From Paraurantiacibacter namhicola (GTDB lineage: Bacteria > Pseudomonadota > Alphaproteobacteria > Sphingomonadales > Sphingomonadaceae), in assembly GCF_001687545.1 (NCBI RefSeq), contig NZ_CP016545.1, forward strand, positions 1,473,001 to 1,537,000: a stretch of 64,000 nt of DNA, given 5' to 3'. The position numbers and the translations under genes were made by a program. Below, piece after piece: positions 1-64,000 of the stretch; positions within the stretch are counted from its first letter, which is position 1; every line of letters starts with the position of its first letter. The notes beneath the pieces were generated by a model. It did not search any database. It was not told the origin of the DNA and saw nothing but the letters and a program-made list of their open reading frames with translations.

Positions 1-25
1 GGCAGCGGGGCGCCCTTTCTCTTTG
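1..25 (+). terminator. right half of a terminator cut by the window edge
   Basis: GGCAGCGGGGCGCCC followed by TTTCTCTTTG matches the right half of the terminator at 317-349, with the left arm lying outside the window. It implies another gene ending just upstream, possibly a tandem relative of the 59-aa gene. Confidence 0.5.
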
Positions 26-116
26 GCTAGGCGGAGATACGGAGCCGGTGCTTAGCCCGCTGCGAGGGGCTGGCCGTCCAACAGGCGATATCTGTTCTTA
101 TGAGAGGATATCGCAA

Positions 117-296
117 ATGAAGGCCCTTCTGTCCGTCGCACTTGTCGCAGCATCGCTGGCCGCCACCCCCGCAGCCATGGCGAATACGAAGAATGACAGG
201 AATCATTCGAACGACCGGTTCTTCAAATGCCATGTCCTGGAAGACAATCTGTGGCGCGCGATCATGACCGGCAAATGGCCGTTCTATTGCGATTGA
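117..296 (+). CDS. small secreted protein, 59 aa, unknown function
   Basis: Short ORF starting at ATG 117, with GAGAGGATATCGC just upstream as a plausible ribosome site. Residues 1-20 form a clear signal peptide (MKALLSVALVAASLAATPAAMA), so the mature product is about 38 residues and periplasmic. It is Asn/His/Lys-rich at its start and has two cysteines that could form a disulfide. I do not recognise the family. A strong intrinsic terminator follows at once, so it is probably a monocistronic small exported protein. The real start could be the upstream in-frame ATG at 48, but the signal peptide argues for 117. Confidence 0.6.
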   Translation: MKALLSVALVAASLAATPAAMANTKNDRNHSNDRFFKCHVLEDNLWRAIMTGKWPFYCD

Positions 297-316
297 GCCG
301 CCACCCGGTTTCGATA

Positions 317-349
317 GGGGCGTCCCGGCAGCGGGGCGCCCTTTTTGTT
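317..349 (+). terminator. intrinsic terminator after the 59-aa gene
   Basis: GGGCG-T-CCCG, loop GCAG, CGGG-G-CGCCC gives a nearly perfect GC stem followed by TTTTTGTTT. It ends the small gene at 117-296. The right half of the same hairpin also occurs at the very start of the window. Confidence 0.85.
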
Positions 350-432
350 TGTGCGGATCACGGGGCTTGCGGGGCGTGGGCCTGCGCGCCTACCTAGCGC
401 GCATATGCAATTCCCGGAGAGAATGCCTGCCC

Positions 433-2688
433 ATGCGCAAACTGATCGCTGCCGCCCTTCTGGCCACCACCGCCATCGCCACGCCTGCCTTCGCGCAGGA
501 GGCTGAGATGGAAACCACGGATGAGGCCGAAACGGCCGGCGACCTGCCGCTGGAGCGCGTATTTGCCAGCCCCGGCCTGAACGGCCCAAGCCCGCGCGGC
601 ATGCAGCTGTCTCCCGATGGGCGTTACCTGACCCTGCTGCGCAACCGCGAGGACGACCTGCAGCGCTACGACCTGTGGGCTTATGACCGGCAGACGGGCG
701 AGTGGTCCATGCTGGTCGATTCCGAAGCCTTCGGACCGGGCCGCGAGCTGTCCGAGGCGGAAAAGATGCAGCGTGAGCGCATGCGTGTCGGCAGCCTGAA
801 GGGCATCATTTCCTACCAGTGGAACAGCGATGGCGAGAGCCTGCTCGTCCCGCTGGACGGTGACCTCTACCTTGCCCGGCTGGACGGGACCACGCAGCAG
901 CTGACCGATACCGAAGAAGGCGAGCTCAATCCCAAGCTCAGCCCCGGCGGCAAGTTCGTCAGCTTCGTGCGCGACCGCCAGCTCTATGTCGGCGAGCTGG
1001 GCGGGGCGGAAGCCGCGCCTGTCACGCCCGAAGAGGGCGAGCTGGTCCTGTGGGGCGAGGCGGAATTCGTCGCGCAGGAAGAAATGGGCCGCCGCACCGG
1101 ATACTGGTGGGGCCCGAACGATGATCGCATCGCCGTCGCCCGCGTGGATGAAAGCCCCGTCGGTGTCGTCACCCGCGCCTCCATCGGCGCGGAAGGCACC
1201 AGCACTTACGAGCAGCGCTATCCGGCGGCAGGCACGCCCAATGCGGACGTGCGCCTGTTCGTGATGGACCCCGATGGCGGGGAGCGCGTGGAAGTGGACC
1301 TTGGGCCGGAGCGGGACATCTACATTGCCCGCGTCGACTGGGCGCCGGACGGCAGCAAGCTCTATGTCCAGCGGCAGGATCGCAAGCAGTTCAAGCTGGA
1401 CATGCTGGAAGTCGATCCCGCCACCGGCGCATCCAGCGTGCTGTTTACCGAGAACGCCGCCGAGGGGCACTGGATCAACCTGTCCGACAATTACAAATGG
1501 CTGTCCGACGGCAGCCTGATCTGGTGGAGCGAGCGCGATGGCTACGGCCACCTCTACCACTTCGCGGATGGCGAGTGGCGCCAGCTGACCGATGGCGACT
1601 GGGTGGTGTTGGGCCTGCTGGGCGTGGACGAGGCGGCCGGCAAGGTCTTCATCAGCGGCACGAAGGACGATGTGCTGGCCAGCCAGGTCTACAGCTTCGA
1701 CATGGCCAATCCGGGCGAGATGACGCGGCTGACCGATCCGGCCTTCGTCAATGGCGCCAGCATGGATGGCAAGGCGCAGACGATGACCGTGGTGCGCCAC
1801 AACACGAACCAGCCGCCGCAATATTACCTGGCGGATGCGGAAGGCACGCGGCTGGCCTGGATCATGGAAAACGCGCTGGACGCGGACCATCCTTACACGC
1901 CCTATCTCGCCAGCCACCGCACGCCGACCTTCGGCACCATCACCGGGCCCAGCGGCGACACGCTGTACTGGACGATGATCGCGCCGGAGATGGAGGAGGG
2001 CAAGCAGTACCCCGTCTTCTTCCAGCACTATGGCGGGCCGCACGCGCAGACCGTGACCAGGGGCTGGACCGGCGCGATGGCGCAGCACATCGTCGATCGC
2101 GGTTACATCTATTTCGAGATCGACAACCGCGGCAGCGACAATCGCGGCGTGGCGTTCGAGAAGCCGATCTTCCGCGCCATGGGCACGGTTGAGGTCGAGG
2201 ACCAGAAGGCGGGCGCCGAATACCTCCAGACGCTGCCCTTCGTGGATGCCGACCGGATTGCGACTTACGGCTGGTCCTATGGCGGATACATGACGCTGCT
2301 GATGCTGCAGCAGGACCCGGGCCTATATGCCGCAGGCGTCTCCGGCGCGCCGGTCACCAAGTGGGAGCTGTACGACACCCACTACACCGAACGCTACATG
2401 GGCACGCCGCAGGACGATCCGGAGGCCTACGCGGTCGGTAATGCGCTGGATAACGCCGGCAACATCGCCGATCCGCTTCTGCTGATCCACGGTATGGCGG
2501 ACGACAATGTGGTATTCGAGAACTCCAGCGCGCTCATCGGCAAGATGCAGGCCGAGGCGGTACCGTTCGAGATGATGCTCTATCCCGGCCAGGCCCACGG
2601 CATTCGCGGGCCGAAGCTGAGCCTGCACCTGTGGACCACCATCTTCAGCTTCCTGGAACGCAACGGCGTGGGACCGGAGGCGGAGTAA
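433..2688 (+). CDS. secreted S9 family prolyl oligopeptidase (dipeptidyl peptidase IV-like)
   Basis: About 751 aa, starting at ATG 433, where a signal peptide begins (MRKLIAAALLATTAIATPAFA); GGAGA lies upstream. The N-terminal ~450 residues are the DPP IV N-terminal beta-propeller. The C-terminal part is the alpha/beta-hydrolase peptidase domain with GWSYGGY (Ser615), HGMADDN (Asp690) and GQAHGI (His722), so the catalytic triad is intact. It should act in the periplasm, cleaving dipeptides after Pro or Ala. Such S9B enzymes are abundant in Erythrobacteraceae, which use peptides as carbon source. It stands alone between small or lipoprotein genes. An earlier in-frame ATG (349) would put a non-signal extension in front and overlap the terminator region. 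Confidence 0.93.
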   Translation: MRKLIAAALLATTAIATPAFAQEAEMETTDEAETAGDLPLERVFASPGLNGPSPRGMQLSPDGRYLTLLRNREDDLQRYDLWAYDRQTGEWSMLVDSEAFGPGRELSEAEKMQRERMRVGSLKGIISYQWNSDGESLLVPLDGDLYLARLDGTTQQLTDTEEGELNPKLSPGGKFVSFVRDRQLYVGELGGAEAAPVTPEEGELVLWGEAEFVAQEEMGRRTGYWWGPNDDRIAVARVDESPVGVVTRASIGAEGTSTYEQRYPAAGTPNADVRLFVMDPDGGERVEVDLGPERDIYIARVDWAPDGSKLYVQRQDRKQFKLDMLEVDPATGASSVLFTENAAEGHWINLSDNYKWLSDGSLIWWSERDGYGHLYHFADGEWRQLTDGDWVVLGLLGVDEAAGKVFISGTKDDVLASQVYSFDMANPGEMTRLTDPAFVNGASMDGKAQTMTVVRHNTNQPPQYYLADAEGTRLAWIMENALDADHPYTPYLASHRTPTFGTITGPSGDTLYWTMIAPEMEEGKQYPVFFQHYGGPHAQTVTRGWTGAMAQHIVDRGYIYFEIDNRGSDNRGVAFEKPIFRAMGTVEVEDQKAGAEYLQTLPFVDADRIATYGWSYGGYMTLLMLQQDPGLYAAGVSGAPVTKWELYDTHYTERYMGTPQDDPEAYAVGNALDNAGNIADPLLLIHGMADDNVVFENSSALIGKMQAEAVPFEMMLYPGQAHGIRGPKLSLHLWTTIFSFLERNGVGPEAE

Positions 2689-2812
2689 CAGGCTTGCTGC
2701 GCTAGCCACCTCATGGGCCGGTGGAAGTGGCCGATTACAATTTGCAAATACGCTTCCGTAAGTGACCCATGTCTGCTCCAATGCGTAGGCGTCGCATTGA
2801 CTGGGGGTAGAT

Positions 2813-4207
2813 ATGAAGCACGGGAACACATTGCGGATTTCCGCCAGTATACTGGCGGTCGCCTTTTTGGGGGCATGCGCGTCAGGGGATTACGGACCGC
2901 CGCCAATCGCGACCGGGACAAAAGCAGGGGGAGGCACAGGGACGTCGGATACCTCCGGAGGAAATGGCCAGAAGGACATACCGGGCGGCATCGTGGCGTC
3001 AGATAATGAAACGATCTCACTGGTTCGTTATCTTGGGGTCGGAACAAACTGGCCAAGCACGATCAATCAGACCAGCAGCGCCAGCATCAATCAAGACGGC
3101 TATTCCGGGTTTTACACACGCGTCGTGATCTTGCCGAGTGGCACCGAGAGCGTCGGCAATGGGGACAGGCGTTCCTACGCAAGCGAACGCCGCGGATGGT
3201 TCAAGCGCTTGTTGACCGAAGAAGCGCGCACCGTCACTGCAGTGGCAAAGGTGTCTGTCCTCGAGCCTGATCTACCTTTAACGATCCCGCTTTATTCCGT
3301 GTCCTACGTAAGTGGGGGCGGGGACGGTGATTCCTGGGGGACTGCTCTTACTTCGTCATACGTCCGCTCGCCGCTTTTCTTGATTGGTCCGAACAGTCGC
3401 ATCGCGTTCAACGTATCCTCGAAGGTCAGCAAGGATTTCAACTCCGGCGGGCTCAGCACTGCCTTGTCCGTCGTTACCAGTGCGGTGGAGCTTGCGGCGC
3501 CGCAGACAGGACTGTTGACAGACCTGTCATCTGACGAAAACAAGCAGCGCGCGGCGGCACTGGACAATGCGATTTCGTCACTCAGTTCCTTCAGCATCGA
3601 TGAAGATGTCGAACTGGGTCGGCCCATATCGACTTGGAGGCCGGGTGCCGGTGTCACTATCACCGGATGCGCTCCGTTCGTGCGATCGCAGAATGGTGGT
3701 TCCGCGTCAGGGTCGTCGAAATGTGCGACCGACACCGACATGGATGGCGGCATCAACCGCCATGTTGGCACATGGAACCTGACACTGACTTGTCCTCAGA
3801 TTAGCGTATTCAGCGCGAGAAACATTTGCGACGGCACAACAAAAGAGCTTGTCGCCCGCGACCAAATTGCTCCGGCTCGCGCTACGATTGCAGCCCAGGT
3901 GTCGAATTCAACAGTGCTGGAACTGCCTCTGGCGGAGAATGTGACCATCTGGTCCCATGTCAGAGCCAGCGATGGCTTTACCGTCTTTCTCGCGAGCTCA
4001 AAATCCGCCGCCGATTTTGGCAAGTATTGCGGATCGACGATGTCCCTAATGCAGGGTCAGGGGTTAAACAGTTTCGATGCTGGGCTCGCCTTGCGGGCGA
4101 GCCTGAAAATGATGCCTGAGTTCGTCGAGTTTCGCTCAAAGCTTCAGGGAGGGGCCGAGGGTGCCAACTGTCGCGAACTGATGAAGGATGCCGGAGTGAC
4201 CTATTGA
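2813..4207 (+). CDS. lipoprotein of unknown function, 464 aa
   Basis: Starts at ATG 2813 behind a GGGGG run. Residues 1-22 are a lipoprotein signal ending in the lipobox L-G-A-C (Cys22). It is followed by a low-complexity Gly/Thr linker (about residues 25-55) and a Ser/Thr/Asn-rich body without transmembrane segments. I recognise no enzyme motif. A stretch near residues 270-310 has two Cys and a Gly/Ser-rich loop. Base composition looks a little less GC-rich than the neighbours, which may mean acquisition. It is probably monocistronic: 124 bp separate it from the upstream peptidase and 133 bp from asd. Confidence 0.8.
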   Translation: MKHGNTLRISASILAVAFLGACASGDYGPPPIATGTKAGGGTGTSDTSGGNGQKDIPGGIVASDNETISLVRYLGVGTNWPSTINQTSSASINQDGYSGFYTRVVILPSGTESVGNGDRRSYASERRGWFKRLLTEEARTVTAVAKVSVLEPDLPLTIPLYSVSYVSGGGDGDSWGTALTSSYVRSPLFLIGPNSRIAFNVSSKVSKDFNSGGLSTALSVVTSAVELAAPQTGLLTDLSSDENKQRAAALDNAISSLSSFSIDEDVELGRPISTWRPGAGVTITGCAPFVRSQNGGSASGSSKCATDTDMDGGINRHVGTWNLTLTCPQISVFSARNICDGTTKELVARDQIAPARATIAAQVSNSTVLELPLAENVTIWSHVRASDGFTVFLASSKSAADFGKYCGSTMSLMQGQGLNSFDAGLALRASLKMMPEFVEFRSKLQGGAEGANCRELMKDAGVTY

Positions 4208-4340
4208 TGCGCATCTGTCAGGCGGAAGTGTCACCGCATGAGGCATCGGCAAAGATAATCTGATGACGGTCAACCTACGAATACGTTGCGCCGACCACCG
4301 TCTTCGCTAACGAGCGATTGAACAAATCGGAGCGTACAAG

Positions 4341-5366
4341 ATGGGTTACCGGGTAGCGGTTGTCGGGGCGACGGGGAATGTCGGGCGCGAAATGCTCGCC
4401 ATCCTGGCTGAGCGCGAGTTTCCGATGGACGAGGTGGCCGCCGTTGCCTCCTCGCGCAGCCACGGCAGCGAGGTGGAGCTGGGCGACACCGGCAAGATGC
4501 TCAAATGCAAGAATATCGAGCATTTCGACTGGTCCGGCTGGGACATCGCCCTGTTCGCCTGTGGCAGCGAAGCGACCAAGATCCACGCGCCCAAGGCGGC
4601 TGCGGCAGGCTGCGTGGTGATCGACAACAGCTCGCTTTACCGGATGGACCCGGATGTGCCGCTGATCGTGCCGGAAGTGAACCCGGACGCCATCGATGGC
4701 TATACGAAGAAGAACATCATCGCGAACCCCAACTGCTCGACCGCGCAGATGGTGGTGGCGCTGAAGCCGCTGCACGATGCCGCCACGATCAAGCGCGTGG
4801 TCGTTTCCACATACCAGTCCGTCTCCGGCGCCGGTAAGGCGGGCATGGACGAGCTGTTCGAGCAGAGCCGCGCCATCTTCGTGGGCGACCCGGTGGAGCC
4901 GCGCAAGTTCACCAAGCAGATCGCCTTCAACGTCATCCCCCATATCGACGATTTCATGGATGACGGTTCCACCAAGGAAGAGTGGAAGATGGTGGTCGAG
5001 ACCAAGAAGATCCTCGATCCCAAGGTGAAGGTGCAGGCCACCTGCGTGCGCGTGCCCGTATTCGTGGGCCATTCCGAGGCCATCAGCATCGAGTTCGAGA
5101 AGGAAATCAGCGCCAAGGAAGCGCAGGACATCTTGCGCGAGGCCCCCGGCCTGATGCTCGTCGACAAGCGCGAGGACGAGGGTTACGTCACCCCCGTCGA
5201 ATGCGCGGGCGATGGCGCGACTTACATCAGCCGCGTGCGCGAGGATCCGACCGTGGATAGCGGACTGGTCCTGTGGTGCGTATCCGATAACCTGCGCAAG
5301 GGCGCGGCGCTGAATGCCGTGCAGATCGCGGAACTGCTTGGGCGGCGGCACCTGAAGAAGGGTTGA
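4341..5366 (+). CDS. asd: aspartate-semialdehyde dehydrogenase
   Basis: 341 aa, the usual length. It reduces L-aspartyl-4-phosphate to aspartate semialdehyde with NADPH, the branch point to lysine/DAP, threonine and methionine. The N-terminal Rossmann motif is GATGNVG (residues 9-15). The catalytic cysteine is Cys132 in NPNCSTAQ, and the C-terminal dimerisation domain is complete. GGAGCG precedes ATG 4341. A lipoprotein gene begins directly after the stop, so the two are probably cotranscribed. Confidence 0.97.
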   Translation: MGYRVAVVGATGNVGREMLAILAEREFPMDEVAAVASSRSHGSEVELGDTGKMLKCKNIEHFDWSGWDIALFACGSEATKIHAPKAAAAGCVVIDNSSLYRMDPDVPLIVPEVNPDAIDGYTKKNIIANPNCSTAQMVVALKPLHDAATIKRVVVSTYQSVSGAGKAGMDELFEQSRAIFVGDPVEPRKFTKQIAFNVIPHIDDFMDDGSTKEEWKMVVETKKILDPKVKVQATCVRVPVFVGHSEAISIEFEKEISAKEAQDILREAPGLMLVDKREDEGYVTPVECAGDGATYISRVREDPTVDSGLVLWCVSDNLRKGAALNAVQIAELLGRRHLKKG

Positions 5367-5377
5367 GGGAGAGCGGC

Positions 5378-6004
5378 GTGCTCAGAATTGCGGGACTTTC
5401 CATGGCGGCAATGGCGCTGGCCCTCGCTGGCTGCAGTGCCGCCGGGGACGATCGGGCCGACCCTGTCGGTACCGATACGGTCGCCGCGCCTGCAGCATCC
5501 ACGCCCGGCTCGAGTGAGAGCGGCACCGCAGAGGCGGAGCGCGAACCGCTGATCGCTATCGATGGCGAAGGCTTGCGGCTTGTCGCCTCCTCCGGGGCAA
5601 CGCGCCTGATTGCCTTTGGCGAGGCGCGCGCCGAGGTGGAACGGGTCATGGGCGAGACGTCCAGCATCCCGCCAATCCGGACCGAGATGGAGGAATGCGG
5701 AGCGGGCCCGATGCAGGTGACATCCTATGGCGATCTGAGCCTGAACTTCCAGGACGATCAATTCGTGGGCTGGTTTGTCGGTGATCAGAGCGGCTGGTCC
5801 ACGATGGATGGCATCAGCACAGGCTCCACCCGCAGCAGCGTGGAATCCACACGCAGCGTGACCCTGGTCGAAGACAGCACTCTGGGCGTGGAATTCCGGC
5901 TGGGCGAGGCAAGCGAAGGCGGGATTGGCGGCTTCTTCGAAGACGAAAGCGCCGATGCCATGGTCACCGGCCTTTACGCCGGGACCAACTGCTTCTTCCG
6001 ATAG
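5378..6004 (+). CDS. lipoprotein of unknown function, 208 aa
   Basis: The reading frame is open from a TTG at 5363 overlapping the asd stop. GTG 5378 is chosen because GAGGGAGA sits 6 nt before it and the protein then begins with a compact lipoprotein signal, MLRIAGLSMAAMALALAGC (Cys19). The mature part starts with an acidic Ala/Thr/Ser linker, then a globular domain of about 150 residues with two Cys (ECGAGPM and the C-terminal NCFF). I do not recognise the domain. It sits behind asd with 11 bp between and is likely cotranscribed. Confidence 0.75.
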   Translation: MLRIAGLSMAAMALALAGCSAAGDDRADPVGTDTVAAPAASTPGSSESGTAEAEREPLIAIDGEGLRLVASSGATRLIAFGEARAEVERVMGETSSIPPIRTEMEECGAGPMQVTSYGDLSLNFQDDQFVGWFVGDQSGWSTMDGISTGSTRSSVESTRSVTLVEDSTLGVEFRLGEASEGGIGGFFEDESADAMVTGLYAGTNCFFR

Positions 6005-6008
6005 GCGC

Positions 6009-6839
6009 TCAGTTCACCGGCACGCAGACGGTCGGATTGTCGTGATAGCGCATGCAGTCGAAGCGGCCATCGATTACGAAAACATCGACGTAACCGCGCT
6101 GCCTGCCGTTATACCAGTAGTAGGCGCGGATGGTGTAATTCTCACCATCGACGCGCTCGGTCACGGTGGTCTCGTGCACGCCGCCCGCCTTGTAGCGGTT
6201 GAACATCCAGCGCCGGCTGTCGCGGAAAATCAGCCTGTCGATCTGCTTGGCGGTGCTCGTGCTGGCAGTTTCGGGCTGTGTCATACGAGGCGGTGCACTT
6301 CGGGACGAGGAATTGGGGTTCATCACTCCGGTCCGGCTTCCCGTCGCTTTTCCGCCGGGCAGGCCAGCACACTGCCGAAGACCTTCGATGGCCTTCGCTG
6401 AGCCGGTCAGCGGAAAATCGCCCATCACACGCCCGCCGATCGTCACGCGGTAAGAGGCTCCCGAAGCGAGATTGTTCAGCATTCCTTCGTAGTCGGTCCA
6501 GCTCAGTGCCTGCAGCTGCAAACCATCACCCGCGCCGACGCTGGTCGCTACCAAGGCAGGAAAATTGCCCTTGCCCCTTATGGAGATGTTCGCAGCTTTC
6601 TCCCCATCGGCAAGGTTGAAGCCCGCGCGGAACGTCCGCAGGGCAAGGAACTTCGTGCCTTGCGGTACCTGCTCATAGGAGAAGGCAGCGTAGGTCCCGT
6701 CGTCGAAAGCCGCCCGGATCGAGCATTTGTCCTGGATGACCTCGAACCTCCAGGGGTCCTTGATATTCGCCGCGCTGGCGCTTGCGCTGTGCACCGCGAA
6801 AATCGCTGTGGCGCCCGCAAGCAGTAATCTCGTTCGCAT
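6009..6839 (-). CDS. secreted protein of unknown function, 276 aa
   Basis: Start set at ATG 6839, where a signal peptide begins (MRTRLLLAGATAIFAVHSASASA) and a strong GGGGGGATCAG ribosome site lies upstream. The exported protein has two parts. Residues ~25-155 resemble a periplasmic beta-sandwich with no recognised motif. After a Ser/Thr/Pro-rich linker, a C-terminal domain of ~80 residues contains FRDSRRWMFNRYKAGG and ends with a Cys pair near DCMRYHDNPTVC. It converges with the lipoprotein gene on the other strand, 4 bp between stops. Function unknown. Confidence 0.75.
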   Translation of the reverse strand: MRTRLLLAGATAIFAVHSASASAANIKDPWRFEVIQDKCSIRAAFDDGTYAAFSYEQVPQGTKFLALRTFRAGFNLADGEKAANISIRGKGNFPALVATSVGAGDGLQLQALSWTDYEGMLNNLASGASYRVTIGGRVMGDFPLTGSAKAIEGLRQCAGLPGGKATGSRTGVMNPNSSSRSAPPRMTQPETASTSTAKQIDRLIFRDSRRWMFNRYKAGGVHETTVTERVDGENYTIRAYYWYNGRQRGYVDVFVIDGRFDCMRYHDNPTVCVPVN

Positions 6840-6945
6840 CTGATCCCCCCTCAGAACCGTTTTCCCCATGACCAACCTACAAATGTCAACTTGCTTGGCA
6901 AGGCTGCGCTTGCTTGCCGGTTTGCGTTGTTGCATTTGCAGCCGG

Positions 6946-7701
6946 GTGCATTCCCTGACTTCCTCCACCTTCGCCAGCTTCGACGAGACCGAGCTCGCCC
7001 TGCACCGCATGGGAGAGGGGCGGCCTGTAATCCTCGTCCACGGGCTGTTTTCCAACGCGCATACGAACTGGATCAAGTTCGGCCACGCTCAGAAGCTGGC
7101 AGAGGCCGGGTTCGAGGCGATCATGCCGGACCTCCGTGGCCATGGTCAAAGTGCCGCGCCGCAAGACCCGGCCGCCTATCCGCCCGATGTGCTCGTTCGC
7201 GACCTGGAGGCGCTGGTGGCGCATCTGGAAGTCGAGGATTACGACCTCGTCGGCTTTTCGCTGGGCTCGCGTACGTCGGCGCGGGCGGTGGTGGAGGGGC
7301 TTGCCCCGCGCAGGCTCGTCCTGTCCGGCATGGGGCTGGAAGGGCTGGCCGGTTGGGACAGGCGCGCGGCCTTCTTCATCGACGCCATCGACCGCTTCGA
7401 ACAGGTCCGCCACGGAGACCCGGCTTTCTACGCCGTCAGCTTCATGAAGACGATGAAGGTGGACCGGCCGGCCATGCGGCTGCTTCTCCAAAGCGTGGAT
7501 GACACCACGGCGGAAGACCTCAAGGCCGTGACCATGCCCACGCTGGTCCTGTGCGGTGCTGACGACCGCGACAATGGCGATCCGCAGGCGCTGGTCGATG
7601 CACTGCCCGATGCCACGCTGGCGGAGATACCCGGCACGCACATGTCCAGCGTCACCGAACCTGCGCTGGGCGAGGGGCTGGTGAACTTCCTCTCCGCCTG
7701 A
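6946..7701 (+). CDS. alpha/beta hydrolase
   Basis: About 251 aa from GTG 6946. The frame is open from ATG 6868, but those extra 26 residues look non-coding and crowd the divergent gene, so the start is uncertain. It is a cytoplasmic alpha/beta-hydrolase fold: oxyanion HGLF near residue 25, nucleophile GFSLGS (Ser105), acid in LCGADDRD, and His232 in GTHMSS. The substrate cannot be told; homologous small hydrolases act on esters, lactones or C-C bonds. No cap insertion is visible beyond a short helical segment after the nucleophile. It stands alone. Confidence 0.85.
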   Translation: MHSLTSSTFASFDETELALHRMGEGRPVILVHGLFSNAHTNWIKFGHAQKLAEAGFEAIMPDLRGHGQSAAPQDPAAYPPDVLVRDLEALVAHLEVEDYDLVGFSLGSRTSARAVVEGLAPRRLVLSGMGLEGLAGWDRRAAFFIDAIDRFEQVRHGDPAFYAVSFMKTMKVDRPAMRLLLQSVDDTTAEDLKAVTMPTLVLCGADDRDNGDPQALVDALPDATLAEIPGTHMSSVTEPALGEGLVNFLSA

Positions 7702-7785
7702 GCGAGTTCGCTTGATTAAGCGCCGCGTCATCGGCAGGATGGTCACCAGAGAAACCGAATTTCCGGGACGAGAGGGTCTGTCCAA

Positions 7786-9660
7786 ATGAAACTGCTTTCC
7801 ACCGTCGCATCCGCGTCGCTCGCGCTGGCGCTTGCTGCCTGTACTGCTGCCACCGCCAATGAGAATGGCGGAGCCGAAATGGCCTCTGCCACCGAAAGCG
7901 ATGCCAAGTTCCCCATGACGCCGCAGGGCGCTGCCGACTTCGTGGCCGCTGCGGAAGCGGACTGGCTGGAGTTTTCCAACACCGCCGCGCGCGTCAGCTG
8001 GGTGAATGCCACCTACATCACCGAAGACACCGATGCGCTGGCCGCACAATATGGCGCCATCGCCACGGAAAAGAGCGTCTATTACGCGCTTGAAGCGGCC
8101 AAATACGCGACCATCCCCGGCCTCGACCCGGTGGTGAAGCGCAAGCTGGACAAGATGCGCAATTCCATCGTCATGCCCGCACCGACCACGGCCGGTGCGG
8201 CGGATGAGATGAACGAGATCGCTACCAAGCTCGGCAGCCAGTACGGCAAGGGCAAGGGCACGCTGAACGGCCAGCCCATCGCCGGTGTCGATATCGAGGC
8301 GGAGATGGGCAATCTCGATCGCACGCCTGCCGAACTGCAGGAAATGTGGGTCAGCTGGCACAGCAATGTCGGCGCGCCGATGAAGGATGACTACACCCGC
8401 ATGGTGGGCATCGCCAACGAAGGCGCGCGCGAGCTGGGCTTCTCCGACGTGGGCGCGATGTGGCGCTCAAATTACGACATGGATCCGGACGATTTCGCCG
8501 CCACCACCGAACGGCTGTGGCAGGAAGTGAAGCCGCTTTACGTCCAGCTGCACACTTATGTGCGCTGGAAGCTGGTCGAGAAATACGGGCCGGAAGTGCA
8601 GGACCCGAACGGCCCGATCCGCGCCGACCTGCTGGGCAATATGTGGGCCCAGGAATGGGGCAATATCTATCCGCTCGTCGCGCCCGAAGGGGCCGGCGAT
8701 ATCGGTTATGACCTGACCGACCTGATCGTCGAATCCGGCATGGACGAAGTGCAGATGGTGCGCGTGGGCGAGGATTTCTTCTCCTCGCTGGGCTTCGCGC
8801 CGCTGCCGGAGACATTCTACAAGCGCAGCCAGTTCACCAAGCCGCGCGACCGCGAAGTGGTGTGCCACGCCAGCGCGTGGGATCTCGACAATGTGGACGA
8901 TCTTCGCATCAAGATGTGCATCAAGCGCAATGCGGATGACTTCATCACCATTCACCACGAGCTGGGCCACAATTACTACCAGCGCGCTTACAACAAGCAG
9001 TCCTACCTGCACCTCGACGGCGCGAATGACGGCTTCCACGAGGCGATCGGCGACATGATCGCCCTTTCGATCACGCCGGAATACCTGGTGCAGATCGGCC
9101 TGCTGGACCAGAGCCAGGTGCCGAGCGCCGACAAGGATATCGGCCTTCTGCTGCGCCAGGCGATGGACAAGGTCGCCTTCCTGCCCTTCGGCCTGCTGGT
9201 GGACCGCTGGCGCTGGGGCGTCTTCGACGGCTCCATCACGCCCGACACCTACAACACGGCCTGGACCGGCCTGCGCCGCGAGTACCAGGGCATCACGCCG
9301 CCCGTGGCGCGCCCTGCCGACGCCTTCGATCCGGGCGCGAAGTACCACATCCCGGGCAATGTGCCCTACACGCGGTACTTCCTGGCGCGGATCCTGCAGT
9401 TCCAGTTCTACAAGGCGGCCTGCGACCAGGCCGGCTGGGAAGGACCGCTGCACCGCTGTTCTTTCTACGGGAACAAGGAAGTGGGGCAGAACCTCAACGC
9501 CATGCTCGAAATGGGTGCCAGCAAGCCCTGGCCCGATGCGCTGGAAGCCTTCACGGGTGAGCGCGAGATGAGCGGCAAGGCGATGGTCGAGTACTTCGCC
9601 CCGCTGATGGCGTGGCTGGAAGAACAGAACCGCGGCAAACCGACCGGTTGGGACAGCTGA
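7786..9660 (+). CDS. M2 family zinc peptidase (ACE-like dipeptidyl carboxypeptidase), lipoprotein
   Basis: 624 aa. The N-terminus is a lipoprotein signal with LALAAC (Cys19), so the enzyme is probably anchored in the outer membrane. The zinc site is HHELGH (His391, His395), with the third ligand Glu419 in HEAIGD, the M2 (peptidyl-dipeptidase A) arrangement. The helical architecture and length match bacterial ACE homologues. It removes C-terminal dipeptides from peptides in the periplasm. The following YbjN-like gene starts 23 bp after its stop, so they are probably cotranscribed. Confidence 0.93.
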   Translation: MKLLSTVASASLALALAACTAATANENGGAEMASATESDAKFPMTPQGAADFVAAAEADWLEFSNTAARVSWVNATYITEDTDALAAQYGAIATEKSVYYALEAAKYATIPGLDPVVKRKLDKMRNSIVMPAPTTAGAADEMNEIATKLGSQYGKGKGTLNGQPIAGVDIEAEMGNLDRTPAELQEMWVSWHSNVGAPMKDDYTRMVGIANEGARELGFSDVGAMWRSNYDMDPDDFAATTERLWQEVKPLYVQLHTYVRWKLVEKYGPEVQDPNGPIRADLLGNMWAQEWGNIYPLVAPEGAGDIGYDLTDLIVESGMDEVQMVRVGEDFFSSLGFAPLPETFYKRSQFTKPRDREVVCHASAWDLDNVDDLRIKMCIKRNADDFITIHHELGHNYYQRAYNKQSYLHLDGANDGFHEAIGDMIALSITPEYLVQIGLLDQSQVPSADKDIGLLLRQAMDKVAFLPFGLLVDRWRWGVFDGSITPDTYNTAWTGLRREYQGITPPVARPADAFDPGAKYHIPGNVPYTRYFLARILQFQFYKAACDQAGWEGPLHRCSFYGNKEVGQNLNAMLEMGASKPWPDALEAFTGEREMSGKAMVEYFAPLMAWLEEQNRGKPTGWDS

Positions 9661-9683
9661 ACGCCGCAAACGGGGAGTTGGCA

Positions 9684-10331
9684 ATGAAGAGTGTGGTCGC
9701 GGCAATCGCTGCTCCCATGATGCTGGGCGCCGCCCAGCCGGCTTTCGCGCAGGACGCAGGCACCGGTGACGTGGCCGAGGCCGAAGCGGAGGAGGACTTC
9801 TCCGTTCCCGTGCCGGAAACCGTGGTGCAGCCGCGCCTGGTGACCGCCGCCGATCCGGACAGTGTGCGCGATGCGCTGCTGTCCGCCGGATTTCCGGCGA
9901 CAATGGACACGGACAGCGTGGGCGATCCCATGGTCCGCACCGAAATGGGCGGCTACAAAGCGCGCATCATGTTCTATGGCTGTGACGAGGAGACCAACAC
10001 CGGCTGCGACAGCCTGCAGTTCGTGGTGGGGCTCGACCGGGAAAGCCCGATGCCGCTGCCGATCCTGAACGAACTTTCGAAGGAATGGCGCTACATCTCG
10101 ATTTACCTCGACGAGGAGGGCGATCCCTTCTTCAACTGGGACATCGTGACGGGTGACGGGCTGGCCACCAGCATCTTCCTCGATTCCGTGCGCCGTTTTT
10201 CCGACAATGTCGCCGCCGCGGCCGAGCGGGTGTTCGAAGAGGAACGCGACAGTGCCATCGACCTGACGCCGGAGGCGGGTGAGGAGCCGCTGGCGGCGTT
10301 GCATCGCAGTGCACTGCAGGGCACCGCGTGA
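9684..10331 (+). CDS. secreted YbjN-domain protein
   Basis: 215 aa from ATG 9684, preceded by GGGGAG. Residues 1-22 are a signal peptide (AQPAFAQ cleavage). After an acidic linker comes a YbjN-like fold (residues ~50-175): a helix, beta strands with GGYKARIMFYGCDEE, then LPILNELSKEWRYISIYLDEEGD-type helix-strand. YbjN domains resemble type III secretion chaperones and have no catalytic role. The C-terminus is acidic. Its stop overlaps the start of the following protease gene by 4 nt (GTGA), so it is translationally linked to the RimK cassette; a functional link is unknown. Confidence 0.8.
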   Translation: MKSVVAAIAAPMMLGAAQPAFAQDAGTGDVAEAEAEEDFSVPVPETVVQPRLVTAADPDSVRDALLSAGFPATMDTDSVGDPMVRTEMGGYKARIMFYGCDEETNTGCDSLQFVVGLDRESPMPLPILNELSKEWRYISIYLDEEGDPFFNWDIVTGDGLATSIFLDSVRRFSDNVAAAAERVFEEERDSAIDLTPEAGEEPLAALHRSALQGTA

Positions 10332-10786
10332 AGCCTGTGAAAACCCTCACGATGGTGGGCTGGCGAGAGCTGGTCGACCTGCCGGAGCTCGGCATCAGGG
10401 GGCTGCCAGCAAAGATCGATACCGGCGCGCGCACCAGCTCGCTCCACGCCGAGGTGCTGGAGACCTTCGAGCGGGACGGTGAAAGGTACGTCCGCTTCGC
10501 CATCGAGCACGGCGACCACGTAAGGCAGGTCTGCGAGGCCGTGCATGTGGACGTGCGCGGCATAACCAGCTCTAATGGCGAGACGCAGGACCGCTACGTC
10601 ATCAAGACGCCGCTGCGGATCGGCGATACGGAATTCCGCGCAGAAATCAGCCTGGCCGACCGGGGGAGCATGAAGTTCCCGATGCTGGTCGGCCGGTCTT
10701 CATTGCGGCGACATTTCGCCGTGGACAGTGGCCATAGCTGGCTGCAATCGCCGCGCCCGACCGCGCGGACCAAAACCAGATCCTAA
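10328..10786 (+). CDS. rimB: RimK-associated retropepsin-like protease (RimB type)
   Basis: 152 aa, GTG start overlapping the previous stop. It belongs to the family labelled ATP-dependent zinc protease (Zn_protease, DUF785), a retropepsin-like single domain. The active-site motif is [13 protein letters not shown] near residues 32-44, with the partner segment [15 protein letters not shown] near 118-132. These proteins are nearly always encoded next to rimK; in Pseudomonas RimB is reported to trim poly-glutamate tails added by RimK to ribosomal protein S6. Placed 10 bp before rimK. It starts an operon of writer, eraser and deacylase. Confidence 0.88.
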
Positions 10787-10796
10787 GGTATTTCTC

Positions 10797-11702
10797 ATGA
10801 AAATCGCCATGCTCGCCCGCAACCCGAACCTCTATTCGCACAAGCGACTGGTCGAGGCAGCCGAGGCGCGCGGCCACACGCTGGACATCCTCAACACCAC
10901 GCGCTGCACGGTGAATATCGCCAGCCACCGGCCAACGGTGATGTACAAGGGTGAGACGCTGAGCGGTTACGAGGCGGTGATCCCGCGCATCGGGGCATCC
11001 ATCACGGCCTATGGCCTTGCCGTGCTGCGCCAGTTCGAGATGGGCGGCGTCTGGCCGCTGAATGAAAGCGTGGCCATCGGCCGCAGCCGCGACAAGCTGC
11101 GCTCCACCCAGATCATGGCGAAATACGGCCTCGGCCTGCCGCTGACGGCCTATGCCAACGATCCCAAGCAGGCGGAACAGATCATCAAGGCGGTCAATGG
11201 CCCGCCGGTGGTCATCAAGCTGCTGGAAGGCACGCAGGGCATCGGCGTGGTGCTGGCGGAAACGCTGAAAGGCGGCGCCTCCATCATCGAGGCATTCCGA
11301 GGTGCCAACATCGCCATCATGGTGCAGGAATTCATCAAGGAAGCCGGCGGCAGTGACATTCGCTGCCTGGTGGTGGGCGGCAAGGTAGTCGCAGCCATGA
11401 AGCGGCAGGGCGCGGAAGGCGAATTCCGTTCCAACCTGCACCGCGGCGGCAGTGCGCAATTGATCAAGATCACGCCTGAAGAACGCAGCACGGCGGTGCG
11501 CGCCGCCAAGGCCATGGGCCTGAATGTCTGCGGCGTGGACCTGCTGCGCTCCAACCACGGGCCGGTCATCATGGAGGTCAATTCCTCCCCCGGCCTCGAA
11601 GGCATCGAGAACGCCACCGGCAAGGACATCGCCGGGCAGATCATCGAATTCATCGAAGGCAATGCGAAGTCCGGCAAGACTAAGACCCGTGGCAAGGGCT
11701 AA
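10797..11702 (+). CDS. rimK: ATP-grasp ligase RimK (S6-glutamate ligase family)
   Basis: 301 aa from ATG 10797. RimK adds glutamates to the C-terminus of ribosomal protein S6 and can make free poly-glutamate. The N-terminal preATP-grasp domain (residues 1-95) is followed by the ATP-grasp fold: [16 protein letters not shown] (~140-155), [27 protein letters not shown] (~175-200), and the metal site [14 protein letters not shown] (~258-271). All key motifs are intact. It lies between a rimB-type protease and an AspA/AstE-like gene that overlaps its stop. The expected substrate gene rpsF lies about 4 kb away in this window. Confidence 0.95.
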
Positions 11703-12744
11703 GCCTGAGGGCAGGGCGCCCTTCGAATTCGGCGGTGAGAGCGTGCCCGCTGGCCAGTCCGCCACGATCGACCTGCCCATAAGCAGGCTATCCACGCGCA
11801 CGGAAATCAACATGCCCGTGCGCGTGCTGCACGGCACGAAGCCCGGGCCCACGCTGTTCGTGAGCGCCGCCATCCACGGCAACGAGATCGTTGGCGTGGA
11901 GATGATCCGGCGGCTGCTGAAGAATGTCTCCGCAAAACGGCTGGCCGGCACGCTGCTGTGTGTGCCGGTGGTCAATGCCTTCGGCTTCACCTCGCACAGC
12001 CGGTACCTGCCCGATGGGCGCGACCTCAACCGGGTGTTCCCCGGCAGCGCCAGGGGTTCGCTCGCCGCGCAGCTCGCCCATGTCTTCACCGAGGAGATCA
12101 TCAAGCGCTGCGATTACGGGATAGACCTGCACTCCGCCGGCCTGAACCGCGAAAACCTGCCGCAGATCCGCTACAGCCCCGATAACGAGGCCGCATCTGT
12201 GCTGGCCGAAGCCTTCGGCGCACCGGCCATCATCACCTCACCGCTCAGGCCCGGTTCGCTGCGGCAGACGGCGGATGACAATGGCTGCACCATGATCCTG
12301 ATGGAATCGGGCGAAGCGCTTCGCTTCGACGAATTCGCCATCCGCGTCGGCGTGCGCGGCATATTGCGCGTGATGGCCCACCTTGAGATGGGCGTGCGCA
12401 AGCAGTCCGCCGTTGCCGCCACTCCGGTTCGCAGTGACGGCAGCCGCTGGGTCCGGGCGGAGGAAGGCGGCATCTTCCGCGCCATCCGCAAGACCGGCGA
12501 CATGGTGCTGGAGAACACGCAGATCGGCTACATCAGCGATCCCTTCGGTGATGAGGATATCCCCGTCATCGCCCCGCTGACCGGCCTGATCATCGGGCGC
12601 AGCGTGATGCCCGTGGTCAACCAGGGCGACGCGCTGATGCACATCGCGCGCGTCATGCGCCCCGGCACCGCCGACGCCCGCCTGACGGCGATCGAGGAGG
12701 CGGCGTTCGACGATCCATTGTTCGATGAGGATGAGGTGCTTTAG
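11689..12744 (+). CDS. succinylglutamate desuccinylase/aspartoacylase family zinc hydrolase
   Basis: About 351 aa from GTG 11689, overlapping rimK by 14 nt. The frame is open further upstream, but that part is the shadow of rimK. AspA/AstE fold: zinc ligands in [10 protein letters not shown] (~residues 62-71) and GIDLHSAG (~145-152), and the C-terminal beta-domain with [12 protein letters not shown]. Family members release an acyl group or amino acid from an amide. The position in a rimB-rimK operon suggests a role in processing glutamate conjugates, which is inference only. Such three-gene cassettes occur in many proteobacteria. Confidence 0.88.
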
Positions 12745-12822
12745 GGGGAGAGGGAGGCCGGGACCTTGGCCGGCCAAACAGATTTTGGTGGCAGGCATCT
12801 TTGAAAGGCCACGCTAAGCGTC

Positions 12823-13323
12823 ATGCAGGATTTCGTCGCATACAACAGCCGTTGGCGCTTGGCATTGCTGACTTGTTTGTCCGCTGCTTTTGTTGCCCTT
12901 GGACTCTACCTGGCAGGTGCTTTCGGAGAAATTTCCACGAGCCGCTATTCGCCAGCGCTTCTTTTCGCCGTTGGCTGGGCTGCCATTCTCTTTTTCACAC
13001 TGACCGCTTGCGATGCGATCATGAGGATCTTCAGTCTCAAGCCACGTTTGGTTATCGGCGCGGAAGGGATCATCTGGTCCGCATTGTCCGACGAGCCGTT
13101 ACCATGGCCGGAGATCCGAGGTGTCACGACTTCGAAATCAGGAGGTCAAAAATACATCATTCTTTATCTCCACAACCCCGGAAGTTTTTCTGGAGTCGGA
13201 ATTGCGGGGCTGCTCGATAGGGCGAACAGATTGCTGACGGGGGGCGACGTCTTGATATCGACAGCTGGCACAAATCGTAGCTTCGACGAAGCTATGTCGG
13301 CCATTGAGCGATACCGCCCCTAG
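12823..13323 (+). CDS. membrane protein of the STM3941 type, unknown function
   Basis: 166 aa. Two N-terminal transmembrane helices (~residues 12-30 and 42-62) are followed by a cytoplasmic PH-like beta domain (GAEGIIWSALSDEPLPWPEIRG, then KYIILYLHNPG). This layout, with SRWRLALL at the start, matches my memory of the STM3941 family, which has no known function. It appears monocistronic, 78 bp after the RimK cassette, and converges with amn. Codon use is slightly less GC-rich than its neighbours. Confidence 0.7.
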   Translation: MQDFVAYNSRWRLALLTCLSAAFVALGLYLAGAFGEISTSRYSPALLFAVGWAAILFFTLTACDAIMRIFSLKPRLVIGAEGIIWSALSDEPLPWPEIRGVTTSKSGGQKYIILYLHNPGSFSGVGIAGLLDRANRLLTGGDVLISTAGTNRSFDEAMSAIERYRP

Positions 13324-13375
13324 ACAGCGAAGCGCGACGCTGTCTCCGGCAACATCGCAGCTGACAAGATGACAC

Positions 13376-14812
13376 CTACCTAAACGGCGGCTCGTTAAAC
13401 GCCCGCAGCTTGCGTGAATGCAGGCGGTCGCCTTCAGCGCGCAGTTTTTCGCAGGCGACGATGCCCATTTGCAGGTGGGCGGCGATGGCTTCCTCGTAGA
13501 ACTGGTTGGCCTGTCCGGGCAGCTTGATCTCGCCGTGGAGCGGCTTGTCCGAGACGCATAGCAGCGTGCCGTAGGGGACGCGGAAGCGGTAGCCTTGGGC
13601 GGCGACCGTGGCGCTTTCCATTTCGATGGCGATGGCGCGGCTCTGGCTGAAGCGGCGGGCGCTGGCGGTGTAGAGCAGCTCCCAATTGCGGTCGTCGGTG
13701 GTCACCACCGTGCCGGTGCGCAGGCGCTTCTTCAGGTTTGCGCCCTGCGTGCCGGAAACTTCCTCCGCCGCGCCAGCCAGCGCCTGCTGGACTTCCGCGA
13801 TCGGCGGGATGGGGATTTCGGGTGGCAGGACGCTGTCGAGCACGTGGTCGTCACGCAGGTATGCGTGGGCGAGCACGAAGTCGCCGATCTTCTGGCTGGC
13901 GCGCAGGCCCCCGCAATGGCCGATCATCAGCCAGGCTTCGGGGCGCAGCACGGCGAGGTGGTCGCAGATCGTCTTGGCGTTGGATGGGCCGACGCCGATG
14001 TTGACCAGCGTGATGCCGCTGCCGTCCTCTCGCACGAGGTGGTAAGCCGGCATCTGGTGACGCCGCCATGCCGTATCGGACAATTGCAGCCGCGCATTCT
14101 GGGTGGTCGTATCGATGCTGAGGCCGCCTGCACCCTCCAGCCGGACGTAGCCATTGCTGCCGATTTGCGCGGCAGCCCAATCAACGAATTCATCGACATA
14201 GCGGTGATAGTTCGTAAACAGGACGAACTTCTGGAAATGGCGCGTATCCGTGCCGGTGTAATGGGCCAGGCGGGCGAGCGAATAATCCGTGCGCAGGCCG
14301 TCGAACAGGCTCAATGGCATGGGCGTATCGGGCAGGGCGAAGTCCACGCCGTCCGCCAGCTCGTCCCCGATCAGGGCGAGGTCCGTGCTGGGGAAGTACT
14401 CCGCCAGCTGCTGGGGGCTGACGCCGCCCATGGCCGCGCCCTGCGACCCGTCGATCACGTAGGGGAAGGGGATTTCCTGCCGCGAGCGGCCGACGTCCAG
14501 CTCCACCTCGTAATCCTCGGCGATCAGCTCCAGCTGCTCGCGAAGATACGGCTCGAACAGGGCGGGCCGGGTGATGGTGGTGAGGTATGTGCCGGACTGC
14601 TCCAGCCGCCCGAAGGCACGGCTGCGGTCGGCGGGTGCGCCCTTGCCGGAGAAGACCAGCCGCAATTCGGGGTAGCAGTAGATGCCATCCTCGCGCTGGC
14701 GCGCGGTCGGCGTGCTGCCATCCTGCGCATAGGCGGCGATATCGTTGCGGAGGCGGGTTACAGCTGCATCATAGATGGCCTGCAGCTCGGCCAATGTCTC
14801 ATCGATTGTCAT
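13376..14812 (-). CDS. amn: AMP nucleosidase
   Basis: 478 aa, ATG start at 14812. It cleaves AMP to adenine and ribose 5-phosphate. The N-terminal AMN domain (~1-165) is followed by the nucleoside-phosphorylase-like catalytic domain, with SNAKTICDHLAVLRP and WLMIGHCGGLR (~290-325) and the conserved Glu-containing AIEMESATVAAQGYRF (~400-415). Full length and intact. The nearest gene upstream on this strand is rplI, but a hairpin terminator and a repeat separate them, so amn probably has its own promoter. Confidence 0.95.
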   Translation of the reverse strand: MTIDETLAELQAIYDAAVTRLRNDIAAYAQDGSTPTARQREDGIYCYPELRLVFSGKGAPADRSRAFGRLEQSGTYLTTITRPALFEPYLREQLELIAEDYEVELDVGRSRQEIPFPYVIDGSQGAAMGGVSPQQLAEYFPSTDLALIGDELADGVDFALPDTPMPLSLFDGLRTDYSLARLAHYTGTDTRHFQKFVLFTNYHRYVDEFVDWAAAQIGSNGYVRLEGAGGLSIDTTTQNARLQLSDTAWRRHQMPAYHLVREDGSGITLVNIGVGPSNAKTICDHLAVLRPEAWLMIGHCGGLRASQKIGDFVLAHAYLRDDHVLDSVLPPEIPIPPIAEVQQALAGAAEEVSGTQGANLKKRLRTGTVVTTDDRNWELLYTASARRFSQSRAIAIEMESATVAAQGYRFRVPYGTLLCVSDKPLHGEIKLPGQANQFYEEAIAAHLQMGIVACEKLRAEGDRLHSRKLRAFNEPPFR

Positions 14813-14875
14813 CGCAGGCAGCTAGCGCATAGATGATGACATTTCAAAGGCAGAGATGCCGGATAGCAAATGAAA

Positions 14876-14917
14876 GGGGCGCGAAAGCCGCAGCCTTCGC
14901 GCCCCTTTTTCATTTGG
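14876..14917. terminator. bidirectional terminator between rplI and amn
   Basis: GGGGCGCGAA pairs perfectly with TTCGCGCCCC around a short loop. T-rich tracts follow on both sides: TTTTT on the plus strand, and TTTCATTT when read leftward. In the leftward direction it would end the rpsF-rpsR-rplI transcript. Confidence 0.8.
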
Positions 14918-14919
14918 CA

Positions 14920-14996
14920 TGAGTTCCAGCGAAGGCTGGGACCTCGTCCAATCTTGCACCAGGCCGGTTGAGACCCCGGCCTGCGCAGGGGCTCAC
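14920..14996. repeat. dispersed double-palindrome repeat, copy A
   Basis: Two palindromic arms (CCAGCGAAGGCTGG and ACCCCGGCCTGCGCAGGGG) flank a centre with CCAGGCCGGTTGAG. The same arrangement and central words occur in copy B at 19135-19215. It looks like a REP/BIME-type intergenic repeat. It has no coding content. Confidence 0.7.
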
Positions 14997-15010
14997 GACT
15001 GGCCGCAGGA

Positions 15011-15673
15011 TCAGGCCTGCTCTTCGCCTTCGTCGGAAGCGCCTTCGGCAGCTTCGTCGGCCTGCTCTTCAACACCTTCCGGGTTTTCAAGCATGTCGGC
15101 GGGGATTTCGCCCGGCTCCAGCGTGGGATCGCGCTGCTGCGTTGCGGCAGCTTCTTCGATCTCGCGCTGTTCGTCTTCGAAGATCTGGGCGAGGACGTCG
15201 ACGCCCTGGCTCTGCAGTTCGGCTTCATCGTCGGAGCGGGCGACATTCGCCTTCACCGTAACGCTGACTTCCGGGTGCAGGGCCACGGTCACTTCGTGCA
15301 TGCCGATCGTCTTGATCGGGCTGCCCATGATGACCTGCTTCTTGTCGACTTCGTGGCCCTTCTCGGAAAGGCCTGCAACGATGTCGCGAACGTTGACGGA
15401 ACCGTACAGCTGGCCGGCATTGGAGGAAGCGCGGATCAGCACGACTTCCGTGCCGTCCACCTTCTCGCCAGCCTTTTCGGCTTCGCCGCGACGTTCCGCG
15501 TTTTCTTTTTCAAGACGGTCGCGATTGGCTTCGAAGACCTTCTTGTTCGCCTCGTTGGCGCGCAGGGCCTTCTTGTTCGGAAGCAGGAAGTTACGGGCGT
15601 AGCCGTCCTTCACGGTGACCACGTCGCCGATGCTGCCGAGATTGCCGATCCGTTCGAGGAGGATGATATCCAT
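15011..15673 (-). CDS. rplI: 50S ribosomal protein bL9 with long acidic C-terminal tail
   Basis: 220 aa, against about 150 in most bacteria. The N-terminal rRNA-binding domain [32 protein letters not shown] is textbook bL9; the connecting helix and C-terminal domain end near residue 148. The remaining ~70 residues are Glu/Asp/Ala-rich ([13 protein letters not shown], then [18 protein letters not shown]) and probably disordered. Last gene of the rpsF-rpsR-rplI operon, 13 bp after rpsR, with AAGGGGAC as ribosome site. Confidence 0.97.
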
Positions 15674-15686
15674 GTCTCTTGTCCCC

Positions 15687-15911
15687 TTACTTCACGATGT
15701 AGGGCAGCAGGCCCACGTGACGTGCGCGCTTGATGGCCTTGGCCAGCTCGCGCTGCTTCTTGGCCGAAACCGCGGTGATGCGGCTGGGCACGATCTTGCC
15801 ACGCTCGGACATGAAGCCCTGCAGCAGGCGCGTGTCCTTGTAATCGATCTTCGGCGCGTCGGCACCGGAGAACGGGCAGGACTTGCGGCGGCGGAAAAAC
15901 GGGCGGGCCAT
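15687..15911 (-). CDS. rpsR: 30S ribosomal protein bS18
   Basis: 74 aa, normal length. It binds S6 and 16S rRNA in the platform of the small subunit. [12 protein letters not shown] and the core [26 protein letters not shown] are diagnostic. Its ATG overlaps the rpsF stop by one base (TGATG), so translation is coupled, as expected for partners forming the S6-S18 heterodimer. Confidence 0.98.
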
Positions 15912-16276
15912 CAGTTACGCTCCTCACGGTCGGACCGGCGCTTCTTGTCGCGGTCGTTCTTGCGCATCATGACGGACGGGCCGTCTTCATGCTCGTCCAC
16001 GGCGATGGTCAGCCAGCGGATCACGTCTTCGCTCAGGCGGTTCTGACGCTCAAGCTCCTGCACCAGGGCGCCGGGGCCCTCGATGTTGAGCAGGACGAAG
16101 TGTGCCTTGCGGTTACGGTCGATCTTGTATGCGAGGTTCTTGAGGCCCCAGGTCTCGGTCTTCACGACCTTGCCGTCCATCTTCTCCACGGTTTCCGTGG
16201 CGGCGGCGGCAAGCGCGTCGACCTGAGACTGGCTCAGATCCTGACGCGCGAGGAAAACATGCTCGTAAAGAGCCAT
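15911..16276 (-). CDS. rpsF: 30S ribosomal protein bS6
   Basis: 121 aa from ATG 16276, chosen because AAGGAAG lies 6-7 nt upstream and the protein then begins [15 protein letters not shown]; an upstream in-frame ATG would add only MKRKRD. Core S6 fold is intact. The tail after residue ~100 is highly charged and ends REERN. It does not end in glutamates, as the E. coli RimK substrate does. First gene of the rpsF-rpsR-rplI operon. The ~200-bp leader to the divergent DUF808 gene holds the promoter and a GC-rich stretch that could be the S6:S18 autoregulatory site, which I cannot confirm. Confidence 0.97.
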
Positions 16277-16476
16277 GTCGCGCTTCCTTTTCATTTCATG
16301 GCCGATCGCTGGCTGATCCGCACGATTGCGGGGCCCCTCCGGCTTTCTTTAAGTTTCCACAGAGGGCCGTCGCCCCCTGCGGAAGCGGCGCACATAGCGG
16401 GGATGGCGAGGAATGCAAGCCTTGTGCAGCCGGAACGGGCAGGGCACGGGCCGGTTGAGGCCAAAAGGAGTTTTGC

Positions 16477-17427
16477 ATGCCCGGTGGACTGACTGCACTT
16501 TTGGACGACGTGGCGGTGATTGCCCGCACGGCGGCCGCCAGCATAGACGACGTCGCCGTGGCCGCCAGCAAGGCAGGCTCCAAGACGGCGGGCGTGGTGA
16601 TCGACGATGCGGCTGTCACTCCCAGCTATGTCACCGGGCTTTCCCCAGCGCGCGAGCTGCCGCTGATCTGGAACATCACCAAGGGCAGTTTCAAGAACAA
16701 GCTGCTGTTCCTGCTACCGGGCGCGCTGCTGCTGAGCGAGTTCCTGCCAGGCGCCATTGTCTTCGTGCTGATGCTGGGCGGGCTCTACCTGTCCTATGAA
16801 GGCGCGGAAAAGGTCATCGAGAAGCTGGGCGGCGAGAAACACGGCAAGACGCTGGAAGACGAGATCGAGGACCCCGCCGCCTTCGAGAAGGAGCGCACGA
16901 GCGGGGCAATCCGCACCGACCTGATCCTGTCCGCCGAGATCATGGCCATCACACTGAACGAGGTTGCCGCCGAAACATTGGTGACCCGCGCAGCCGTGCT
17001 GGCGCTGGTGGGCATTGCGGTGACAGTATTCGTCTATGGCGCGGTCGCCCTGATCGTGAAGATGGACGATGTGGGCCTGCACCTGACGGAGAAAGCCTCC
17101 AGCGCGGCGCAGGCGGTGGGCCGGTTCCTGCTGAAAGCCATGCCGCTGCTGCTCACGTTCCTGAGCTTCATCGGGACCATCGCGATGCTGTGGGTCGGCG
17201 GCGGTATCCTGCTGCACGGGATGCACGAGCTGGGGATCGACGGGCTGTACAAATATGCACACGATATCGAGCACGCGGTCGAGACGGTCGGCGGCGGCTT
17301 CTTCGGCTGGCTGACCTTTGCCGCCCTATCGGCTCTGTTCGCCCTGATCGTGGGCGGGATCATCGTGTTCATCCTGCACAAGGTGTTCAAGATGGGTCAC
17401 GGCCCGGGAGATGCGGAGGCTCACTGA
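16477..17427 (+). CDS. DUF808 (YedI family) inner membrane protein
   Basis: 316 aa with AAAAGGAG before ATG 16477. The start MPGGLTALLDDVAVIARTAA and the PGALLLSEFLPGAIVFVLMLGGLYLSYEGAEK segment are diagnostic of DUF808. There are five or six transmembrane helices: two near residues 75-105, three between ~165 and 250, one at the C-terminus. Function unknown. It is convergent with, and overlaps by 7 bp, the small zinc-ribbon gene. Confidence 0.92.
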   Translation: MPGGLTALLDDVAVIARTAAASIDDVAVAASKAGSKTAGVVIDDAAVTPSYVTGLSPARELPLIWNITKGSFKNKLLFLLPGALLLSEFLPGAIVFVLMLGGLYLSYEGAEKVIEKLGGEKHGKTLEDEIEDPAAFEKERTSGAIRTDLILSAEIMAITLNEVAAETLVTRAAVLALVGIAVTVFVYGAVALIVKMDDVGLHLTEKASSAAQAVGRFLLKAMPLLLTFLSFIGTIAMLWVGGGILLHGMHELGIDGLYKYAHDIEHAVETVGGGFFGWLTFAALSALFALIVGGIIVFILHKVFKMGHGPGDAEAH

Positions 17428-17699
17428 TCCTTCTGGGTCAGGTCCAGCTCGCACTTGCTGCAGGTGCTGTTGGGCCAGGGCATCGGCAGCCAGCCGTGCC
17501 AGAACAGGTTGCTGCCGCAGCGCGGGCAATTGTAGCGGGCCGAGCGCCTGTTCGCGATGATGAGGGCCACCGCCACGACGGCGAATGCTATGCTGGAGTG
17601 GCCCACGATCCGCTCGACTGCGATCACGAAGAGCACACCCATCGCCAGAATGCCGAACATGGTCAGCGCGTGGCGGCGAGCGTCTTCGTAGATTTTCAT
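17421..17699 (-). CDS. small membrane protein with zinc ribbon, 92 aa
   Basis: Start at ATG 17699, overlapping the stop of the Mur ligase gene by 4 nt (ATGA), so it is coupled to it. Two transmembrane helices (~residues 13-29 and 34-50) are followed by a zinc ribbon with two Cys pairs, CPRC near 58-61 and CSKC near 80-83. No function can be assigned. The tight coupling suggests a role beside the peptidoglycan-recycling ligase. Confidence 0.75.
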   Translation of the reverse strand: MKIYEDARRHALTMFGILAMGVLFVIAVERIVGHSSIAFAVVAVALIIANRRSARYNCPRCGSNLFWHGWLPMPWPNSTCSKCELDLTQKDQ

Positions 17700-19123
17700 G
17701 CCAGCTTCTCCAGCAACCCCTTCGCAAAGCCTGTCAGCGTGTCGTCGCGTGCGCCCATCACCACCACGCGGTCGCCGGGCTGGGCGATGCTGGCGATGTG
17801 CTCGCCGCATTCCTCGCGGGTGGGGAGGTGCCTGGCCTTGCCGCCGGCATCCTCGATCATGGAAATGATGCGCTCCGTTCCCTCGCTGCGGTCCACCGTG
17901 CCGCCGAAATAGACCGGGTCGCACATAACTGTGATGTCACCGTCACCCAGTTCGCTGGCGAAGGTCTGGGCGAGTTCGTGGCCCATCTGCCGCAAGGGGC
18001 CGTATCCGTGCGGCTGGAAGAAGGCGATCACGCGGCCGGGATGGGCCTTCAGCGTGCGCAGCGTGGCGGCGCATTTTTCCGGGTTGTGGCCGAAATCGTC
18101 GATCACCGTGATTCCGCTCGCGCTGGTGCCCACGATATCGAAACGGCGGGCGAGGCCGGTGAAGCTGCCAAGCGCCTTGACGGCGAATTCTGTCGGCACG
18201 CCTGCGGCCACTGCTCCGGCGATGGCGGCAAGTGCGTTGGACAGATTGTGCCGCCCCGGCATGGCAAGGGTCAGCGCGTGCTCGCTGCCATCGTGGCGGT
18301 CCACCACAAGGGCCGCCTGCCGCAGCGGGCTTTCGGCCACCGAACCCGGCACTACGCCGATCTGCGCCTTGTCCTGCTCCAGCCCGAAGGTGATGACATC
18401 CTTGGCGCGCGGCAGCAGGGCCAGCGCCTCCGGATCGTCGGCATTGATCGCGGCGATGCGGCTGCGGGCGAGGAAGTCGCCGAACAATTCGCGCAGCTCC
18501 TCCATGCTCTTGTGGTCGAGGCTGACATTCAGCAGCACGCCCACGGCGGGGCGGTAAAGCGCGATGGAGCCATCGCTTTCGTCCACTTCGCTCACGTAAA
18601 TGCTGCGGCTGCCGACCACGGCGCTGGCAAAGGGGCGATCGTCGGAGACGAAGTTCTTCATCACTGCGCCGTTCATGATCGTCGGCTCGCGGCCCGCCGC
18701 CTGCAGGATCCAGCCGAGCATGCCGGTCACCGTGCTCTTGCCGCTGGTCCCGGCGATGCCGATGCCTGCGCCGCTGGTGTTGAACAGGATGGAATTGAGC
18801 TCGGCCCGCGTCAGGCGCAGGCAGCCAAGTTCCTTCGCACGGGCGGCGTCGGGCACGCTGTCCTCCACTGCTGCGCTGGCGACAAAGACCTGTTCAGCCC
18901 GCGTGACGCCACTGCCGTCCTGCTGGAAAAGGCCGAAGCCCTGCCGCTCCAGCGCGGCGAATTTTTCGGGCGTTCGGCCCTGGTCGAAGCTGCGGTCGCT
19001 GCCTGCGACTTCGCCGCCAAGCCCTTTCAGGATCTGGGCGAGCGGCAGCATGCCGGATCCGCCGATGCCGCAGAAGAAGAAGGGGCGGGCGAGAAGTTCG
19101 TCCGGAGTGGGAAATTCGGTCAT
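17696..19123 (-). CDS. mpl: Mur ligase family protein, probably Mpl (murein tripeptide ligase)
   Basis: 475 aa. N-terminal UDP-binding domain with FFFCGIGGSGMLPLA; ATP-binding central domain with GIAGTSGKSTVTGML (~residues 115-129); C-terminal ligase domain with VIDDFGHNPEKCAATL. It is of the MurC/Mpl branch. I favour Mpl, which joins recycled L-Ala-D-Glu-mDAP tripeptide to UDP-MurNAc, because an LD-carboxypeptidase, which makes that tripeptide, is encoded divergently next door. MurC itself would be expected in a division and cell wall cluster, which is not here. Motif-level distinction between the two is not possible by eye. Confidence 0.8.
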   Translation of the reverse strand: MTEFPTPDELLARPFFFCGIGGSGMLPLAQILKGLGGEVAGSDRSFDQGRTPEKFAALERQGFGLFQQDGSGVTRAEQVFVASAAVEDSVPDAARAKELGCLRLTRAELNSILFNTSGAGIGIAGTSGKSTVTGMLGWILQAAGREPTIMNGAVMKNFVSDDRPFASAVVGSRSIYVSEVDESDGSIALYRPAVGVLLNVSLDHKSMEELRELFGDFLARSRIAAINADDPEALALLPRAKDVITFGLEQDKAQIGVVPGSVAESPLRQAALVVDRHDGSEHALTLAMPGRHNLSNALAAIAGAVAAGVPTEFAVKALGSFTGLARRFDIVGTSASGITVIDDFGHNPEKCAATLRTLKAHPGRVIAFFQPHGYGPLRQMGHELAQTFASELGDGDITVMCDPVYFGGTVDRSEGTERIISMIEDAGGKARHLPTREECGEHIASIAQPGDRVVVMGARDDTLTGFAKGLLEKLA

Positions 19124-19134
19124 GCAATTCTCTC

Positions 19135-19215
19135 GTGATCCCCCGCGAAGGCGGGGGTCTCCTACGGCTCAGTGCGACCAGGCCGATTGAGGTCCCCGCC
19201 TACGCGGGGACTCAC
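19135..19215. repeat. dispersed double-palindrome repeat, copy B
   Basis: Arm 1 CCCCCGCGAAGGCGGGGG and arm 2 GTCCCCGCCTACGCGGGGAC are each palindromic and are also near reverse complements of each other. The centre carries CCAGGCCGATTGAG, as in copy A at 14920. It fills the divergent gap between mpl and the LD-carboxypeptidase gene, so it may also influence their transcription. Confidence 0.8.
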
Positions 19216-19247
19216 AATTTGTGAAGCAGGCCGCTAAAGGCAATCCC

Positions 19248-20081
19248 ATGACCCGCATCGCCATCTGCGCGCCCGCAACGCCGATCACCCGCGACCATGC
19301 CGCCGCGCTGGAGGCGCTGGTGGCGGAGGAATTCCCGCAGCATTCTGTCTGGTTCCACGAACAATGCTTTGCCAGCCAGGACCACTTCGCCGGGCCGGAC
19401 CAGCAGCGCATGGATGCGCTGGTGGAATGCGCCAACCACCCGGATTACGACGCGGTGTGGTTTGCGAAGGGCGGTTATGGCTCCAACCGCATCGCGCAGG
19501 CCGCGACCACGTTCATGGATGGGGAGGCGCGGCGCAAGACCTTCGTCGGCTTCTCGGACATGGGGTATTTGCTCGCCATGCTGTACAAGCTGGATATTGG
19601 CCAGCAGGTGCACGGACCCATGCCGGTAAGCGCGCGCAGCGAGAGCGGGCGCGAGGGGGTGCGGCGCGTGCTGCGCTGGTTCTCCGGCGACACCAGCGGC
19701 GTGGAGCCAAGCGTGGATGGCCGCACGCCTACGGCTGCCTTCAATCTCATCACCCTGTCCATGATCGCGGGCACGCCGCTGATGCCGGACCTGCGCGGGC
19801 ATGTGGTGATGGTGGAGGAGGTGAGCGAGCACCTTTACGCCGTGGACCGGCTGTTCTTCCACCTGACGAACCTGCTGCCCCCGGGCCTTGCCGGATTGCG
19901 GCTGGGCGAGGTGAACCACGTGCCGGAGAATGACCGCGAGTTCGGCCAGTCGGCGGAGGACATCGCGCGGTTCTGGTGCGCGCGGATGGGCATCCCATAC
20001 CTGGGGCGTGCGCAGATCGGCCATTATGCGGGCAACCATGTGGTCCCCTTCGGCCTTGCCAGCCCCGCAGGCGCTGCCTAA
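19248..20081 (+). CDS. ldcA: LD-carboxypeptidase (S66 family)
   Basis: 277 aa from ATG 19248 with AAAGG upstream; a GTG at 19221 would add nine residues and overlap the repeat. S66 motifs: FAKGGYGSNRI (~residues 74-84) with the catalytic Ser, VVMVEEVSEHLYAVDR (~186-201) with the Glu, and the C-terminal GRAQIGHYAGN with the His. It removes the terminal D-Ala from murein tetrapeptides in the cytoplasm, making tripeptide for Mpl. Divergent from the Mur ligase gene, which fits a recycling pair. Confidence 0.92.
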   Translation: MTRIAICAPATPITRDHAAALEALVAEEFPQHSVWFHEQCFASQDHFAGPDQQRMDALVECANHPDYDAVWFAKGGYGSNRIAQAATTFMDGEARRKTFVGFSDMGYLLAMLYKLDIGQQVHGPMPVSARSESGREGVRRVLRWFSGDTSGVEPSVDGRTPTAAFNLITLSMIAGTPLMPDLRGHVVMVEEVSEHLYAVDRLFFHLTNLLPPGLAGLRLGEVNHVPENDREFGQSAEDIARFWCARMGIPYLGRAQIGHYAGNHVVPFGLASPAGAA

Positions 20082-20110
20082 CCCGCGCCGCCAAAGCAGG
20101 AGAGATCACG

Positions 20111-21046
20111 ATGAGAGCGTTCGTTTTTCCCGGACAGGGCAGCCAGAAGGTCGGCATGGGCAAGAACCTGGCCGATGCCAGCGCCGCCGCGCGCGAAGTG
20201 TTCGAGGAAGTGGACGATGCGCTGGGGCAAAAGCTGTCCGCCATCATGTTCGAAGGCCCGGCGGACGACCTGACGCTGACCGAGAACGCGCAGCCCGCCA
20301 TCATGGCCAATGCCATCGCCACGCTACGGGTGCTGGAGGCGGAGTTCGGCATAACGCTGGCGGACAAGGGCGATTGCGTCGCGGGTCACTCGCTGGGCGA
20401 GTACACCGCGCTGTGCGCTGTCGGCGCATTCAGCCTTTCGGACACGGCGCGGCTGCTGAAACTGCGCGGGCAGGCCATGCAGGCCGCCGTGCCTGTGGGC
20501 GAGGGCGCGATGTGCGCGCTGCTGGGCGCGGATATCGAAAAGGCGACTGCGCTGGCCGAGGCGGCTGCCGAGGGCGAGGTGTGCGAGATCGCCAATGACA
20601 ACGACCCCAGCCAGGTCGTCCTGAGCGGCCACAAGGGCGCGATCGAGCGCGCCGTGGCCATGGCCAAGGAACACGGCATCAAGCGCGGCATCCCGCTGCC
20701 CGTATCCGCGCCGTTCCATTGCTCGCTTATGCAGCCTGCCGCCGATGCCATGGCCCGCGCGCTGGAAGACACTCCGCCGCAAGCCTTCCGCCTGCCGATC
20801 TTCGCCAATGTTACCGCCGCCGCCGTCGAGGATGCGGCCACGGAGCAAGGCCTGCTGGTGCAGCAGGTGACGGGCCGCGTGCGCTGGCGGGAAAGCGTGC
20901 TGGCGATGCAAGACGCTGGCGTCACTCACTTCGTGGAACTGGGCGGAAAAGTACTGGGCCCCATGATCGGACGCATTGCGCCGGACGTTCAGGTGACAAG
21001 CGCGGTAAGCATGGAAGACCTCGATGTTCTGGCGCGGTTAATGTGA
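20111..21046 (+). CDS. fabD: malonyl-CoA:ACP transacylase
   Basis: 311 aa from ATG 20111, preceded by AGGAGAG. It transfers malonyl from CoA to acyl carrier protein for fatty acid synthesis. MRAFVFPGQGSQKVGMG at the start, nucleophile Ser94 in GHSLGEY, and PVSAPFHCSLM with the catalytic His near residue 200 are all present. fabG follows 2.1 kb downstream, after an inserted lipoprotein gene on the same strand. Confidence 0.97.
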   Translation: MRAFVFPGQGSQKVGMGKNLADASAAAREVFEEVDDALGQKLSAIMFEGPADDLTLTENAQPAIMANAIATLRVLEAEFGITLADKGDCVAGHSLGEYTALCAVGAFSLSDTARLLKLRGQAMQAAVPVGEGAMCALLGADIEKATALAEAAAEGEVCEIANDNDPSQVVLSGHKGAIERAVAMAKEHGIKRGIPLPVSAPFHCSLMQPAADAMARALEDTPPQAFRLPIFANVTAAAVEDAATEQGLLVQQVTGRVRWRESVLAMQDAGVTHFVELGGKVLGPMIGRIAPDVQVTSAVSMEDLDVLARLM

Positions 21047-21079
21047 CAGTGTAACATTGGCGGCACAGGAGGACTTTCC

Positions 21080-23116
21080 ATGCCGTCAGTGATTCGTTTC
21101 GCCGCCCCCGCCATCGCCCTGGTCTTGACCGCCGGGTGCGTCCCCCCGTCCGGCGGTGGCGAGGTCGCCAGCGGCAAGGGTATGACCAGCTTTGCCAGCG
21201 AGGCCGACCTCGAGGCCTTCCTGAAATCCCGGCGCCAAGCGGCAGAGCGCGTCACGACGGTCGATGTGCAGGAAATGGCGGTGGAAGAGGCTGCCGCCCC
21301 GCCCACGGTTGCACCGCCGCCTCCGGTCGCCCAGTCCTCCGTTCCCGCGCCGGAAGAGGGCGACAGCGAGCAGATCACCAATACGCAGGAACAGGGCGTG
21401 GACGAGGGCGGAATCGTGAAAAACCACGGCGACCACCTGGTGGTGCTGCGCCGTGGGCGGCTGTTCACGCTGAAGACTGGCGGCGATGTGCTGGCCCCGG
21501 TGGATAGCATCGATGCCTTCCCGCCGAACGACCGGAACCCCGATGACACCTGGTATGACGAGATGCTGGTGGCCGGCGATATGGTCGTGGTGATCGGATA
21601 TTCCTACGGCAATGGCGCCACCGAAGTCAGCCGCTTCGACATCGCCCGGACGGGCGAGCTGGCCTATCGCGACACGCATTACCTGCGCAGCGCGGATTAC
21701 TATTCCAGCCGCAATTACGCATCGCGCCTGATCGGGCAGCGCCTGATCATGTATGCCCCCTTGCCGATGTATGGCAGCAACTGGCGCGAATTCGTGCCTG
21801 CCATGGCTCCGCGCCCCGCAAACGGTGAAGTGGCGAGCGATTTCACGCCTATTGCGCAGCCGGGCGACCTCTACGCCCCGGCGCCCGTGCTTGGGGACGA
21901 GGAGATCGGCGTCAGCGTATTGCACACGGTCACCGATTGCGACCTGTCGAAGAAAGAGTTCACATGTGAGACGAACGGCGTGTTCGGCGGCTGGGGGCGC
22001 AATTTCTACGTCTCTCCGGATGCAGTCTATGTCTGGACCGGGCCGGATGGGCGGTATGACGAGGCGAACGCGTCGTGGCTTTACCGCCTGCCGCTGGATG
22101 GCAGCGCGCCGCAAAGCATCACTGTGGCGGGTAACCCCGTGGACCAGTTCAGCTTCCGCCAGGATGGCGCGGATGGCGTGCTGAATGTTGTCGTGCGCGC
22201 GCAGGGCGGCGGCGATGCCATGTGGCGTCCGGAAGTCAGCTCCGGCGATGTGGCGCTGCTGCGCCTGCCGCTGTCCCGCTTCGGTGACGGCAGCGAAAAG
22301 GCCCCGCAGGACGATTACCGCGACCTGCCGAGCGTCACGGGCTACAACTTCCAGAACCGTTATGTAGGCGGCCACCTGCTTTACGCGGGCGAGAATCCGC
22401 GCGAACCTGGCGTGCAGAGCGTCCTGTTCGCCGTGCCGCTGAAGGGCGGCGAGACGGAGCGCGTGGCGCTGCCGCACGGCGTCTCCCGCCTCGACGTGAT
22501 CGGGCGCGACGGGATCGCCATCGGGCAGGACGAGAAGGGCGGGCTGGGCTTCTCCGCCATCGCGCTGGCCGCGGACGGCTCCGCCCGGCGCGAGGACACT
22601 TACATCCTGCCATCGGCGGGCGAGGGGGAGAACCGCAGCCAGGCCTTCTTCTATCGCCCCTCCGACGCGACGGGGGACAGCGGCACGCTGGGCCTGCCTG
22701 TCATGCTGCAGCGCCCGGATCCGCGCCCGGCCAGCGGCAATGGCGGTCCTCCGCCCGTGGTCAGCGTGACACCCCCGGGCAGCACGCCCGTGCCGCCGCC
22801 GCCGCCGCCACCGCCCTATGGCGGGACGAAGTACCTCGGCTCCGGCTCCGCCATCCTTTTCCTGGACCGCAAGTCGCGCAAGTTCAGCCCCGCCGGGCAG
22901 CTGGAAGCCTATCTCCAGCGCCAGCCGGACGATGGGTGCCAGGCATCCTGCGTCGACTGGTACGGCAACGCCCGCCCCATCTTCCTTGGGGACCGTGTCT
23001 TCGCCCTGCTGGGATACGAGCTGGTGGAAGGCAGGCGCGATCCGTCCGGCCGCATCGTGGAGCGTCGCCGCGTGGACTTCACCCCGCGCATCGTGCCCGC
23101 GCGCGGCAGCCAATAG
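21080..23116 (+). CDS. beta-propeller domain lipoprotein
   Basis: 678 aa. Lipoprotein signal ending LTAGC (Cys20), then a Glu/Ala/Pro linker and SEQITNTQEQGVDEGGIVKNHGDHLVVLRRGRL, which resembles the start of secreted proteins with a C-terminal beta-propeller (Beta_propel family). The repeated-blade region runs to about residue 560, then a proline run (PVPPPPPPPP) and a final blade. No catalytic motif is visible. It would lie on the periplasmic face of the outer membrane. It separates fabD from fabG; function in this position is unknown. Confidence 0.8.
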   Translation: MPSVIRFAAPAIALVLTAGCVPPSGGGEVASGKGMTSFASEADLEAFLKSRRQAAERVTTVDVQEMAVEEAAAPPTVAPPPPVAQSSVPAPEEGDSEQITNTQEQGVDEGGIVKNHGDHLVVLRRGRLFTLKTGGDVLAPVDSIDAFPPNDRNPDDTWYDEMLVAGDMVVVIGYSYGNGATEVSRFDIARTGELAYRDTHYLRSADYYSSRNYASRLIGQRLIMYAPLPMYGSNWREFVPAMAPRPANGEVASDFTPIAQPGDLYAPAPVLGDEEIGVSVLHTVTDCDLSKKEFTCETNGVFGGWGRNFYVSPDAVYVWTGPDGRYDEANASWLYRLPLDGSAPQSITVAGNPVDQFSFRQDGADGVLNVVVRAQGGGDAMWRPEVSSGDVALLRLPLSRFGDGSEKAPQDDYRDLPSVTGYNFQNRYVGGHLLYAGENPREPGVQSVLFAVPLKGGETERVALPHGVSRLDVIGRDGIAIGQDEKGGLGFSAIALAADGSARREDTYILPSAGEGENRSQAFFYRPSDATGDSGTLGLPVMLQRPDPRPASGNGGPPPVVSVTPPGSTPVPPPPPPPPYGGTKYLGSGSAILFLDRKSRKFSPAGQLEAYLQRQPDDGCQASCVDWYGNARPIFLGDRVFALLGYELVEGRRDPSGRIVERRRVDFTPRIVPARGSQ

Positions 23117-23175
23117 CCGGGTTGACGACTGACGGCCTTCGCAGCATTGCCCGTTCGCAAGGACGGAGACCAAAC

Positions 23176-23928
23176 ATGTTTTCACTCGAAGGTATGAATG
23201 CGCTGGTGACTGGCGCGAGCGGCGGGATCGGTTCGTCGATCTGCCGGGCGCTGGCCGCACAGGGCGCCAGGCTGGCCGTCAGCGGCTCCAACGGAGACAA
23301 GCTGCGCGCCTTCCGCGAGGAGCTGAACGACGAGTTCGGCCATGACCATGTGGAGATCACTTGCAACCTGTCCGATGCAAAGCAGGTGGACGAGCTGGTC
23401 CCCGCTGCCGTCGATACGATGGGCGGGATCGACATCTTGGTGAACAACGCGGGCATAACGCGCGACAACCTTGCCATGCGCATGAAGGACGATGAGTGGG
23501 ACGATGTCATCCGCATCAACCTGGAAGCTGCCTTCCGCCTGATGCGCGCTGCCGCCCGCCCGATGATGAAGGCAAAGTTCGGCCGCATCGTCACCATAAC
23601 CAGCGTTGTGGGCGCGACGGGCAACCCCGGACAGATGAATTACGCCGCGGCCAAGGCGGGCCTGACCGGCATGACGAAGAGCTATGCGCAGGAAGTCGCC
23701 AGCCGCGGCATCACCGCCAATTGCGTGGCCCCCGGCTTCATCCGCACGGCGATGACGGACGTGCTGCCCGATGCGCAGAAGGACGCGCTGAACGCCCGCA
23801 TCCCCATGGGCCGCATGGGCGAGGGCGAGGAGATCGGCGCTGCCGTCGCTTACCTCGCCAGCAGGGAGGCGTCATACGTCACCGGCCAGACGCTGCATGT
23901 GAACGGCGGCATGGCGATGCTGAGCTGA
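23176..23928 (+). CDS. fabG: 3-oxoacyl-ACP reductase
   Basis: 250 aa from ATG 23176, behind GGACGGAGAC. NADPH-dependent reduction of 3-oxoacyl-ACP. Short-chain dehydrogenase motifs: TGASGGIG (~residues 13-20), NNAG (~90), catalytic Ser in ITSVVGATG, and Tyr156/Lys160 in NYAAAKAG. The end YVTGQTLHVNGGMAM is typical of FabG. Same strand as fabD, in an interrupted fatty acid cluster with no acpP in the window. Confidence 0.95.
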   Translation: MFSLEGMNALVTGASGGIGSSICRALAAQGARLAVSGSNGDKLRAFREELNDEFGHDHVEITCNLSDAKQVDELVPAAVDTMGGIDILVNNAGITRDNLAMRMKDDEWDDVIRINLEAAFRLMRAAARPMMKAKFGRIVTITSVVGATGNPGQMNYAAAKAGLTGMTKSYAQEVASRGITANCVAPGFIRTAMTDVLPDAQKDALNARIPMGRMGEGEEIGAAVAYLASREASYVTGQTLHVNGGMAMLS

Positions 23929-23950
23929 CGGGACGAAGGGGGTCGAACCG

Positions 23951-24496
23951 ATGAAATTTGCAAGCCTGCTTGTCGCTGCGCTGCTGGTCGCGGCGCCTTC
24001 TGCCGCACTGGCGCAGGACGCGGCCGATAAAAGCGCCGTGCTCGATTGCCCGATGCAGCGCACGACGCCGGGCCTGGCCCAGCGCATTGCCGATGTCATC
24101 ACGCCCGGTAACGGCACGGACGACATTGGTGAGCCGCGCATGGCAGAGCTGGTCACGGTGGTGAGCGGGTGTGCGCGGGAACACGGTATAGCGGAAGCCA
24201 AGGTGGAGACTTACGCGCTCTATTACCTCTCGCGCATGATGCGGGAGGAGGGCGCCCGCCAGCTGCAGGCGCTGGGTATCCCCTTGGAGGCAATCCATCG
24301 CGCACTGGATGTGGGGCCGGGCCGCGCCAATCCGTTGAGCCTGCGGGTCACGCCTGCGCAGACGGATGACCTCATCACCCTGCTGGATGCAGCAGGGGTG
24401 GATGTCATGTCCATTTCGGACGGGACGTTTCGCGTGATCGGCATCTACGCCGCAAGCATCGCGGGCGAGACGAATTACGCCAGCGCGCTCGAATAG
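23951..24496 (+). CDS. secreted protein of unknown function, 181 aa
   Basis: Signal peptide residues 1-22 (MKFASLLVAALLVAAPSAALAQ). The mature part is alpha-helical, with two Cys (DCPMQ and SGCAREHG) that could form a disulfide, and a region of about 60 residues ending GVDVMSISDGTFRVIGIY. No family recognised. It starts 22 bp after fabG and is probably cotranscribed with it. Confidence 0.72.
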   Translation: MKFASLLVAALLVAAPSAALAQDAADKSAVLDCPMQRTTPGLAQRIADVITPGNGTDDIGEPRMAELVTVVSGCAREHGIAEAKVETYALYYLSRMMREEGARQLQALGIPLEAIHRALDVGPGRANPLSLRVTPAQTDDLITLLDAAGVDVMSISDGTFRVIGIYAASIAGETNYASALE

Positions 24497-24659
24497 AGCC
24501 CTCCTGCCGGTTTTATCCCCAGATGCGCCATCGGGCGCAGATCGCAGCCTTGCCGCCGTGGTCCAGCGCGCTAAGGATGGTATCCGAAAAACCGGCGCTG
24601 GACGGGCGATTCCGCACAGAAATATGCCCATGGCGCGCAAGGGGGATTGAGAAGGGACC

Positions 24660-25787
24660 ATGAAGGCCACCATCGAACGCACGAATTTGCTGCGCTGTCT
24701 CAGCCACGTCCAGTCCGTGGTCGAACGGCGCAACACGATCCCGATCCTGTCCAACGTGCTGATAGAGGCATCGGGCGACGGCCGCGTGACCGTGACGGCC
24801 ACAGACCTTGACCTGCAGGTCGTGGAGAGCCTGGACGCCGCTTCGGTGGAAGATGCCGGCTCCATCACCGTTTCCGCCCACCTGCTGTTCGACATCGCGC
24901 GCAAGCTGCCCGATGGCAGCCAGGTCAGCCTGGAAACCGCGGACAACCGCATGGCGGTGAAGGCCGGGCGCAGCCGCTTCAGCCTGCCGACCCTGCCGCG
25001 CGACGACTTCCCGATGATCGTGGAAGGCGATTTGCCGACCAGTTTCGAACTGCCGGCCAAGACGCTGGCCGAGATGATCGACCGCACGCGCTTTGCCATC
25101 AGCACCGAAGAAACGCGCTATTACCTCAACGGTATCTTCCTGCATGTGGCGGATGACGATGGCGGCGTGCTGAAGGCTGCTGCCACCGATGGCCACCGCC
25201 TTGCCCGCTTCACGCTGGCGCGGCCGGCCGGGGCCGAAGGCATGCCCGATGCCATCATCCCGCGCAAAGCCGTGGCGGAGCTGCGCAAGCTGCTGGAAGA
25301 ATCCATGGACGGCAACGTCCAGCTGGACCTATCCGCCAGCAAGGTGCGCTTCACCCTGGGCGGTGAAGGCGGCGTGGTGCTGACCAGCAAGCTGATCGAC
25401 GGGACTTTCCCGGATTACTCGCGCGTCATCCCCACGGGCAATGACAAGCTGCTGAAGATCGATCCCAAGACGTTCTTCGCCGGTGTGGACCGCGTGGCGA
25501 CCATCGCCACGGAAAAGACGCGCGCCGTGAAAATGGGGCTGGATAACGACAAGGTCACGCTGACCGTCACCAGCCCGGACAACGGCACCGCTTCGGAAGA
25601 AGTCCCTGCCGAATATTCGTCCGACGGGTTCGAGATCGGCTTCAACGCCGGTTACCTGAAGGATATCCTTGGCCAGATCGAAGGCGACAGTGTCGAACTT
25701 CACCTGGCCGATGCCGGGGCGCCCACGCTGATCCGCAAGGATGACAGCAGCCCCGCGCTGTATGTACTCATGCCGATGAGGGTCTGA
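24660..25787 (+). CDS. dnaN: DNA polymerase III sliding clamp (beta subunit)
   Basis: 375 aa, normal length. Forms the ring that holds the polymerase on DNA. MKATIERTNLLRCLSHVQSVVERRNTIPILSNVLIEA at the start and YSRVIPTGNDK in the third domain are characteristic, and it ends in YVLMPMRV, the hydrophobic-cleft C-terminus. GAGAAGGG precedes the ATG. It is not next to dnaA or recF here. The 163-bp gap before it probably holds its promoter; I cannot place it. Confidence 0.97.
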   Translation: MKATIERTNLLRCLSHVQSVVERRNTIPILSNVLIEASGDGRVTVTATDLDLQVVESLDAASVEDAGSITVSAHLLFDIARKLPDGSQVSLETADNRMAVKAGRSRFSLPTLPRDDFPMIVEGDLPTSFELPAKTLAEMIDRTRFAISTEETRYYLNGIFLHVADDDGGVLKAAATDGHRLARFTLARPAGAEGMPDAIIPRKAVAELRKLLEESMDGNVQLDLSASKVRFTLGGEGGVVLTSKLIDGTFPDYSRVIPTGNDKLLKIDPKTFFAGVDRVATIATEKTRAVKMGLDNDKVTLTVTSPDNGTASEEVPAEYSSDGFEIGFNAGYLKDILGQIEGDSVELHLADAGAPTLIRKDDSSPALYVLMPMRV

Positions 25788-25790
25788 CCT

Positions 25791-26165
25791 GTGAATACGA
25801 TGAAAAAACTGATTGCCGCCGCTGCCATCCTCTCCGTCCCGGCTGCCGTATCTGCGCAGACGCCGGATGCCGATCCGCAGGATGACCTGAAGTGCGCCGC
25901 ATGGTCCGCAATGATCGCCGGCCAGATGCAGGATGACGAGAAGACCGCCAATGCCTTTGGCCTGGCCATGACCTATTTCATCGGCCGTTACGAAGGCGCA
26001 ACGGGGCGCGATATCGCAAAGGACCTGACGCCGGAAATCGTCATGGATGCGGCCGGAAACATGGAAGCGACGACCGAATTTTGCGCCGCGCGCATGGAAT
26101 CGCTGGGTCGCCGCATGGAAGGTCTTGGTACTGCGCTGAAGGCTGCGGGCGACGCCGAGGGCTAA
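25791..26165 (+). CDS. secreted protein of unknown function, 124 aa
   Basis: Starts 3 bp after dnaN. GTG 25791 is favoured by GAGGG 10 nt upstream; ATG 25800 (MKKLIAAAA) is an alternative that also gives a good signal peptide cleaved after VSAQ. The mature helical domain of ~100 residues has two Cys (LKCAAWS and TEFCAARM) likely in a disulfide. Small helical exported proteins of this style are common in sphingomonads, without known function. It lies in an operon with dnaN. Confidence 0.72.
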   Translation: MNTMKKLIAAAAILSVPAAVSAQTPDADPQDDLKCAAWSAMIAGQMQDDEKTANAFGLAMTYFIGRYEGATGRDIAKDLTPEIVMDAAGNMEATTEFCAARMESLGRRMEGLGTALKAAGDAEG

Positions 26166-26183
26166 TCCCGGCTTGTTGGTCCT

Positions 26184-26213
26184 GCGCGCTGCGTTGCGAT
26201 TATTGCAGCGCGC
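26184..26213. terminator. hairpin between convergent genes
   Basis: GCGCGCTGC and GCAGCGCGC, perfect 9-bp arms separated by 12 nt, between the ends of the convergent genes. The right arm lies within the last codons of the reductase gene. No T-run is present, so its role as a terminator is only likely. Confidence 0.4.
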
Positions 26214-27516
26214 GGATCATTGCTTCCACATCGACGAATTTCTCGCGCGGTGAGCCTTCGCGCGCCGCGGCGGCTTCGGCTTCCTCGATCTTCTTCCAGT
26301 CGCGGAAGGTGACGATGTCGATCCCGCGCTCTTCTGCCAGCTCGTCGAAGCCTGCACGGCCACGTTTGCGGCCCGGGCCAAGCGCGCCGCTCTCGATATC
26401 CTCGCGTACCTTTTCGACCACGGAATAGCCGTCGGGCCGGTTGGTCCCGATCGTGCCGCTCGGGCCGCGGCGGGCCCACCCCACGCAGTACAGGCCCGGC
26501 ATGATGCGTCCCTCGTCATTGGCGAAGCGGCCTGCGCGCTCATCGAACGGGACGCCGGGGATGGGCACGGTGCGATAGCCGATGCAGGTGACCACCAGGC
26601 TGGCGGGAATGCGATAGGTTTCGCCTGTGCCGATGGCGCGGCCGACTTCCACGCGGGTCCGCTCGACCTCGACGGCCTCCACCTTGCCTGACCCGTGCAG
26701 GGCCACCGGCTGGGCGAAGAAGTCGAACTCCACCGCGATGCGTTTCTCCGCCTTGATGTCTTCCGGCACGGCCGCGAATTCGCGCAGGGCGGAGACGGAC
26801 TTGCGCAGGCCCGGCTCCAGGATCGCATCCTCCTCCGGCTCGGGTAGGTCGCGCGGCTCGACATGCGGCGCGGCGCGCTCGAGATGCGCCAGCTCGCCCA
26901 GCTCCTTGGGCGTCATCATGACCTGGTGCGGCCCGCGGCGGCCCATGATCACGATCCGCTCCAGCCCGCTGTCGCGCAGGGCATCCAGCGCGTGCCCCAC
27001 GATGTCGCTGCCGGCGAACTCGCCCTCGGTCTTCGACAGGATGCGCGCGACATCCAGCGCCACATTGCCCATGCCCACGACGACGGCGGTCTTGCCGGAG
27101 AGGTCAGGCGAAAGCGCGGCAAATTCCGGATGGCCGTTGTACCAGCCCACGAAAGAGGCGCTGCCGAAGACATTGCCCAGCTCCGCCCCTTCGATGGTGA
27201 GTGCGCGGTCCTTCGGAGCTCCGGTGGCCAATATGACCGCGTGATACAGGCCCTGCAGCTCCTCGATGGAGATGTCCTGGCCCACGGTGACATTCCCGAC
27301 GAAGCGCACATTGTCAGTCAGCGCGACCTTCTCGTAACGCCGGGAAACGCCCTTGATGGACTGGTGGTCGGGTGCGACGCCGGTGCGGATCAGGCCGTAA
27401 GGCACGGGCAGTGTATCGAATACATCGACGGCCACGTCGTCGCCAAAGGCCTTCTGCGCCGCTTCCGCCGTGTAATACCCGGCCGGACCGGACCCGATGA
27501 TTGCCACCTGCCGCAT
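26200..27516 (-). CDS. ferredoxin-NADP+ reductase (adrenodoxin reductase/FprA type)
   Basis: 438 aa from ATG 27516 with GGGAGAG upstream. Two-domain FAD/NADP enzyme: FAD motif IIGSGPAGYYTAE (~residues 6-18), DTLPVPYGLIRTGVAPDHQSIK (typical of this family), NADP motif VVGMGNVALDVARIL (~150-164), and near the end VGWARRGPSGTIGTNRPDG with the FAD-contacting GTIGTN. It moves electrons between NADPH and a ferredoxin, for instance for P450 or Fe-S pathways. No ferredoxin gene adjoins it. Confidence 0.92.
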   Translation of the reverse strand: MRQVAIIGSGPAGYYTAEAAQKAFGDDVAVDVFDTLPVPYGLIRTGVAPDHQSIKGVSRRYEKVALTDNVRFVGNVTVGQDISIEELQGLYHAVILATGAPKDRALTIEGAELGNVFGSASFVGWYNGHPEFAALSPDLSGKTAVVVGMGNVALDVARILSKTEGEFAGSDIVGHALDALRDSGLERIVIMGRRGPHQVMMTPKELGELAHLERAAPHVEPRDLPEPEEDAILEPGLRKSVSALREFAAVPEDIKAEKRIAVEFDFFAQPVALHGSGKVEAVEVERTRVEVGRAIGTGETYRIPASLVVTCIGYRTVPIPGVPFDERAGRFANDEGRIMPGLYCVGWARRGPSGTIGTNRPDGYSVVEKVREDIESGALGPGRKRGRAGFDELAEERGIDIVTFRDWKKIEEAEAAAAREGSPREKFVDVEAMIRALQ

Positions 27517-27659
27517 CGCGCTCTCCCGCTTATCCACGCCACCTTATCGGACAGCCGCTCCTACGCAAGGCAGGCGGCCCGTTCCTCCCCCGCGCCATGC
27601 TGGCGCAGACGCCGTGCAATTTAAGCATTTATCAAGCGAAATGGGGCATTGCCCGACCT

Positions 27660-30374
27660 ATGGATCGAGCGACGGCCAAGATGCGAGAACAGGTCGCGAT
27701 CGCGCAATCCGCTGGTGCCGAAGGGACTGGCGGGAAAAAGCGCGCGCGCAGGAAGAAGGCTGCGCCTGCTTCCGAGCGCCGCAAGGTCATGCGCCGCGAC
27801 CCCTCGAAAGACCGGCTCGAGGCCTTCCGCAAGGGCACGGTCGATGTCCGTTCATGGCTGCCATTCAACTGGGTTTTGCTGGCAGCGTCGATGCTGGTCG
27901 CCGTCACCATCGCCTCGGTGGCATCATCGCGCATTCCGCCGCTGGTACCTACCATCCTGATCGGCATCGCCATCGCCGGGATCGCCGCAACGCCGCGGCT
28001 GAGGGCGTATGAATATACCGGGGAGACCAAGGGCCGCGTGAAGATGGCGGCCTTCTGCCTGGTGATCCCCATGACGCTGTTCGGCGGCGCGATCAGCTAT
28101 TGGTGGCGCTATTTCGAGCTGACCGGCGGCGCCGGACTGTCGTTGCTGCTGTTCGTGGGCATGATTGCTGCGGCGTTTGCGCGTCGCCACGTCGGCACGC
28201 TGTTCGCCAGCCAGATGGGCATGTGGCTGCCCGCCCTCATCATCGCGCAGTCGCTCTTCGGCCTACTGGCCTTTGTCGTTGCGGCAATTTCTGCCGTGCT
28301 GATCGCGCGCGACCAGTTGCAGGTGGAAGAGGACGAGCAGGACGAGGACCAGGCCCGCATCCGCGCGCAGGCCCGCGCCCGCAACATCATCGCCGATTAC
28401 GAGGAGACGGGGCAGGGCTGGTTCTGGGAAACGGACCGGCGCGGACAGCTGAGCTATATCTCTGCCCCGATCGCCAAGACGCTGGGCACCACGTCGGAAG
28501 ACCTGCTCGGCAAGCCGCTGACCGCGCTGTTCGATCTTGGCGATGCGAAGAAGGAAGGCGAGCGTACGCTGGCGTTCCATTTCACCGCCCGATCCGCCTT
28601 CAACGAGCTGCCCGTGCGCGCTGCCGTGGAAGGGGAGGACCGCTGGTGGTCCGTCAGCGGCCGGCCGGTCTATGACAGCTTCGACAATTTCGCAGGTTTC
28701 CGCGGCTCAGGCACGGATCTGACCGAGAAGAAGCGCAGCCAGGACAAGGCGACCCGGCTGGCGCAGTACGATTCCCTCACCGGCCTCGCGAACCGCCACC
28801 AGATGGCCCAGTCGCTGGAGAAGATCCTTACCTCCCCGCAGGAGAAGGATCGCGCCTGCGCCGTGCTGCTGCTCGACCTCGACCGATTCAAGGTCATCAA
28901 CGATACGATGGGCCACCCGGCAGGCGATGCGCTGCTGAAACAGGTCGCACAGCGGCTGGAGCGGACGGTTGGCGCGATGGGCCGTGTGGGCCGCCTGGGC
29001 GGTGACGAGTTCAAGGTCATCATTCCCAAGCGCACTGAGCGCGATCGGCTGGCGCAGCTGGCGCAGGACATCATCAACACGCTGACGCAGCCCTATGTCA
29101 TTGACGGGCAGAGCGTGAATATCGGCGCCAGCGTCGGTATCGCCCTGTTCCCCGACAATGCCGATGACAGCGAAACGCTGATCCGCAATGCCGACCTTGC
29201 GCTCTATGCCGCAAAGGACAACGGGCGCGGACGGTTCTTCTTCTACGCGGAAGACCTGCACGCCGAGGCGAAGGCGCGGGCCGCGCTGGAGAAGGACTTG
29301 CGAGAGGCCCTGGTGAAGGGCGGGCTGGAACTGAATTACCAGCCGGTCATCGCTGCCGCCGAAGAGAAAATCACGGGTTTCGAGGCGCTGCTGCGCTGGA
29401 ACCATCCGGAAAAGGGCCGGATCAGTCCCGAGAAGTTCGTGAAGATTGCCGAGGAAACCGGCTTGATCGAACAGATCGGCGAATGGGCCCTGCGCACTGC
29501 CTGCCACGACCTGGCCAAATGGCCGGACGATGTGCGCTGCGCGGTCAATGTTTCGCCCCTGCAATTCGCCAATCCGAAGCTGCCGGCGATCATCACCAGC
29601 GCCATTGCCGAAGCTGGCATCCCCGCACACCGGTTGGAGCTGGAGATTACCGAGAGCGTGTTCCTGTCGGACGATGCCAATACGGATGCGATGTTCGCCG
29701 CGCTGAAAAAGGTGGGCGTGCGCCTGGCGCTCGACGATTTTGGGACGGGCTATTCCTCGCTCGGCTATCTGAAGAAAGCGCCGTTCGACAAGATCAAGAT
29801 CGACCAGAGCTTCGTGCGCGGCGCGACCGAGCCGGGCAGCCGCAACGGCGCCATCATCCAGTCCATCACCAGCCTGGCGCATGCGCTGGGCATGGATACT
29901 ACGGCGGAAGGCGTGGAAACGTTGGACGAGCTGGACCTGGTGCGTGTCCTGGGCTGCAGCCACATCCAGGGCTATATCTACGACAAGCCGCTATCGATGG
30001 CAGATGCCACGGAACGCCTGCGTACGGGCCTCGATGCAAAGGCGCAGGGCCCCAAGTCTGCCCGCGCCCCGCGCCAGATGATGCTGCGCAAGGTCCTGCT
30101 GGAGCATGCCGGTCAGGTCTATTCGGGGACAATCCGCAATATCTCCGTCTCCGGTGCGCTGATCGAAGGGCTGTGGAACGTGCCGCCAGGTACGATTTTC
30201 GACGTGCAGATATCCAGCCGCCGCAAGGTGCGCGTGACATCGCGCTGGGCAAAGGATGACAAGATGGGCGTGGAGTTCACCCAGCCGCTGGAAAGGGCGG
30301 CTGATGGCAGCCTCCTGGTCCTGCAGGAATCGGCCTGCGATCCCATCGCCGGCTCCCAGCGTAAAAGTGCGTAA
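27660..30374 (+). CDS. membrane PAS-GGDEF-EAL-PilZ cyclic-di-GMP protein
   Basis: About 904 aa from ATG 27660; start uncertain, as the frame is open further upstream. A basic N-terminus is followed by four or five transmembrane helices (~residues 65-220), a PAS domain (WFWETDRRGQLSYISAPI, ~255-355), a GGDEF domain (GGDEF 447-451, intact), an EAL domain (EAL 575-577, with ITESV, DDFGTGYSSL, KIDQSFVRG and AEGVET) and a C-terminal PilZ domain (~810-895). Both synthesis and hydrolysis of c-di-GMP look possible. The inhibitory RxxD site before GGDEF is absent (GAMG). A soluble paralogue follows directly. Confidence 0.92.
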   Translation: MDRATAKMREQVAIAQSAGAEGTGGKKRARRKKAAPASERRKVMRRDPSKDRLEAFRKGTVDVRSWLPFNWVLLAASMLVAVTIASVASSRIPPLVPTILIGIAIAGIAATPRLRAYEYTGETKGRVKMAAFCLVIPMTLFGGAISYWWRYFELTGGAGLSLLLFVGMIAAAFARRHVGTLFASQMGMWLPALIIAQSLFGLLAFVVAAISAVLIARDQLQVEEDEQDEDQARIRAQARARNIIADYEETGQGWFWETDRRGQLSYISAPIAKTLGTTSEDLLGKPLTALFDLGDAKKEGERTLAFHFTARSAFNELPVRAAVEGEDRWWSVSGRPVYDSFDNFAGFRGSGTDLTEKKRSQDKATRLAQYDSLTGLANRHQMAQSLEKILTSPQEKDRACAVLLLDLDRFKVINDTMGHPAGDALLKQVAQRLERTVGAMGRVGRLGGDEFKVIIPKRTERDRLAQLAQDIINTLTQPYVIDGQSVNIGASVGIALFPDNADDSETLIRNADLALYAAKDNGRGRFFFYAEDLHAEAKARAALEKDLREALVKGGLELNYQPVIAAAEEKITGFEALLRWNHPEKGRISPEKFVKIAEETGLIEQIGEWALRTACHDLAKWPDDVRCAVNVSPLQFANPKLPAIITSAIAEAGIPAHRLELEITESVFLSDDANTDAMFAALKKVGVRLALDDFGTGYSSLGYLKKAPFDKIKIDQSFVRGATEPGSRNGAIIQSITSLAHALGMDTTAEGVETLDELDLVRVLGCSHIQGYIYDKPLSMADATERLRTGLDAKAQGPKSARAPRQMMLRKVLLEHAGQVYSGTIRNISVSGALIEGLWNVPPGTIFDVQISSRRKVRVTSRWAKDDKMGVEFTQPLERAADGSLLVLQESACDPIAGSQRKSA

Positions 30375-30436
30375 AATTTCTGCCCTTCAGCCGGCGGCAT
30401 TTAACGCTGTCTTAGGCATGTTGCGGCTAACAAAAG

Positions 30437-30470
30437 GCAAGTCTGCAGGGAAACCTGCCAGCAAACTTGG
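30437..30470 (+). promoter_or_regulatory. hairpin with GNRA loop in front of the second c-di-GMP gene
   Basis: GCAGG-GAAA-CCTGC at 30445-30458, with outer AAGT/ACTT pairing possible. It lies 28 nt before the ATG at 30486, in the 111-bp gap between the paralogues. Possible leader structure; no riboswitch class recognised. Confidence 0.35.
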
Positions 30471-30485
30471 GAAAAAGCCGCTGCC

Positions 30486-32705
30486 ATGCGCCGCATAATT
30501 CGCAATCTTACGGGTAAGACCGCGCCGGAAGAAGGCGATTTCCGCGCCGATGGTTCGCAGCGCGGTCAGGCGTACCAGCATGCCTCGGATTACCGCCTTT
30601 CGCTGATGGAGCAGTTCGAGGCGACGGGCATTTCCTGGTTCTGGGCCAGCAATGCCGAGCACGAGCTGGAATACCTGTCCCCGGGGGCATCCGATGGCCA
30701 GTCCTGGTCGATGGACGAGGTGCTGGGCCAGACGCTGGGTGACCTCTTCGAGATGGATTCCGACCAGTCCGGCGAAGCCGCGCAAAGGCCGCTCGGTTTC
30801 CAGCTGAGCGCGCGGACGCGGTTCAACAACCTTGTCGTCAAGCTGCGCTTCCACAAGCGGGAAACCTACTGGTCGCTGACCGGGCAGGCGGTGTATGACG
30901 AGGAAGGCGAATTCCTCGGCTACCGCGGCAGCGCAAAGGACATCTCTGCCGATTACGAACAGCAGCGCGATACGTCGCGCGCGGCGCAATTCGATGCGCT
31001 GACGGGGCTTGCGAACCGCTCCCGCATGACGAAGCGGCTGGATGCCGTCCTGACGGCGTCCAAGGTGGCAAAACGCTCCTGCGCGCTGCTGATGCTGGAT
31101 CTCGACCGGTTCAAGCAGGTCAATGACACGCTGGGCCATCCGGCGGGCGACGACCTGCTGAAGCAGGTGGCGCGCCGCATCGAGAAGATCGTGGACGGCA
31201 AGGGCGAGATCGGGCGCCTTGGCGGTGACGAGTTCCAGATCATCCTGCCCGATATCGACGATCGCGGGGACCTGGGACATCTGTGCAACCGCCTGATCCA
31301 GATGATCTCGCAGCCTTATTCGCTGGATGGCAGCCGCGCGACCATCGGCACCTCCGTCGGCGTGGCCATCGCGCCCTATGACGGACTTGAATCCGATGAT
31401 CTGGTGAAAGCGGCCGACCTTGCGCTGTATGCTGCCAAGGGCGGCGGGCGCGGGCAATTTCGCTTCTATTCCAACGATCTGAAGGACAAGGCGCAGCAGC
31501 GCCGCGAGATCGAGGAAGAACTGCGCGATGCCCTGGTGCGCGGCGAGCTGGAAATGCATTACCAGCCCACCGTGTGCCCCAAATCGCACAAGGTGAAGGG
31601 TTTCGAGGCGCTGATGCGCTGGAACCACCCCGAGCGCGGCTATATCAGTCCGGGCGAATTCATCCCGATTGCGGAAGAAACCAACCTGATCATCCAGCTG
31701 GGCGAGTGGGCCCTGCGTCAGGCGTGTGCGGACGCGGCCAAATGGCCTTCGGACCTTCGCGTGGCGGTCAATGTATCCGCGCACCAGTTCGCGCAAGACA
31801 GCCTGCCCACCACTGTGACCAACGCGCTCGCCTCGGCAGAGCTTTCGCCCAAGAGGCTGGAGCTGGAGATCACCGAGACCGTGTTCATGGGCGACACGGG
31901 CGAAACCGATGCCATGTTCCGCAAGCTGAAGGGGCTGGGCGTGCGCCTGGCGCTGGACGATTTCGGCACCGGCTATTCCTCGCTCGGCTATCTGCGCAAC
32001 GCGCCGTTCGACAAGATCAAGATCGACCAGAGCTTCGTGCGCGGCTGCACGGAAAAGGGCAATTCCAACGCCGCCATCATCAGCGCCATCGTCAATTTGG
32101 CGAGCGCCCTGGGCATGGACACCACGGCCGAGGGCGTGGAGACGATGGACGAGCTGAAAGCCATCAGTGCACAGGGCACCAGCCTGATCCAGGGTTTCAT
32201 CTTCTCGCGCGCGATCCCGCATGCCGAAGTGCTGGAGAAGCTGGAGAGCGGGAACCTGAAGTACGAGCCTGTCGGCCCCTCCAAGCACCGCGCGCAGCGC
32301 AAGACGGTCTATCGCCGGGTCGGCGTAATCCACGGCGATTGCCGCTACGAGGCCGTCATGCGCGACCTGTCGAAATCGGGCGCGCGTATCGAGGGCCTGC
32401 TCGATGTACCCGTGGGCACGGAATTCATCCTCGACCTTGGGGAAGGGCAGCTGGTGCTTGGCACCGTGCGCCGTTCGCAGGATGCGACGCAGGGCGTGCA
32501 GTTCGAAACTGCGCTGGTCAGCGACGGGGCGGACGGGCTGTGCACGCGGCACCGCGTCTCGCCCTATGCGCTCGCCGCAGCGGGCATGCCGCTATCGGCC
32601 CTGCCATCGGGCAATTACCCGCTGGTGCAGAACGCGCAGGCGGAAGGCGCGAAGCCGCGCTTCATGCAGGTGGACGTGTCCAGCGCATCCAGCCGCGCGG
32701 CATAA
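30486..32705 (+). CDS. cytoplasmic PAS-GGDEF-EAL-PilZ cyclic-di-GMP protein
   Basis: 739 aa, paralogue of the gene before it but without the membrane part. PAS-like sensor with WFWASNAEHELEYLSPGA (~residues 45-150), GGDEF 246-250, EAL 374-376 with ITETV, DDFGTGYSSL, KIDQSFVRG and AEGVET, and a PilZ domain (~600-690). All catalytic motifs of both domains are intact; the RxxD inhibitory site is replaced by DGKG. GGDEF-to-EAL spacing is identical in the two proteins (128 residues), showing recent tandem duplication of the core. Confidence 0.92.
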   Translation: MRRIIRNLTGKTAPEEGDFRADGSQRGQAYQHASDYRLSLMEQFEATGISWFWASNAEHELEYLSPGASDGQSWSMDEVLGQTLGDLFEMDSDQSGEAAQRPLGFQLSARTRFNNLVVKLRFHKRETYWSLTGQAVYDEEGEFLGYRGSAKDISADYEQQRDTSRAAQFDALTGLANRSRMTKRLDAVLTASKVAKRSCALLMLDLDRFKQVNDTLGHPAGDDLLKQVARRIEKIVDGKGEIGRLGGDEFQIILPDIDDRGDLGHLCNRLIQMISQPYSLDGSRATIGTSVGVAIAPYDGLESDDLVKAADLALYAAKGGGRGQFRFYSNDLKDKAQQRREIEEELRDALVRGELEMHYQPTVCPKSHKVKGFEALMRWNHPERGYISPGEFIPIAEETNLIIQLGEWALRQACADAAKWPSDLRVAVNVSAHQFAQDSLPTTVTNALASAELSPKRLELEITETVFMGDTGETDAMFRKLKGLGVRLALDDFGTGYSSLGYLRNAPFDKIKIDQSFVRGCTEKGNSNAAIISAIVNLASALGMDTTAEGVETMDELKAISAQGTSLIQGFIFSRAIPHAEVLEKLESGNLKYEPVGPSKHRAQRKTVYRRVGVIHGDCRYEAVMRDLSKSGARIEGLLDVPVGTEFILDLGEGQLVLGTVRRSQDATQGVQFETALVSDGADGLCTRHRVSPYALAAAGMPLSALPSGNYPLVQNAQAEGAKPRFMQVDVSSASSRAA

Positions 32706-32768
32706 TTCGCTTGCCCGCAGGATTGCGCTGCTGACAGGCGTTCCAAGCGCGGCTAATGGGGCGGTCTG

Positions 32769-34586
32769 ATGACTGACCTTGCCAAGATCCGCAACTTTTC
32801 GATTATCGCCCATATCGACCACGGGAAGAGCACGCTCGCCGACCGGCTGATCCAGCATTGCGGCGGCCTGACCGCGCGCGAGATGTCCGAGCAGGTGCTC
32901 GACAACATGGACATCGAGAAGGAGCGCGGCATCACCATCAAGGCGCAGACCGTGCGCCTGAATTACACCGCGAACGACGGCGAGACTTACGAGCTCAACC
33001 TCATGGACACGCCCGGCCACGTGGACTTCGCCTACGAGGTCTCGCGCTCCCTGGCCGCGTGCGAGGGCGCGCTGCTGGTGGTGGACGCCGCGCAGGGGGT
33101 GGAGGCGCAGACGCTCGCCAATGTCTACCAGTCGATCGAGCACGACCACGAGATCGTCCCCGTCATCAACAAGATCGACCTGCCCGCGGCCGAGCCCGAG
33201 CAGGTCCGCGCCGAGATCGAGGACATCATCGGCATCGATGCCAGCGACGCCGTGCTCACCAGCGCGAAGTCCGGCATCGGCATCGAGGAGGTGCTGGAAG
33301 CCCTCGTCTCCCGCATCCCGCCGCCCAAGGGCGACCGCGACGCCCCGCTGACCGCCAGCCTGGTGGACAGCTGGTACGACCCGTATCTCGGCGTCGTCAT
33401 CCTGGTGCGCGTGATCGACGGGGTCCTGAAGAAGGGGCTGGACGTAAAGTTCATGCAGGGCGGCACGCAGCACCTGGTGGACCGCGTCGGCTGCTTCACG
33501 CCCAAGCGTGTGGACCTGCCGGAGATCGGCCCCGGCGAAATCGGCTTCATCACCGCGCAGATCAAGGAGGTGGAGCAGGCCCGCGTGGGTGACACCATCA
33601 CCACGGTGAAGAACGGCGCGGCGCAGGCGCTGAAGGGCTACAAGGAAGTGCAGCCCGTGGTCTTCTGCGGCCTCTTCCCCGTGGACGCGGCGGATTTCGA
33701 GAAGCTGCGCGAAAGCATCGGCAAGCTGCGCCTCAACGATGCCAGCTTCAGTTACGAAATGGAGAGCAGCGCCGCACTCGGCTTCGGCTTCCGCGCCGGC
33801 TTCCTCGGCCTGTTGCACCTGGAGATCATCCAGGAACGCCTCAGCCGCGAATACGACCTCGACCTCATCACCACGGCGCCGTCCGTGGTTTACCGCGTCC
33901 ACCTCGCCCACACGAAGAACGAGGATGCGGAGGTGCGCGACATCCACAACCCCGCCGACTGGCCGGACGTGAACCGCATCGACATGATCGAGGAGCCGTG
34001 GATCAAGGCCACGATCTACACGCCCGACGAATATCTCGGCGCCATCCTGAAGCTGTGCCAGGACCGGCGCGGCATCCAGACGAACCTGACCTATGTCGGC
34101 GGGCGCGCGCAGGTGACCTACGAGCTGCCGCTGAATGAGGTGGTCTTCGACTTCTACGACCGGCTGAAGAGCATCAGCCGCGGCTATGCCAGCTTCGATT
34201 ACGAACAGATCGGCAATCGCGAGGGCGACCTCGTGAAAATGAACATCCTGGTGAATGCAGAGCCGGTGGATGCGCTATCCCTGATCGTCCACCGCAGCGT
34301 GGCCGAAGAACGCGGCCGCGGCATGTGCGAGCGGCTGAAAGACCTCATCCCGCGCCACCTGTTCAAGATCCCCATCCAGGCCGCGATCGGCGGCAAGATC
34401 ATCGCCCGCGAAACCATCGCAGCCCTGCGCAAAGACGTGACCGCCAAATGCTATGGCGGCGACATCAGCCGCAAGAAGAAGCTGCTGGAGAAGCAGAAAA
34501 AGGGCAAGGCGCGGATGCGGGAGTATGGGAACGTGAGCATCCCGCAGGAGGCGTTTATTGCGGCGTTGCGGATGGGGGAGGAGTAG
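32769..34586 (+). CDS. lepA: translation elongation factor 4 (LepA)
   Basis: 605 aa, full length. GTPase motifs: [15 protein letters not shown] (P-loop, ~residues 14-28), ERGITIKAQ (switch I), DTPGHVDF (switch II), NKID. The C-terminal LepA-specific domain is present ([17 protein letters not shown], then [20 protein letters not shown]). It remodels stalled or back-translocated ribosomes. GGGGCGG precedes the ATG. This is the last clearly core gene before the accessory island. Confidence 0.97.
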
Positions 34587-34601
34587 GCGGTTCGGGCAAA
34601 A

Positions 34602-34677
34602 GGCCAAGGGGGGACTCGAACCCCCGACCTATGGATTATGAATCCATTGCTCTATCCAGCTGAGCTACAAGGGCATA
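34602..34677 (-). tRNA. tRNA with CAU anticodon (Met or Ile2), aberrant acceptor stem
   Basis: D-arm (TAGCTCAGCTGGATAGAGC), anticodon stem ATGGA/TCCAT with loop TTCATAA, and T-arm GGGGG-TTCGAGT-CCCCC are all canonical, so the anticodon is CAU. The two acceptor strands, GCCCTTG (5') and CTTGGCC (3'), do not pair at three of seven positions. CCA is not encoded. A near-perfect inverted repeat (34590-34605 and 34678-34694) encloses the gene. It is either a degenerate tRNA or one whose acceptor end was rewritten by recombination. Whether Met or lysidine-modified Ile cannot be told. Confidence 0.75.
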
Positions 34678-34739
34678 GGCCTTTCGGCCCGAACGACACA
34701 ACTGTAACTCTCGGATCGAGAATTGCAAAGGTGTATTGG

Positions 34740-34946
34740 CTAAGACCAATGGGAAACATCATAGAAGTTATTCTCGCCGTTGGGGCACTCGTCGCGAAGC
34801 ATGATGGCGCCTCGCTTCGCAGAGGCTTCTTCGACACCATAAACTTCAACGGAATGTCCACATCGCGTGCATCTTAGATCGAGACACGGGACCTCTCCAT
34901 AATCGCCCTCAGTTGTGCTTTCAAAAATTTCAACTGTGACTTTCAC
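34740..34946 (-). CDS. small Cys-pair protein downstream of the reverse transcriptase, 68 aa
   Basis: Reads away from the reverse transcriptase gene, 11 bp after its stop, so it is the second gene of that operon. It carries CTRCGHSVEVYG (Cys pair) and a later Cys in RDECPNGENNFYD, as in small zinc-binding proteins. It is acidic and has no signal peptide. I recall similar short proteins only as uncharacterised. It could be an accessory part of the defence unit or an unrelated passenger. Its base composition is low-GC like the RT gene. Confidence 0.6.
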   Translation of the reverse strand: MKVTVEIFESTTEGDYGEVPCLDLRCTRCGHSVEVYGVEEASAKRGAIMLRDECPNGENNFYDVSHWS

Positions 34947-34957
34947 TCAAGCCTCCA

Positions 34958-36445
34958 TCACTTCAAATCAATGGCATCTGATGCATCGCGCCGAGCTTGG
35001 CGTTGTAGCGCGCGTGCAATCTCCTGATCCACCCTATGCCTAGCGCGTTTCCTCAAACGCCTGACTTGACCGTGAATCTTTTTTCCTTTCGTTTGAAACT
35101 CTTCCACAGAACGCGCTACGTAGGTCCAGAAAGTCCACCTCTTGTTTGACGAGGAAGGCTCGAACCTCTCAACCCGTCCGAAGCACTTTGTGAATTCCTC
35201 AAAATTGAATAGATCACATAGTTCATCGTAAGTCTTGTTGGGATAGCGCCGAATTGTCGCTTCTGCTTGATTTCGGGCCACCGATGCGACCTTGCGGTAT
35301 AGGTTCGACATCGTTGAATCTCGAAGAAAGACACTCTGACCGTCGTAGCGGAAGCCAAGGTACTCGAGACCGTTTTTCCCCTTGCCAGAAATCAAATCTG
35401 AATGTTGGGCATCACCATTTCGCGTGTAGCGGACCAGTGACGACTTCTCCGGCTTGATAACGAGCTGGTCGCCATGCTGACGGATGCGAGTGGGCAGCTC
35501 TGCCATGATTTCTTGGGCCTGTTCGACTGAAACAGGCAAGATCAGGAGAATATCGTCCGAATAGCGCACATAGCTTCCGCCCAAGCTGACGGCGAGCTCG
35601 TGCATCTCGACATCGAAGTCTATTAAATAGAGGTTGGCGAGCAGGTCTGAGATCGGCGCGCCTTGCGGAATTCCGAAGGGCTTTGTGTTCGGCTCGACAA
35701 GGGAATCGTACTCGCCGTTCTCACCAAGAATTTTCTGCCGAAACTCGTGCGGTGAGCAAAGCTGGGTCGGAATTTCGTCATAGGGGGTAAGGTAGCCGTG
35801 GATTGGATCGCCGCCTTTCGTGTAGCTTTTCACTCCATAGTAGCCGAGCCGCTCGTAGGCCTTCACCCTGTCGACAACGCGATATTTCGTGATGTTCTTG
35901 AAAACGGCAAAGTGATCCGCAGGAAGGCGCTCCACGCCAAGCAGGCGGCACCAAAGAGCCTTCAATCGCTCATGATCAATTGATTCGAAATAGCTGCTGA
36001 TATCGACAGCAATTGCACAGCAATTGCCTAACTCACGGATGCGATCAAACGCTTCACGGGCAAACTGAATATTGCACTTACCTCGCCGCCCGTCAGTTGC
36101 TGTTGGGATTCGTCGGTACGCAATCGGACAGTGGCTGATACCAAGGCGACTCAACTCAGTCTCGTATGGACCGCTGAGCAAGTGCCGATAGTATGCGAAG
36201 ATATATGCGTCTCGGCGCGAAGCATACCGGATGGGCCGGTCCTTCGACTTGGGCTTCGGAGTGTCGCTCCCTTTCTCGCGTCGGAAGGGCTGCCATTTCT
36301 TCGTATAGCGTAACAGAGGGAAGAAGCTGTTCTCCGCAACCCTCTTGGGGTCGGTGACCAGCGCAACGATTTCTTCAGGCTTCAGTATCTGATCAAAATG
36401 CGGATAGCGCTTGAGATCACTTTTCTTGAGAGTCCATCCCGGCAT
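34958..36445 (-). CDS. defence-associated reverse transcriptase, UG/Abi type, DRT2-like
   Basis: 495 aa from ATG 36445, chosen for GAGGAGGGGCGG just upstream. Reverse transcriptase palm motifs: AVDISSYFESIDHERL with catalytic Asp148, GIPQGAPISDLLANLYLIDF, and VRYSDDILLI with YSDD at 295-298. There is no maturase, endonuclease or integrase domain. The N-terminus (YPHFDQ, VTDPKRVAENSFFPLLRY, RPIRYASRRDAYIFAYY) and LGVERLPADHFAVFKNITKY recall, from memory, DRT2 (UG2) antiviral RTs, which copy an adjacent structured RNA. Upstream lies a hairpin-rich leader without a confident gene, as that model requires. Lower GC than the chromosome around it. Class assignment is inference. Confidence 0.85.
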   Translation of the reverse strand: MPGWTLKKSDLKRYPHFDQILKPEEIVALVTDPKRVAENSFFPLLRYTKKWQPFRREKGSDTPKPKSKDRPIRYASRRDAYIFAYYRHLLSGPYETELSRLGISHCPIAYRRIPTATDGRRGKCNIQFAREAFDRIRELGNCCAIAVDISSYFESIDHERLKALWCRLLGVERLPADHFAVFKNITKYRVVDRVKAYERLGYYGVKSYTKGGDPIHGYLTPYDEIPTQLCSPHEFRQKILGENGEYDSLVEPNTKPFGIPQGAPISDLLANLYLIDFDVEMHELAVSLGGSYVRYSDDILLILPVSVEQAQEIMAELPTRIRQHGDQLVIKPEKSSLVRYTRNGDAQHSDLISGKGKNGLEYLGFRYDGQSVFLRDSTMSNLYRKVASVARNQAEATIRRYPNKTYDELCDLFNFEEFTKCFGRVERFEPSSSNKRWTFWTYVARSVEEFQTKGKKIHGQVRRLRKRARHRVDQEIARALQRQARRDASDAIDLK

Positions 36446-36455
36446 CCGCCCCTCC

Positions 36456-36700
36456 TCAACGAGAGGGGGCGGCAGTAACCGGTTCCATCCGGTTAACACT
36501 ACCGCCCCGCACCGTTGGCAACGAGCTGGGCGAGCCCCGCTCTGTCTGGAATATATTCGACGAAGTCGAGTATGCTGTCGCCGTCACGGCTATCGCGCTT
36601 ATCGCGATGGTCGATTGGCGGAGATCGCTAATCTCGGCATTCAACGGAGTTGCCTTTATGACTACCCGCTTTGCGCTTCGGTTCGCGTTCATCCTTTACA
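36456..36700 (-). ncRNA. candidate template ncRNA upstream of the reverse transcriptase
   Basis: Read leftward toward the RT gene, this region holds a dense run of hairpins: CAAC/GTTG (36642-36652), GAGAT/ATCTC (36621-36635), ATCGCG/CGCGAT (36592-36608), GCCG/CGGC (36580-36590), TCGAC/GTCGA (36557-36569), CGTT/AACG (36513-36523) and a long two-part stem (36466-36508) ending 20 nt before the RT start. One frame is open throughout (78 codons from ATG 36692) but has no spaced ribosome site. The pattern fits a DRT2-type template RNA whose copies make a long open frame; a normal small protein is the alternative. Ends and promoter are not defined. Confidence 0.55.
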
Positions 36701-36800
36701 GTCACAACTACTTACTCTGCCCCCCGAGTGAGCAGATACATTCAACGTGGTGACGACCCTCTAATCTTTCAATAGCTGGCAGCAACGACCTCGCGGTTAT

Positions 36801-36816
36801 CACCAGAATTCTGGTG
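36801..36816. promoter_or_regulatory. 16-bp perfect palindrome between the RT leader and HNH gene
   Basis: CACCAGAATTCTGGTG, a perfect dyad, lies 54 bp before the HNH start and about 110 bp upstream of the RNA-like region. It is a candidate operator for one or both divergent transcripts. Confidence 0.45.
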
Positions 36817-36869
36817 TTGGCTGGCAAAAGAGTGCAACAGGCAGCTTTGTTCGCAGCGGATCCTATCGA

Positions 36870-37766
36870 ATGACCTTCGGCGTTTTCATGCACAAGGATG
36901 GGTCGATCTACGACGACATTCCCGAGGTGCATTACCAGTTTCCGAAAAGCTATCTCAGCCGCGCCCAGCAGATGGTCGGTGACTGGATTGTCTATCGCGA
37001 GCCGGTCAAAATTCCGAACTCCAAGGGCTTCTTCGCCGTGGCGAAGGTCGAGGAAATAATAGCTGATCCGACAGAGCCTGACCGCTACCGCGCGATCATC
37101 GAGAAAGGGAGCTATCTGCCTTTCGAGCCGACCGTGCCGCATATTGTGGATGGCGAACAGGTTGAGCGCGGTGTTCTCAATGAAGAAGGCAAGGTATCTG
37201 GCCGCGCGCAAGCCGCCGTCCGTCCGCTTTCGCATTCCGACTTCGCGCGCATCATTTCGCTCGGCCTGCCGGATGAGGACTTTCTGCCTCGTAGCGATGA
37301 CGAAGTGGTCGAGGACAACCGCGTCCGCGAGCATCAGACCCCGTTCGAAATCGAGCGGCCCATCGTCCAGTCACTCGTCTCCAAACCATTCCGCGACCGC
37401 GCTTTCCGCCGCGCCGTGATGCATGCCTATGATGGCCGCTGCGCGGTGACAGGCTGGAAGCTGGTCAATGGCGGTGGCCGCCTGGAAGCGCAGGCCGCGC
37501 ATATCCGCCCGGTCGAGCATGGCGGCCCTGACAGTGTCCGTAACGGCTTGGCCTTGTCAGGCACGGCGCACTGGATGTTTGACCGCGGCTTGATCGGCTT
37601 CCGTGACGATCTTGAAATCATGGTCCATCGCAAGGTGAACGATGTCGATGGGGTGCGGGGCATTATCAACTCGACCGGCAAGCTGCTGCCGCCACAGCGA
37701 GACACCGATCGCCCGCATCCGCAATTCCTCGCCTGGCATCGGGAGCATCACGCGTTTGCGGCATGA
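36870..37766 (+). CDS. HNH endonuclease with N-terminal EVE/PUA-like domain
   Basis: 298 aa. The start MTFGVFMHKDGSIYDDIPEVHYQFPKSYL and GDWIVYREP with GFFAVAKVEEI resemble EVE/PUA-like modified-base readers. The C-terminal part has an HNH nuclease: CAVTGWKL (~residues 191-198), AAHIRPVEHGGPDSVRNGLAL with His211, and HWMFDRGLIGF. This layout resembles modification-dependent HNH restriction enzymes (EVE-HNH). It would cut foreign DNA carrying modified bases. Divergent from the RT gene across ~420 bp. No methyltransferase adjoins, as expected for a type IV-like enzyme. The EVE assignment is by eye. Confidence 0.8.
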   Translation: MTFGVFMHKDGSIYDDIPEVHYQFPKSYLSRAQQMVGDWIVYREPVKIPNSKGFFAVAKVEEIIADPTEPDRYRAIIEKGSYLPFEPTVPHIVDGEQVERGVLNEEGKVSGRAQAAVRPLSHSDFARIISLGLPDEDFLPRSDDEVVEDNRVREHQTPFEIERPIVQSLVSKPFRDRAFRRAVMHAYDGRCAVTGWKLVNGGGRLEAQAAHIRPVEHGGPDSVRNGLALSGTAHWMFDRGLIGFRDDLEIMVHRKVNDVDGVRGIINSTGKLLPPQRDTDRPHPQFLAWHREHHAFAA

Positions 37767-37769
37767 CGG

Positions 37770-37900
37770 CTCCCTTCCCGCTCGCGGGAGGGGTTGGGGG
37801 TGGGCGCGGAGCCACTGCGGTTGCGGTGGCCCACCCCGCTGCGACTAGGCCGCTGACGCGTCCAAGTCTCGCCGCCCCTCCCGCAGGCGGGAGGGGGATC
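37770..37900. repeat. double-palindrome inverted repeat, second type
   Basis: The left arm CCCTTCCCGCTCGCGGGAGGGG (37772-37793) and right arm GCCCCTCCCGCAGGCGGGAGGGG (from 37873) are each palindromic and nearly reverse complementary. An inner pair GGGTGGGC/GCCCACCC lies between. This is a REP-like or MITE-like intergenic element at the island border. Confidence 0.7.
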
Positions 37901-38332
37901 TTGGACCCCAATTTCAGTCATAGCTATCGTCCTTGAGCTTCCGCACCCTCGGCTGCTCCTCATCCTCCTCAACCTTCGGCTCGCCCTTGGTCCAGCCCTG
38001 CGGGCGCGAGCGGTGGGTTAGCCCGTCTTCTACTCCCGGCTCGCTTGGTTGGCGCTTCGCGCCGTCTCCGCTTTTGGCTCCGACCCCCTCGCATAAGCTC
38101 GGGCGACCGTGCAGGTGGCCTTTGGCCATCTCCGCTTCGCTTCGATTCCGGCCCAGCGGTCCGCTTCGCGGACTGAACTGGAGGTATCCTGCGACGCCGA
38201 GCCGAGCCGCTTTCCTACACCCGGCGGGCTCCCTACCGCCGCTCCCATGACCCGCTGCGCCGCCCCTGCTACCGCACAATTCCGCGCTCCGGCACCGGCG
38301 CGCCCCGCGCCCGCTTTTCCTCCCCTGGACTG

Positions 38333-38350
38333 TGTAACACCTGTAACACC
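38333..38350. repeat. tandem 9-bp direct repeat TGTAACACC
   Basis: Two perfect adjacent copies of TGTAACACC, about 125 bp upstream of the bamD start. Either a regulator binding site or chance; no regulator recognised. Confidence 0.3.
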
Positions 38351-38474
38351 TTTCAGCTTCGCGCCTTCGAGCCTGAACGGAACGCTCGCGCCGTTCCTTG
38401 CCGATTGTGGAGCGCTTTGCGCGGCGCGGCATCTTCACTTGGCGTTCACGCAGGCGCTGGTTATAGCGGCCCGC

Positions 38475-39296
38475 ATGATTGCACTTCCCACTTCGCGCCG
38501 CGCCGGAACACGAGCTCGCGCCATCATCGCTGCCACCCTCTCGGCAACCGCACTGTCCGCCTGCGCCAGCGGCGGCGGGGGCAGCGACATGAAGGACACT
38601 GCCTATGTGGCGCGCGATGTGGAGACGCTCTACGCAGCGGCCAAGGCGCGGCTCGATGCGGGCGATTACAAGATGGCGGCCGGCCTGTTCGACGAGGTGG
38701 AGCGCCAGCACCCCTACTCCGAATGGGCACGCCGCGCGCAGCTGATGAGCGCCTTCACCTATTACGCGCAGGGCGATTACAACGAGTCGATCGGGGCGGC
38801 CACGCGCTTCCTGCAGATCCACCCGGGTAACAAGGATGCGCCCTACGCCTATTACCTGATCGCGATGAGCTATTACGAGCAGATCAGCGATATCCAGCGC
38901 GACCAGCGCACCACGCGCCTGGCGCTCGCCGCGCTGACCGAAGTGACGCGCCGCTATCCGGACAGCGAATATGCTGCCGATGCCCGCCTGAAGATCGACC
39001 TGGTGAACGATCACCTGGCCGGCAAGGAAATGGAAATCGGCCGTTACTACCAGCGCAGCGGCAAGTGGCTGGCAGCGCAGATCCGCTTCCAGAACGTGAT
39101 CGAGACCTACCAGACCACCAGCCATGCGCCCGAGGCGCTGTACCGCCTGACGGAAACCAGCCTGGCGCTGGGCGTGCCGATGGAAGCGAAGCGCTATGCC
39201 GCAGTGCTGGGCGCGAACTATCCGGGCAGCGAATGGTACGAGCGGGCTTACGCGTTGATCGGTGACAAGGCTCCGGAACTGCTCGCCAGCAATTGA
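38475..39296 (+). CDS. bamD: outer membrane assembly lipoprotein BamD
   Basis: 273 aa from ATG 38475. Lipoprotein signal with lipobox LSAC (Cys30), then five TPR repeats of the YfiO/BamD fold: AAKARLDAGDYKMAAGLFDEVERQHPYSEWA, then RFLQIHPGNKDAPYAYYL. It is the essential lipoprotein of the Bam complex that inserts beta-barrel proteins in the outer membrane. recN and ligA follow, the usual sphingomonad order, with a PilZ gene on the other strand between. Confidence 0.93.
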   Translation: MIALPTSRRAGTRARAIIAATLSATALSACASGGGGSDMKDTAYVARDVETLYAAAKARLDAGDYKMAAGLFDEVERQHPYSEWARRAQLMSAFTYYAQGDYNESIGAATRFLQIHPGNKDAPYAYYLIAMSYYEQISDIQRDQRTTRLALAALTEVTRRYPDSEYAADARLKIDLVNDHLAGKEMEIGRYYQRSGKWLAAQIRFQNVIETYQTTSHAPEALYRLTETSLALGVPMEAKRYAAVLGANYPGSEWYERAYALIGDKAPELLASN

Positions 39297-39326
39297 GGCG
39301 CGCCGCTGGCTGCGCGCCGTCGCGGC

Positions 39327-39647
39327 TCAGGTGCCGTAGCTGCGCATGCTGCCGCGCTGCTGGAGCACGGCTTCCAGTTCATGCTTGTAGAGCGTGCGCT
39401 CCAGCCTGAGGCCGGCCACACCGTCATGCGCCCAGCGCACGCGCGCGGACCAGGACGTGTCCTCACCCACCAGCAGCGTCACCAGGTCGCCTTCGTCCAG
39501 CTTCGCCCGGCCGAGGCCCGACAGGCGGCAGCCCTGGCTGGAAAGCTCGATCATCAGCGCCTGGACATTCGCACGCCGCTTGCGCACGAGCGTCACCACC
39601 CGCCGCGTGGCGTAGCGTTTGTGCGACCTGATAACCAACACGGACAT
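39327..39647 (-). CDS. single-domain PilZ protein
   Basis: 106 aa from ATG 39647, with GAGGGG upstream. PilZ domain with an RSHKRYATRRVVTLVRK basic segment at the start and LSSQGCRLSGLG in place of the usual D/NxSxxG motif. It probably binds c-di-GMP, but the altered second motif (SSQGCRLSG) leaves this open. It lies between bamD and recN on the opposite strand. Confidence 0.85.
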   Translation of the reverse strand: MSVLVIRSHKRYATRRVVTLVRKRRANVQALMIELSSQGCRLSGLGRAKLDEGDLVTLLVGEDTSWSARVRWAHDGVAGLRLERTLYKHELEAVLQQRGSMRSYGT

Positions 39648-39753
39648 GCCATCCCCTCTGCGGATATTCCGACAGATAGGCGTTAATATCGCGTTGAGAT
39701 TGCGCCACCCGCATTGCCCCGCGCCCCCGTTCGCCTTATGTCCCACAGCCAAG

Positions 39754-41418
39754 ATGCTGACGCGGCTATCCATCCGGAATATCGTGCTGATAGAGGCGCT
39801 GGACCTCGATTTCGGGCCTGGCCTCGGCGTGCTCACGGGCGAGACGGGCGCGGGCAAGTCCATCCTGCTGGATGCGCTCGGGCTGGTGCTGGGCAACCGC
39901 GCGGACAGCGGCCTGGTGCGCGCCGGGGCGGACAAGGCGAGCGCCAGCGGTACGTTCGAGTTTGCTACCCTCCCGCAGGCACTGGCAGAGGCGCTGGACG
40001 ATGCCGATGTGGAGATCGAGCCGGGCGAGCCGCTGATCGTGCGCCGCAGCCTGAAGGCGGATGGCGGCAGCAAGGCTTTCGTGAACGACCAGCCCGTCGG
40101 CGTGGCGCTGCTGCGACAGCTCGCGGCGGCGCTCGTGGAACTGCACGGACAGCATGACGATCGCGGCCTTGTGAATCCGCGCGGCCACCGTGCCCTGCTC
40201 GATCGCTACGCGGCCGCGGATACGGCGGGCGTTGCAGCGGCATGGCGCGCGTGGGAGCAGGCGCGGGGTGCTTTATCGGAGGCCAGGGCCGATATCGCGC
40301 AGGCCAAGGCGGAGCAGGACCTGCTGGTGGCGCATCTGGGCGAACTCACTGCCATTGAGCCGGAGGAGGGCGAGGAAGAACAACTCGCCGGGGCGCGCAG
40401 CGACATGCAGAAGGGCGAAAAGCTGTCCGGCGACCTCGAGGAGCTGCGTGTGATGTGGGACGGCAGCGATTCAGCGCTCGCCACATTGCGCAGTGCGGCG
40501 CGCCGGCTTGACCGAATCGCGGGCGAACATGCCCTGCTGGCAGAGGCGCTCGCCTCGCTTGACCGGGCGGTGATCGAGGCGGGGGAGGCGGAGGAAAAGC
40601 TCGCCGCCGCTGCCGAGGCCATGACGCACGACCCGCTGGAGCTGGACCGCATCGAAACGCGCCTGTTCGAATTGCGCGCGCTCGCCCGCAAGCATGGCTG
40701 CACGGCGGACGAATTGCCCGCCAAGATGCGCGAACTGCGCGCCGCGCTGGATGACATCGAGGCAGGCGATGCCGCGCTGGCGGATCTTGAGGCCGCAGAG
40801 CGCAAGGCAGGCGACACCTACCGCGCCAAGGCCGCGAAACTGCACGATGCGCGCAGCAAGGCTGCTGCGAAGCTGGACAAGGCTGTCGCCGCCGAACTCG
40901 CCCCGCTGAAGCTTGACGCCGCCCGCTTCCGCACGCGGGTGGAGGAATTGCCCGAGGATCGCTGGGGCGCGCATGGCATGGACGGCGTGGAATTCCTCAT
41001 CGCCACCAATCCGGGCGCGGACTTTGCGCCGCTCAACAAGATCGCCAGCGGCGGCGAGCTCAGCCGCTTCATCCTGGCATTGAAGGTCGCGCTGGCGGAG
41101 CAGGGCGGAGCGGCCACGGTGATCTTCGACGAGATCGACCGGGGCGTCGGCGGGGCTGTGGCCAGCGCCATCGGCGAACGCCTCGCGCGCCTTGCGGATG
41201 GCGGGCAGCTGCTGGCCGTCACCCACTCGCCGCAAGTCGCCGCGCGCGGACAGACGCATTACATGATCGCCAAGTCCTCCACCGGCACCGTCACCCGCAC
41301 CAGCGTCGGCCTGCTCGACGAGGCCGGCCGGCAGGAAGAAATCGCTCGGATGTTGAGCGGGGCGGAGGTGACGCCGGAGGCGCGGGCACAGGCGGATCGT
41401 TTGTTGGAGGGGGTTTGA
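39754..41418 (+). CDS. recN: DNA repair protein RecN
   Basis: 554 aa from ATG 39754. SMC-like ATPase of double-strand break repair. Walker A GETGAGKS at residues 29-36, a central coiled coil (~160-370), signature region NKIASGGELSRFILALK (~430), Walker B ATVIFDEIDRGVGG (~450). Full length. A small gene overlaps its stop by one base and ligA follows, so the three are probably one operon. Confidence 0.95.
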   Translation: MLTRLSIRNIVLIEALDLDFGPGLGVLTGETGAGKSILLDALGLVLGNRADSGLVRAGADKASASGTFEFATLPQALAEALDDADVEIEPGEPLIVRRSLKADGGSKAFVNDQPVGVALLRQLAAALVELHGQHDDRGLVNPRGHRALLDRYAAADTAGVAAAWRAWEQARGALSEARADIAQAKAEQDLLVAHLGELTAIEPEEGEEEQLAGARSDMQKGEKLSGDLEELRVMWDGSDSALATLRSAARRLDRIAGEHALLAEALASLDRAVIEAGEAEEKLAAAAEAMTHDPLELDRIETRLFELRALARKHGCTADELPAKMRELRAALDDIEAGDAALADLEAAERKAGDTYRAKAAKLHDARSKAAAKLDKAVAAELAPLKLDAARFRTRVEELPEDRWGAHGMDGVEFLIATNPGADFAPLNKIASGGELSRFILALKVALAEQGGAATVIFDEIDRGVGGAVASAIGERLARLADGGQLLAVTHSPQVAARGQTHYMIAKSSTGTVTRTSVGLLDEAGRQEEIARMLSGAEVTPEARAQADRLLEGV

Positions 41419-41927
41419 TGGCGTCTCGCGATATCATTGCGGCATTGCTGCTGATGGTTTTTCTCGGGATCTTAACTGGCTTTGCATCACAAAAGACTGC
41501 CAATCCTAACACGACCGGAGCTCTAGCGGCGGCGGTGCAAGCTGATACCGTCGATCTGCTTGGTGAGAGTACGTTCGCCGTCGATGACACTACGATGCTG
41601 CTTTTTCTGTGCATCGAGCACTCAGTGGACATTGATTATCCGAAACTGCACGCCCTCTTAAGCCGAACAATCCTGAAGCCGGTGCCCATGTCGGAATGCA
41701 GCAGCAAGACTGTCCGCACCGATTTCGGCATGTTCACAGAGCTCACCGACTTCTACGGTCCTGACGGATCACAGGCATTCGATACGAAAGTAACCAGAAT
41801 TGAATGTCCCGCATCGAATAGCTGCGAGGTCGATCTCGACCATCATTATGGCGGGAACACGTTCGTGGTCTCAAGAACGGCTGGCCGCTGGCAAGTGACC
41901 GACCGGCGTCGGCGTTGGGTGGTTTGA
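41418..41927 (+). CDS. protein of unknown function, 169 aa, with N-terminal membrane anchor
   Basis: ATG overlaps the recN stop (TGATG), with GGAGGGGG as ribosome site. One N-terminal hydrophobic helix (~residues 6-24), then an extracytoplasmic domain with four Cys (FLCIEHS, SECSSK, RIECPASNSCEVD), probably disulfide bonded. No family recognised. GC is visibly lower than in recN and ligA, which flank it, so it may be an insertion between two conserved genes. Confidence 0.72.
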   Translation: MASRDIIAALLLMVFLGILTGFASQKTANPNTTGALAAAVQADTVDLLGESTFAVDDTTMLLFLCIEHSVDIDYPKLHALLSRTILKPVPMSECSSKTVRTDFGMFTELTDFYGPDGSQAFDTKVTRIECPASNSCEVDLDHHYGGNTFVVSRTAGRWQVTDRRRRWVV

Positions 41928-41968
41928 ATGCTCTCTTGGATGCGGAAATTTGACCTGAGGGTTCTTGA

Positions 41969-44023
<2,055 letters not shown>

Positions 44024-44075
44024 TATCAGCGTTGCCAAGACAGGATATTCGCCGGCGTCCGTGCGTTAAGACAAT

Positions 44076-45170
44076 GTGCTGAAATCTTTTCGCTTTCTCT
44101 TCGTCCTGTTTCCGGTCCTGGCGGTGGCGGTTCTCGTCGTCTCCTTGCCGCGCTCCGTCGACGGACCGGGCACCTCAGCCGCGCGTGAGCCGCCGGCGTT
44201 GCCGGACAAGTTGAGCCCGGCGGAACAGGACTTGTCCGAGCAGATCGCTGCGCTGGGCGAAGGTTTTGATGGCGAGGCCGGGCTGGCGTTTCGCGACAAC
44301 CAGACCGGGCGCATCATCCATTACCAGGGCGACGCACTCTATCCGCAGCAGAGCGTCAGCAAGCTTTGGGTTGCGATGGCGGCACTGGCGCAGGCCTCCG
44401 CCGGGGAGCTGGACCTTCAGGACAGCGTCACCATCAGACGCGCGGACCTGACCGTCTTTTACCAGCCGATCCGCAGCATCGTGCGGCAGCAGGGCAGCTA
44501 CACCACCGATTATGCGGACCTGCTCTCCCGCGCCCTGACCCGCAGTGACAACACGGCGAATGACGTGCTGCTGCGCCGCGTCGGTGGGCCGGAGGCGGTG
44601 CAGGCGTGGCTGAACGGCGCTGGGCTGGGCGCCATCCGCTTCGGCACGGACGAGCGGACCAAGCAGAGCGCGATAGCCGGGCTCGAATGGTCGCAAGCCT
44701 TTTCTTACGGCGGCAAGTTCTTCGACGCGCGTGACCGGGTACCCGATGCGCGGCGCAGGGCAGCATTCGAAGGCTACCTTTCCGCTCCGATGGACGGCGC
44801 GAGCCCGGTGCTGATGGCCGTGGCGCTGGGCCGGCTGGCGGAGGGCAATCTGCTTGATACCGTATCGACCGAACTGCTCCTGTCCACGCTGGAGGAAACG
44901 CGCAGCGGGCCTAAGCGACTAAAGGGCGGACTGCCCGATGGCTGGACCATCGCGCACAAGACCGGGACCGGCCAGTATTTTGGCGGGGAGCAGTCGGGCT
45001 ATAACGACGTTGGCATACTGACAGCGCCAGACGGGCGGACCTATACCGTGGTGGCCATGATCCGCCGCACCTCCGCACCGAACGGACAGCGCATGGAACT
45101 GATGCAGGAGCTGGTCCGCGCCGTCGGGCGCTATCACGAGGTTGCGAAAGCGCCCGCCGCGGGCGCCTAG
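44076..45170 (+). CDS. class A beta-lactamase-like serine hydrolase
   Basis: 364 aa from GTG 44076. An N-terminal membrane segment or signal (~5-24) places it in the periplasm. Penicillin-recognising motifs: SVSK at 93-96, SDN at 157-159, KTG at 295-297. The omega-loop Glu-x-x-Leu-Asn of true class A enzymes is not evident (DERTKQS in that region), so strong deacylation of beta-lactams is doubtful. It may be a carboxypeptidase-like relative. It converges with the SDR gene, overlapping by 4 bp. Confidence 0.85.
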   Translation: MLKSFRFLFVLFPVLAVAVLVVSLPRSVDGPGTSAAREPPALPDKLSPAEQDLSEQIAALGEGFDGEAGLAFRDNQTGRIIHYQGDALYPQQSVSKLWVAMAALAQASAGELDLQDSVTIRRADLTVFYQPIRSIVRQQGSYTTDYADLLSRALTRSDNTANDVLLRRVGGPEAVQAWLNGAGLGAIRFGTDERTKQSAIAGLEWSQAFSYGGKFFDARDRVPDARRRAAFEGYLSAPMDGASPVLMAVALGRLAEGNLLDTVSTELLLSTLEETRSGPKRLKGGLPDGWTIAHKTGTGQYFGGEQSGYNDVGILTAPDGRTYTVVAMIRRTSAPNGQRMELMQELVRAVGRYHEVAKAPAAGA

Positions 45171-45841
45171 TCGTTCGGCATCAGGTGGATTTCCCGCACG
45201 CAGGACGTCTTGGGCTGCTCGATCGCGAACACCACCGCATCGGCAATGTCTTCCGGCTGCAGCTTCGTGGGCTTGGCCTCATCGAAGAATGCCGTGTCGA
45301 CCATGCCGGGCGTGATGGTGGTGCACTTGCCGCCCCATTCGCGCATTTCCTCGGCCAGGTTCTCGCCCAGGCCCTGGATGAACCACTTGCTGGCGGAATA
45401 GACGCTGCCTTTCATGTGATCGCGCCCAGCCTTCGATCCGGTGATGACGAACTGGCCCTTGGTCTTGCGCAGCTCCGGCAGGGCGGCGTGGGCGGTGTAA
45501 AGCACGGCGAGCACGTTCAGGTGGATCATGTCGTGCCACTCATCGGGATCGCCGTTCTCGATGCCGGACTTCTCCAGCCCCTTGCCGGCATTGGCGAACA
45601 CGGCGTCCAACGATCCGAAATGGCTCACCGTTTGGGCGATGGCATCCCGGATCTGTTCGCGGTCCGTCACGTCGCATTCCACGGCGAGCGCGCCGTCACC
45701 GATGTCGCCGGCGATGCTTTCCAACTTATCCTTGCTGCGGGCGAGCAGGGCGACGTTCCAGCCTGCGTGCGCTGCGGCCTTTGCTGTTGCTGCGCCGATA
45801 CCGCTGGATGCGCCGGTGATGAGGAGTGTCTTGCCTGACAT
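45167..45841 (-). CDS. SDR family oxidoreductase
   Basis: 224 aa from ATG 45841, with AAAGGCAC upstream. Classical short-chain dehydrogenase: TGASSGIGAAT (~residues 8-18), FANAGKG (~84), Ser in VITGSKAGRD, YSASKW (~147-152) and PGMVDTAFFDEAKP. YdfG-like, probably acting on 3-hydroxy acids or similar; the substrate is not readable. Apparently monocistronic. Confidence 0.9.
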   Translation of the reverse strand: MSGKTLLITGASSGIGAATAKAAAHAGWNVALLARSKDKLESIAGDIGDGALAVECDVTDREQIRDAIAQTVSHFGSLDAVFANAGKGLEKSGIENGDPDEWHDMIHLNVLAVLYTAHAALPELRKTKGQFVITGSKAGRDHMKGSVYSASKWFIQGLGENLAEEMREWGGKCTTITPGMVDTAFFDEAKPTKLQPEDIADAVVFAIEQPKTSCVREIHLMPND

Positions 45842-45891
45842 GATCTGTGCCTTTCGAATGGGGGTTCGGGGCAACAGCGTTGGCGGGCGGC

Positions 45892-46146
45892 TCAGGTTCC
45901 GGGTTTACCGCCCGGATCGTCTTTCGCAGCCTCGTCCTCATCCGTCAGTTCGAGCTGCTGGCGGGTCTCGATTTCCTGCATGGCGGCGGCCTTCTCAGGT
46001 TCGAAGACACCGGTGATTGCGCCGCCTACCGCCATGACCGAGCCGGAGCTGTCACGCCTCTTCTGCCGCTTGCGCGTGTCGGACAGCATCCATGGCAGCA
46101 ACCCGAGGATTGCCACGAATACTGCGATGCCGATGATCCATTCCAT
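45892..46146 (-). CDS. small single-span membrane protein, 84 aa
   Basis: One N-terminal membrane helix (MEWIIGIAVFVAILGLLPWML), a basic stretch (SDTRKRQKRRD) and a hydrophilic acidic tail. No family recognised. It lies in a leftward run of genes with the SDR gene downstream; 46 bp separate it from the VanZ-like gene upstream. Confidence 0.65.
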   Translation of the reverse strand: MEWIIGIAVFVAILGLLPWMLSDTRKRQKRRDSSGSVMAVGGAITGVFEPEKAAAMQEIETRQQLELTDEDEAAKDDPGGKPGT

Positions 46147-46192
46147 GCCTACCCTCTCCTCGTCTCAAGAGATGGCGCGCCATCGCCTGCAT

Positions 46193-46570
46193 TCAAGCGT
46201 CGCTGGCTCCTGCTCCACCCCGCCGGGCAATCCGCAGGTGCCGGATGGCCGCCATCCCGCCAGTGGAGAGCAGGGCGGCGATGCAGTCTGCCGCGAGGTC
46301 GCTCCACTGGGCGTCGCGGCCCAGCGAGGGGATCATTTGCACGATCTCTATCAATCCGCCGAACGCGCACAGCAGGCCGAAAAGGGCCCACCAGCGCATG
46401 GCCGGCCAGCCGAGCGATCCGAGCACGCCGAGCGTCGCGAAGGCCAGCAGGTGCAGCGTCTTGTCCGTCGGGTCGCCCGGAACGCTGGGGGGCTGGGGCA
46501 GCACGGCCATCACGAAGCTGAACAGCAGCGCGCCCCAGAAGGCGAGGCGGCACAGCCGGGAAAAATTCAT
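46193..46570 (-). CDS. VanZ-like membrane protein
   Basis: 125 aa from ATG 46570, overlapping the DUF2459 stop by 4 nt. Four hydrophobic helices and DKTLHLLAFATLGVLG and GGLIEIVQMI, the VanZ pattern. Function unknown in Gram-negative bacteria. Coupled to the gene before it. Confidence 0.85.
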   Translation of the reverse strand: MNFSRLCRLAFWGALLFSFVMAVLPQPPSVPGDPTDKTLHLLAFATLGVLGSLGWPAMRWWALFGLLCAFGGLIEIVQMIPSLGRDAQWSDLAADCIAALLSTGGMAAIRHLRIARRGGAGASDA

Positions 46571-47265
46571 TGTGGTTCGTCCACCCATTTCATCACGCCG
46601 CCTGCAAAGATCGTCCAGCGGCCGACTTTCATGCCGGCATGGGCCAGCGTGTCGCCGACCCACTGATTGCAGGTATTGCCCAGCGTGTAACGCCCCACCG
46701 CATCATAATTGCGGGCATTGGGCTCGAAACTGGGATGGTCCTTGCGCCGCTCGCCCGCAGGGATGGCAGGCAGCGTGGCCTCCACCTTGGCCACGAGCCG
46801 CGCATATTCCTCCGCGCGGAGGTTGACCGGTCGATGGTCGATGGAAGGCGCGGGGCGGACGTAGGGCATGACACGCAGCAAGCCGTCACCGCCCTGAGCC
46901 GCAATACGAAGGGCGGTCGCGGCCTCCAGATCCGACCAGGTCGGGACGTTCAGGAAGACATGCTTCTCGCCCCAGCCGAAGGCGACATGCGTCGGCACTT
47001 CGCCGAACCGGTTCGGCTGGCCGAGGAAGGGAAAGGTCTCGCGCCAGTCCTTCTGCGGCGTCACGATCGGCATGACGATGCCGGTGTGCACGCCGTTCGT
47101 TTCCACCATGATCTCCACACCGGTATCGGGCTCGGTCCAGTCGGAATTGCGCGGGATGGAGCTGCCGATCCAGGCGGCGATCAGGAAGGCAATGATCGCG
47201 ATCGAGATTGCCAGCGCAGCAAGACCTGCCCAGCGGAGCAGCTTGCGCAGCAGCGCGGCGGGCAC
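46567..47265 (-). CDS. DUF2459 (TIGR02117) family membrane-anchored protein
   Basis: Start at GTG 47265, preferred because GAGG lies 6 nt before it, directly after the prmA stop; GTG 47301, overlapping prmA by 28 nt, is possible. One N-terminal membrane helix (~residues 10-30), then a periplasmic domain with VETNGVHTGIVMPIV, HVAFGWGEKHVFLNVP and TCNQWVGDTLAHAGM. The Cys and His placement recalls NlpC/P60-like amidases; function unproven. In the leftward block MBL-prmA-this-VanZ. Confidence 0.82.
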   Translation of the reverse strand: MPAALLRKLLRWAGLAALAISIAIIAFLIAAWIGSSIPRNSDWTEPDTGVEIMVETNGVHTGIVMPIVTPQKDWRETFPFLGQPNRFGEVPTHVAFGWGEKHVFLNVPTWSDLEAATALRIAAQGGDGLLRVMPYVRPAPSIDHRPVNLRAEEYARLVAKVEATLPAIPAGERRKDHPSFEPNARNYDAVGRYTLGNTCNQWVGDTLAHAGMKVGRWTIFAGGVMKWVDEPQ

Positions 47266-47273
47266 GCCTTGCC

Positions 47274-48185
47274 TCAGGACGCGGTTTGCTTGGTCAGCCA
47301 CAAAATGGACCAGTCACCCCGAACGAGGCATTTTTCAAGCCTGCACCCCTGCGCGGCATAGGCATCGACGACCTGCGGCTGCTGCGTTTCCAGCAAGCCC
47401 GCCAGCACGATGTCACCGCCTTCGGTAACGGCCGAGGCGAAGTCTGCTGCCATCTCGACCAGCGGGGCGGCGAGGATGTTGGCGATCAGCAGGTCATAGG
47501 GTGCGCGCTTGACGAGCGCCGGATGGTCCATGCCGTCCGCGATCAGCATCTGCACCTCTTCCGGGCCCTCACCGAGCACGATGCCATTCATCGCTGCGTT
47601 CTCGGCCACCACCGGCTCGCACACGGCGTCGATATCGCTCATGATGACGGCGCTGCCCGGCCAGAGCGCCCTGGCGCCAAAGCCCAGCAAGCCGGTTCCC
47701 GTGCCAATATCCGCGACATTGTGCGGACGGCGACCTTCGTGATGCATGGCATCGAGCATTTCGAGGCAACCGGCAGTCGTCTCGTGCTGCCCTGTGCCGA
47801 ATGCCTGCGCGGCAGGGATGCAGAAGTCGATGATGCACTCGGCAACGAGCGCGGGATGATCCGGCGTGTGGACGTGGAAACGGCCCGCGCGGATTGGGTC
47901 GACACCTTGCTGGCTGACGGTCAGCCAGTCCTCGTCCGGTAATTCCTCGGCCGCAATATCGGGCACGGGCGCGGCGAACAGGCCAGCGACGGCAGCGCGC
48001 TGCGCGTCGTCAGGCTTTGCGGCGAAATAGGCTTCCAGCACCCAATCGTCGGGCCGGTCCTCTGCGATTTCGAAGCCGGTCAGCGTGACATTTGGGTTCC
48101 AGGCCTCGTCCTCCGCCTGCCGCGCAAGCGCAGCCTCGACCTGCTGGCGCGGCGCGTGGGCGACAAGTTTCCAGCCGCCGCTCAT
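47274..48185 (-). CDS. prmA: ribosomal protein L11 methyltransferase
   Basis: 303 aa from ATG 48185. SAM-dependent enzyme that trimethylates Lys and the N-terminus of L11. FGTGQHETTAGCLEML, VADIGTGTGLLGFGA and LLIANILAAPLVEMA are the PrmA signatures. The ATG overlaps the stop of the metallo-beta-lactamase gene (ATGA), so the two are translationally coupled, an unexpected pairing. Confidence 0.93.
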   Translation of the reverse strand: MSGGWKLVAHAPRQQVEAALARQAEDEAWNPNVTLTGFEIAEDRPDDWVLEAYFAAKPDDAQRAAVAGLFAAPVPDIAAEELPDEDWLTVSQQGVDPIRAGRFHVHTPDHPALVAECIIDFCIPAAQAFGTGQHETTAGCLEMLDAMHHEGRRPHNVADIGTGTGLLGFGARALWPGSAVIMSDIDAVCEPVVAENAAMNGIVLGEGPEEVQMLIADGMDHPALVKRAPYDLLIANILAAPLVEMAADFASAVTEGGDIVLAGLLETQQPQVVDAYAAQGCRLEKCLVRGDWSILWLTKQTAS

Positions 48186-49141
48186 GATCCTTCGCCTTCC
48201 TTGGCCAGCCGCGCGTCGAGGCGCTTTTCTCCAGCGCGCGCATAGGCGGCGCAGGCCGCCTGGTCGTCCAGCGCGCCATCGCGCATGCGAGAGAGCATGG
48301 CGGAGGAGGAGGGATGCGGCGTCAGCAGGATATCGCAGGGCAGGGCGGCGACCTCGGCGAAGCTCTGTCTGAATTGCGCCACATAGGCCGGGTGGTCGGA
48401 AAAGCGATAATCGTCCGCCGATACTGGCGAGAGGCTGTCGACATAGGCGACGCGGCGGCAGACAGGCGGCTCTCCGGGCAGCGAGCAGCCCCACCAGGTC
48501 CAGGATAGCGCCCCGGGCGTGTGGCCGGGGGTGGCGTGTGCCGTCAGTTCCAGCTCGCCCAGCTTCAGCGTCTCGCCATCCTGTAACACCAGGCCGACCG
48601 CGACCGGCTCCATCGCCTCATGCACGCCCGATTGCGGATCATCCGGCCCGACCTGGCCGCGCCGCAGAACTTCGGCTCCGGCTTCGGAGGACACGACGGT
48701 TGCGCCGGTCGCGCGCACGAACGCCGCGTGGCCGCCGACATGGTCGTGATGTTCATGGCTCGTGGCGATGTATTTCACGTCCGCCGGATCGAAGCCAAGC
48801 TTGCGGATATTGTCGAGCACGACCTTCACGCCGCCTTCCGTCCCGCTGTCGATCAGGATGTGGCCTTCCGGGCCGACGACCAGGATGGCGCTGATGCCGC
48901 ATGTGCCGACGTGAAAAGTGTTGCCGATGATCTGGAAGGGCGGGGCGGGCTTGTCCCATTCGTCCCAGTCCTCGCAGGCCGCCAGGAATGCCTCCTGACC
49001 GCCGCGCCATGGTGCCGTCATCGGGTCGATTTCTTCCGATAGCGATTTGGTGGACGGGTCAGCTGCCGCGTTCTGCGGAGCGACGCAGGCGGTGCTGAGC
49101 AGCAGGGCCGCCGAGGCCAGTGCAGGGAGCAGGGTCTTCAT
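48182..49141 (-). CDS. bla: subclass B3 metallo-beta-lactamase, lipoprotein
   Basis: 319 aa from ATG 49141. The signal ends in a lipobox STAC (Cys19). Zinc ligands: HEHHDH at 129-134 (the HxHxDH site), His in GHTPGA, and His in LLTPHPSSSAM. This is the B3 pattern. Erythrobacteraceae encode several chromosomal B3 enzymes, so this is probably intrinsic rather than acquired. Expected to hydrolyse beta-lactams including carbapenems; actual spectrum unknown. Confidence 0.9.
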   Translation of the reverse strand: MKTLLPALASAALLLSTACVAPQNAAADPSTKSLSEEIDPMTAPWRGGQEAFLAACEDWDEWDKPAPPFQIIGNTFHVGTCGISAILVVGPEGHILIDSGTEGGVKVVLDNIRKLGFDPADVKYIATSHEHHDHVGGHAAFVRATGATVVSSEAGAEVLRRGQVGPDDPQSGVHEAMEPVAVGLVLQDGETLKLGELELTAHATPGHTPGALSWTWWGCSLPGEPPVCRRVAYVDSLSPVSADDYRFSDHPAYVAQFRQSFAEVAALPCDILLTPHPSSSAMLSRMRDGALDDQAACAAYARAGEKRLDARLAKEGEGS

Positions 49142-49178
49142 TCCGTTTGGGCTTAACCGCTTGCTGCAAAAAGGGAAG

Positions 49179-49895
49179 CTATCGAACGTAGCTTGCCCCG
49201 TTTGCATCCAGCGTGGCGCCCGTCATGCTGGGCGGTGCGTCGAGCGCGCAGAAGGCAATGATCCTCGCGATCTCTTCCGGCTCGGCAACGCGGCCGAGCG
49301 GGATGTCCGCCAGCAGTCCGCCGCCGCCGCGGCTCTGCAGGTAATCGCCGGCCATGCTGGTGTCCGTGAAGCCGGGGGTGATGGCGAAGCTCAATATGCC
49401 CTCGCCGGCATAGGCGCGGGCGATGGTCTTGTGCATCGCCAGCATCCCGCCCTTGGCCGCTGCATAATGCCAGTGGGCAGGCGAATCGCCCCGGTGGCCC
49501 GCGCGGCTGGCGACGTGGACAATGCGCCCGCCCACGCCGCGTTCCTGCCAGTGCCGCACGGCATAGCGGCTCAGCTGGGCGGCGGCGGTCAGGTTGATGC
49601 GCAGCGTCTCCTCCCACCCGTCCAGCCATTCGATGTCGGAACTGTCCAGCGGCTGCGCGGCGAACAGGCCGGCGTTGTTTACTAATACATCGATTGCGCC
49701 GCCGGCACGCTCCAGCGCCTCCTGCCACAGGGCCTGCGGTGCTGCGGGCTCGCGGAGGTCCGCGCCGATGGTCTGGGGATCATACGCGCGGCTGCCGTGG
49801 CCAATCACCGTCGCACCGCGCTCGGTGAGCTGGTCGAATGCGGCCTTGCCGATGCCGCGGCTGCTGCCTGTCAGAAGGATTTTCGGGGCTGTCAT
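49179..49895 (-). CDS. SDR family oxidoreductase
   Basis: 238 aa from ATG 49895. TGSSRGIGKAAF at the start, VLVNNAGLFA (~80), Ser in VHVASRAGHRG, HYAAAKGG (catalytic Tyr and Lys ~150), PGFTDTSM and the end TGATLDANGASYVR. FabG-like; substrate unknown. Genes on either side are not obviously linked. Confidence 0.9.
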   Translation of the reverse strand: MTAPKILLTGSSRGIGKAAFDQLTERGATVIGHGSRAYDPQTIGADLREPAAPQALWQEALERAGGAIDVLVNNAGLFAAQPLDSSDIEWLDGWEETLRINLTAAAQLSRYAVRHWQERGVGGRIVHVASRAGHRGDSPAHWHYAAAKGGMLAMHKTIARAYAGEGILSFAITPGFTDTSMAGDYLQSRGGGGLLADIPLGRVAEPEEIARIIAFCALDAPPSMTGATLDANGASYVR

Positions 49896-50270
49896 ATCAA
49901 AGACGATAGGGATGGCCGGTTGCCTCGCCAAGCGATTGCGAGGGGGTCGAGATGACCAGACTGCCATGATCCAGATCGCCCGCACGAAGTTGTTGGCGAG
50001 GAGCGCTGCGCAGTCGCGTAGTGGAGCTACGCGCAAGCAAGCGACGACATCCAACGGGTTCGTGCGGGCGACCGCCAATGGCAGCGGGCGAATTTTCTGC
50101 CGATGCAGCGTTGCTCGGCGCTCACGATGCGCTGCATCGCTCGCTTCTCGCGCCTTGCCTCGACAAAAAATTCGCACCGTCTGGACCGTTGCAGTCTGGC
50201 CATCTCGACCCTAAGGCGTGCGCATACCTAGATAGCTCGCAAGCCCGAGCCGCAATCAACGGAATGGAAC
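49896..50270. other. palindrome-rich leader in front of sdhC
   Basis: 375 bp without a gene I can support. Two nested inverted-repeat systems fill it. TCGCCCGCACGAA at 49976-49988 pairs perfectly with 50059-50071, with GCGTAG/CTACGC inside. GCGAATTTT at 50088 pairs with AAAATTCGC ending 50175, with GATGCAGCG/CGCTGCATC (50102-50110, 50130-50138) inside. It may be a dispersed repeat or a structured 5' leader of the sdh operon. Confidence 0.6.
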
Positions 50271-50702
50271 ATGGCACAACGCCCCCTCTCACCGCACCTC
50301 CAGGTCTATCGCTGGGAACCGCACATGCTGGTGTCGATCCTGCATCGCGCCACGGGCGACGGCATGGCGCTGGCAGGCCTGCCGCTGCTGTTGTGGTGGC
50401 TGGGCGCGCTGGCCGCCGGACCGGACGCTTATGCGACGTTCCAGTCCTGGGTCTGGGCCGATATCGGCGCGATGAGCTGGAATGGCGGAACCATCCTGAC
50501 CAACATCGTGCAGATCCTGCTGAAAGTCGTCGTGATTGGCGTCAGCTATGCCTTCTTCACGCACATGGTTTCCGGCCTGCGGCACTTCGTGCTGGATATC
50601 GGCGCGGGTTACGAACTTGACCGCAACCGCATGTGGTCCATCGCATCGCCGGTCATCGGCATCATCCTGACAGTCGCCTTCTGGGCGGCGATCCTGCTTT
50701 AA
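50271..50702 (+). CDS. sdhC: succinate dehydrogenase cytochrome b556 subunit
   Basis: 143 aa, three membrane helices. The start RPLSPHLQVYRWEPHMLVSILHRATG contains the SdhC signature (HRATG, near residue 27), and HMVSGLRHFVLDIG provides the heme-ligand histidine region. Membrane anchor of complex II. First gene of sdhC-sdhD-sdhA. Confidence 0.96.
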   Translation: MAQRPLSPHLQVYRWEPHMLVSILHRATGDGMALAGLPLLLWWLGALAAGPDAYATFQSWVWADIGAMSWNGGTILTNIVQILLKVVVIGVSYAFFTHMVSGLRHFVLDIGAGYELDRNRMWSIASPVIGIILTVAFWAAILL

Positions 50703-50716
50703 GGGACGCAAGAAGC

Positions 50717-51163
50717 ATGGGTAACGGCACATCAATCGGCAAGGTTCGCGGCCTCGGCGCTGCGGGCGAGGGCACGCATCACTGGCTGCTGCAACGCTTC
50801 ACCGCCATCGGCAATCTGTTGCTGGTGGGCTTTATGGTCATCAGCTTCGCGCTGCTGCCGGACCTGTCTTATGACACGGTGACCGGCTGGATGGGATCGC
50901 CCATCGTGGCGCTGGCCATGGCGCTGATGATCATCTCCGTATTCTGGCACGCGCGCCTGGGCATGCAGGTGCTGGTGGAGGATTACGTCCACAACGCCGC
51001 CAACAAGTTCGCCGCCATCGTGCTGCTGAACCTGTTCGCTTTCGGCGGCGCGGCAGCGGGGCTGTTTTTCGTTCTGACAATCGTGATGAAGGCGCTGGGC
51101 GGCGAAATCGCCGACACCGCCATGGGTAACGCCATGCAGGGCATGGGCGGAGGCTTCCAATAA
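50717..51163 (+). CDS. sdhD: succinate dehydrogenase hydrophobic anchor subunit
   Basis: 148 aa from ATG 50717, 14 bp after sdhC. Three membrane helices; [14 protein letters not shown] and [15 protein letters not shown] are the SdhD motifs (heme and quinone site). The stop overlaps the sdhA ATG by one base (TAATG). Confidence 0.95.
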
Positions 51164-52983
51164 TGACCGACACCAAAGCAAGCGAAGCCTACAAGATCAT
51201 CGATCACACTTATGACGTGATCGTCGTGGGTGCCGGCGGATCGGGCCTGCGCGCCACCATGGGCGCGGCCGAAGCCGGCCTGCGCACCGCGAATATCTCA
51301 AAGGTCTTCCCCACCCGCAGCCACACCGTGGCCGCGCAGGGCGGGATTGCCGCCAGCCTAGGCAACAATTCGCCCGATCACTGGTCCTGGCACATGTACG
51401 ACACCGTGAAGGGGTCGGATTGGCTGAGCGACCAGGACGCGGTGGAATACCTCGTGCGCGAAGCCCCGCAGGCTGTGTACGAGCTGGAGCATGCCGGCGT
51501 GCCCTTCAGCCGCAACGATGATGGCACGATCTACCAGCGGCCGTTTGGTGGCCACATGCAGAATATGGGCGACGGCCCGCCGGTGCAGCGTACCTGCGCC
51601 GCGGCCGACCGCACGGGGCATGCCATGCTCCACGCGCTCTACCAGCAGAGCCTGAAGTACGATGCGGACTTCTTCATCGAATATTTCGCCATCGACCTGA
51701 TCATGAACAAGGGCCGCTGTGTCGGCGTGATCGCGATCTGCATGGACGATGGCAGCATCCACCGCTTCCGCGGCCATGCCGTGGTGCTGGCAACGGGCGG
51801 CTATGGCCGCTGCTATTACACCGCGACCAGCGCCCACACCTGCACCGGCGATGGCGGCGGCATGGTGCTTCGCGCCGGCCTTCCGCTGCAGGACATGGAA
51901 TTCGTGCAGTTCCACCCCACCGGCATCTACGGCGCCGGCGTGCTGATCACTGAAGGCGCGCGGGGCGAGGGCGGTTACCTCACCAATTCCGAAGGCGAGC
52001 GGTTCATGGAACGCTACGCCCCCAGCGCGAAGGACCTGGCCAGCCGCGACGTGGTGAGCCGGTCAATGGCTCTGGAAATCCGTGAAGGACGCGGTGTCGG
52101 GCCGGAGAAGGACCACATCTACCTCCATCTCGACCATATCGATCCGGATGTGCTGGCCGCGCGCCTGCCGGGCATTACCGAAAGCGGTAAGATCTTTGCG
52201 GGCGTCGACCTGACGCGCCAGCCGCTGCCCGTCACTCCGACGGTGCATTACAACATGGGCGGCATCCCCTGTAACTATCACGGCGAAGTCGTGACCATCG
52301 GCGAAGATGGCGATCCCGAAACCGTGGTCCCCGGCCTGTTTGCCGTGGGCGAGGCCGCCTGCGTTTCAGTGCACGGCGCGAACCGTCTCGGCTCCAACTC
52401 GCTGATCGATCTCGTGGTCTTCGGCCGCGCGACGGGTCACCGCCTGAAGGAACTGGTGAAGCCCGGCGTCAGCCATGACGAACTCCCCGCCGACAGCGCC
52501 GACATGGCGCTCACCCGCCTCGACCACTTCCGCCATGCCAAGGGCGGATCGCCCACCGCGCGCATCCGCCGCGACATGCAGCAGGCGATGAGCACGCACG
52601 CTGCCGTCTTCCGCAATGACGAGCTGATGGGCGAGGGCGTGAAGAAGCTGGAAGCGATCTACCGCAATCTGGAAGACGTCTCCGTCGCCGACCGCTCGTT
52701 GATCTGGAACAGCGACCTGATCGAGACGCTGGAGCTCGACAACCTCATCGCCCAGGCCCAGGTCACCATGGCCAGCGCCTACAACCGCAAGGAAAGCCGC
52801 GGCGCCCACGCGCATGAGGATTACCCCGAGCGGCTGGATGCCGAGTGGATGAAGCACACCGCCGCATGGCACGATGGCTGGGGCGGCAAGGGTGGATCGG
52901 TGAAGATCGATTACCGCCCGGTCCACGAATACACGCTGACCGACGATGTCGATTACATCGAGCCGAAGAAGCGGGTGTATTGA
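51163..52983 (+). CDS. sdhA: succinate dehydrogenase flavoprotein subunit
   Basis: 606 aa, full length. FAD-binding [19 protein letters not shown] near the start, His54 in [10 protein letters not shown] for covalent [12 protein letters not shown] and the active-site region [13 protein letters not shown]. Oxidises succinate to fumarate. sdhB, normally next, is absent; a small membrane protein gene and a convergent cluster follow. Confidence 0.98.
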
Positions 52984-53029
52984 CGCGCAGCCGCTGCGTG
53001 GTTGCAGGAAGTCATCTTCGGAGCTGCTC

Positions 53030-53554
53030 TTGACTGCGCAGTCTGCCTTGCACGACCGACTTTCGGGTTACTGGAAGCTGGAGCTGGGCAACGCGACCCT
53101 CGTTCCAGCGACGATCCTGCTGCTCGCTTGGTCTTTCGATGGGAGGCTTGGCTGGCTTACGGCCGCAAGCTTCGTTCCCATGATCTGGCTGCTATTGTTG
53201 GGCGGGTTCTATTGGCGGGGAAAGCTGCTCTCGCTGCGGGGTGACGACGCGCCACTTTGCCGCGCGCTGGCCCATGCTGATCGCTTTCAGCTGCCGATTG
53301 CGGCTGCCAGTTTTGGAGCATTGCTTGCCGCGATCACCTCGTGGATTGTTGATGGCATTGGCGTGTCAACCTGGGACCGGGGAGCCGCAACTGCCAGCGC
53401 CATCCTCGCGGTGCTCGAATACATCAACTACTACCATCGCCAATTGCAGCACTTCGATCATGTTGCGGACTGGAAGCGGCTGATGGGCGGGAAAGGCTTC
53501 CGGCCATCGCAGATGTCGCGGGACTTGGCACGCTATCGCGCTGGCCGCGTCTGA
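53030..53554 (+). CDS. membrane protein of unknown function, 174 aa
   Basis: TTG 53030 is chosen because GGAG sits 6 nt before it and no ATG or GTG fits; the frame extends further upstream into sdhA. Three or four membrane helices (~residues 20-40, 42-62, 88-108, 115-135) and a soluble C-terminus with YINYYHRQLQHFDHVADWKRL. No family recognised. 46 bp after sdhA, where sdhB is often found. Confidence 0.7.
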   Translation: MTAQSALHDRLSGYWKLELGNATLVPATILLLAWSFDGRLGWLTAASFVPMIWLLLLGGFYWRGKLLSLRGDDAPLCRALAHADRFQLPIAAASFGALLAAITSWIVDGIGVSTWDRGAATASAILAVLEYINYYHRQLQHFDHVADWKRLMGGKGFRPSQMSRDLARYRAGRV

Positions 53555-53564
53555 GCAGCGACGG

Positions 53565-54188
53565 TTACCACCGCAGCAATCGCGGCCCCAGCAGCGCGCC
53601 AACCGCGCCTGCCAGGATGATCGGCCCGCCATACCAGGCGAGCTGGAAGGTGACGGTCGTCTCCGGGCACCAGAAGGCATAAGCGGTTGCGCCCACGGCG
53701 GCGGAGAACAGGCCGGCCACGCCTCCTGCCAGTCGCAGGTTCGTGGGCGCGAGCTTACGAAGCGCGCGGCAGGATGCGAGAAACACCACCGGCGTCAGCA
53801 GCAGGATTGCAGTCACGCAGCGCGCCCATGTGCCGCCGGGGAAGGCGGGGGTGAACTGCGCGGCCTCCAGCGCCACGACCAGGGCCGAGACCGCGAAGAT
53901 CGCGGCTAACGCAAACACCGGCCAGCGCGCGGATCGTCCCGGCACGCCCGCTGCGCGCACGGCCAGCCCGCCGGCGAGCGCGATGCCGAGGGGAAAGGCC
54001 AGCTTGGCCATCACCACACCCGCCGTTGCCGGTGCGACCACCAGGATCGGCGCGCCCAGCACCAATGCTAGCAGGGCGAGGCAGGCGAGGAACGCGCCCG
54101 CGGTCCAGCCAAGGATCATCATCGCCGGGCGGGCGTGAGTGGACGGGCCTTCGTCTGCCAGGCGCGCAATCAGGTCTGCCGTGTTCAT
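53565..54188 (-). CDS. NrsF-like (DUF1109) anti-sigma membrane protein
   Basis: 207 aa from ATG 54188, overlapping the sigma factor stop by 4 nt. Six hydrophobic helices and a short cytoplasmic N-terminus (MNTADLIARLADE). The DUF1109/NrsF family sequesters its partner ECF sigma at the membrane. Two conserved Cys (ASCRALRKL and YAFWCPETT) fit the proposed stress sensing by Cys residues in Caulobacter NrsF. The gene pair matches SigF-NrsF organisation. Confidence 0.9.
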   Translation of the reverse strand: MNTADLIARLADEGPSTHARPAMMILGWTAGAFLACLALLALVLGAPILVVAPATAGVVMAKLAFPLGIALAGGLAVRAAGVPGRSARWPVFALAAIFAVSALVVALEAAQFTPAFPGGTWARCVTAILLLTPVVFLASCRALRKLAPTNLRLAGGVAGLFSAAVGATAYAFWCPETTVTFQLAWYGGPIILAGAVGALLGPRLLRW

Positions 54189-54709
54189 TCCATATCCTCC
54201 GCCACGCTGTTGCGCAGTGTCTCCATCCCGCGATGCACCCGCACCTTCATGGCGGAGGTGCTGGCGCCCGCGCGCTGCCCCGCCTCCTCCATCGTAAGCC
54301 CTTCGATCCGCGTCATCCTGATCGCGTCGGCCTGGGCTGCGGGAAGCATTTGCAGCAATTGCGCGACATCTGCCGCGGCCAGTTCGTCTGGAGGAACTTC
54401 CGGTTCGCCCGCCGCTTCCATCGGCGCAAAGCGAGAGGCAGCGCGCCAGTGATCGGCCAGCTTGTAGCGCGCGATGGTATACATCCACGGGGCCACGGGC
54501 CGCGCCGGGTCCAGCGTGCTACGCTTTTCATGCAAGGCGATAAGGCACTGCTGCACGATATCCTCCATCTGCGCCGCATCGGGCATCCTGCGCCGGACGA
54601 ATGCGCGCAGCCGTTCCGCCGCCTCCGCCAGGAAAGCGTGGTACGCGCGCGCATCACCGCTGCGCGCAGCCTTGATGAGCCGGTCCAGCGGGTCTGCTTC
54701 GTCCTGCAT
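54185..54709 (-). CDS. ECF-type RNA polymerase sigma factor (SigF-like)
   Basis: 174 aa from ATG 54709, with GGGAGAGG upstream. Sigma-70 region 2 (MEDIVQQCLIALHEKRSTLDPARPVAPWMYTIARYKLADHWR, ~residues 50-90) and region 4 (EGLTMEEAGQRAGASTSAMKVRVHRG, ~135-160). No extra domain. Cotranscribed with the NrsF-like anti-sigma. GTAACC-N16-CGAA promoters lie in front of this gene and the divergent gene, so it probably activates both. Confidence 0.92.
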   Translation of the reverse strand: MQDEADPLDRLIKAARSGDARAYHAFLAEAAERLRAFVRRRMPDAAQMEDIVQQCLIALHEKRSTLDPARPVAPWMYTIARYKLADHWRAASRFAPMEAAGEPEVPPDELAAADVAQLLQMLPAAQADAIRMTRIEGLTMEEAGQRAGASTSAMKVRVHRGMETLRNSVAEDME

Positions 54710-54719
54710 CCTCTCCCTT

Positions 54720-54745
54720 TTCGTGCCGGCAGGGCCATTGGTTAC
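54720..54745 (-). promoter_or_regulatory. ECF promoter, sigma factor gene side
   Basis: On the minus strand, GTAACC (54745-54740) and CGAA (54723-54720) separated by exactly 16 nt, 10 nt before the sigma factor ATG. Same words and spacing as the promoter facing the other way at 54777; this implies autoregulation. Confidence 0.75.
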
Positions 54746-54776
54746 AGCCTGCGCCCAAGAATTATGTAGCTGCGAT

Positions 54777-54802
54777 GTAACCGTGCGGCCAGCCGCGGCG
54801 AA
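54777..54802 (+). promoter_or_regulatory. ECF promoter, divergent membrane protein side
   Basis: GTAACC (54777-54782), 16 nt, CGAA (54799-54802), about 37 nt before the ATG at 54840. GTAACC/CGAA with a 16-nt spacer recalls promoters of SigF-type ECF sigmas. Confidence 0.75.
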
Positions 54803-54839
54803 CTGGAGGTGAAACAGGATCGTAGCGAGGAGAGAGACG

Positions 54840-55298
54840 ATGACGCAGGCAGGCTTCAAGACAGGCGCGATGGCAGGACTGGTCGCAGGGGCGATTTTCC
54901 TGGCGGTGGAACTGGTAATGGTGCCGCTGGTGCTGGGCGGCGCCTTGTGGGGCCCGCCGCGCATGATGGCCGCTATCGCGATGGGTGACGGCGTCCTGCC
55001 GCCCCCTGCCACCTTCGATGCCGGGATCGTGCTGGTAGGCATGCTGGTGCATTTCGCGCTGTCCGCCGTGCTGGGCGTGGTATTCGCCGCAATGGCCAAG
55101 GCGATGAACCTGTCCGGCACGAAGGCGATCGTGGCTGGCGCTGTGTTCGGCCTGCTCGTCTACCTCGTCAATTTCTACGGCCTGACTGCGGTGTTCCCGT
55201 GGTTCGAGATGGCACGCAACTGGGTGACGATCTTCGCCCACCTCGTCTTCGGCGGCGTGCTGGGCTGGTATTACCGGTCACCTGCTGCGGCGAGATAA
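54840..55298 (+). CDS. four-helix membrane protein, predicted sigma target
   Basis: 152 aa with GAGGAGAGAG before ATG 54840. Four hydrophobic helices (~residues 8-35, 58-85, 95-115, 125-145). Function unknown. It is divergent from the ECF sigma gene and carries that sigma's promoter motif, so it is probably the first member of the regulon. A terminator follows. Confidence 0.82.
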   Translation: MTQAGFKTGAMAGLVAGAIFLAVELVMVPLVLGGALWGPPRMMAAIAMGDGVLPPPATFDAGIVLVGMLVHFALSAVLGVVFAAMAKAMNLSGTKAIVAGAVFGLLVYLVNFYGLTAVFPWFEMARNWVTIFAHLVFGGVLGWYYRSPAAAR

Positions 55299-55322
55299 CC
55301 CCCATACCCGTGGCAGTGTGAG

Positions 55323-55359
55323 GCCCGCGTCGGATGGTACTCCGGCGCGGGCTTTCCTT
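55323..55359 (+). terminator. intrinsic terminator
   Basis: GCCCGCG-T-CGGA, loop TGGTAC, TCCG-G-CGCGGGC then TTTCCTTT. It ends the divergent membrane protein transcript and isolates creD. Confidence 0.8.
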
Positions 55360-55436
55360 TGCGCGGCGCAGTTCATCTGCAATTCAGTTCGTCGCTCCCA
55401 GTGCACAGCTCGTCGTTGAAATGAGGAGTATGAGCG

Positions 55437-56813
55437 ATGAACCGAGTTCGAAGCCCCGGAGTGAAACTGTTCATGGCGGGGGCGGTGGCGGTCGCGCTGA
55501 TCATCCCCCTCATGATGGTTTATTGGCTGGTTTACGACCGGGAGGAGCAGTCGCGCAGCGCGCAGCAATCCATCACCTCGGGTTGGGGCGGCGCGCAGCA
55601 GGTGACCGGCCCGGTGCTGGTGATTCCCTATGAAAAGACCGAGACGGAATTGGTCACGCAGGACGGCAAGCGTTCACAGCGCACCACCCGCACGCGCCAG
55701 AGCCTGTTTGTCTCGCCGCAGCGCCAGTCGGTGAAGACCAATATCGACCCAAGCCGCAAGGCCTACGCCATTTACGAAAGCGTGGTTTATGACAGCACGC
55801 TGTCCGGCACGGCGGTCTTTGCGCTGCCGGATGACCTGTCCCGCTACGGCGTGACGCGCGAGCAGCTGATCCTCGCAGAGGCAGAACTGCGCTTCGGCGT
55901 ATCCGATCCGCGCGGGCTTAAGGACGATGCGAAGGTGACGGTAGGCGGCGAAGCGGCAGAGCTGCGCCCAGGCAACGGTCCGGCTGCGACCGGGGGCTCC
56001 GGCTTCTCCACCTTCGTGGCATGGGACGGCGCGGAAGATCTGACCGTGGAGTGGACATATGGCCTGCGCGGCAGTCGCTCCCTGGCGCTGGTCCCGCGCG
56101 GCGGGGAGACGGAGTGGCAAGTCACTTCGCCATGGCCGCACCCCAGCTTCACCGGCAGCTTCCTGCCGGACGAGCAGAGCATCAGCGGCGAGGGCTTCAC
56201 GGCGACCTATTCCGGCATCACGAACCTCGCGTTGGGGCGCCCGCTGGTGTCGCTGACCGACCATGGCGCGCCCGTAAGTGAAGTCGATGCGCGGTCTATC
56301 GTCGATATTGAGACCAAGATCGCAACGATCGGGCTGGTCGATCCGGTGGATCTCTACAGCCAGGTGGACCGCGCGACGAAGTACGGTTTCCTGTTCATCG
56401 GCTTCACCTTTGCCGCATTCCTGCTGTTTGACGTGGTGGGCGGCGCGCGCGTGTCGGCGGTAGAATATCTGCTGACGGGGGCGGGCCTGATCCTGTTCTT
56501 CGTGATGCTGCTGGCCTTTGCAGAGGTGATCGGCTTCGGCTGGGCGTACCTTGTGGCGGCGGGCGCCATCGTGGGCCTGCTGACGGCATACAGCGCGGCC
56601 GTTCTGGGCGGGCGCAAGCGCGCCGGCTTCATCGGGGCGATGCTGGCGGGGCTTTACGCGCTGCTCTACGTGCTGCTGAGCATGGAGACGTACTCGCTGC
56701 TCATCGGTTCGCTGCTGCTGTTCGCGGCACTGGCCGGGATCATGTACGCCACGCGCGGCGTGGACTGGTCCGGCGGCAGGCAGGAAGAGGGTGGTGAGGC
56801 CGCGATCGCCTGA
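55437..56813 (+). CDS. creD: cell envelope integrity protein CreD
   Basis: 458 aa. N-terminal membrane helix (LFMAGAVAVALIIPLMMVYWLV), large periplasmic domain (~residues 40-310, VYDSTLSGTAVF, EWTYGLRGSRSLALVPRG), then five C-terminal helices (ATKYGFLFIGFTFAAFLLFD onward). This is the CreD/Inner_M_CreD layout; in enterobacteria it belongs to the CreBC regulon and its overexpression alters colicin and beta-lactam tolerance. No creBC genes adjoin. Confidence 0.92.
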   Translation: MNRVRSPGVKLFMAGAVAVALIIPLMMVYWLVYDREEQSRSAQQSITSGWGGAQQVTGPVLVIPYEKTETELVTQDGKRSQRTTRTRQSLFVSPQRQSVKTNIDPSRKAYAIYESVVYDSTLSGTAVFALPDDLSRYGVTREQLILAEAELRFGVSDPRGLKDDAKVTVGGEAAELRPGNGPAATGGSGFSTFVAWDGAEDLTVEWTYGLRGSRSLALVPRGGETEWQVTSPWPHPSFTGSFLPDEQSISGEGFTATYSGITNLALGRPLVSLTDHGAPVSEVDARSIVDIETKIATIGLVDPVDLYSQVDRATKYGFLFIGFTFAAFLLFDVVGGARVSAVEYLLTGAGLILFFVMLLAFAEVIGFGWAYLVAAGAIVGLLTAYSAAVLGGRKRAGFIGAMLAGLYALLYVLLSMETYSLLIGSLLLFAALAGIMYATRGVDWSGGRQEEGGEAAIA

Positions 56814-56832
56814 TCGCAGCCACCTGCAAGAA

Positions 56833-56870
56833 AAGAGGGGCGGTCCGTCACCGGGCCGCCCCTCTTCATT
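56833..56870. terminator. bidirectional terminator between convergent genes
   Basis: AAGAGGGGCGG pairs perfectly with CCGCCCCTCTT, extended by inner CC/GG; A- and T-rich ends on both sides. Ends creD and the convergent metallopeptidase gene. Confidence 0.85.
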
Positions 56871-56888
56871 TGGTCAATTGTGAGCGTG

Positions 56889-57755
56889 TCAGCTGACGTA
56901 GCGGTCGCACACCGTATCGTCGCCGCCGCTCTGCATGCCCAGGCGCAGGGCCTGCATACGCTGCTGGCTGGTGCCGTGCGTGAAGCTTTCCGCGTCCACC
57001 CGGCGGCCGGCATTGCGCATCAGCGTATCGTCACCAATGGCACTGGCGGCGCGAAGGCCTTCTTCCATGTCGCCCGGCTCCAGCAGATTACGGTTCGCGC
57101 CTGCCCAGACACCGGCATAGCAATCGGCCATCAGCTCCAGCCGGACCTGGTACTGGTTGGCGTTCGCCCGGTCCTGCATCTGTGCATTTCGGATCATGCC
57201 GGACACGCCCGTAATGGTCTGGATGTGGTGGCCGTATTCATGCGCCATCACGTAATAGCGCGCGAAGTCGCCGCCAGCGCCCATCTGCCGGGCCATCTGG
57301 TCGAAGAAGCTGACGTCGATATAGATCCCCTGGTCGGCGGGGCAGTAGAACGGGCCCATCGCGCTGCTGGCGCTGCCGCAACCGGACCGCGTGCCGCCCT
57401 GGTAATAGACCAGCGTCGGCTGGGTGAACTGTACGCCCGCGCGCTGGAAGATCGGCTGCCAGGTACGGTTCAGGCTGGCCAACGCGTTGCAGCCTTCCAT
57501 CGCATACTGGTTGTCGTCGCAGATTTCCGCCGCGGATTCGCTTGAACCGGCAGGCGCGCTTTGCGTGGTGGGGGACCCGCTGCCTTCCAGCATGCCGATG
57601 GTCTGAGTGGGATCGATACCGAAGACCAGCGCCCCGATTAGCGCGATCACCAGCGTGCCGCAGCCAACCTTGCCGCCGCCGCCACCGGGAAAGCCACCGC
57701 CTCCACCGCCGCGCCGGACCTTGATATCGCCGGTGTTGAATGGGTTGAGACGCAT
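56889..57755 (-). CDS. neutral zinc metallopeptidase (YpfJ/KPN_02809 family)
   Basis: 288 aa. A glycine-rich, basic start (FNTGDIKVRRGGGGGGFPGGGGG) and one membrane helix (~residues 30-50) anchor it; the catalytic domain has VMAHEYGHHIQTI (HEYGH from His172), and the third-ligand region CYAGVWAGANRN. Two or more Cys pairs (GSGCGSASS, FYCPAD). Family function unclear; likely membrane-tethered protease. Confidence 0.9.
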   Translation of the reverse strand: MRLNPFNTGDIKVRRGGGGGGFPGGGGGKVGCGTLVIALIGALVFGIDPTQTIGMLEGSGSPTTQSAPAGSSESAAEICDDNQYAMEGCNALASLNRTWQPIFQRAGVQFTQPTLVYYQGGTRSGCGSASSAMGPFYCPADQGIYIDVSFFDQMARQMGAGGDFARYYVMAHEYGHHIQTITGVSGMIRNAQMQDRANANQYQVRLELMADCYAGVWAGANRNLLEPGDMEEGLRAASAIGDDTLMRNAGRRVDAESFTHGTSQQRMQALRLGMQSGGDDTVCDRYVS

Positions 57756-57858
57756 CGAATTTCCCCTCTTATTTCCATGCCCCTTCGCAAAAGGGCTTTA
57801 CGCGCACGCCGCCAGCGGCTTTCCCTGTTTTGCAACCCTAACCCTCACGGAGTCCAGA

Positions 57859-58614
57859 ATGTTCCTGTCAGGAAAGCGCGCCCTTGTGACCGGCTCTACC
57901 AGCGGGATCGGCCTCGCCATAGCGCGCGGGCTGGCCGCAGAAGGGGCAGACGTGGTCCTGAATGGCTTCGGTGACAAGGCCGAGATCGCCGCCCTTTGCG
58001 AGGAGCTGGGGGCCAATCATGTCGCCGCAGACCTGACCACGGCGGAAGGCGCGCAGGCGCTGATGGAGGGGGCAGGCGCGGTCGATATCGTCGTCAACAA
58101 TGCCGGGATGCAATTCGTCAGCCCGGTGGAGAGTTTTCCGGCAGAGAAGTGGGATGCGATCATCGCACTGAACCTGACCGCGGCCTTCCACACCGCGCGG
58201 CTCGCCGTGCCGCATATGAAGGCGCAGCGCTGGGGCCGCATCATCAACACCGCCAGCGCCCATTCCAAGGCGGCAAGCCCGTTCAAGAGCGCCTATGTCG
58301 CCGCCAAGCACGGGCTGGACGGGCTGACGAAGACGCTGGCGCTGGAACTGGCCGAGCACGGCATCACCGCCAATTGTATCAGTCCGGGCTATGTCTGGAC
58401 GCCGCTCGTCGAAAACCAGATTCCCGATACGATGAAGGCGCGTAACATGACCCGCGAGCAGGTGATGAACGACGTGCTGCTGGCCGGGCAACCGACCAAG
58501 AAGTTCGTTCAGCCGGCCGAAGTTGCCGCGATGGCGGTGTTCCTGTGCCGGGACGAGGCGCAGAACATCACCGGCGCGAATTACTCGATCGATGGCGGCT
58601 GGACCGCCAAATAG
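57859..58614 (+). CDS. bdhA: 3-hydroxybutyrate dehydrogenase
   Basis: 251 aa from ATG 57859 with GGAG upstream. Converts 3-hydroxybutyrate to acetoacetate with NAD, for polyhydroxybutyrate and ketone body use. TGSTSGIGLAIA, VNNAGMQFVSPVE, Ser in NTASAHSKAASPFKSAY, Tyr146 and Lys150 (YVAAKHG), and SPGYVWTPLVENQI are the specific BDH motifs. M28 peptidase gene follows. Confidence 0.93.
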   Translation: MFLSGKRALVTGSTSGIGLAIARGLAAEGADVVLNGFGDKAEIAALCEELGANHVAADLTTAEGAQALMEGAGAVDIVVNNAGMQFVSPVESFPAEKWDAIIALNLTAAFHTARLAVPHMKAQRWGRIINTASAHSKAASPFKSAYVAAKHGLDGLTKTLALELAEHGITANCISPGYVWTPLVENQIPDTMKARNMTREQVMNDVLLAGQPTKKFVQPAEVAAMAVFLCRDEAQNITGANYSIDGGWTAK

Positions 58615-58639
58615 GAATACCCAAGGGGGAGAATACAAT

Positions 58640-60142
58640 ATGACTTACGCCAAGCATTTCCGCCTGGCCGGGGCAGCCGCGTTGGCAATCGCCCTGTGCA
58701 CCGCGCCCTCGATCACGATCGCGCATGAGCCCGATGCCGCCGCAACCGCAGAGCCATTGGGGCACGGCGGACCGCCGAGCGAGGCGGAATTCCAGATGGC
58801 ACAGGCCGCGCTGGCGGCGCATATGCGTATCCTCTCCTCCGACGAGTTTGCCGGGCGCCTGCCCGGGACCGAGGGCGGGCGGCTGACGCAGTCCTACATC
58901 ATCGCCAATCTGCAGAGTTATGGCTTTGTGCCCGGCGCGTCCGACACCAGCTGGCGCCAGCCGCTCAGCTTGGAACGCTTCGTCGCGGGCGCGGCAGAGC
59001 TGACGGCGAAGTCGGGCGGCGCCTCGCGCGTGCTTGATAATGACATGATGGTCGTGTCCGGTCCCCCGCAGTCCCTGGCGGACCTTCCCGTGGTCTTCGC
59101 GGATGCAGAAACGGAAGTGGAGCCGGGCTCCATGCAGGGCAAGGCCGTGCTGATTTCCGGCAAGGACATTCGCGGCATGTTCGGCACGCTGATGGCAGCG
59201 CAGCCATCCGCCCTGCTGATCCAGACCGGCACGCCCGAGGAATACGGCATGTTCTCCGGCTTCATCGGCACCTCCCGCTGGCAGGTGGCGGGCGAGGACA
59301 GCGCGCAGCCGCCCGTCGTCCTGCTGCCGCCGGAAGCCGGCTTCATCGCTGAAGGAGCTGCCGCGATCGACTCCGTTTCGCTGGAGAACGCCTCCACGGT
59401 CGAAACCGCCGAGACGGCCAATGTCATCGGCAAGCTGCCCGGCAAGGTGCCCGGCAGCGGCGCCATCCTGGTGCTATCGCATTGGGACCATCTGGGCGAC
59501 GAATGCGGCCCGATCACTGCCGAAGACCGGATCTGCAACGGCGCGGTGGACAATGCCTCCGGCACCGGCGTGATGCTGGAAGTCGCACGCATGGTGGCCA
59601 TGTCCGGCGGGCTGGACCGCGACCTGTACATCATGGGCACGACGGCGGAGGAGATGGGCCTGCTGGGCGCGCGGCACTTCGCCGCCAATCCGCCTTTCCC
59701 GCTGGACAGCATCGTGGCGGCCTTCAACATCGATTCCGTCGCCATCGCGCCGCGCGGGTCCACCACCACCGTGGTGGGTTCCGGCCGCACGCCGCTGGAT
59801 GAAGGCATCGAGATGGTCGTGGAAAGTGTGGGCGGGACCTACAAGGTGGATCCCTATACCGAGCAGTTCGTGCGGCGTCAGGACGGCTTTGCCCTGCTGG
59901 CCAGCGGCGTGCCGACCGTCCTGGTCAGCAGCAGCTTTGGTGACGAGGCGGCCTTCAGCGGCTTCCTGGAAGGGCCCTATCACGGCGCGGATGACGACTG
60001 GCGCGAGGATATCGAGCTGGGCGGCGCAACGGATGACATTTTCACGCATGTCGCACTGCTCAAGCACTTCGGCAGCGTGGATATGTATACGCCGCCTGTG
60101 AAGGATGAGGCTGGCGGGGCGGAAGACGCGGCGGCAGAATAG
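58640..60142 (+). CDS. secreted M28 family zinc peptidase
   Basis: 500 aa from ATG 58640. Signal peptide (~1-29, ending ITIAHE). A PA-like inserted domain (~130-250) lies before the M28 catalytic domain: SHWDHLGD (His, Asp), GAVDNASGTGVML (bridging Asp), TTAEEMGLLGARHFA (catalytic and ligand Glu), FNIDSVAIAPRG. Aminopeptidase acting in the periplasm. The C-terminal tail is acidic. Confidence 0.92.
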   Translation: MTYAKHFRLAGAAALAIALCTAPSITIAHEPDAAATAEPLGHGGPPSEAEFQMAQAALAAHMRILSSDEFAGRLPGTEGGRLTQSYIIANLQSYGFVPGASDTSWRQPLSLERFVAGAAELTAKSGGASRVLDNDMMVVSGPPQSLADLPVVFADAETEVEPGSMQGKAVLISGKDIRGMFGTLMAAQPSALLIQTGTPEEYGMFSGFIGTSRWQVAGEDSAQPPVVLLPPEAGFIAEGAAAIDSVSLENASTVETAETANVIGKLPGKVPGSGAILVLSHWDHLGDECGPITAEDRICNGAVDNASGTGVMLEVARMVAMSGGLDRDLYIMGTTAEEMGLLGARHFAANPPFPLDSIVAAFNIDSVAIAPRGSTTTVVGSGRTPLDEGIEMVVESVGGTYKVDPYTEQFVRRQDGFALLASGVPTVLVSSSFGDEAAFSGFLEGPYHGADDDWREDIELGGATDDIFTHVALLKHFGSVDMYTPPVKDEAGGAEDAAAE

Positions 60143-60158
60143 TCGCTGCGCCCCCTAG

Positions 60159-61684
<1,526 letters not shown>

Positions 61685-61685
<1 letters not shown>

Positions 61686-61924
61686 TGGAAGAGGTCTTCA
61701 TCCCTTTCGTCCTGGTGCTGATGGCCTGGCAGGCCGATGATCCGCAGGGCTCCATGCAGGTTTCGCAAAGCGTCTTCCTGGATGAAGACACCTGCCTGCG
61801 CGCCGGACGGGAACGTGAGGCGCTGGTCGAGCAATCGGGCAGTGAGGGTTGGCAGTTCGCATGGAAATGCGCGCCGCAACCGCGCACGATTACCAAGTAC
61901 CGCCCGCTGAAAAGCGCGGAATGA
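61685..61924 (+). CDS. small protein of unknown function, 79 aa
   Basis: ATG overlaps the guaB stop (TGATG) and its own stop overlaps the next start (ATGA), so it is translationally coupled on both sides. Hydrophobic N-terminus (EEVFIPFVLVLMAWQAD) that may be a signal or anchor, then a Cys pair (DTCLRAG, AWKCAPQP). No family recognised. Confidence 0.7.
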
Positions 61925-63102
61925 CCCCCGCCGCGCGCGTCCAGTCTGCCATCGAGATCCTCGATAGCATCATCGCTGCAGCGCGCTCGCAAGGTGCGCC
62001 TGCCGACCGGATCCTGTCCGAATGGTTTCGTGGCCACCGCTTCGCCGGATCGAAGGACCGACGCGCCATTCGCGAGCTGGTCTATGGCGCGGTGCGCGCC
62101 TGCGGCCCGATCCCGCAAACCGGCCGTGCGGCCATGTTGCGACTGGCCGAATCCGATGCCGCGATTGCACCGCTGTTCGATGGTTCGAATTACGGGCCTG
62201 CCGCGATCGGGGTGGGAGAGGCTGCCGCCGAGGGCGGAACTGCGCCGCAATGGCTGGTGGACCGGCTGGCTGCATCCGGCATTGCGGGCGACGAAGCGGC
62301 CGCGCTGCTTGGCCGCGCGCCGCTGGACCTGCGCGTCAACACGCAGAAGGCCTCTCGCGAGGCGCTGGAGTTGCCTGACGCGGGGGAACGGCTTGCCGCA
62401 CCCAATGCGCTGCGCTTCGAGACCGGCACGCAAGTCGAGCAATGGCCCGCTTACCGCGAGGGACAGGTCGAAGTGCAGGACCATGGCAGCCAGCTTGCCT
62501 GCATGGCGACGCAGGCACGCCCCGGCGAAACGGTGATCGACCTGTGCGCAGGGGCGGGCGGCAAGACGCTGGCATTGGCTGCGGCCATGGAGAACAGCGG
62601 GGCATTGCTGGCCGCCGATACGGACCGGGGCCGCTTGTCGCGACTGCCTCCACGGGCCGAGCGGGCCGGCGCGGGCCTGATCGAGAGCCTGCTGCTCAAT
62701 CCCGGTAAGGAGCTGGAGGCGCTGGACGGCTTCGTCGGCAAGGCCGATGCCGTGCTCGTCGATGCGCCATGCAGCGGCACGGGCACCTGGCGGCGCAATC
62801 CGGAAGCGCGCTGGCGGCTGAGCGATGCGGAGCTTGCGCGCTACGTCGCAACCCAGGCCCGTTTGCTGGACATTGCCTCGCAGCTGGTCCGGCCCGGCGG
62901 GCGCGTGATCTACGTCGTCTGTTCGCTGCTGGACGAAGAAGGCGCAGGGCAGGTCGATGCCTTCCTGGCGCGCAACCCTGACTGGCAGGGGGGGCGCCCG
63001 GAGGTGCCGCTCGGAAGGCCGCGCGGCCAGGGAATGCGCCTTACTCCGCACCATGATGGCACGGACGGATTTTTCATCGCCAGTATAGGTTCGCCGTGTT
63101 AG
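61921..63102 (+). CDS. RsmB-like RNA (cytosine-5) methyltransferase
   Basis: 393 aa from ATG 61921. N-terminal NusB-like RNA-binding domain (~1-130, RVQSAIEILDSIIAAA, FAGSKDRRAIRELVYG), C-terminal SAM domain with VIDLCAGAGGKTLALAA (~210), DAPCSGTGTWRRNPEARW with the PC motif, and VYVVCSLLDEEGAGQVD with the catalytic Cys. It probably makes m5C in 16S rRNA. Coupled behind guaB. Confidence 0.92.
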   Translation: MTPAARVQSAIEILDSIIAAARSQGAPADRILSEWFRGHRFAGSKDRRAIRELVYGAVRACGPIPQTGRAAMLRLAESDAAIAPLFDGSNYGPAAIGVGEAAAEGGTAPQWLVDRLAASGIAGDEAAALLGRAPLDLRVNTQKASREALELPDAGERLAAPNALRFETGTQVEQWPAYREGQVEVQDHGSQLACMATQARPGETVIDLCAGAGGKTLALAAAMENSGALLAADTDRGRLSRLPPRAERAGAGLIESLLLNPGKELEALDGFVGKADAVLVDAPCSGTGTWRRNPEARWRLSDAELARYVATQARLLDIASQLVRPGGRVIYVVCSLLDEEGAGQVDAFLARNPDWQGGRPEVPLGRPRGQGMRLTPHHDGTDGFFIASIGSPC

Positions 63103-63161
63103 CTTCGCGGGATATGGCAGGCACAGGTCTTCCAAGCTGGCCCGCTCTCAAGGAGTTCGTG

Positions 63162-63671
63162 ATGCGTTATTACCCCGCCGGAATCGCCCTTTCGCTCGCC
63201 CTGGCAGCGACTGCCAGCATGGGCGTCGCCGCGCCGCGGCAGGCCGATCCGCGCGCTGTCACGCTGGTGGCCGAAGGCCGTGCCCAGCTGGAAGCCGGGC
63301 AGACCCAGTCCGCCATCGACAGTTTCGAGGCGGCGCTGGCCGTCGATCCGGGCTATGTCCGCGTCTTCATCGAACTGGGCGATGCCGCGCGCCAGTCCGG
63401 CATGCAGGGCAAGGCAATCCATTATTACCGCGAGGCGCAGGAGCGTGATCCGGGCAACCTCGCCGCCATCGCGGGCGAGGGTGCAGCGCTTGCCGAAAAG
63501 GGCGCCACCGCCAAGGCGAACGAGAAGCTCGCCATGCTGGAAAGCCTGTGCGGCAAGAATTGCATCGAAACGCGCTACGTCGCCACGGCCATCGCGCGCG
63601 GTCCGGTCGTCGCCGAAACGGTGCTGACGGCCGAAGCGGTGCAGCCCGACGCAGGCGTCACGCAGAACTGA
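63162..63671 (+). CDS. secreted tetratricopeptide protein
   Basis: 169 aa from ATG 63162, with AGGAG 6 nt upstream; the longer frame from 63096 overlaps the previous gene. Signal peptide (~1-25, GVAAPRQ). Two or three TPR units (AEGRAQLEAGQTQSAIDSFEAALAVDPGYVRVFIELGDAAR, then AIHYYREAQERDPGNLAAIAGEGAALAEKG). Two Cys (LCGKNC). Scaffold protein in the periplasm; partner unknown. Confidence 0.85.
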   Translation: MRYYPAGIALSLALAATASMGVAAPRQADPRAVTLVAEGRAQLEAGQTQSAIDSFEAALAVDPGYVRVFIELGDAARQSGMQGKAIHYYREAQERDPGNLAAIAGEGAALAEKGATAKANEKLAMLESLCGKNCIETRYVATAIARGPVVAETVLTAEAVQPDAGVTQN

Positions 63672-64000
63672 TCAAAGCCGGTCGCGAAACCCCGCGACAA
63701 CCGCTTCGTAAATCGGTTTCTTGAACGGCACGATCAGCTCGGGCAGCAGCGCTGCATCGACCCATTTCCATTCGCAGAATTCCGGGTGCTTGTGCGCCTG
63801 CAGGTCGATGTCCGCATCGCTGCCCGTCATGCGGACGAGATACCAATATTGCCGCTGGCCCCGGTATCTTCCGCCCCACAGCTTGCCCTGCAGCTCTTCC
63901 GGCAGGTCGTAATACAGCTCGTCCTCCATGCGGTGCAGGATCTGCAGATGCGCCGGCGCCAGGCCCGTCTCTTCGCCCAGCTCGCGCAGCATGGCCTCGT
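63672..64000 (-). CDS. rppH: RNA pyrophosphohydrolase (Nudix), N-terminus outside the window
   Basis: About 109 C-terminal residues are present; the gene continues beyond the window end. The Nudix box end AMLRELGEETGL is visible, followed by YDLPEELQGKLWGGRYRGQRQYWYLVRMTG, the RppH/IalA signature, and EFCEWKWVDAALLPELIVPFKKPIYEAVV. Removes pyrophosphate from 5' triphosphorylated RNA to start decay. Converges with the TPR gene on the other strand. Confidence 0.93.
   Translation of the reverse strand, partial: EAMLRELGEETGLAPAHLQILHRMEDELYYDLPEELQGKLWGGRYRGQRQYWYLVRMTGSDADIDLQAHKHPEFCEWKWVDAALLPELIVPFKKPIYEAVVAGFRDRL

Follow-up and report, generated by a model that had tools for sequence, protein, structure and literature searches.

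A divergent DRT2-type locus of Paraurantiacibacter namhicola whose leader RNA is predicted to be copied head to tail into a repeat gene

A reverse transcriptase (RT) locus of Paraurantiacibacter namhicola most probably is a divergent DRT2-type abortive-infection system that assembles a repeat gene from its own RNA, a reading assigned a probability of roughly 85%. The locus lies within a stretch of 64,000 nucleotides (NCBI RefSeq assembly GCF_001687545.1, contig NZ_CP016545.1, positions 1,473,001 to 1,537,000 of the forward strand) that was analyzed as a whole, is termed the window here, and is numbered from its first letter. The new element is that the template of a divergent DRT2 clade can be decoded from sequence by an explicit rule, which predicts, locus by locus for all 15, the base at the junction and the sequence of Neo. 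A search of the open literature, with the supplements of DRT2 papers outside its scope, found no paper on Neo or the ncRNA of an alphaproteobacterial DRT2 clade. If the reading is correct, a recently discovered defense trick extends to a distant branch in which a hidden gene exists only once the repeat has been copied head to tail. De novo gene assembly from RNA then would predate the Klebsiella-like group and reach beyond it, and the ACA jump signal would not be essential.

The RT gene and its ribosome site are positioned as follows.
34958-36445, minus strand: DRT2/UG2 RT of 495 aa with a YSDD active site (PADLOC, NCBIfam, phmmer against PDB, fold match)
36451-36456, minus strand: Shine-Dalgarno sequence AGGAGG of the RT gene, 5 bases ahead of the ATG (sequence)

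An earlier note, made by a model from the letters of this DNA, had described a stand-alone, DRT2/UG2-like RT with a YSDD motif, a strong ribosome site and no nuclease or maturase domain, and each of these points was borne out. The gene begins with an ATG at 36445, preceded by the AGGAGG element, RVT_1 is the sole Pfam domain in the product, and the YSDD aspartates occupy alignment columns D297/D298. The Drt2 models ranked top in PADLOC (1e-134 and 1e-94). Grouping of the RT with group II introns, retrons or DGRs, which would have spoken against the assignment, was tested with profiles and was not found: the first family other than Drt2 was RT_UG17 at 3.2e-20, the group II intron RT/maturase profile TIGR04416 scored 70.8 bits against a cut-off of 300 with no maturase domain, and retron profiles scored far weaker than Drt2 in a comparison confined to the RT. 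The DRT9 profile gave 8.4e-14. The NCBIfam Drt2 equivalog NF041746 scored 359.8 bits, below its cut-off of 390. The nearest solved chains in phmmer searches of PDB were those of DRT2 (4.3e-64 and 4.4e-64, with 9c0i at 4.4e-64). An AlphaFold model of the RT built from six sequences (pLDDT 77.3, pTM 0.74) retrieved DRT2 9c0i first in Foldseek (5.9e-31; next 2.6e-9), with DRT9 as the second-ranked match, and aligned with 9c0i in VIA-align with a Z of 28.5 and an rmsd of 3.5 over 395 residues, the next entry having a Z of 20.9. Based on the combined profile, fold and tree results, the RT belongs to DRT2/UG2 in the broad sense but lies outside the Klebsiella-type group.

The clade comprises 15 loci, namely the window locus, L003-L008, L012, L015, L016, L017, L019, L020, L021 and L022, of which L021 and L022 are plasmid-borne. 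The RT of the Sphingobium locus L003 is 78% identical to that of the window. A tree of 20 RTs placed 12 clade members on one branch (support 100/100, length 2.16) apart from the Klebsiella-type locus L023, although long branches leave the finer order unsure; L004, L017 and L015, the last with a mislocated start, were left out of the RT alignment and tree. On this evidence the clade is a divergent DRT2 branch that is far from the Klebsiella-type enzyme. The full-length RNA alignment (A3) comprises 10 of the 15 loci, and the weak matches L009, L010 and L014 and a second Azospirillum record (H2) were left out of the analysis. DRT2 of this type is found in few genomes. In samples that count the window's own genome, it was present at E 1e-30 in 3 of 396 genomes of the order, including the distant locus L013, and in 2 of 398 genomes of the phylum sample, and at E 1e-60 in 4 of 385 genomes of the class and 4 of 397 of the family. 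The RT is broken in L004 by a TAG at codon 203 and in L017, whose halves are split by a TGA (L017/L018); the template units of L004 and L017/L018, as defined below, are still open despite the broken RTs.

The repeat unit and the elements that delimit it are located ahead of the RT gene.
36562-36708, minus strand: predicted template (repeat unit) of 147 nt, from the G of GT-1 to the base before GT-2
36707-36708, minus strand: GT-1, predicted end of copying and jump donor, conserved, 8 nt before the complement of the -35 element
36560-36561, minus strand: GT-2, predicted jump acceptor within CGTCGAA, conserved, 9 nt after the complement of the -10 element
36695-36700, plus strand: -35 element of the junction promoter, TTTACA
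36571-36576, plus strand: -10 element of the junction promoter, TATGCT, brought to a 17-bp distance from the -35 element only by head-to-tail joining

Unit length, open frame and junction promoter support the earlier proposal of a leader that serves as template for a repetitive gene: as decoded, the template lies between conserved GTs, has a length that is a multiple of three, is stop-free when read antisense, and joins the -35 and -10 elements at 17 bp. A unit between two conserved GTs was found in 15/15 clade loci, with GT-1 and GT-2 at the junction in all. It measures 147 nt in five loci, 141 nt in three, 150 nt in two, and 138, 132, 129, 123 and 120 nt in one each, that is, eight values between 120 and 150 nt that are all divisible by three. 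When the unit is concatenated and read antisense, frame 0, which is in register with the junction, is stop-free in 15/15 loci, whereas the other frames are open in 13 of 75 cases (3/30 for the remaining two antisense frames and 10/45 for the sense frames); the Fisher p value for frame 0 versus the other five frames is 8e-10 when related loci are treated as independent. With the promoter ends held fixed and the interiors shuffled, the chance of openness was 0.08 to 0.55 per locus, and the product of these chances over 11 chosen loci was 5.5e-7.

The -35 element is TTGACA in ten loci, TTTACA in four and TCGGCA in one, and the -10 element is TATACT in eight, TATGCT in four, and TATAAT, TATGAT and TATATT in one each. 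The 17-bp spacing holds in 15/15 loci by construction of the unit, and the -35 element is recognizable in 14/15. The exception, L008, hence fails the exact GT/-35/-10/GT rule. This rule is met by 13/15 real leaders, detected any unit in 19 of 6,000 shuffled leaders and an open multiple-of-three unit in none, and fitted 1 of 638 tiles of the window, solely that at the locus, but as it was derived from the same loci the shuffle and tile figures measure specificity and are not an independent test. The second leader counted as failing is that of L015, for which the stretch was misplaced in the exact-rule test, so that its 400 shuffles came from the wrong stretch; the elements proper to L015 fit the rule. 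The L007 unit was missed by the search pattern and was entered by hand. RNA structure at the template ends could partly underlie the GT/17-bp geometry.

The bases that precede the two GTs bear on where the jump would take place. They are the same in 6/15 loci, and otherwise the match available to the jump is two bases. In the window and L019 they differ, being A before GT-1 and C before GT-2. A copied A would interrupt the conserved frame with a TAA at each joint, whereas a copied C keeps the frame open; alternatively, if the A is copied, a different frame (SRVCC...) is open in both genomes. As the conserved frame is open only with the C from the GT-2 side, the RT should jump exactly at GT and take the next base from the acceptor.

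Two features of the opposite strand describe the predicted gene.
36562-36708, plus strand: predicted neo repeat of 49 codons, stop-free through the junction, EVEYAVAVTAIALIAMVDWRRSLISAFNGVAFMTTRFALRFAFILYSHN
36646-36660, plus strand: GGAG-N8-ATG, predicted neo ribosome site and start, with the ATG at 36658

The predicted Neo product includes peptides such as FAFILYSHNEVEYAVAVTAIALIAMVDWR. An in-frame ribosome site and start were identified by a strict scan in 12/15 loci, and none was detected by that scan in L006, L017 and L020. Frame 0 is hydrophobic in 14/15 loci, and in 14/15 it is the most hydrophobic of the antisense frames, L008 being the exception to the latter. For the characterized Klebsiella system (KpnDRT2), PMC12039810 and PMC11100668 describe antisense copying of the template into head-to-tail repeats whose length is a multiple of three; where two repeats meet, a promoter with 17-bp spacing arises, and the antisense frame runs on without end. 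By analogy, the RT of the window would bind the leader RNA and copy the template toward its 5′ end. The 3′ end of the cDNA, which would terminate in ...AC after GT-1 has been copied, then would re-anneal to GT-2 and initiate the next round. Phage infection would bring about second-strand synthesis on the concatemer, each junction promoter would drive transcription antisense to the ncRNA, and translation from GGAG-N8-ATG would yield an endless hydrophobic protein of 49-residue repeats (Neo) that leads to growth arrest.

A more elaborate reading concerns a gene that follows the RT.
34740-34946, minus strand: lineage-specific companion gene for a 68-aa cysteine-containing protein (tblastn, codon-position counts)

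This reading holds that the locus represents a separate DRT2 branch with a two-base GT jump, longer repeats and a leadered neo mRNA, to which the window lineage adds a cysteine-rich protein, along with a traveling tRNA-CAU, that modulates or restrains Neo; it is regarded as doubtful. The small coupled gene described in the earlier note is genuine: it starts 11 nt past the RT stop, and its nucleotide differences from the L019 copy are distributed 8/2/21 by codon position, a pattern that makes it look translated and under purifying selection. The suggestion that this extra small protein is part of the system did not hold, and the gene was rejected as a system component since tblastn detected it in the window and L019 only, that is, in 2/15 clade loci. 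It was present in 1 of 59 genomes of relatives, that one being the window's own, had no match in 72,556 plasmid records, and showed a 16-residue match in one viral contig. Weak profile matches of the protein to PDC-S34 (0.0019) and RMP (0.035) were not used.

The RT locus follows lepA and a tRNA-CAU gene. GC content is 0.52-0.54 in 1-kb windows across 34500-36999 compared to 0.62-0.67 in the left flank and 0.63-0.69 in the right flank, in agreement with the lower-GC DNA noted earlier. A position between core genes also had been claimed, which is apt for lepA on the left, but not for the right neighbor, an HNH-nuclease gene in a variable slot. This HNH_2 nuclease (36870-37766, plus strand) resembles phosphorothioate-DNA restriction enzymes (NF045808, 94.4 bits, cut-off 180). 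It was rejected as a system component as it adjoins lepA in G243 (89%) and G352 (77%), and no RT match was present in the stretches fetched from these two genomes. Variable low-GC cargo after lepA in relatives (stretches L039, L040, L042 and L043) includes a Swt1-like HEPN/PDC-M34B gene in G243, GmrSD_N/NsnA plus a HEPN gene in G352, a KAP NTPase in G189, and GmrSD_N plus a Schlafen/AlbA_2 gene in G177. The slot after lepA looks like a defense hotspot in this family. The tRNA-CAU gene is located between lepA and the 68-aa gene (34601-34674, minus strand, in the window; 8249-8322 in L031), and the window's genome and G853, both of which have DRT2 here, share an identical stretch of 85 nt that includes the tRNA. 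In six other relatives this stretch matches elsewhere, at best with 84% over 62 bases, and no tRNA-Met was found in 13 other homologue stretches that were scanned. The gene possibly is an extra tRNA that travels with the DRT2 cargo. A second defense RT of 564 aa is encoded in the same genome near 988 kb (L002, 1096-2790, plus strand), for which the best PADLOC matches were Drt6 (1e-152) and then Drt4 (2.6e-111).

Substitutions in the template were examined for signs of coding. A codon-periodicity test revealed no third-position bias, and residue identity in frame 0 was no higher than in the other antisense frames; the case for Neo thus rests on openness, length and hydrophobicity. In PMC12039810 / PMC11100668, most conserved Neo residues of KpnDRT2 likewise are attributed to conservation at the nucleotide level. 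The two negative tests favor the view that the tandem-repeat cDNA itself acts as effector, as it does in DRT9 or DRT10, with the open frame a by-product of composition and RNA constraint, and related class 2 systems are described as acting via non-coding cDNA in PMC12483538 and PMC12632851. However, an effector of this type sits poorly with a frame 0 that is open in every clade locus when most other frames are closed, with eight lengths that are all divisible by three, with in-frame ribosome sites in most loci, and with the formation of a promoter at the junction, and it is considered improbable.

The junction promoter of the window copy is weak, as TTTACA/TATGCT matches 9/12 consensus bases with three mismatches, and the RT frame is broken in two of the 14 other clade loci (L004 and L017), which could indicate that the window copy is a decaying relic. 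Nevertheless, the active site is intact, nucleotide differences between the RT genes of the window and L019 are distributed 36/21/177 by codon position, and the unit is open in both genomes despite eight changes. Decay of the window copy is judged very improbable.

The RNA that would supply the template has the following elements.
about 36455-36740, minus strand: DRT2 ncRNA, conserved extent (alignments and covariation)
36715-36736, minus strand: candidate 5′ handle hairpin (sequence; appears in single folds of some loci)
36523-36542, minus strand: buttress-like hairpin GAGC...GCTC (helix 3, 97.1% of cells paired)
36511-36515, minus strand: ACGGT, proposed partner of ACTGT at 36698-36702 (helix 1, 98.0% paired, one-sided changes only)
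36466-36508, minus strand: tower hairpin (helices 4 and 5 of the covariation model; tower-base test on 15 sequences)
36460-36465, minus strand: CTCTC element (invariant in 10 sequences, less so in 15)

Judged by its alignments, the leader is a conserved RNA with a covarying 3′ scaffold. Close relatives can be aligned along the entire leader, and the full set of clade loci at its two ends. In the structure of 27 pairs derived from 10 sequences, 94.2% of cells were paired and 12 pairs had changed on both sides; 0/500 shuffles reached either the pairing or the two-sided count, and pairing was at most 52.5% when the structure was slid. The base of the tower was 93.2% paired over all 15 sequences, with two-sided changes in 5/7 pairs and 0/500 shuffles as good. 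The stem between ACTGT at the template start and ACAGT/ACGGT before the tower was 98% paired with one-sided changes only, and the 5′ handle yielded no consensus pair in the 15-sequence alignment. The hairpin-dense leader of the earlier note therefore stands in part: structure in the 3′ portion is conserved among homologous loci with compensatory changes, but when folded as a single sequence the leader departs only mildly from its shuffles (z -1.89; 4/100 of them fold equally well). The conserved RNA extends slightly further than the end first drawn for the locus at 36700, to about 36740. A tRNA was the sole match in an Rfam scan, which returned no family for the leader. No consistent -10 element for a native ncRNA promoter was apparent across the clade loci, and no promoter-like site was found at 36400-36900. 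That the leader is a mere structured 5′ UTR or attenuator of the RT gene, and is not used by the RT as template, is scarcely credible: although the leader directly precedes the RT ribosome site and the tower lies less than 25 bases from the RT start, a scan of 36400-36900 revealed no terminator-like site, an attenuator would explain neither a middle that varies while the flanking ends stay fixed and covary nor a geometry that is stop-free, keeps to multiples of three and forms a promoter, and the nearest characterized relative requires its ncRNA as template.

Eight DRT2-like loci outside the clade also were scanned. Among the matches listed, an open multiple-of-three unit was present in four (L013, L023, L024 and L026, the last with three promoter mismatches) and in none of L025 (145 nt), L028, L029 and L030, with 8 of 18 matches listed for L028 and 8 of 9 for L030. 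The published ACA...ACA pair, sought at 16-18 bp as a positive control, was found in 0/8 of these loci; inspection by eye shows ACA/ATA in L023. Of the eight, L013 alone conforms to the exact GT rule. L013, which played no part in deriving the rule, is from the same order as the window, has an RT about 30% identical to that of the window, and possesses a 129-nt open unit with TTGACA and TATAAT. Based on this fit, the GT signal may extend beyond the clade. The DRT2 locus on a Photobacterium damselae plasmid (L023, WP_237043333.1) is annotated as Drt2 and matches KpnDRT2 at 1.4e-142 in phmmer. The scan revealed a 111-nt unit that is open and carries TTGACA and TATAAT, but the locus lies outside the clade in the tree, fails the exact GT rule, and has the junction repeat AGAT beside ACAGAT/ATAGAT instead of GT.

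DRT9 (UG28) resembles the window system in having a class 2 RT with an upstream ncRNA, but differs in that poly-dA is templated from a uridine-rich stretch, as described in PMC12483538; inspection of the leader alignments revealed no conserved uridine-rich stretch. The closest comparison is with KpnDRT2 (9c0i). The window RT is about 29-31% identical to that enzyme, is longer with extra stretches (495 versus 425 aa), and has YSDD in place of YCDD. The jump signal is a GT/GT pair in the window clade, but an ACA pair in KpnDRT2. Units of the clade are 120-150 nt, whereas the unit is 120 nt in Klebsiella and mostly 117 nt in close relatives, with several of 111 or 129 nt, and the predicted neo start in the window is ~81 nt after the -10 element compared to the 13 nt reported for Klebsiella. 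In contrast to these differences, the two systems have in common the RT family and fold and a single ncRNA upstream on the same strand, with a predicted template set between 5′ and 3′ parts and tower and buttress-like hairpins located 3′ of it. In both, the unit is divisible by three with a stop-free junction when read antisense, and a sigma-70-like promoter with 17-bp spacing is formed only by joining.
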